Positions 1 through 22,553 of a stretch of DNA of 22,553 nt are shown one piece after another. Position numbers and translations under genes: made by a program. A model generated the notes under the pieces. It was not told the DNA's origin and did no database searches. It saw only the letters and a program-made list of their open reading frames with translations. The first letter of the stretch is position 1. Every line of letters begins with the position of its first letter. Source of the stretch: a virus. The stretch is taken from positions 1-22,553 of the IMG/VR virus record IMGVR_UViG_3300037585_003458; one strand, given 5' to 3'.

Positions 1-111
1 GAGGAAGATATACCTACGTCGATAACAAATCCTTACTATAATAACAAATCATACACGGATAAGGTTATGAATAAATCTATAGACGATATGATTAAAGATA
101 AAGATAGATAA
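1..111 (+). CDS. 3' end of an unidentified phage gene (partial)
   Basis: An open frame enters from the left edge and ends at the TAA at 109-111, giving 36 visible residues. The visible tail is hydrophilic, rich in Asn, Lys and Asp, and ends in MIKDKDR. Nothing in it identifies a family. Its stop overlaps the start of the holin gene as TAATG, so the two are probably translationally coupled and belong to the same late transcript. By position next to a holin it could be a lysis or virion protein, but that is only context. Confidence 0.7.
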   Translation, partial: EEDIPTSITNPYYNNKSYTDKVMNKSIDDMIKDKDR

Positions 112-503
112 TGGGATTACTACAGAAGGTATTATCATCTGGAGCTAGTGAGCTAATTAAAAACGTAGGTGGGGTTTTAGATAACTTAACTACATCTAAG
201 GAAGAGAAGTTAGCTGCTCAGCAAAAGATCAAACAATTAATATCTAACCATGAGTTAGAAATGCAGAAGCAAGTAACCAATAGGTGGGAGGCTGATATGA
301 AGTCTGACTCTTGGTTATCTAAAAATGTTAGACCACTAGTACTTATATTTCTAGTTGTATCAACAGTATTAATGATATTTATTGATGCTGGAGCTATATC
401 TTTTAATGTAGAAGCTAAGTGGACTGATTTATTACAATTAGTATTAATAACGGTGATTGGAGCCTACTTCGGAGGACGTTCACTAGAAAAAACAAAAAAG
501 TAA
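111..503 (+). CDS. Holin, 3TM/GTA-holin-like
   Basis: This 130-residue protein has the layout of the GTA_holin_3TM-type family. An amphipathic N-terminal stretch (about residues 1-25) is followed by a charged helical region (about 29-65), then SWLSKNVRPLVLIF, which opens a hydrophobic segment at about 74-92. A second hydrophobic segment lies at about 105-120, before a short basic tail. Such proteins sit in the inner membrane and open it at the end of infection so that lysis enzymes reach the wall. The SWLSKNVRP motif before the first strong membrane segment is typical of the family as I remember it. The start overlaps the upstream stop (TAATG). No endolysin is visible in the window; it may lie to the left. 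Confidence 0.8.
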   Translation: MGLLQKVLSSGASELIKNVGGVLDNLTTSKEEKLAAQQKIKQLISNHELEMQKQVTNRWEADMKSDSWLSKNVRPLVLIFLVVSTVLMIFIDAGAISFNVEAKWTDLLQLVLITVIGAYFGGRSLEKTKK

Positions 504-516
504 ATTAAATTAAATT

Positions 517-783
517 ATGGCAAAAGAAAAAATGGTTGATTTAAAACCTAAAGCAGAGAAGATTACTGAAGAGCAGTTAAAGAACTTACAGTCTATAGTT
601 AATGACAACAACGCTATTCAATTTCGGGTGGGTGCGTTAGAAGCTCAGAAGCATGAGTTAATCCACCAACAGGCTAGTATACAGTCTAAGATTGTTGAGC
701 TACAAAATGCTTTCAGCAAGGAGTATGGTACTTTTGATGTAGACTTGGCTGATGGTACAATTAACTACCCTACAAATGGATAG
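517..783 (+). CDS. Small coiled-coil protein, function unknown
   Basis: This is an 88-residue soluble protein with no membrane segment. Residues about 15-70 look like one long helix with regular hydrophobic spacing (ITEEQLKNLQSIV, then VGALEAQKHELIHQQASIQSKIVEL), which predicts a coiled coil. An acidic, more extended tail follows with the motif DVDLADGTINY. Similar short coiled-coil proteins are common hypothetical proteins in marine phages, often near terminase genes, but I know of no assigned function. It lies 13 bases after the holin, behind an AT-rich leader ending ATT-ATG with no Shine-Dalgarno sequence. A spanin or virion role cannot be argued, because no signal peptide or lipobox is present. 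Confidence 0.75.
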   Translation: MAKEKMVDLKPKAEKITEEQLKNLQSIVNDNNAIQFRVGALEAQKHELIHQQASIQSKIVELQNAFSKEYGTFDVDLADGTINYPTNG

Positions 784-1000
784 TCACGTAATTAGAAAGA
801 TTACTATAGGTAAAGACTATAAGAATGATGCTATGCATTACTCTGTTGGTCAGAACGTCTATGGTGGTCATACGATATGTGATATATTAGAGGAAGAGAC
901 TAAGTACTCTATTTATATACGAAAGAAGGATATAGTCATACCTTGGAAAGACTTTAACAAGAATATGGCTATATCAGTGGAATATGATCTAGAGTACTAA
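776..1000 (+). CDS. Small protein, function unknown
   Basis: I chose the ATG at 776, giving 74 residues that begin MDSHVIRKITIGKDYKND. This leaves only an 8-base overlap (ATGGATAG) with the preceding gene. An in-frame ATG at 752 would add eight residues (MVQLTTLQ) and a 32-base overlap, which is less likely. The protein looks beta-rich and mixed alpha/beta, with alternating hydrophobic residues (THTICDILEEE-like and KYSIYIRKKDIVIPWKDF). It has no membrane segment and no motif I recognise. Its stop overlaps the next start as TAATG, so it is coupled to the GroES-like gene. Confidence 0.65.
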   Translation: MDSHVIRKITIGKDYKNDAMHYSVGQNVYGGHTICDILEEETKYSIYIRKKDIVIPWKDFNKNMAISVEYDLEY

Positions 1001-1590
1001 TGAAACCTTTATATGATTATATAATAAAACCTCTAGGTGAGAGGTATAACAACTCTGTAGAAGTAGGAGATGGTAAGAGCTTAATATTAAACACGGAAGT
1101 ATTTAATCATGGATATATTAACCGTAAAGCTATTATTATCTCTACTCCTATTGATAATGTACATAACCTACAAGAAGGACAGGAGGTGATAGTACATCAT
1201 AACATCTTTAGAAGATGGCATAATGTTAAAGGTATCGAGAAGAATAGTAGAGGCTTTTTAAGTGAAGGAGAATATCTAGCTTCACCTGATCAGATATACA
1301 TGTATAAGAACCTGTCTTGGGAATGTGTTAACGGTTTTACTTTTGTAAAGCCCTTGAAGAACAAGGACAATCTCTCTCTGGAACCTGAGCAACCGTTGAT
1401 GGGTATAGTTAAATACTCTGACGGCAGATTTCTACCTACACAACTAGTGGGATTCAAGCCTAGTAGCGAATTCGAGTTCGTTATAGATGGAGAGAGGTTA
1501 TACAGAGTTATGAATAGTTTTATTACAATTGAGTATGAATATAAAGGAAACGAAGAAGAGTATAATCCAAGCTGGGCACATAGCAGTTGA
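1000..1590 (+). CDS. Putative GroES-like co-chaperonin, tandem-domain
   Basis: The 196-residue protein appears to be two GroES-like beta barrels in a row. Domain 1 (about 1-104) has YDYIIKPLGERY at the start, then AIIISTP, a turn, EGQEVIVHHN, and GEYLASPDQIYMYK at the end. This matches the order of strands in GroES (RPLHDRVIV, GEVLAVG, VGDIVIF, ESDILAI). Domain 2 (about 106-182) repeats the plan with GFTFVKPL, MGIVKYSDG, a VGFKPSSEFEFVIDG strand pair and LYRVMNSFITIEYE. Phage co-chaperonins such as T4 gp31 replace host GroES so that the capsid protein can fold in GroEL, and a role in capsid folding would fit this location. The assignment rests on pattern, not a search. A mobile-loop GGI motif is not obvious in either half, which is a weakness. 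An unrelated beta-barrel virion protein is the alternative. Confidence 0.5.
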   Translation: MKPLYDYIIKPLGERYNNSVEVGDGKSLILNTEVFNHGYINRKAIIISTPIDNVHNLQEGQEVIVHHNIFRRWHNVKGIEKNSRGFLSEGEYLASPDQIYMYKNLSWECVNGFTFVKPLKNKDNLSLEPEQPLMGIVKYSDGRFLPTQLVGFKPSSEFEFVIDGERLYRVMNSFITIEYEYKGNEEEYNPSWAHSS

Positions 1591-1816
1591 AGAGCTAATC
1601 AAAGTAGCTAAGGAAGCTATTGTAGATTCCGATGACGATATATCAGCGGATAGGCTTAAGAACGCTGCAGCTACAAAGAAGTTAGCTATATTCGATGCTT
1701 TTGAAATACTAAACCGAATTGAGGAAGAGGAGAGAGTTATTAAAGATCTAGAGAAATCGAAGCAAGATCTAAATAAACCTAAATTCCAAGGGTTCGCAGA
1801 AGGGAGGAGTAAATAA
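1535..1816 (+). CDS. Small helical protein; terminase small subunit candidate
   Basis: The 93-residue product starts at the ATG at 1535; an in-frame TTG at 1529 would add two residues. The gene overlaps the end of the preceding gene by 56 bases, but the early sequence (KSIIQAGHIAVEELIKVAKE) looks like a genuine conserved helix, so the overlap is probably real. The middle (ADRLKNAAATKKLAIFDAFE) and the acidic stretch EILNRIEEEERVIKDLEK predict further helices. The tail ends in PKFQGFAEGRSK. A small, all-helical protein placed directly before the large terminase is the usual position for a small terminase subunit, which recognises phage DNA. No helix-turn-helix can be read with certainty, so the role is inferred from context. 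Its TAA overlaps the terminase ATG. Confidence 0.65.
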   Translation: MNIKETKKSIIQAGHIAVEELIKVAKEAIVDSDDDISADRLKNAAATKKLAIFDAFEILNRIEEEERVIKDLEKSKQDLNKPKFQGFAEGRSK

Positions 1817-4044
1817 TGTACGAACAAACGCTTTATAAAATAGTAGAACCAGTTAAGCTTACCACTATCAAGAGATTGAATAAGGGTAAGAAGTGGAAAT
1901 ATGGCTACGATAAGGAAAGTGATATTGTAGTTGTATCTAAGAGCGGTGAGATAGGTGAGATAGTAGAGATACAAGGTTTGAGAGTAGCTTTACCTAAAGT
2001 ACCTAAAGAAGTTTTTAGTTGTTCTAAAACGAAGAAAGAACAGAAGTGGAGAAGGTTTGAACCTAACTCAGCTTTTAATAAGATTAAAACTAGGTTTGAC
2101 TGGGATACTTACCCTAAAGAATTTAAAGAGTTACATTATAAATACATAGACGAGGAGTTTAAGAGAAGAGATAATGGCTTCTGGTTTATGAACAATGGTG
2201 ATCCGACTTGGATTCCTGGTAGTTACTATATGTATCTGCAATGGAGTAAGATAGATGTTGGAGCTCCAGACTTTAGAGAAGCCAATAGGCTTTTCTTTAT
2301 ATTTTGGGAGGCTTGTAAAGCTGATCAACGTTGCTATGGTATGTGTTATCTAAAGAATAGACGTTCAGGTTTTTCTTTCATGAGTTCGGCTGAAACCGTT
2401 AATTTAGCTACCTTAGCAAGTGATAGTAGATTTGGGGTGTTATCCAAGAGTGGTGGTGATGCGAAGAAAATGTTTACAGATAAAATAGTACCAATAAGTA
2501 TTAATTATCCTTTCTTTTTCAAACCAATCCAAGACGGTATGGATCGTCCGAAGTCAGAGCTAGCTTATCGTATCCCAGCTAAGAAGTTTACCCGTAGAAA
2601 AATGGGGGTTCACGAAGAACAAGACGACATGGAAGGTCTTGATACTACTATTGACTGGAAGAACACTGGTGATAACAGTTATGATGGGGAAAAGCTTTCT
2701 CTATTAGTCCACGATGAGAGTGGCAAGTGGGAGAGGCCAGACAATATCCTTAATAACTGGAGGGTTACTAAAACCTGTTTGAGGTTAGGTGGTAGAATAG
2801 TTGGTAAGTGCATGATGGGGTCAACCTCTAATGCACTAGACAAAGGTGGTGATAACTTTAAGAAACTGTATGGAGACTCAGATGTTACTAAACGAAATAG
2901 GAATGGACAAACAAAGTCTGGTTTATATTCTTTGTTTATCCCAATGGAATGGAACTATGAAGGATTTATTGACCAGTTCGGAGTTCCAGTCTTTGATAAT
3001 CCAAGTGATGATGTTTACGGACCACACGGTGAATTAATAGATATAGGTGTTGTAGATTACTGGGAGAATGAAGCTGAAGGTCTGAGAGACGACCAAGACG
3101 GATTAAACGAATTCTACAGACAATTCCCAAGAACAGAAGAGCACGCATTTAGAGATGAGACAAAGAATAGTTTGTTTAATCTTATAAAAATATACGAGCA
3201 GATAGATTACAATGAGGGTAACAGGAACTCCTCGGTCTTAACAACCGGTAACTTCCAATGGGAGAATGGGGTTAAGGATACTAGAGTTACTTTCAACCCG
3301 GACCCTAATGGTAGATTTAAAGTAAGTTGGGTTCCTAATAGAGGGATGCAAAATAACGTTGTACTAAAGAATGGAGTTAAATACCCTGGAAACGAGCACG
3401 TTGGTGCGTTTGGTTGTGATAGCTACGACATTAGTGGTACTGTTGATGGTAAAGGCTCTAAAGGAGCGTTACATGGATTAACTAAGTTCAGTATGGAAGA
3501 TGCCCCAGCTAACACGTTCTTTTTAGAATATGTAGCTAGACCTCAGACTGCTGAGATCTTCTTTGAAGATGTCCTAATGGCGTTAGTATTTTATGGGATG
3601 CCTATATTAGCAGAGAACAACAAACCTCGTCTATTGTACTATTTACGTAGAAGAGGTTATAGAGGTTTCAGCATGAACCGCCCTGACAAGCTGTGGAATA
3701 AACTATCTGTAACCGAAAGAGAGGTAGGTGGTATGCCGAACTCTAGTGAGGATATAAAACAAGCTCACGCCGCAGCTATTGAAATGTATATCAATGATCA
3801 TGTTGGTCATTTAGAAGATGGTACTTACGGTACTGTGTATTTCAATGAAACGCTGAACGATTGGAGTAAATTTAATATAAACAAAAGAACCAAGTATGAT
3901 GCTGCTATAAGTTCTGGTTTAGCTATCATGGCTTGTAATAGACACATGTACCGACCAAACCCAGAGGTAAATAAACAACCATTAGATATAAGTATATCTA
4001 AGTATACTAACACCGGATTTAATTCAACAATAATTAAAAAGTAA
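1816..4044 (+). CDS. terL: Terminase large subunit (ATPase and nuclease)
   Basis: This 742-residue protein packages DNA into the prohead. The ATPase domain shows a Walker A of the lambda type, KNRRSGFS at residues 180-187, where the Lys comes early and there is no GKT. Walker B is LLVHDE at 296-301, with D300 and the catalytic E301. A coupling-motif candidate is GSTSN at 335-339. The C-terminal nuclease has a probable first metal ligand in GCDSYD (D535), acidic residues near 584-585 in EIFFEDVL and at E600, and a last Asp in KYDAAISSGLA (D695), spaced as in the RNase H-like fold. An N-terminal extension of about 170 residues precedes Walker A. GGAGG lies 7 bases before the start, inside the upstream gene. 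The start overlaps the upstream stop (TAATG), and the portal gene follows after 3 bases. Confidence 0.93.
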   Translation: MYEQTLYKIVEPVKLTTIKRLNKGKKWKYGYDKESDIVVVSKSGEIGEIVEIQGLRVALPKVPKEVFSCSKTKKEQKWRRFEPNSAFNKIKTRFDWDTYPKEFKELHYKYIDEEFKRRDNGFWFMNNGDPTWIPGSYYMYLQWSKIDVGAPDFREANRLFFIFWEACKADQRCYGMCYLKNRRSGFSFMSSAETVNLATLASDSRFGVLSKSGGDAKKMFTDKIVPISINYPFFFKPIQDGMDRPKSELAYRIPAKKFTRRKMGVHEEQDDMEGLDTTIDWKNTGDNSYDGEKLSLLVHDESGKWERPDNILNNWRVTKTCLRLGGRIVGKCMMGSTSNALDKGGDNFKKLYGDSDVTKRNRNGQTKSGLYSLFIPMEWNYEGFIDQFGVPVFDNPSDDVYGPHGELIDIGVVDYWENEAEGLRDDQDGLNEFYRQFPRTEEHAFRDETKNSLFNLIKIYEQIDYNEGNRNSSVLTTGNFQWENGVKDTRVTFNPDPNGRFKVSWVPNRGMQNNVVLKNGVKYPGNEHVGAFGCDSYDISGTVDGKGSKGALHGLTKFSMEDAPANTFFLEYVARPQTAEIFFEDVLMALVFYGMPILAENNKPRLLYYLRRRGYRGFSMNRPDKLWNKLSVTEREVGGMPNSSEDIKQAHAAAIEMYINDHVGHLEDGTYGTVYFNETLNDWSKFNINKRTKYDAAISSGLAIMACNRHMYRPNPEVNKQPLDISISKYTNTGFNSTIIKK

Positions 4045-4047
4045 GTT

Positions 4048-6438
4048 ATGGCAGAGTCTGCGATAAGGAATTTCCCTTCACAAGCAGTTAGTGATTTAGA
4101 AAAGATGACCCAAGAATATGGGTTGAAGGTAGCTAGGGCTATTGAACATGAATGGTTCTCTGGAGCTACATCTAAGTATAGTGGTAATACAAATAACTTC
4201 CACAAGTTGAGGCTATATGCTAGAGGAGAGCAGCCGATACAAAAATATAAAAACGAGTTATCTATAAACGGTGACTTAAGCTACTTAAACTTAGATTGGA
4301 AACCTGTACCCATTGTACCTAAATTCGTGGACATAGTAGTTAACGGTATGTCCCAAAGAGCTTACGACGTCAAGGCTTACTCTCAAGATTCATATGGGGT
4401 TAGTAAGAGGACTGAGTATATGGAATCAATGTTAAAGGACATTAGGTCCAAGGAGTATAATGACATGGTCCAAGAGGGTTTTGGTATGGACATTTACGAA
4501 AACCAAAAAGAAACCCTACCAGATACTGAGGAGGAACTAGCTCTTCATATGCAGTTGAATTATAAACAAGCCGTTGAGTTAGCCGAAGAACAAGCTATCA
4601 ACGTTCTAATGGAAGGTAGTAAATTCGACCTTATAAAGAAGAGGTCCTTATATGATTTAACCACTATAGGTATTGGAGCCGTTAAAACTACCTTCGACTG
4701 GAGTGATGGAGCTAAAGTGCAATATGTAGACCCAGCTAACCTAGTCTACTCATATACTGAATCCCCATACTTTGAGGATATATATTATGTTGGAGAGGTT
4801 AAGGAAGTCCCAGTTAATGAGTTGGTTAAAGAATTTCCCAACTTGTCCGAATCTGAGATATACGATATCGTAGAGGGATCTAAGAGCTCTGCTAGACTCG
4901 TTAATAACTCCAACGGGGATAAGAATAAGATTAGTGTGCTATACTTCAATTATAAGACACACAAGAATAATACATACAAAATAAAGGAAACTGGTACTGG
5001 CGCTAGTAAAGTTATAGAAAAGGATGATACCTTCAACCCACCAACTGACATGGATGGTAACTATTCGAAACTTGAAAGGGTAATGGAGTGTTTGTACGAA
5101 GGTGTACTAGTACTAGGTACTGATAAGCTATTGAAGTGGGAGATGGCTGAGAATATGTTACGTAGCAAATCCAACTTTGATAAAGTGAAAATGAATTATA
5201 GTATCGTTGCACCTAGAATGTACAACGGTAAGATAGAATCTATAGTTAGTAGAATAACAGGGTTTGCCGATATGATCCAGTTGACTCACTTAAAGCTTCA
5301 GCAAGTTCTATCTCGCATGGTTCCAGATGGAGTTTATTTAGACGCTGATGGGTTAGCTGAAATAGATCTGGGTAATGGTACAAACTATTCTCCGCAGGAA
5401 GCTTTAAATATGTTCTTCCAGACAGGTTCCGTTATTGGTAGGAGTTTTACATCTGAAGGGGATATGAACCCTGGTAAAGTGCCTATTCAGCAAATACAAA
5501 ACGGTTCGGGTAGTAACAAACTTCAAAGCTTGATACAAACCTATAATTACTACCTACAAATGATCCGTGATGTCACCGGGCTTAATGAAGCTAGAGATGC
5601 GTCAACACCAGATAAGAACGCTTTAGTCGGTATTCAAAAGTTAGCAGCAGCTAATTCTAACACAGCAACTAGGCACGTATTGCAGTCTATGCTATTATTA
5701 GCATCAGAATCGGCGGAAGCTTTATCACTAAGAATATCAGACATTATAGAATACTCTCCAACTAAAGAGGCTTTTATCCAATCTATTGGAGCTCATAATG
5801 TAGCTACATTAGAAGAGATGAAAGAGTTACATTTATACGATTTTGGTATATTTATAGAGTTGATGCCTGATGAAGAGGAGAAGCAAATACTAGAGAATAA
5901 TATTCAGATAGCATTATCACAACAGTTGATAGACTTAGATGATGCGATTGATTTGCGTGATGTTAGAAACATTAAACTAGCCAATCAACTTCTTAAAATA
6001 AAGAGAAAGAAAAAGCTTGAGAGAGATCAGAAGATGCAACAGCAAAATATTCAAGCTCAATCTCAGGCTAATCAAGAAGCTCAACAAGCAGCTGCTCAAG
6101 CTGAGGTTCAAAAGAACCAAGCTAAGACACAGTCTGATGCTCAGTTAGAGCAAACTAAAACTCAGTTGAAGATTCAATACTTACAGCAAGAGGCTCAGGT
6201 TAAGAAAGAATTAATGCAGTTAGAGTTTGAGTTAAACTCTAGATTACAATCTGGAGAAAGAGAGCTAAAAGACAGGCAAGAGGCTATGAGAGAGGATAGG
6301 AAAGATTCTCGAGTAGATAGGCAAGCTCAACATCAGAAAGACTTAGCGGATAGAAAAAACCAGGGTGAATCACTTAAAAAGTTTGAATCATCAGGTAATG
6401 ATATAGTAACAGGTGGAGCAGGATTAGACCAATTCTAA
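4048..6438 (+). CDS. Portal protein
   Basis: The 796-residue product sits between the terminase and the scaffold, as portals do. The core runs to about residue 640. It contains the segment DVTGLNEARDASTPDKNALV (from about 507), followed by GIQKLAAANSNTATRHVLQS, which resembles the conserved clip/stem region of large podovirus portals, where a TG-N-x-R-D pattern is common. From about 640 to 780 the protein is a long, highly charged, Gln-rich helix (KIKRKKKLERDQKMQQQN and onward), likely an extended coiled coil or barrel inside the capsid. Portals form a dodecameric ring at one capsid vertex through which DNA enters and leaves. The length fits the large portals of crAss-like and marine phages. 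The last residues (VTGGAGLDQF) form a flexible tip. Confidence 0.9.
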   Translation: MAESAIRNFPSQAVSDLEKMTQEYGLKVARAIEHEWFSGATSKYSGNTNNFHKLRLYARGEQPIQKYKNELSINGDLSYLNLDWKPVPIVPKFVDIVVNGMSQRAYDVKAYSQDSYGVSKRTEYMESMLKDIRSKEYNDMVQEGFGMDIYENQKETLPDTEEELALHMQLNYKQAVELAEEQAINVLMEGSKFDLIKKRSLYDLTTIGIGAVKTTFDWSDGAKVQYVDPANLVYSYTESPYFEDIYYVGEVKEVPVNELVKEFPNLSESEIYDIVEGSKSSARLVNNSNGDKNKISVLYFNYKTHKNNTYKIKETGTGASKVIEKDDTFNPPTDMDGNYSKLERVMECLYEGVLVLGTDKLLKWEMAENMLRSKSNFDKVKMNYSIVAPRMYNGKIESIVSRITGFADMIQLTHLKLQQVLSRMVPDGVYLDADGLAEIDLGNGTNYSPQEALNMFFQTGSVIGRSFTSEGDMNPGKVPIQQIQNGSGSNKLQSLIQTYNYYLQMIRDVTGLNEARDASTPDKNALVGIQKLAAANSNTATRHVLQSMLLLASESAEALSLRISDIIEYSPTKEAFIQSIGAHNVATLEEMKELHLYDFGIFIELMPDEEEKQILENNIQIALSQQLIDLDDAIDLRDVRNIKLANQLLKIKRKKKLERDQKMQQQNIQAQSQANQEAQQAAAQAEVQKNQAKTQSDAQLEQTKTQLKIQYLQQEAQVKKELMQLEFELNSRLQSGERELKDRQEAMREDRKDSRVDRQAQHQKDLADRKNQGESLKKFESSGNDIVTGGAGLDQF

Positions 6439-6446
6439 TCCACTGA

Positions 6447-6470
6447 TTTTTAATTTTATAATATTTTATT
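6447..6470 (+). promoter_or_regulatory. AT-only translation leader before the scaffold gene
   Basis: The 24 bases before the scaffold ATG contain only A and T and end in ATT-ATG. There is no Shine-Dalgarno sequence. A very similar 24-base A/T tract precedes the gene at 9165. In Bacteroidota, an unstructured A/T-rich leader with A at -3 supports initiation without anti-Shine-Dalgarno pairing, so this is best read as the ribosome-loading region. It might also hold a promoter. Confidence 0.4.
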
Positions 6471-7640
6471 ATGGCAGAAAAATTAGAGAACGTAGTTGAA
6501 GAAACTACAGAACAAGTTGTCGAAAACACAATCGACGAATCAAAATTTGAAAGTGCTGGAGATGATAGCGTTATTAAAGTAGATTTAAACAAACCACCAA
6601 CCAATGAAACTGAAGAGACAGAAGCTGACCCAGCAGGAGTGGTGGGAAGCGATGAAGACACCGGAACCTCACAAGAACAAGAAGAGGTACAACCGGAAGG
6701 AGAAGTACAAGAAACAGAGTTACCAGTACTAGAAGAAGTAACCGATGAAGAAGTCGAAGCTGTAGAAGAACAAGTTGAAGAAGCTATAGCAAAAGCAGAA
6801 GCTACTGGGAAACCACTACCAGAGAATATACAGAAGTTAGTTGACTTCATGGAAGACACTGGTGGAGATTTAAACGACTACGTAAATCTAAATAGAGATA
6901 TATCTAAATTAGACGACTCTGAAGTACTAGACGAGTACTATAGAAAAACTAAATCTCATTTATCCGCTGAAGAGAGAAACTTTTTGTTGGAAGATAAATA
7001 CGGTTTCGATGAGGACATGGATGATGAGCGTACAATAAGATCAAAGAAAATCGCTTTGAAAGAGCAAGTTGCTGAAGCGAAAACCTACTTAGACGGGCAA
7101 AAGTCTAAGTATTACGAAGAGATTAAAGCTGGAAGTAAGCTCACAAGTGAGCAGCAGAAAGCCATGGATTTCTTCGATCGTTACAATAAGGAATCTGAAG
7201 AGACTAAAAAGCTAACAGAAACTAACAAACAAGTTTTTCAACAGAAAACTGATAATCTATTCAACGACAAGTTCAAAGGTTTTGACTACAACGTCGGAGA
7301 TAAGAGATACAGGTTTAATGTGAAAAACAAGGATGACGTTAAGACAAACCAGAGCGACCTGAATAATTTTGTGCAAAAGTTTTTGGATAAGAACAATCAG
7401 ATGAGCGATGCTAAAGGTTATCACAAGTCTTTATTTACGGCAATGAACGCTGATGCTGTTGCTCAACATTTCTATGAGCAAGGGAAAGCAGATGCAATCA
7501 AAGATACTGTAGCTAAAGGTAAGAACATTAACGTTGACCCTAGAGGTACTCACGGAAGTGAACAAACTAGTGGGACAAAGTTTAGAGTGTTAGGTGAAGG
7601 TTCGGATGATTTCAAATTCAAAATTAGAAAAAAGAAATAA
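6471..7640 (+). CDS. Capsid scaffolding protein
   Basis: The 389-residue protein lies between portal and capsid genes, the standard scaffold position. Residues about 1-115 are strongly acidic and poor in structure, dominated by Glu, Asp and Thr (for example EEVTDEEVEAVEEQVEEA). The middle (about 140-330) is helical and charged. The last residues are basic (DDFKFKIRKKK). This polarity, an acidic body with a basic C-terminal tip, matches scaffolds of podoviruses such as T7 gp9 and P22 gp8, whose basic C-terminus binds the coat protein. The protein would direct prohead shape and then leave or be degraded. No protease motif is visible, so it is not a protease-scaffold fusion. The sequence itself is not one I recognise; the call rests on position and composition. 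Confidence 0.75.
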   Translation: MAEKLENVVEETTEQVVENTIDESKFESAGDDSVIKVDLNKPPTNETEETEADPAGVVGSDEDTGTSQEQEEVQPEGEVQETELPVLEEVTDEEVEAVEEQVEEAIAKAEATGKPLPENIQKLVDFMEDTGGDLNDYVNLNRDISKLDDSEVLDEYYRKTKSHLSAEERNFLLEDKYGFDEDMDDERTIRSKKIALKEQVAEAKTYLDGQKSKYYEEIKAGSKLTSEQQKAMDFFDRYNKESEETKKLTETNKQVFQQKTDNLFNDKFKGFDYNVGDKRYRFNVKNKDDVKTNQSDLNNFVQKFLDKNNQMSDAKGYHKSLFTAMNADAVAQHFYEQGKADAIKDTVAKGKNINVDPRGTHGSEQTSGTKFRVLGEGSDDFKFKIRKKK

Positions 7641-7662
7641 TTAAACTTTAAATTAAGAAATT
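7641..7662 (+). promoter_or_regulatory. AT-rich leader before the major capsid gene
   Basis: The 22-base gap before the capsid ATG has no Shine-Dalgarno sequence and ends in ATT-ATG. It begins with the 12-mer TTAAACTTTAAA, which recurs at 10049-10060 upstream of the three-paralogue cassette. It is likely the capsid translation leader; a promoter role is speculative. Confidence 0.35.
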
Positions 7663-9102
7663 ATGGCAGTAACAGGCGCAGACCAGCCAAGAGCTGGTGC
7701 GGTTCAGCAAGTATTAGCTGACAATTATTTAGACTTCTCAGGTGGTTGGGCTCAACAATACCTACCAGACCTAATGGAGAAAGAAGCTGAGGTTTTCGGA
7801 AAGAGAACTATTTCAGGATTTTTATCTCAAGTAGGTGCTGAAGAAGCAATGGCTGCTGATCAAGTTGTTTGGTCAGAGCAAGGTAGATTACACTTATCGT
7901 ACAAAGGGAAAGTTGATACCGCAACAGCGAGTACAATAGAAATAGAAGACGATATCGATGGAAAAGACGTTGGTACTGATCACGGTGTTAGAGTTGGTGA
8001 TACTATTATAGTAGCATCTGCAACGTTAACTAAAAAGTGTTATGTATCAGCAATTGATGTTAATAGTGCTGGTGCACAGCAGGCAACTCGCACAGGAATT
8101 ATTACAGCTATACCTTACGGTGGAGCACACTTGAGTAACCTTTCTTTTGGAGATGACAACCCAGTTACCATTATGGTTTATGGTTCTGAATACAGTAAAG
8201 GTACTGAAGGTAGAGCTGGTGCTAACAAGCCTTCTTTCACTAGATTTACTAATAAGCCTATTATCCTTAAAGATAAGTACGAGATCTCTGGATCTGACGC
8301 TTCTCAAATTGGTTGGGTTGAAGTTTCGGGTGAAGAAGGACAGAATGGCTACTTGTGGTACTTGAAAGCTTCAGGTGATACTAAATCTCGTTTCTCAGAT
8401 TACTGTGAAATGTCTTTAGTTGAGGCTGAAAAAGCAGCTGATGCTTCTACTATACTAGGTGGAGCTAATGATTTGGTAGGTACTGAAGGTTTATTCGCAG
8501 CTTTAGAAGCTAGAGGTAATACTTCTACTGGTATCTCTGGCGTTAATGCAGCAACTGACTTGGCTGAATTTGATGCTTTATTAGCAGAGTTCGACAAGCA
8601 AGGTGCTATTGAAGAGAACATGATGTTCATTAACAGAGCTACTGCTCTTGCTATGGATGACATGCTTGCTTCTATGAATTCTTACGGAGCTGGTGGTACT
8701 TCTTACGGAGTATTCGACAACGACGAAGATATGGCTTTAAATTTAGGTTTCTCTGGTTTCAGAAGAGGTTCTTACGACTTCTACAAATCTGACTGGAAGT
8801 ACTTAAACGACTTAGCTACTCGTGGTGGTATTAACGCTAGAAACGTAGCAGGCGCTATTCGCGGTGTTGTTGTTCCAGCTGGTGTATCATCTGTTTACGA
8901 TGAAAACTTAGGTAAGAATCTTAAACGTCCGTTCTTACACGTACGTTATAGAGCTTCTCAAACTGAGTCTCGTAAAATGAAAACTTGGACTACTGGTTCT
9001 GTTGGAGCGGTTACATCGGATTTAGATGCGATGGAAATGCACTTCTTATCAGAAAGATGTTTAGTGGTACAAGGGGCTAACAACTTCTGCTTATTAAACT
9101 AA
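7663..9102 (+). CDS. Major capsid protein
   Basis: The 479-residue product follows the scaffold and is followed at once by a strong terminator, as expected for the most abundant virion protein. The N-terminus (DNYLDFSGGWAQQYLPDLME, then EAEVFGKRTISGFLSQ) and the C-terminus (DAMEMHFLSERCLVVQGANN) look like a capsid family common in uncultured marine phages, as I recall it. Long tailed-phage capsid proteins share the HK97 fold. A beta-rich stretch at about 83-175 could be an extended loop or an added surface domain. No cleavable N-terminal delta domain or protease gene is seen, consistent with a separate scaffold. Codons look smooth and highly biased toward A/T-ending forms (GCT, GGT, TCT), which fits high expression. 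The gene starts 22 bases after the scaffold stop. Confidence 0.88.
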   Translation: MAVTGADQPRAGAVQQVLADNYLDFSGGWAQQYLPDLMEKEAEVFGKRTISGFLSQVGAEEAMAADQVVWSEQGRLHLSYKGKVDTATASTIEIEDDIDGKDVGTDHGVRVGDTIIVASATLTKKCYVSAIDVNSAGAQQATRTGIITAIPYGGAHLSNLSFGDDNPVTIMVYGSEYSKGTEGRAGANKPSFTRFTNKPIILKDKYEISGSDASQIGWVEVSGEEGQNGYLWYLKASGDTKSRFSDYCEMSLVEAEKAADASTILGGANDLVGTEGLFAALEARGNTSTGISGVNAATDLAEFDALLAEFDKQGAIEENMMFINRATALAMDDMLASMNSYGAGGTSYGVFDNDEDMALNLGFSGFRRGSYDFYKSDWKYLNDLATRGGINARNVAGAIRGVVVPAGVSSVYDENLGKNLKRPFLHVRYRASQTESRKMKTWTTGSVGAVTSDLDAMEMHFLSERCLVVQGANNFCLLN

Positions 9103-9112
9103 GCAATATATA

Positions 9113-9144
9113 GATCGAGGCTTCGGCCTCGGTCTTATTTTTTT
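9113..9144 (+). terminator. Intrinsic terminator after the major capsid gene
   Basis: A 9-bp stem (9113-9121 with 9126-9134, one G-U pair) closes on a TTCG tetraloop (9122-9125) and runs straight into a T-rich tract (9135-9144). This is a textbook rho-independent terminator, placed 10 bases after the capsid stop codon. It would end or attenuate the capsid transcript. Confidence 0.93.
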
Positions 9145-9164
9145 AATTTTTATTATATTATATT
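9141..9164 (+). promoter_or_regulatory. AT-only leader before the post-capsid gene
   Basis: Directly after the terminator there are 24 A/T-only bases ending in ATT-ATG, closely similar to the leader at 6447-6470. With the terminator just upstream, a promoter for the following gene would have to overlap the terminator or lie inside the capsid gene, unless readthrough supplies the message. Confidence 0.35.
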
Positions 9165-10010
9165 ATGGCTAAAAAGCAAACAAAGAAAGCTGCAGTAAAA
9201 GAAACTGTAGTCGAGCAAGAGGTGGTTGAAGTAATGGAGCAACCAATTATTGAAGTACCTGAGGTAGAAGTGATGGAAAGACCTACTCAAAATAAGTGGG
9301 AAGTTAAGGATAGAGTTTATCACTTAAAAGGTAAAACACCTTTATCTAGTCTCATAAAGGGTAGTAACATTTACTACTTTGACGAGGAGAAGGGTTACGA
9401 AAGAGAGTTGAAATACTGTTCTAATCAAAGAACATGTTTCGTAGATGAGATGGTTGGTGACCAAAGATTAGAGCATATTATTTTTAGAAACGGAACTTTA
9501 GTAGTTCCTAAAAATAAAACCGTTCTACAGAAGTTACTATCATTATACCATCCAATGAAAGATGTTATATATGAAGAGGACAAACCCATAGTTCAAGCAG
9601 CTAATGAAGTAGCTTGGATCGAACTAGAGATTGAAGCTTTAAATGCTGCTCAAAATCTAGACATCGACATGGCTGAAGCCGTAATGCGCGTAGAACTTGG
9701 TTCTAAGGTATCAGAGATGAGTTCTAAGGAACTTAAAAGAGATTTATTATTATACGCTAAAAGAAACCCTGGTTTGTTCTTAGAGTTAGTTAATGACGAT
9801 AATGTACAACTAAGGAATTTTGGTATTAGAGCAACTGAACTAAACATTATAAAGTTATCATCAGATCAAAGACACTTTATGTGGGGATCTAACGATAGAA
9901 AACTTATGACAGTTCCGTTTGACGAACACCCATACTCCGCACTTGCACAGTGGTTTAAAACTGACGAAGGCATGGAAGTATACACTAATATTGAGAAGCG
10001 GTTATCATAA
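9165..10010 (+). CDS. Conserved phage protein of unknown function, post-capsid
   Basis: The 281-residue protein begins with a low-complexity Lys/Glu/Val-rich segment (about 1-42, with repeated VVE and EVE motifs). A compact domain follows: NKWEVKDRVYHLKGKTPLSS, then YYFDEEKGYERELKYC, and KTVLQKLLSLYHP. A helical half comes next (about 145-240) with GSKVSEMSSKELKRDLLLYA and LFLELVNDDNVQLRNFGIRA. The end, MTVPFDEHPYSALAQWFKTD, appears well conserved in related marine phages from memory. I know of no assigned role. Its position between the capsid gene and a virion-protein cassette suggests a head or neck component. There is no signal peptide or membrane segment. The 3' end is built into a weak hairpin. 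Confidence 0.75.
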   Translation: MAKKQTKKAAVKETVVEQEVVEVMEQPIIEVPEVEVMERPTQNKWEVKDRVYHLKGKTPLSSLIKGSNIYYFDEEKGYERELKYCSNQRTCFVDEMVGDQRLEHIIFRNGTLVVPKNKTVLQKLLSLYHPMKDVIYEEDKPIVQAANEVAWIELEIEALNAAQNLDIDMAEAVMRVELGSKVSEMSSKELKRDLLLYAKRNPGLFLELVNDDNVQLRNFGIRATELNIIKLSSDQRHFMWGSNDRKLMTVPFDEHPYSALAQWFKTDEGMEVYTNIEKRLS

Positions 10011-10020
10011 CCGTTTTCTT
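9998..10020 (+). terminator. Weak terminator-like hairpin overlapping the stop codon
   Basis: Bases 9998-10004 pair with 10008-10014 (7 bp including one G-U, loop TCA), followed by the T-rich run TTTCTT. The TAA stop of the 9165-10010 gene lies within the hairpin. The stem is short and the T-run is interrupted, so termination would be partial. Confidence 0.45.
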
Positions 10021-10101
10021 TCCAATTAATATCACGAAACCCTAACCCTTAAACTTTAAACCTTAATTCACAAACAATTATTAATTATTTAAAAAAGACA
10101 A
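10021..10101 (+). promoter_or_regulatory. Intergenic region likely carrying the promoter of the paralogue cassette
   Basis: This is one of the two largest gene-free stretches in the window. It contains a C/A/T-only run at 10037-10070 with imperfect iterations of CCCTAA and CCTTAA, including TTAAACTTTAAA at 10049-10060, shared with the capsid leader. An A/T-rich run leads into the ATG at 10102. No clear bacterial -10/-35 or Bacteroidota TAnnTTTG box can be read. Its position between a hairpin and a discrete cassette makes a promoter likely, but the exact element is not identified. Confidence 0.3.
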
Positions 10102-10404
10102 ATGAAAAAAGAAACGTATTTGTTATTTCAAAAAACAAACGCAAAAACCCACATGGTACCAGCTTCTAACTTTTTAGGAGTAGACGCCCATTCTGACACT
10201 TCGACTCTTGAAGTTAGTTTTCTAAAAGAAACTGGAGCGCTTGACGCTGCAAGAATTACTTTAGGGTTTGTTGGAGACATAAAAGATGCTTGCGAGGCTT
10301 TAGCTGGTGCTATGGCTGGTCAAAACAGAGGTTTAATAACGGTAGCCAATGATTTGACTGGGGAATATTTATATCCGTTTAACGTTGTAGACAATATAGA
10401 ATAA
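10102..10404 (+). CDS. Small virion-type protein, paralogue 1 of 3
   Basis: The 100-residue protein starts KKETYLLFQKTNAKTHMVPA and ends ITVANDLTGEYLYPFNVVDN. It shares its overall plan with the next two genes. An opening beta strand (YLLF, YLYF, FLYF) is followed by a P-x-S or P-x-x-x segment (VPASNFLG). A central strand precedes a helix (DIKDACEALAGAMAGQN), and then comes a hydrophobic strand before an aspartate (GLITVANDL, compare PFVVAADL and GFIVVADR). I do not recognise the family by name. Size, copy number, cassette position after the capsid genes and lack of membrane or enzyme motifs suggest a head decoration or other minor virion protein. It would be translated from the region after the hairpin at 9998-10020. 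Confidence 0.7.
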   Translation: MKKETYLLFQKTNAKTHMVPASNFLGVDAHSDTSTLEVSFLKETGALDAARITLGFVGDIKDACEALAGAMAGQNRGLITVANDLTGEYLYPFNVVDNIE

Positions 10405-10736
10405 TGGAAAAGTACTTATATTTTACATCAACAACAGGTGATATTAATGCCACTCAAGAGGTAGCTTTATATCCAACCTCAGCACTTAGAGCTTTTGAAA
10501 CTCAAAGCGCTACTGAAACTAATATATATGTAGCACCAAGAGATGGGAGTGGAGAAACTGAAGATGTTATAAGATTGACTCACGCTGATGGAGCCCATAA
10601 AAGTGTTATGTACAGCTTAGTTCAATTAATTAATGCTGATAAGAATAAGTCACCATTCGTGGTGGCTGCTGACTTAAAGAACGGGGTGTTTAACATAGAA
10701 GGTGTTACTAGTGTGGCCATTACTTCTGCAGATTAA
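10404..10736 (+). CDS. Small virion-type protein, paralogue 2 of 3
   Basis: The 110-residue protein overlaps the preceding stop (TAATG) and so is coupled to paralogue 1. It opens with EKYLYFTSTTGDIN and has ALYPTSALRAF, which aligns with VPASNFLG of paralogue 1 and AVYPFSVTKTRV of paralogue 3. The middle reads EDVIRLTHADGAHKSVMYSL, against YDHITFTHSDDNGVALRKIS in paralogue 3. The last part, SPFVVAADLKNGVFNIEG, corresponds to GFIVVADRYNDIVAPELL. The second and third paralogues are clearly closer to each other than to the first. Function is unknown; a repeated small structural protein is most likely. Confidence 0.72.
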   Translation: MEKYLYFTSTTGDINATQEVALYPTSALRAFETQSATETNIYVAPRDGSGETEDVIRLTHADGAHKSVMYSLVQLINADKNKSPFVVAADLKNGVFNIEGVTSVAITSAD

Positions 10737-10741
10737 TTATT

Positions 10742-11392
10742 ATGAAGACAAATTTTTTATACTTTAAAGAAAAAGGCTATCAGCAATTTACGGCTACTGC
10801 TGCTCAAACTACTTTCGCGATAAACGGTGATAACGAGTGGGATTCTGACGTAGCAGCTGATACAGAGGTTAAAGTTTCAGTGACTTTTCTAGAAGCTCAA
10901 GCAGCTAAAGTGGGTAGTCATTATAGTGGTGGTTCGGTGGATGCTGGTGAGACAGTTGTAGTTCATGCTGATGGTAAAGCGCTTTCTGGAAGCAATATTG
11001 TAATTGATAATATCAGTGATACAACTTACGGTATTACTTTATCTGCTGGTGATATAGTGACTATAGAGAGAATACCTATTCCTTTGAAGCACGAAGCTTG
11101 CCTTAGAGCAGATAGGTTTCTCGCTGTATACCCTTTCTCTGTAACGAAAACTAGAGTAAGCTTTAAATCTGCTGAAGGAACTAATGGGACTTATGATCAT
11201 ATAACTTTCACTCACAGTGATGATAATGGAGTTGCTTTAAGAAAAATAAGTAATTATTTTGCTGAAGTAATGTCTGGTCAAGCTGCTAATAAAGACGGGT
11301 TTATAGTCGTAGCTGATAGATACAACGATATAGTTGCTCCAGAGCTTTTAGGTATTGGGATAACTAAAATGCAGGTTCTTGTCCAAGACTAA
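10742..11392 (+). CDS. Paralogue 3 of 3 with inserted fibre-like beta domain
   Basis: The 216-residue protein opens with NFLYFKEKGY, like its two neighbours. It then carries about 100 extra residues (about 15-112) before returning to the shared fold (AVYPFSVTKTRVSFKSAEG to the end). The insert begins QQFTATAAQTTFAI and ends DTTYGITLSAGDIVTIERI. This matches the common phage beta module in which F-x-A-T-A-x-Q-T-x-F leads to a loop and then to a L-SAGD-V-I strand, found in fibre and decoration proteins. In the middle are DAGETVVVHADGKALSGSN and IVIDNIS. The result looks like a capsid- or neck-bound base with a displayed extra domain. It lies 5 bases after paralogue 2, with ATT-ATG at the start, and is followed by a strong terminator. 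Confidence 0.72.
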   Translation: MKTNFLYFKEKGYQQFTATAAQTTFAINGDNEWDSDVAADTEVKVSVTFLEAQAAKVGSHYSGGSVDAGETVVVHADGKALSGSNIVIDNISDTTYGITLSAGDIVTIERIPIPLKHEACLRADRFLAVYPFSVTKTRVSFKSAEGTNGTYDHITFTHSDDNGVALRKISNYFAEVMSGQAANKDGFIVVADRYNDIVAPELLGIGITKMQVLVQD

Positions 11393-11412
11393 CGCTAATT
11401 AACTTAATGCTA

Positions 11413-11443
11413 ATAGCCATCCTTTCGGGTGGCTATTTTTTTT
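11413..11443 (+). terminator. Intrinsic terminator closing the paralogue cassette
   Basis: A 10-bp stem (11413-11422 with 11427-11436, one G-U pair) with a TTTC loop (11423-11426) is followed by an unbroken T-run to 11443. It lies 20 bases after the third paralogue and would end that transcript. Confidence 0.93.
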
Positions 11444-11500
11444 ACCCTATACTAACTCCTCGCTTTAATATGTAACTATAATATTGTAAAATAGAATGCA
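11444..11500 (+). promoter_or_regulatory. Promoter candidate region for the neck/tail genes
   Basis: These 57 bases separate a strong terminator from the next gene, so new transcription is expected to begin here unless readthrough serves the tail genes. The stretch ACTATAATATTGTAAAATAG at 11475-11494 contains TATAAT and the near-match TAATATTG to the Bacteroidota -7 box TAnnTTTG. No convincing upstream -33/-35 partner is seen, so the exact site is uncertain. Confidence 0.35.
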
Positions 11501-11674
11501 ATGAAATCAAGAGGACTAGGAGATTCAATAGAGAAATTCACAAGGTTTACAGGTGTAAAAACATTAGTTGATGTAGTCACTAAGGAAAAGGACTGTGGAT
11601 GTAATAAAAGGAAGAATTGGTTGAATAAACAATTCCCTTATAAATTAAAAGAAGATGGCAGTAAGCATAGATAA
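11501..11674 (+). CDS. Short Cys-containing conserved phage protein
   Basis: This is a 57-residue gene. It reads MKSRGLGDSIEKFTRFTGVK, then a helix-like middle, then DCGCNKRKNWLNKQFPYK and a short tail. The G-L-G-D start, the C-G-C pair followed by basic residues, and L-N-K-x-F-P-Y are features I recall from short proteins that recur next to tail or neck genes in Bacteroidota and marine phages. Their function is unknown to me. CGC could bind a metal or form a disulfide, but with only two cysteines a metal site would need another chain. It overlaps the next gene by 20 bases (11655-11674), so the two are tightly linked in translation. The motif pattern makes it a real gene despite its size. Confidence 0.72.
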   Translation: MKSRGLGDSIEKFTRFTGVKTLVDVVTKEKDCGCNKRKNWLNKQFPYKLKEDGSKHR

Positions 11675-12785
11675 CGTTTACCAGAAAGTTTTAGCTTTAG
11701 CTAATAAGGAACAGAGAGGTTATATAACCCCTCAGGAGTTTAACCTATTAGCTGATAAAGCTCAGAACGATATTTTCGAAATGTACTTTCACGAGTATAA
11801 GACATCACTGTTAAGCCCGGGTAATCAGAGTAAGACAGCTGGCGATATAGATATGCTTCGTGAAAAGATCTCTATACATAGGGTTGTAGGTGGCTCTATA
11901 GCTATTGATGGTACTTTAGCAGGGGGTAGTGGTATTCATTGGTTAGAGAGTGTGTACAAAGCCTCTACAGATGCGACTCGAACTCTTACTTTTACACCTC
12001 ACGGCGGAAGTGGTATAGCCTCTTCTCCATCAGCTTCTACAGATGTTACTCAACTTCGGTTAAGAGGAAGTTATCCTGCTGGTTATGGTAATGATGCTAT
12101 TACTACTTGGACTGTATACCTGTATCACAATGATGTAACCGTTCATAGTAACATCGCCACAAATGTGGACCATGGTGTCGTTTTATCAGTGAATCCTGGT
12201 GCAACTGCTGCTGCAGTGGCAGGCGTTATAACTAACACTATAAATAACACTTCACCATTCCATACAGCCACGCTCAACACTACAACTAACGAAATAACTA
12301 TTACTTATAAATCAGAGTTTCCCTCTACGTTGTCCGCAGAGGATTGCCACAACTGGGTGGGATCAGACCCTACTGTGACTATATCTACAACAGATGCTGA
12401 AACTATGGCTGTCTACGAAGAAGTCGATAGAGACGACTGGATATATGTAACTGGTACTTCAAAGCTTAAACCATCGTCAAGTAGGCCTGTATACTACAGG
12501 AAAACCCCAGAATCAGTTGGGCTTTACCCAACGCCTAGCACTACGATATCTTGTGACTATATAGAAAAGCCCACTAAACCAAAGTGGACATATGTTGTAA
12601 TAAACGACAAAGCATTGTATAATGCTGGTGCAAGTGATAAACAAGATTTTGAATTGCATGCCTCTGAAGAAAGCACATTGACAAATAAAATACTTGAGTT
12701 AGCTGGTATTGTTATAAACAAGCCTGGTCTATCTGAAGTTATACTTAGAAACGAAGCCATTAAGGAGGCAAACGAAAATAAATAA
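11655..12785 (+). CDS. Head-tail adaptor/neck protein with beta-rich insertion
   Basis: The 376-residue protein has an N-terminal helical domain (about 1-75) with SIDNVYQKVLALANKEQRGY followed by ITPQEFNLLADKAQNDIFEM. It has a C-terminal part (about 255-376) with SSRPVYYRKTPESVGLYP, then KPTKPKWTYVVINDKALYN and DFELHASEESTLTNKILELA. I recall these two parts as nearly contiguous in a family common in marine phages, placed just before a gp11-like protein. Between them, at about 82-248, lies a Gly/Ser/Thr-rich beta region. It includes TAAAVAGVITNTINNTSPF and NTTTNEITITYKSEFPS, like a module found in tail and fibre proteins. The likely role is a neck ring between portal and nozzle. The call depends on context and remembered similarity. 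Confidence 0.65.
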   Translation: MAVSIDNVYQKVLALANKEQRGYITPQEFNLLADKAQNDIFEMYFHEYKTSLLSPGNQSKTAGDIDMLREKISIHRVVGGSIAIDGTLAGGSGIHWLESVYKASTDATRTLTFTPHGGSGIASSPSASTDVTQLRLRGSYPAGYGNDAITTWTVYLYHNDVTVHSNIATNVDHGVVLSVNPGATAAAVAGVITNTINNTSPFHTATLNTTTNEITITYKSEFPSTLSAEDCHNWVGSDPTVTISTTDAETMAVYEEVDRDDWIYVTGTSKLKPSSSRPVYYRKTPESVGLYPTPSTTISCDYIEKPTKPKWTYVVINDKALYNAGASDKQDFELHASEESTLTNKILELAGIVINKPGLSEVILRNEAIKEANENK

Positions 12786-12787
12786 TT

Positions 12788-13681
12788 ATGGGGTTATTAG
12801 ATAATACTACACAAGAATCTTATTACGGTGGTACGGATAAAGGTAATTACCAATTCGTATCGCTAGATGATATTATAAGTTCCTTTATGGTTGTATACGT
12901 AGGTGAGAATAAAATACTATCTAAAATTAGTAGAACTGATGTACAATTTCATGGGATGAGAGCTATTCAAGAATTATCGTACGATGTTCTACGTTCTCAC
13001 AAAGCTTTTGAACAGGAGGTTCCTTCTACTTTGGTTATGCCTTTACCACAGGATTATGTTAACTACACTAAGATAGTTAGGATAGATTCTAAGGGTATTG
13101 AGAAACCTTTATATCCTACTGGTAAAACTTCAAACCCATTTCCTATAAAACAAAGTGGGGATAATTATGTCTTTGATGGTGATAGTTTAAACAGTCAAAG
13201 TGATGCTACAGCTTCAGACCCTCACACATCAGACACTCGTAGTAGATTCGGTACTATAGAAGCTAACAATATAGATTATGACTACGATGATGGAGGTTTG
13301 ATTGATGAGCATTTCCAAGGTCGTAGATATGGATTAGACCCTCAACACGCTCAGGTAAACGGTACTTTCTACATAGACAACTCAACTGGGTATATTCACT
13401 TTGGATCTGACTTAGCTGGGGAAACTATAATATTAAAATATATCAGTGATGGTCTAGGTACTGATACTGAGATGGTGGTTCACAAATTCTGTGAGGAAGC
13501 TATATATAAACATATCATGTACGGTTTAGTATCTGGAAGATCTAATATGCCTGAGTATGTGGTACAAAGATTTAAGAAAGAAAAGTTTGCAGAAACTAGG
13601 AAAGCTAAGATTAGACTTTCGAATATTAAAATGGAGGAGTTCACTCAAGTATTGAGAGGTCTTGGTAAACCAATTAAGTAG
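12788..13681 (+). CDS. Tail tube/adaptor protein, T7 gp11-like position
   Basis: The 297-residue protein comes two bases after the neck gene and just before the nozzle-type gene, the place of T7 gp11 (tail adaptor). Residues about 20-115 carry a helix-rich segment (FVSLDDIISSFMVVYVGENK, then MRAIQELSYDVLRSHKAFEQ) and a strand pair (STLVMPLPQDYVNYTKIVRI). A variable Asp/Ser-rich loop lies at about 125-205. The end has VHKFCEEAIYKHIMYGLVSG and a basic helix before IRLSNIKMEEFTQVLRGLGK. A similar C-terminal basic helix plus R-G-x-x-K-x-I-K is present in adaptor proteins of crAss-like and marine podoviruses as I recall them. It probably forms a dodecameric ring under the portal. Confidence 0.7.
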   Translation: MGLLDNTTQESYYGGTDKGNYQFVSLDDIISSFMVVYVGENKILSKISRTDVQFHGMRAIQELSYDVLRSHKAFEQEVPSTLVMPLPQDYVNYTKIVRIDSKGIEKPLYPTGKTSNPFPIKQSGDNYVFDGDSLNSQSDATASDPHTSDTRSRFGTIEANNIDYDYDDGGLIDEHFQGRRYGLDPQHAQVNGTFYIDNSTGYIHFGSDLAGETIILKYISDGLGTDTEMVVHKFCEEAIYKHIMYGLVSGRSNMPEYVVQRFKKEKFAETRKAKIRLSNIKMEEFTQVLRGLGKPIK

Positions 13682-13687
13682 TAGTTT

Positions 13688-16600
13688 ATGTCAGAAATAA
13701 AACATACGTTCCAGGTTGGGAGAATGAATAAAGATCTTGATGAGAGATTAGTTCCTCAAGGCGAATATAGGAATGCTGAGAATGTAGAAGTTAGAACTTC
13801 AAGTGGTGGCAACATAGGTGCTGTGTCAACCATGAGTGGTACTAAACAACTCGAATCAATATCAGCAACAGTTAACGCAAGTGGTGATTTACCTAGTGTT
13901 ATGATAGGTTCTATTGCGGATGAGAAAACTAATAAAGCTTTTTTCTTTACCACACCTCAAGTAGAGTACGATAAATATGGTCACGTCATAGATACAGTAG
14001 CTATATCTAGTATAACTAGTAGAGTAGCATATAAAGATATTATAGCTCAAGTAAATAGCTCAGACACAGCTGTTAAACCTGTAGTTGTAGATATATTTGA
14101 AATATGGAACTTAGATACATTAGTAAGTCCTACGTTCACAATGTCAAGTGGTGGTACCTCCATGACTGTTAGTCCCACCTATATAAATGATTTCAGAGCT
14201 GGGATGTGGATGTATGCATATAAAACCGATGGTGATGACGCATTGTATTCTGTTAACCCCGATCCACTTGCAGAAGTATGGTCTGATAGTCTTGGTAACG
14301 CCCAAAGAGGTGTTAAAATAAAGAGTGTTAACACTGGTACTAACACTGTGTATTTCTATAACAACGTATCACTTACTGCAGCTAATGGTGCTGATATACA
14401 TACCTTTAAGCTTGTAGCTCCTAGGGCTTTAAGCTTTAACCATCACTTCCCTATAACTGGTGTTAATATCATTGATGACTTATTGTTTTGGACTGATAAT
14501 AATTCAGAACCTAAGAAGATTAATATAACTAGAAGCTTAGCTGGTAGCCCTGATTGGAACACACAGACTAGTCTATATATAGAAAACCCTAGTCTATCCA
14601 ATACAGTTGTCCTAGAAAACATCAACGGGTTAGATCAAGGTAATGACGGTTATCTAAAAGAAAGCCACTTAACAGTTATTAAACCTGCGCCTAGAGTAGC
14701 TCCAGTATTATCTATGTCAGAGAGCGAAAGAGATGGCGTATTAAATGGTGTGATTAATGATTTTGCGATGCAAGTGTCAGAGGATGTTGATCCTGACCAA
14801 CCATCCTTTGAGAGTGGGGATACATTCACTGTGTCTATAACATCACAAAACACAAGTGCTGGTCAATTAACTTATGAAGCAAATGACACTATAATATTCA
14901 CCAACGTGAGTGAAGATACTGGGTTGACAAAAACAGTTAGAGCTACTTTAACTGGGATAACACCTCAAACAACGGTGCAGGTGTTTTCTTTCCAAACAGA
15001 ATACACTTTTTCAATATTATCAATAAGTAGTAATATCACCTCGGCAGATCTAACTTGGGTTACCACATTAGAGGGTAGTAGTAAAACTATGTTTGAGTTT
15101 AAGTTTGTTAGGTTTGCTTCTAGATATAAGTATGAGGACGGAGAATACTCACCATTCTCACCTTGGTCTGAAGTAGCATTTTTACCAGGAAACTTTAGGT
15201 ACGAGCCTAAAGAGGGTTACAACCTTGGTATGGTCAATAAGTTGAAACGACTAAGAATAACGGATTTTGTAGGTGAAGACTCTATTAGACCGGATGATGT
15301 TGTAGGTGTGGACATACTATATAAAGACACTTTATCTCCAAATGTTTATGTTGCTAAATCAATAACAAGAGGTAAGGATCCAGAGTGGCCTGTAATGATT
15401 CAAACTGGTAGTGATACAAGTTCTATAGAGATAACATCTGAAATGATACACATGATGTTACCATCATCACAATCACTTAGAGCGTGGGATAGCGTACCTA
15501 GAAAAGCATTAGCGCAAGAGATAACTGGTAATAGACTACTGTATGGTAACTATCTACAAAACTATAACATGCCTGTAGATGTAAGTTTAACTCAATTTGC
15601 TAAAAATACTACCATAGATCCAGAGGCAAAAATAGCACACCAGTCCGTGAAGTCTTTAAGGAGGTACAAGGTAGGTATAGTTTTTGGTGATAAATATGGT
15701 AGAGAAACACCAGTCAACACAACGGGTACTAGGGTTGTGAACGGTAATAGGGTCGCGGGGGATTTATTTATAGAGAAAGAGTTTGCAGGTTTTGCTAACA
15801 AGTTGATTGTTAAACAAAACTGGTGGGATTCGACTGGTACTATACTACCATCTAAATGGATGGACTATTGTAAGTACTATATTAAAGAAATATCAAGCGA
15901 GTATTACACAATGGCGATGGATCGCTGGTATGAGGCTGACGATGAGAACGTATGGTTATCTTTCGCTTCTGCAGATAGAAATAAAATAGATGAAGAATCC
16001 TATTTAATACTTAAGAAGAAACACCAAAGATCTGAGGCTGTAACCGAGGAGGCTAGATATAAAGTAATAGCAATAAGTAATGAAGCCCCTCAATTTATAA
16101 AAACAGAACACCGTATAATTGGAGAGCTAAAACTGACTCCGGTTGCGGGGCTGGGTGCTTACACGCATACAACTATAACTGATAATGATGTTGAGGGGAA
16201 TATGTCTACTAAAATCCCAGCGTTTACGAACTTTAAAGGCAACGGATGGGCAAGGGTTAAATCCACTGATGATAATGGTGTAGTAAGATATTCTGAGTGG
16301 GTTAAAGTCGGTAGACTAGCAACTAACAGTATTGGTACCTCGGGTGGTATTTCAAATAATGGGGTTTTAGAGTTAGCTAGTGGAGCTTTTGGAGATTCCG
16401 CAGATCATGCGGGTGAAGCAATTGGTGGTACGTTTGATGACTCTACTGCTTACTCGTGGCATGTAGAAATTAGGGATAGCGTCACTGTTGATAAACCTGA
16501 ATTTGATGGTAGATTCTTTGTTAAAATAACAAATGACACCGCGTTGATTAACAATGTAACAGGTGGCACGGTGGAGCAAGACAGCTACGGTGTTTGGAAA

Positions 16601-19297
16601 CACCTTCACCTACGCCATCTAACAGATCAATGGACGCACACTTGGGAGGGTGACGACAACACTGGGGCCTCGTGGGGGGATTGGAATTGGGACATGTTTA
16701 ATGCGGGTACGATAGATGAGTTCGCTGGGTGTAGTAATAATGTGGATGATGGAGGTAATACCGAAGCGTTTTGGCATGCGTTTGGGGGAAGTGGTTTAGA
16801 CACAGGTATTTCTACTGTTGATGATGCTGTTAATCCCGTTTGGTGGATAGATGATATTAGCCCAATCGGCGGGGGAACAGGGACATACAGTGGTGCTAGA
16901 GGTATAAGTGATGATGGGGATGTTGCTAACGCTAAAATGATAATATCTAGTCTCGTACCCATGAGTCTCAGTAGTAGTGGTATAGTTGCGAATAATGTTT
17001 TTCGTTTTGACGACGACCCGAATAGTGTCATGTACAAGATTTTAAGTGTGATTTATTACAATTCCACAGCTGAAGGTCAAAAAAATTATCACACAAGTGG
17101 TTATGTGTTTCTACCAGAAGACGATGAGGAAAGTTGCCAAGCGTGTGATGCAAATGATGATGATTTCTGTAGAAGATATACACTAGAGATAACTTTTAGA
17201 AATATAGGTACTGAAGGTGCTTTGCTAGAAGGTTGGGATGGTGATAACGCAGTAGGTATAGATACTGCCGTGTGGGACCCACGAGGCGAGATGCGTCATG
17301 ATGGGACGACTGGTGTTGGCGTTACTGTGTTAAAGAAATACAATCCTAACACGGACTCTATATTATCTAACGTGGATTCGGCTATATGGGAAACTGAACC
17401 TAAGGAAACTGTTGATATAGATTTATACTATGAAGCCTCGAGTTCTATACCTATGGTATTAAGCGAATCCAACAACGAGTCATTTGCTCCAGTGGGTTCC
17501 AGTGTAACCTGCTATAGAGGAGGTATAGCAGTAGAGCTTGGTGAGGATTTACAACCTGTTGTTGGTGAAATGAGAGATTCAACAGTAAAGGTGCTTGAAG
17601 AGGTTGACGGTGAATTGAGTACAACTACAGTTAAGAAAATAGCTATTGGTGATATATTATCATTTAACCACGCAGATAATACTATTACAGAATCTAAAGT
17701 ATTAGACCATTATTCATATGATAATGGTGTAACTGGTGTTTCATCACCCACAATGACGGTTGAAGCGGCTGACGTTTCATATGAAATTTTAGCCGACGGT
17801 ATATTCCCAAATATACAAATAACAATAGCTCTTGGTGAAGGTGTAACACCACCGCTAGAAGGAGATCAGATAACGGCTGTAGATGGTGATGGCAATGATC
17901 TCTTACCGCAGGGTACTCTAATAGACGCTATTGCACCGGGAACATCAGCACAGACTTATGATATAACGCTAACCACCCAAATTACTTCAGAGGCAACAAA
18001 TTACGATTTTACTTTCCAAACGGTTACTGGTATTTATAATCTAGATCCAAACGTATATAAATATAAGGTAGAACTACCTTGGTATAACTGTTATTCGTTT
18101 GGGAATGGTGCTGAGTCTAATAGAATACGAGATGATTTCAATGCGCCCACCTTAGGTAAAGGATCCAAAGCTTCAACTATTTTAGAGGATTATGGTGAAG
18201 AAAGAAGGGGTGGTGGTTTAATATACTCAGGTATATACAACTCAACTAGTGGTGTTAACAACCTTAACGAGTTTAATGTAGCCGAGAAGATCACTAAGGA
18301 TTTAAACCCTACTTACGGCTATGTGCAAGCTTTAAAAACTAGAGACACCAACGTGGTTACGTTCTGCGAAGACAAAGTCTTACAGATACTAGCGAACAAG
18401 GATGCGTTGTATAATGCTGATGGTAGCTCTAACGTTACAGCATCTAACGCTGTGTTAGGTGACGCTAAAGCCTTTGCTGGGGATTATGGTATATCATCTA
18501 ACCCAGAGTCTCTAGCTGTTGATGGGTATAGAATGTACTTCACTGACAAGCAAAGAGGTAAAGTATTGAGATTATCACAAGATGGTTTAACGCCTATATC
18601 TGACGTTGGTATGTCAACTTGGTTTAAAGAAAATCTAAGGAACACTGACGGTTATATAGTTGGGAGTTTCGATGAGGTTTTAGATGAGTATAACTTAACG
18701 ATGACAAGTAGCGAGGATTATATATCCGGAACTAACTACACATTATCGTTCAACGAGAAGTCAAAAGGATGGACTAGCTTTAGATCTTTCCACCCTACCA
18801 CTGGTTTGTCTATCAACAGTAAATACATGACGGGTAGAGATGGTGGAATCTGGTTACATCACGACGATAGTGTAGATGCGAACAGCTTTTACGGTAAACC
18901 ATACAATTCCACTATCGATATAATGTTCAACGACACTGCGGGTTCTGTGAAAAGTTTTGCAGCAATGAACTACGAGGGTTCTCAAGCTGTAGTTAATGAG
19001 TTTACAACAAGCGTTGTTGGTGATACTACTTACTACGACGGTGAATACTACAACTTAAATAGCAAGGATGGTTGGTATGTAGAATCATTTGAGACTGATT
19101 TACAAAGTGGGACTGTTACTGATTTCGTAAAAAAAGAAGGTAAGTGGTCCGGTTATATTTCCGGTGTTGGTACGACTTTAAGTAATCTAGACGCTAGTGA
19201 GTTCTCTGTCCAGGGTATTGGAACTGTTGATACCGTTTCATTCCCAAGTGGACAAGCAACCTTTAACATAACAATTCAAAATGATCCAAATCAATAA
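13688..19297 (+). CDS. Giant tail nozzle-type protein (T7 gp12-like)
   Basis: The 1869-residue protein starts like nozzle/stabilisation proteins of podoviruses: HTFQVGRMNKDLDERLVPQG, followed by EYRNAENVEVRTSSGGNIGA. Residues about 255-280 hold NIIDDLLFWTDNNSEPKKIN, a propeller-like strand. A beta insert lies at about 335-465, and the core resumes with SRYKYEDGEYSPFSPWSE. Further inserts include a Trp-rich region at 970-1053 and a Cys cluster at 1150-1161. From about 1449 a second propeller-like part follows, with TFCEDKVLQILANKDALYNA and YGISSNPESLAVDGYRMYFT, then GWTSFRSFHPTTGLSI. T7 gp12 is about 800 residues, so this protein is more than twice as long, with the excess in inserts. It would form the hexameric end of the tail and touch the cell surface. 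The final 45 residues resemble a motif in the next gene. Confidence 0.78.
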   Translation: MSEIKHTFQVGRMNKDLDERLVPQGEYRNAENVEVRTSSGGNIGAVSTMSGTKQLESISATVNASGDLPSVMIGSIADEKTNKAFFFTTPQVEYDKYGHVIDTVAISSITSRVAYKDIIAQVNSSDTAVKPVVVDIFEIWNLDTLVSPTFTMSSGGTSMTVSPTYINDFRAGMWMYAYKTDGDDALYSVNPDPLAEVWSDSLGNAQRGVKIKSVNTGTNTVYFYNNVSLTAANGADIHTFKLVAPRALSFNHHFPITGVNIIDDLLFWTDNNSEPKKINITRSLAGSPDWNTQTSLYIENPSLSNTVVLENINGLDQGNDGYLKESHLTVIKPAPRVAPVLSMSESERDGVLNGVINDFAMQVSEDVDPDQPSFESGDTFTVSITSQNTSAGQLTYEANDTIIFTNVSEDTGLTKTVRATLTGITPQTTVQVFSFQTEYTFSILSISSNITSADLTWVTTLEGSSKTMFEFKFVRFASRYKYEDGEYSPFSPWSEVAFLPGNFRYEPKEGYNLGMVNKLKRLRITDFVGEDSIRPDDVVGVDILYKDTLSPNVYVAKSITRGKDPEWPVMIQTGSDTSSIEITSEMIHMMLPSSQSLRAWDSVPRKALAQEITGNRLLYGNYLQNYNMPVDVSLTQFAKNTTIDPEAKIAHQSVKSLRRYKVGIVFGDKYGRETPVNTTGTRVVNGNRVAGDLFIEKEFAGFANKLIVKQNWWDSTGTILPSKWMDYCKYYIKEISSEYYTMAMDRWYEADDENVWLSFASADRNKIDEESYLILKKKHQRSEAVTEEARYKVIAISNEAPQFIKTEHRIIGELKLTPVAGLGAYTHTTITDNDVEGNMSTKIPAFTNFKGNGWARVKSTDDNGVVRYSEWVKVGRLATNSIGTSGGISNNGVLELASGAFGDSADHAGEAIGGTFDDSTAYSWHVEIRDSVTVDKPEFDGRFFVKITNDTALINNVTGGTVEQDSYGVWKHLHLRHLTDQWTHTWEGDDNTGASWGDWNWDMFNAGTIDEFAGCSNNVDDGGNTEAFWHAFGGSGLDTGISTVDDAVNPVWWIDDISPIGGGTGTYSGARGISDDGDVANAKMIISSLVPMSLSSSGIVANNVFRFDDDPNSVMYKILSVIYYNSTAEGQKNYHTSGYVFLPEDDEESCQACDANDDDFCRRYTLEITFRNIGTEGALLEGWDGDNAVGIDTAVWDPRGEMRHDGTTGVGVTVLKKYNPNTDSILSNVDSAIWETEPKETVDIDLYYEASSSIPMVLSESNNESFAPVGSSVTCYRGGIAVELGEDLQPVVGEMRDSTVKVLEEVDGELSTTTVKKIAIGDILSFNHADNTITESKVLDHYSYDNGVTGVSSPTMTVEAADVSYEILADGIFPNIQITIALGEGVTPPLEGDQITAVDGDGNDLLPQGTLIDAIAPGTSAQTYDITLTTQITSEATNYDFTFQTVTGIYNLDPNVYKYKVELPWYNCYSFGNGAESNRIRDDFNAPTLGKGSKASTILEDYGEERRGGGLIYSGIYNSTSGVNNLNEFNVAEKITKDLNPTYGYVQALKTRDTNVVTFCEDKVLQILANKDALYNADGSSNVTASNAVLGDAKAFAGDYGISSNPESLAVDGYRMYFTDKQRGKVLRLSQDGLTPISDVGMSTWFKENLRNTDGYIVGSFDEVLDEYNLTMTSSEDYISGTNYTLSFNEKSKGWTSFRSFHPTTGLSINSKYMTGRDGGIWLHHDDSVDANSFYGKPYNSTIDIMFNDTAGSVKSFAAMNYEGSQAVVNEFTTSVVGDTTYYDGEYYNLNSKDGWYVESFETDLQSGTVTDFVKKEGKWSGYISGVGTTLSNLDASEFSVQGIGTVDTVSFPSGQATFNITIQNDPNQ

Positions 19298-19302
19298 GCA
19301 AT

Positions 19303-20967
19303 ATGCCAAGTAATGTAAATTTTTGTACTGTATCTACCTTCACTGGTAGTGAGACTTATCTAGATTCGATTGTCAATGGAAATATGATAAGCGATGCTAC
19401 GTTAGTTATAACACCGGATAGTGGTTATGTGGTTAGCGCTTCGGATTTTAATATAAGTGGTGGTACTGCTTCAAGTGGCACAACGTTCACACATGGCGTG
19501 AATGGCGTAACGTTACCTCAAAACATAGGTGGAGTGGCGGGTAATAGTGTAGATACCGTTGAGTTTATAGATACTGGGGATGCCGGTATTGTGGGTAACA
19601 CTGTTCAAGTTAAAGTGAATTTAGGTTTTGGATTTGTAATGCCTGCAGGTGATATTGTAATAGACATCGATATTAATGGTAATGCTACCACAGCTGGGTT
19701 AATTGATTTTTCAATTACTATTAATAGTACTTTTAACACGGGAGTTAGTGGTTTTACCCTCGAGACGCAAGACGGTATATCTGGTTTAATCGGTGTAGAG
19801 GTTGATGGAATGGTCCCTAGTACTTTTACTGGTACTATCGGCGGAGCATCGTATAATGATTCTGGAACTTTAATAGGTTCGATAACGTTTACAGCAGCGC
19901 CGGGTTCCTACATACCATTAACTACTAACTTTAACCAAGCTCTCAATAGTGACGTTACTAATCCCGCAATCATAAATATACCTGGTGGGTCTAGCGATAT
20001 TATTTCTATGTATTTCGCAGGTCAAACATTAGATGATAATGGTAATGTAGAATCTATAACTTATAGTATAGTTATAACACCTCAAGATGATTATGATATT
20101 CCAACTGGGTTTTACACTGGAATATATATAGATGGCACGGCTGATCCCGTTCCAGCTTTAGAGATAAACAACACCACCATTAGCGGAGCGATAAACAGTA
20201 TGGGTGGGGAATCGATTTACGATCTAACTGGTGCCGGTGGTTTGCTAGAGTTTAATGTGCTTGGCGATGATGGCGCGACTTTTAATTATACTATAACAAA
20301 CACAACTACCAGTACAGAAGTAGCCACTGGAGTTGGTGTTGTAGCGCTAACTGATTATGATTTTACAAATCCAATAACAAATATTACAACCACCTACCAA
20401 ACATCTTTCACTCTTTTTAATTATACCCTACCCGTATTACCCACTGGTACACATGTGTATACTGTATTAATAGAGCCAACTGGTGATACGATTATAAATC
20501 AAAATGATAATTACCCAACAGATCCAGTTGGAAATATTTTATACACGTTCACTCAATACGCTGATTCAGCTCAAATGGAATTGAGAGCAATACAATCGGG
20601 TAGTGATTTTACTGCTACGTCTGTTACAGCAACTGGTGGTGGGACTGGCGTTAATGAGAAGTTAATTTTAAAGAGTAAGAAAAAATCATTAGCAAAGAAT
20701 TATAAATGGAGAAATAAAGTAGTAAATAATTTTAGTTGGGACGTGTACAAAGAAGGTGGCGGTAATGTGAATTTAAAACCAGGTACATACATATCATCTG
20801 TCTTCGATGTGACAAACACCGGTGGTGCTGAATATACATTAACGAATTTAGTAGCATCTGGAAGCGGCACAGCTAAACTCACTCTAACTGGTACTTTAAT
20901 TATGAAAAAGTATGGTACTGAGAACCTTGTACTTGAATTAGATTTAGTGGATGTATGTAGCGTTTAG
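19303..20967 (+). CDS. Beta-repeat tail fibre/adhesin-like protein
   Basis: The 554-residue protein is almost wholly beta-strand, rich in Thr, Ser, Gly and Asn, with no signal peptide or membrane segment. Two related units can be seen, at about 32-129 and 192-281. Each opens with an alternating strand (ATLVITPDSGYVVSASDFNI versus GSITFTAAPGSYIPLTTNFN) and closes with GFVMPAGDIVIDIDINGNAT versus YDIPTGFYTGIYIDGTAD. The C-terminal part (about 420-554) is different and more basic, with LILKSKKKSLAKNYKWRNK and a closing MKKYGTENLVLELDLVDVC. The place after the nozzle gene and the repeated beta units suggest a tail fibre or side appendage that binds the host surface. No lyase or hydrolase motif is visible. 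The gap to the nozzle gene is only 5 bases. Confidence 0.65.
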   Translation: MPSNVNFCTVSTFTGSETYLDSIVNGNMISDATLVITPDSGYVVSASDFNISGGTASSGTTFTHGVNGVTLPQNIGGVAGNSVDTVEFIDTGDAGIVGNTVQVKVNLGFGFVMPAGDIVIDIDINGNATTAGLIDFSITINSTFNTGVSGFTLETQDGISGLIGVEVDGMVPSTFTGTIGGASYNDSGTLIGSITFTAAPGSYIPLTTNFNQALNSDVTNPAIINIPGGSSDIISMYFAGQTLDDNGNVESITYSIVITPQDDYDIPTGFYTGIYIDGTADPVPALEINNTTISGAINSMGGESIYDLTGAGGLLEFNVLGDDGATFNYTITNTTTSTEVATGVGVVALTDYDFTNPITNITTTYQTSFTLFNYTLPVLPTGTHVYTVLIEPTGDTIINQNDNYPTDPVGNILYTFTQYADSAQMELRAIQSGSDFTATSVTATGGGTGVNEKLILKSKKKSLAKNYKWRNKVVNNFSWDVYKEGGGNVNLKPGTYISSVFDVTNTGGAEYTLTNLVASGSGTAKLTLTGTLIMKKYGTENLVLELDLVDVCSV

Positions 20968-20992
20968 CAGTTCTTAATATAGATATATAACT

Positions 20993-21373
20993 ATGGCAGA
21001 TTTAACAATGACTTTTGGGTTTGAATTAAACTCTTCAGTTCAAATTGGGGATATGGCTTACCATTGTCCCACTACCCTTGATGGCGGGTTTACAACTAAC
21101 GATCAAGAAGATATAAAACAAATTGGGTTGATAACCAACATAACACCGTGGGATGGAACACAGTCGGTTGTAGTTTGTGATTTCGTACTACCAGATGGTG
21201 GTATTGCAAACTCAGCACCAATAGACGGTTCTTATATATTATTCAGTAAAGATAACGCTGTAAATGTAGGTTCTATCTCCGGGTACTATGGTTTAGCTAG
21301 GTTCGTTAATAACTCTACGGTTAAAGGGGAGATGTTCTCTGCTGCTTGTGAAGTGTTTGAGAGTAGTAAATAA
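20993..21373 (+). CDS. Small beta-rich conserved phage protein, likely structural
   Basis: The 126-residue protein begins LTMTFGFELNSSVQIGDMAY and has QIGLITNITPWDGTQSVVVC in the middle. The end has YILFSKDNAVNVGSISGYYG followed by ARFVNNSTVKGEMFSAACEV and FESSK. I recall close relatives of this layout (S-V-Q-x-G-D-x-A-Y near the start, F-S-K-D-x-x-x-N in the middle, E-S-S-K at the end) as short hypothetical proteins in the tail regions of marine phages. No function is assigned. Alternating hydrophobic strands predict a small beta sandwich or barrel. Placement between a fibre-like gene and a cupin suggests a minor virion part, perhaps fibre-associated. Confidence 0.65.
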   Translation: MADLTMTFGFELNSSVQIGDMAYHCPTTLDGGFTTNDQEDIKQIGLITNITPWDGTQSVVVCDFVLPDGGIANSAPIDGSYILFSKDNAVNVGSISGYYGLARFVNNSTVKGEMFSAACEVFESSK

Positions 21374-21386
21374 AATCTTATAACTG

Positions 21387-21417
21387 TGATTATATATGAG
21401 TAAATCAAATATAATCA
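21387..21417 (+). repeat. Inverted repeat just before the cupin start codon
   Basis: TGATTATAT (21387-21395) and ATATAATCA (21409-21417) are a perfect 9-bp inverted repeat around a 13-base loop. The right arm ends two bases before the ATG at 21419. No T-run follows, so it is not a terminator. It could be an RNA hairpin masking the start or a DNA operator. It is A/T-rich and may be chance. Confidence 0.4.
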
Positions 21418-21418
21418 T

Positions 21419-21904
21419 ATGCCTAAGGATGAATTATCAAAAGCCGAGAATAGAGAGATAGCTCTAAACACTAGGGAGCAAATACAGGGGTTACAAAACT
21501 TCTTAGTTGAGAATGCAGACGAGGTAAATACAGTCACGCATCAAAACTCTGAGATATTCCCACTAGAACATACATTCGCTGACGGTATTTATGTTAGGCA
21601 AATGACAATGAATAAAGACAGTTTAGTCGTCGGAGCTATACATAATCATTTACATGTGTGGTTTTTATTGTCTGGGTGTATCACTGTTGCTACAGAGGAA
21701 GAGAGTTTAGAATACATAGCACCTTGTTATGTATTGGCAACACCCGGAACTAAGAGGGTTATATATGCAAACGAAGATTCAGTGTTTGTAAACGTTCACA
21801 AGAACCCTACAAATTGTCAGGATATAGAAGAACTAGAGGGAGAAATTGTCTCAGCAACATTCGAGGAGTATGAAGAATATATTAATAAAATAAATAAGAT
21901 ATGA
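21419..21904 (+). CDS. Cupin-fold protein
   Basis: The 161-residue protein has a helical start (about 5-36) and then a small beta barrel. IYVRQMTMNKDSLVVGAIHN leads into HNHLHVWFLLSGCITV, the cupin-1 region, with H75, H77 and H79 as possible metal ligands and G86 at the turn. The strand EYIAPCYVLATPGTKRVIYA follows, and then SVFVNVHKN, the cupin-2 region, with H127. The canonical Glu of motif 1 is not evident. Short cupins of this kind (G-x-I-H before a G-x-x-x-V strand, then P-G-T-K-R-V) recur in marine phage late operons as I recall, with no proven role. It may be a metal-binding structural or assembly protein, or an enzyme acting on a small sugar. Its stop overlaps the next start (ATGA). 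Confidence 0.75.
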   Translation: MPKDELSKAENREIALNTREQIQGLQNFLVENADEVNTVTHQNSEIFPLEHTFADGIYVRQMTMNKDSLVVGAIHNHLHVWFLLSGCITVATEEESLEYIAPCYVLATPGTKRVIYANEDSVFVNVHKNPTNCQDIEELEGEIVSATFEEYEEYINKINKI

Positions 21905-22553
21905 GTTTTTTAGCAGTAGGAACAGCCGCTGTTAGCTTGGCTAGTGGAATATTCGGAGCTAGCAGAGCTGCCAAAGCACAGCGCAAAGCTGAGGCTGAAG
22001 AGAAAAAAAGGAGAGCTGAAATGGATAGGTTAAAAGGTGTCTATGCAAATTTAGATACTAGTAACCCTTTTCTCAATATGGAGAATACCATGGAAGACCT
22101 AACGGTTAACCAAAAGCAAGCTCAATTCGAGTCACAGCAATTTCAACAGAGTCAAGCAAATATAATGAGTGGTATGAGAGGCGCTGCTGGTGGATCCGGT
22201 ATTGCAGCTCTAGCACAATCAATGGCTCAGCAAGGGCAGTTAAACGCTCAAAGATCCTCTGCTAGTATAGGTAGACAAGAATCAGCTAATCAGATGGCTT
22301 CAGCGAGACAAGCGGGTATAATACAGAACAAAGAAAGAAGCGGTGAGGTTATGTCTAGAAACTGGGAGAGAGATAAGACTGGTACTCTACTAGGTATGTC
22401 ACAACAAGAAACAGCTGCAGCTAGGAATCAAGCGGCTATGGCTGAGCAAGCTAAGTGGAGTGCTATCTCAGGTGGAGTACAAGGCGCTGTTGGTGCTATC
22501 GGTAGTGGTATGTCTTCAGGTGCATTCAGCGATTGGGGAGTTCCAGGTATAAA
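21901..22553 (+). CDS. Internal virion/DNA-ejection-type protein (5' part)
   Basis: The frame is open to the right edge, giving 217 residues of the N-terminal part. It starts MSFLAVGTAAVSLASGIFGA, a hydrophobic glycine/alanine-rich segment that could insert in a membrane, followed by a charged helix (SRAAKAQRKAEAEEKKRRAE). Then comes NPFLNMENTMEDLTVNQKQA and QFESQQFQQSQANIMSGMRG, then AAGGSGIAALAQSMAQQGQL, and long Gln/Ala/Ser-rich helix. A second small-residue stretch is near 200 (SGGVQGAVGAIGSGM). The N-P-F-x-N-M-E-N and E-D-L-T-V-N-Q motifs recur in marine phage proteins that I remember as conserved but unassigned. Composition and position resemble T7 gp14 or P22 ejection proteins, which leave the capsid with the DNA and build a channel across the envelope. 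The ATG overlaps the cupin stop. Confidence 0.7.
   Translation, partial: MSFLAVGTAAVSLASGIFGASRAAKAQRKAEAEEKKRRAEMDRLKGVYANLDTSNPFLNMENTMEDLTVNQKQAQFESQQFQQSQANIMSGMRGAAGGSGIAALAQSMAQQGQLNAQRSSASIGRQESANQMASARQAGIIQNKERSGEVMSRNWERDKTGTLLGMSQQETAAARNQAAMAEQAKWSAISGGVQGAVGAIGSGMSSGAFSDWGVPGI

Follow-up and report, generated by a model that had tools for sequence, protein, structure and literature searches.

Capsid decoration proteins of the lambda gpD and T4 Soc/Hoc type are small, accessory and variable between close relatives, and exchangeable fibre or receptor-binding modules are replaced as blocks between conserved flanks, with domain insertions and C-terminal extensions. Here we describe a cassette of three small genes in a 22.5 kb virus record from a podovirus-like phage (the whole stretch of 22,553 nt is referred to as the window). 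Like decoration proteins, the cassette proteins are small and vary between close relatives, and in the window they are encoded close to the capsid gene; the main locus of their family, however, lies elsewhere. No match to a known decoration protein was obtained in Pfam, in PHROGs or in the PDB, whether by sequence or by fold. The family resembles fibre modules in its block replacement between conserved flanks, its insertions and its C-terminal extensions, but its members are mostly of 100–230 aa, and we recognized neither a fibre nor an adhesin domain in them. The same predicted fold as that of the second cassette protein (copy 2) was found in BFVD models of the marine virus proteins A0A218MM61, A0A218MM55 and A0A218MM70 and of the NIOZ-UU157 protein A0A7S9STV3 (Foldseek E-values of 6e-7 to 3e-5, TM 0.76–0.78), which differ in showing only 15–23 % sequence identity, in having no function or name and, in some cases, in being multi-domain proteins of 400–550 aa. 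In total, 13 BFVD models matched at E < 1e-3, and those with descriptions were uncharacterized proteins of uncultured or marine viruses; for the A0A218MM entries, closely spaced accession numbers suggest that their source genomes also carry several copies each.

The structural genes of the window were named from gene order and annotated homologues, and comprise a large terminase (1816–4044), a portal (4048–6438) and a putative scaffold (6471–7640); these are followed by the capsid protein gene (7663–9102), the adaptor (11655–12785) and a ring gene (12788–13681). The capsid protein shares 41–47 % identity with its counterparts in Elemovirus, Maribacter phage Panino and ctfjg026, and 36 % with those in Callevirus phi38:1 and Calle; all five named or isolated relatives are without the cassette family, including phi38:1, despite its capsid homology. 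Amongst uncultured phages of marine Bacteroidetes, Nishimura et al. (2017; PMC5332604) described a GroEL-carrying ‘group 2’ that includes Cellulophaga phage phi38:1, in passages that mention structural-protein and GroEL homologues, not the cassette family. As its capsid is homologous to that of phi38:1 and its relatives carry GroEL, the window appears to belong to this group. A contig with a capsid protein 74 % identical to the window's is binned in a Sphingobacteriales MAG, which we treat as a host lead only; the window phage is marine and probably infects Bacteroidota. Elsewhere in the structural region, the adaptor is 376 aa long compared with ∼240 aa in most relatives and has an apparent beta-rich insert, and the ring protein has a large insert in many relatives and none in the window. 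A gene specifying 161 aa at 21419–21904 matches the PHROGs entries ‘short tail fiber protein’ (E 3e-28) and ‘tail fiber adhesin’ (E 1e-23).

The cassette lies on the plus strand between a conserved upstream gene of PHROG 34748 (unknown function; 9165–10010, plus strand) and a 57-aa small gene (11501–11674, plus strand) that precedes the adaptor. Gene 1 (10102–10404; 100 aa, pI 4.8) overlaps gene 2 (10404–10736; 110 aa) by 1 nt in the sequence TAATG, and a 5-nt gap separates gene 2 from gene 3 (10742–11392; 216 aa). On the same strand, a hairpin spans the upstream gene's stop codon (9995–10020, with CGGTTATCATAACCG at about 9999–10013; MFE −10.7 kcal/mol, z = −3.7 versus shuffles). All four phages with a capsid-side cassette have the same hairpin core, GAAGCGGTTATCATAACCG, whilst relatives with an empty site have a different hairpin there. 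An AT-rich leader (10021–10101, plus strand), partly conserved amongst the capsid-side cassette phages, precedes gene 1; in searching for a sigma-70-like promoter before the cassette we found promoter-like matches to be no commoner than expected by chance. The cassette is closed by an intrinsic terminator on the plus strand (11412–11445), consisting of AATAGCCATCCTTTCGGGTGGCTATT and a T-run at 11412–11437, that is likewise kept in 4/4 of these phages, with little variation between them in either hairpin or terminator. The initial annotation had described three adjacent genes between a hairpin with an intergenic region and a terminator, and the coordinates, hairpin and terminator were all confirmed.

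In pairwise comparison, copy 2 aligned with the C-terminal portion of copy 3 at E = 6e-6 (z = 9 versus 1000 shuffles), and copy 1 had no significant match to either of the others. Iterative profile searching united all three at E < 1e-13 (about 1e-15 to 1e-24 for copy 1). The final profile, used to scan 3193 ORFs from IMG/VR relatives, returned 163 members, whilst 15,965 shuffled ORFs gave no match even at E ≤ 10. The members are characterized by the motif string [YF]-L-[YF]-F; P-[AV]-S-x-[FL]-x-G; F; D-x-[VI]-x-L-T; a helix; and a closing [IV]-V-[VI]-x-D, the D of which is present in 94 % of them; each window gene matches both the profile and the motif string. Thus, the claim of three paralogues with common motifs was borne out, and the motifs were sharpened on the 163 members. 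A closer relationship between copies 2 and 3 than of either to copy 1, as had also been proposed, is hinted at by BLAST, but the profile-aligned identities (18 % for copies 1 and 2, 28 % for copies 1 and 3, and 22 % for copies 2 and 3) and the tree distances (3.05, 3.79 and 3.26, respectively) disagree with it. Overlooked in the initial annotation was that copy 3 consists of the same domain with a beta-rich insert of ∼108 residues after the first strand (about residues 10–117; 10769–11092, plus strand). Judging from these sequence comparisons, the cassette encodes one small protein in three versions that diverged long ago.

We found no match to the family in Pfam, PHROG or PDB sequences, with the family profile performing at chance level against the latter; tblastn searches of 50,697 phage records with the individual proteins and with the family consensus returned nothing meaningful, and we found no description of the family in the literature. 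A match of copy 3 to PHROG 673, ‘head scaffolding protein’ (E 9e-4), was rejected, as none of the 19 other members of its class match that entry. The AlphaFold models of copy 2 (mean pLDDT 90.4) and copy 3 (85.8) both begin with a strand, a loop or insert and a second strand, and continue with a short turn-helix, three strands, a helix and two final strands. The folds of the cassette proteins had been expected to superimpose, and for copies 2 and 3 no mismatch appeared, since their secondary structures correspond element by element. When the short class was compared with the long class, profile to profile, the probability was 99.4 % over their common part. A PDB fold search with these two models yielded no match; kinase- and PH-type hits were weak and partial, and were rejected, and the gene 3 insert gave only weak fold matches. 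A pI below 5 is predicted for 88 % of the family members; no transmembrane-like stretch is present in the three window proteins, and no candidate set of conserved catalytic residues was seen in the family.

In order to place the family in related genomes, we used loci gathered from IMG/VR (the L- and G-numbered records) via the capsid, the winged-helix gene or, in a few cases, a family member; GroES-site loci were obtained by anchoring on the neighbouring winged-helix gene. All 163 members are found at two genome sites, or at a contig edge adjoining one of them. The usual site (site A) has the order GroEL–GroES–family–putative winged-helix gene, with a phage GroES, and the family is present at 74 of 81 such loci (some are duplicate records and a few were fetched with a family-member query). 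One short copy is carried by 35 of these 81 loci, two by 12, a short–short–long arrangement by 17 and three short copies by three; a further five have one C-terminally extended copy and two an extended copy plus a short one, and of the seven with no member above threshold, three show a borderline diverged member. The proposed search for one-, two- and multi-copy versions in relatives returned one to five copies per locus, most commonly one.

The capsid-side site is used by the window's clade only, and 57 of the 61 capsid-fetched relatives in which it is visible have nothing between the upstream gene and the adaptor. Three copies stand there in the window, L030 (the same record as L185) and L036, and also in L019, where the contig ends before the adaptor. 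In L030, a record of 39 kb, the winged-helix gene begins 2 bp after GroES and the cassette is present only at the capsid side; this closed GroES site, together with the cassette behind the capsid gene, indicates relocation. Conversely, six records (G007, G020, G022, G026, G027 and G029) have a filled GroES site and a capsid side without a member, although in G020 only the gene after the capsid is visible and the adaptor lies outside the contig. Both sites were occupied in none of the genomes examined, and those checked had one cluster each. Three partial relatives of 29–50 kb have no recognized member, and the family may therefore be dispensable.

On a tree of 144 domains, the genes of three-copy cassettes fell into separate classes according to their position as first, second or third, with 15, 16 and 20 members (T1, T2 and T3; supports of 0.77, 0.92 and 0.94), and each window gene groups with its own positional orthologues. 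These classes are retained together and in order across many phages; five of the three-copy cassettes have a copy 1, a copy 2 or both that group outside the main classes. The classes are old, and the dN/dS values of orthologous pairs range from 0.03 to 0.33 in all three, by which measure they are under purifying selection. The window, L030 and L036 group together in their terminase and ring proteins, with identities within the group of 85–90 % (terminase) and 72–76 % (ring), compared with 71–83 % and 42–61 % between the window and the other phages. The cassettes nevertheless differ: for genes 1, 2 and 3, respectively, that of the window is closest to L161 (45, 58 and 53 % identity), that of L030 to L186 (86, 73 and 73 %) and that of L019 to L113 (71, 85 and 82 %). 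The L019 and L030 cassettes are only 34, 58 and 36 % identical to each other, yet their capsid genes are sisters at 88 % identity. At the nucleotide level, identity to the window is 70–100 % in blocks where the upstream gene ends and 72–90 % just past the cassette (L030 and L036), falling inside the adaptor gene; thus, the flanks of the capsid-side site are conserved and the cassettes between them differ. As phages with sister capsids carry cassettes of different clades between conserved flanks, the cassette is exchanged as a unit, and we conclude that the block was relocated in an ancestor of the window's clade and later swapped between phages en bloc. The suggestion that the three genes are one self-contained unit is supported by this behaviour of a short, a short and a long, insert-bearing class, and the case for it is better than first put. 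The capsid gene itself also appears to have been exchanged between relatives, as the L036 and L078 capsids are 91 % identical, compared with 66 % for portal and 63 % for scaffold.

Our preferred reading, to which we assign a probability of roughly 45 %, is that the cassette specifies three differentiated, small, acidic, beta-rich proteins serving as accessory, probably outward-facing parts of the virion, of a decoration or head-fibre-like kind. The proteins would sit in the particle, one version would serve in single-copy phages in place of the three found in three-copy phages, the copy 3 insert and the C-terminal extensions of other members would form exposed domains, and their exchange would be favoured by an outward-facing position. 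A role at the virion surface is favoured by the small size and acidity of the proteins, which show neither transmembrane-like stretches nor a conserved catalytic set, by the insert and extensions, by a weak virion-protein match, by the location of the capsid-side site within the head-gene block (most relatives carry the family beside GroES instead) and by an annotated neighbour in phi38:1. Specifically, some members (L100, L135 and L177) carry a fused C-terminal domain that resembles neighbouring stand-alone proteins (L130:332–742, L160:3687–4091, L169:2464–2871 and L172:3232–3711) with the pattern ‘...DSGK.F.L....ITLP...GW.C.FIVG...’. One stand-alone copy matches PHROG 8295, ‘virion structural protein’, at E 9e-4, and of two others tested one scored 0.07 and one had no match, such that the link of this domain to virion proteins is weak. 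In phi38:1, the gene adjoining the winged-helix homologue is annotated ‘structural protein’ (gp077); considered as a distant family homologue, gp077 was rejected, having no detectable homology.

Speaking against a virion role are the main site beside GroES, outside the head-gene block, and the lack of the family in cultured relatives. An intracellular role is the strongest rival, in which the proteins would work with the phage GroEL/GroES as assembly aids or clients, or would be small counter-defence proteins exchanged because their hosts vary. The commonest position, directly after GroES, fits this, and small size, acidity, variable copy number, block exchange and absence from some relatives would also suit counter-defence genes; we nevertheless consider it rather unlikely, as in the window's clade the cassette has left the GroES site for the head-gene block, one fold is found family-wide and at only two sites, unlike typical counter-defence islands, and some members are fused to the domain with the weak virion-protein match. 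That the proteins are tail, neck or fibre-base subunits, with versions at different positions and the long one bearing an appendage-like insert, is quite unlikely. In the window the cassette does precede the adaptor and ring genes, but most relatives are empty at that site; similarly, block exchange resembles that of fibres and the best, albeit weak, fold matches of copy 3 include the LME-1 portal–tail chain (9efk, E 8e-3, TM 0.24) and 5e7t, a phage baseplate protein, but at TM of about 0.2 these are of no use as homology.

The initial annotation suggested, as examples, a mixed-subunit ring or quasi-equivalent sites, and took the position after the capsid gene as an argument; read strictly, all three paralogues would then be obligatory, unlike subunits of one assembly. 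Retention of the three classes together and in order is consistent with such an arrangement; however, unlike subunits do not always co-occur, as single-copy loci are the commonest state at site A, 12 more loci there have two copies, and copies 1 and/or 2 stray from the main classes in five cassettes, making an obligatory three-part assembly very improbable. The position argument is also weakened, since the location is derived by relocation in one clade and the same site is empty in nearly all close relatives; capsid-side placement alone therefore cannot assign the proteins to the head.

On the preferred reading of surface accessories, a broader picture, which we put forward tentatively and as somewhat doubtful, is of a multi-version subunit system in marine Bacteroidota phages, with one fold in one to five copies that is moved en bloc between two sites. 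If true, inserts and C-terminal domains would be borne by some copies, and one recombination step would change the set displayed at the particle surface. The family is widespread in an uncultured marine phage group, yet has no Pfam or PHROGs entry and no recognizable solved fold. Its contrasts (one, two or three versions, usual or moved site, and swapped blocks) make it suited to asking why diverged versions persist and, if these are virion proteins, they would extend the modular exchange of particle accessories beyond tail fibres.

Other small genes were also observed in relatives. Runs of these with unlike sequences (L104:5568–6431, L099:255–2124, L140:4944–5712 and L101:2692–4101) have a common N-terminal leader, M[AG]FK[MLQ]K/G, with variants such as MAFKMKG, MGFKLG and MAFKQKNNPF, which might act as a particle-targeting or packaging signal. 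One leader protein, encoded on the terminase side of the genome (L001:4040–4459, L141:4943–5362 and L164:2235–2648), contains a conserved NHEMRHATDM, an HExxH-like motif suggesting a small zinc-metallopeptidase-like protein.
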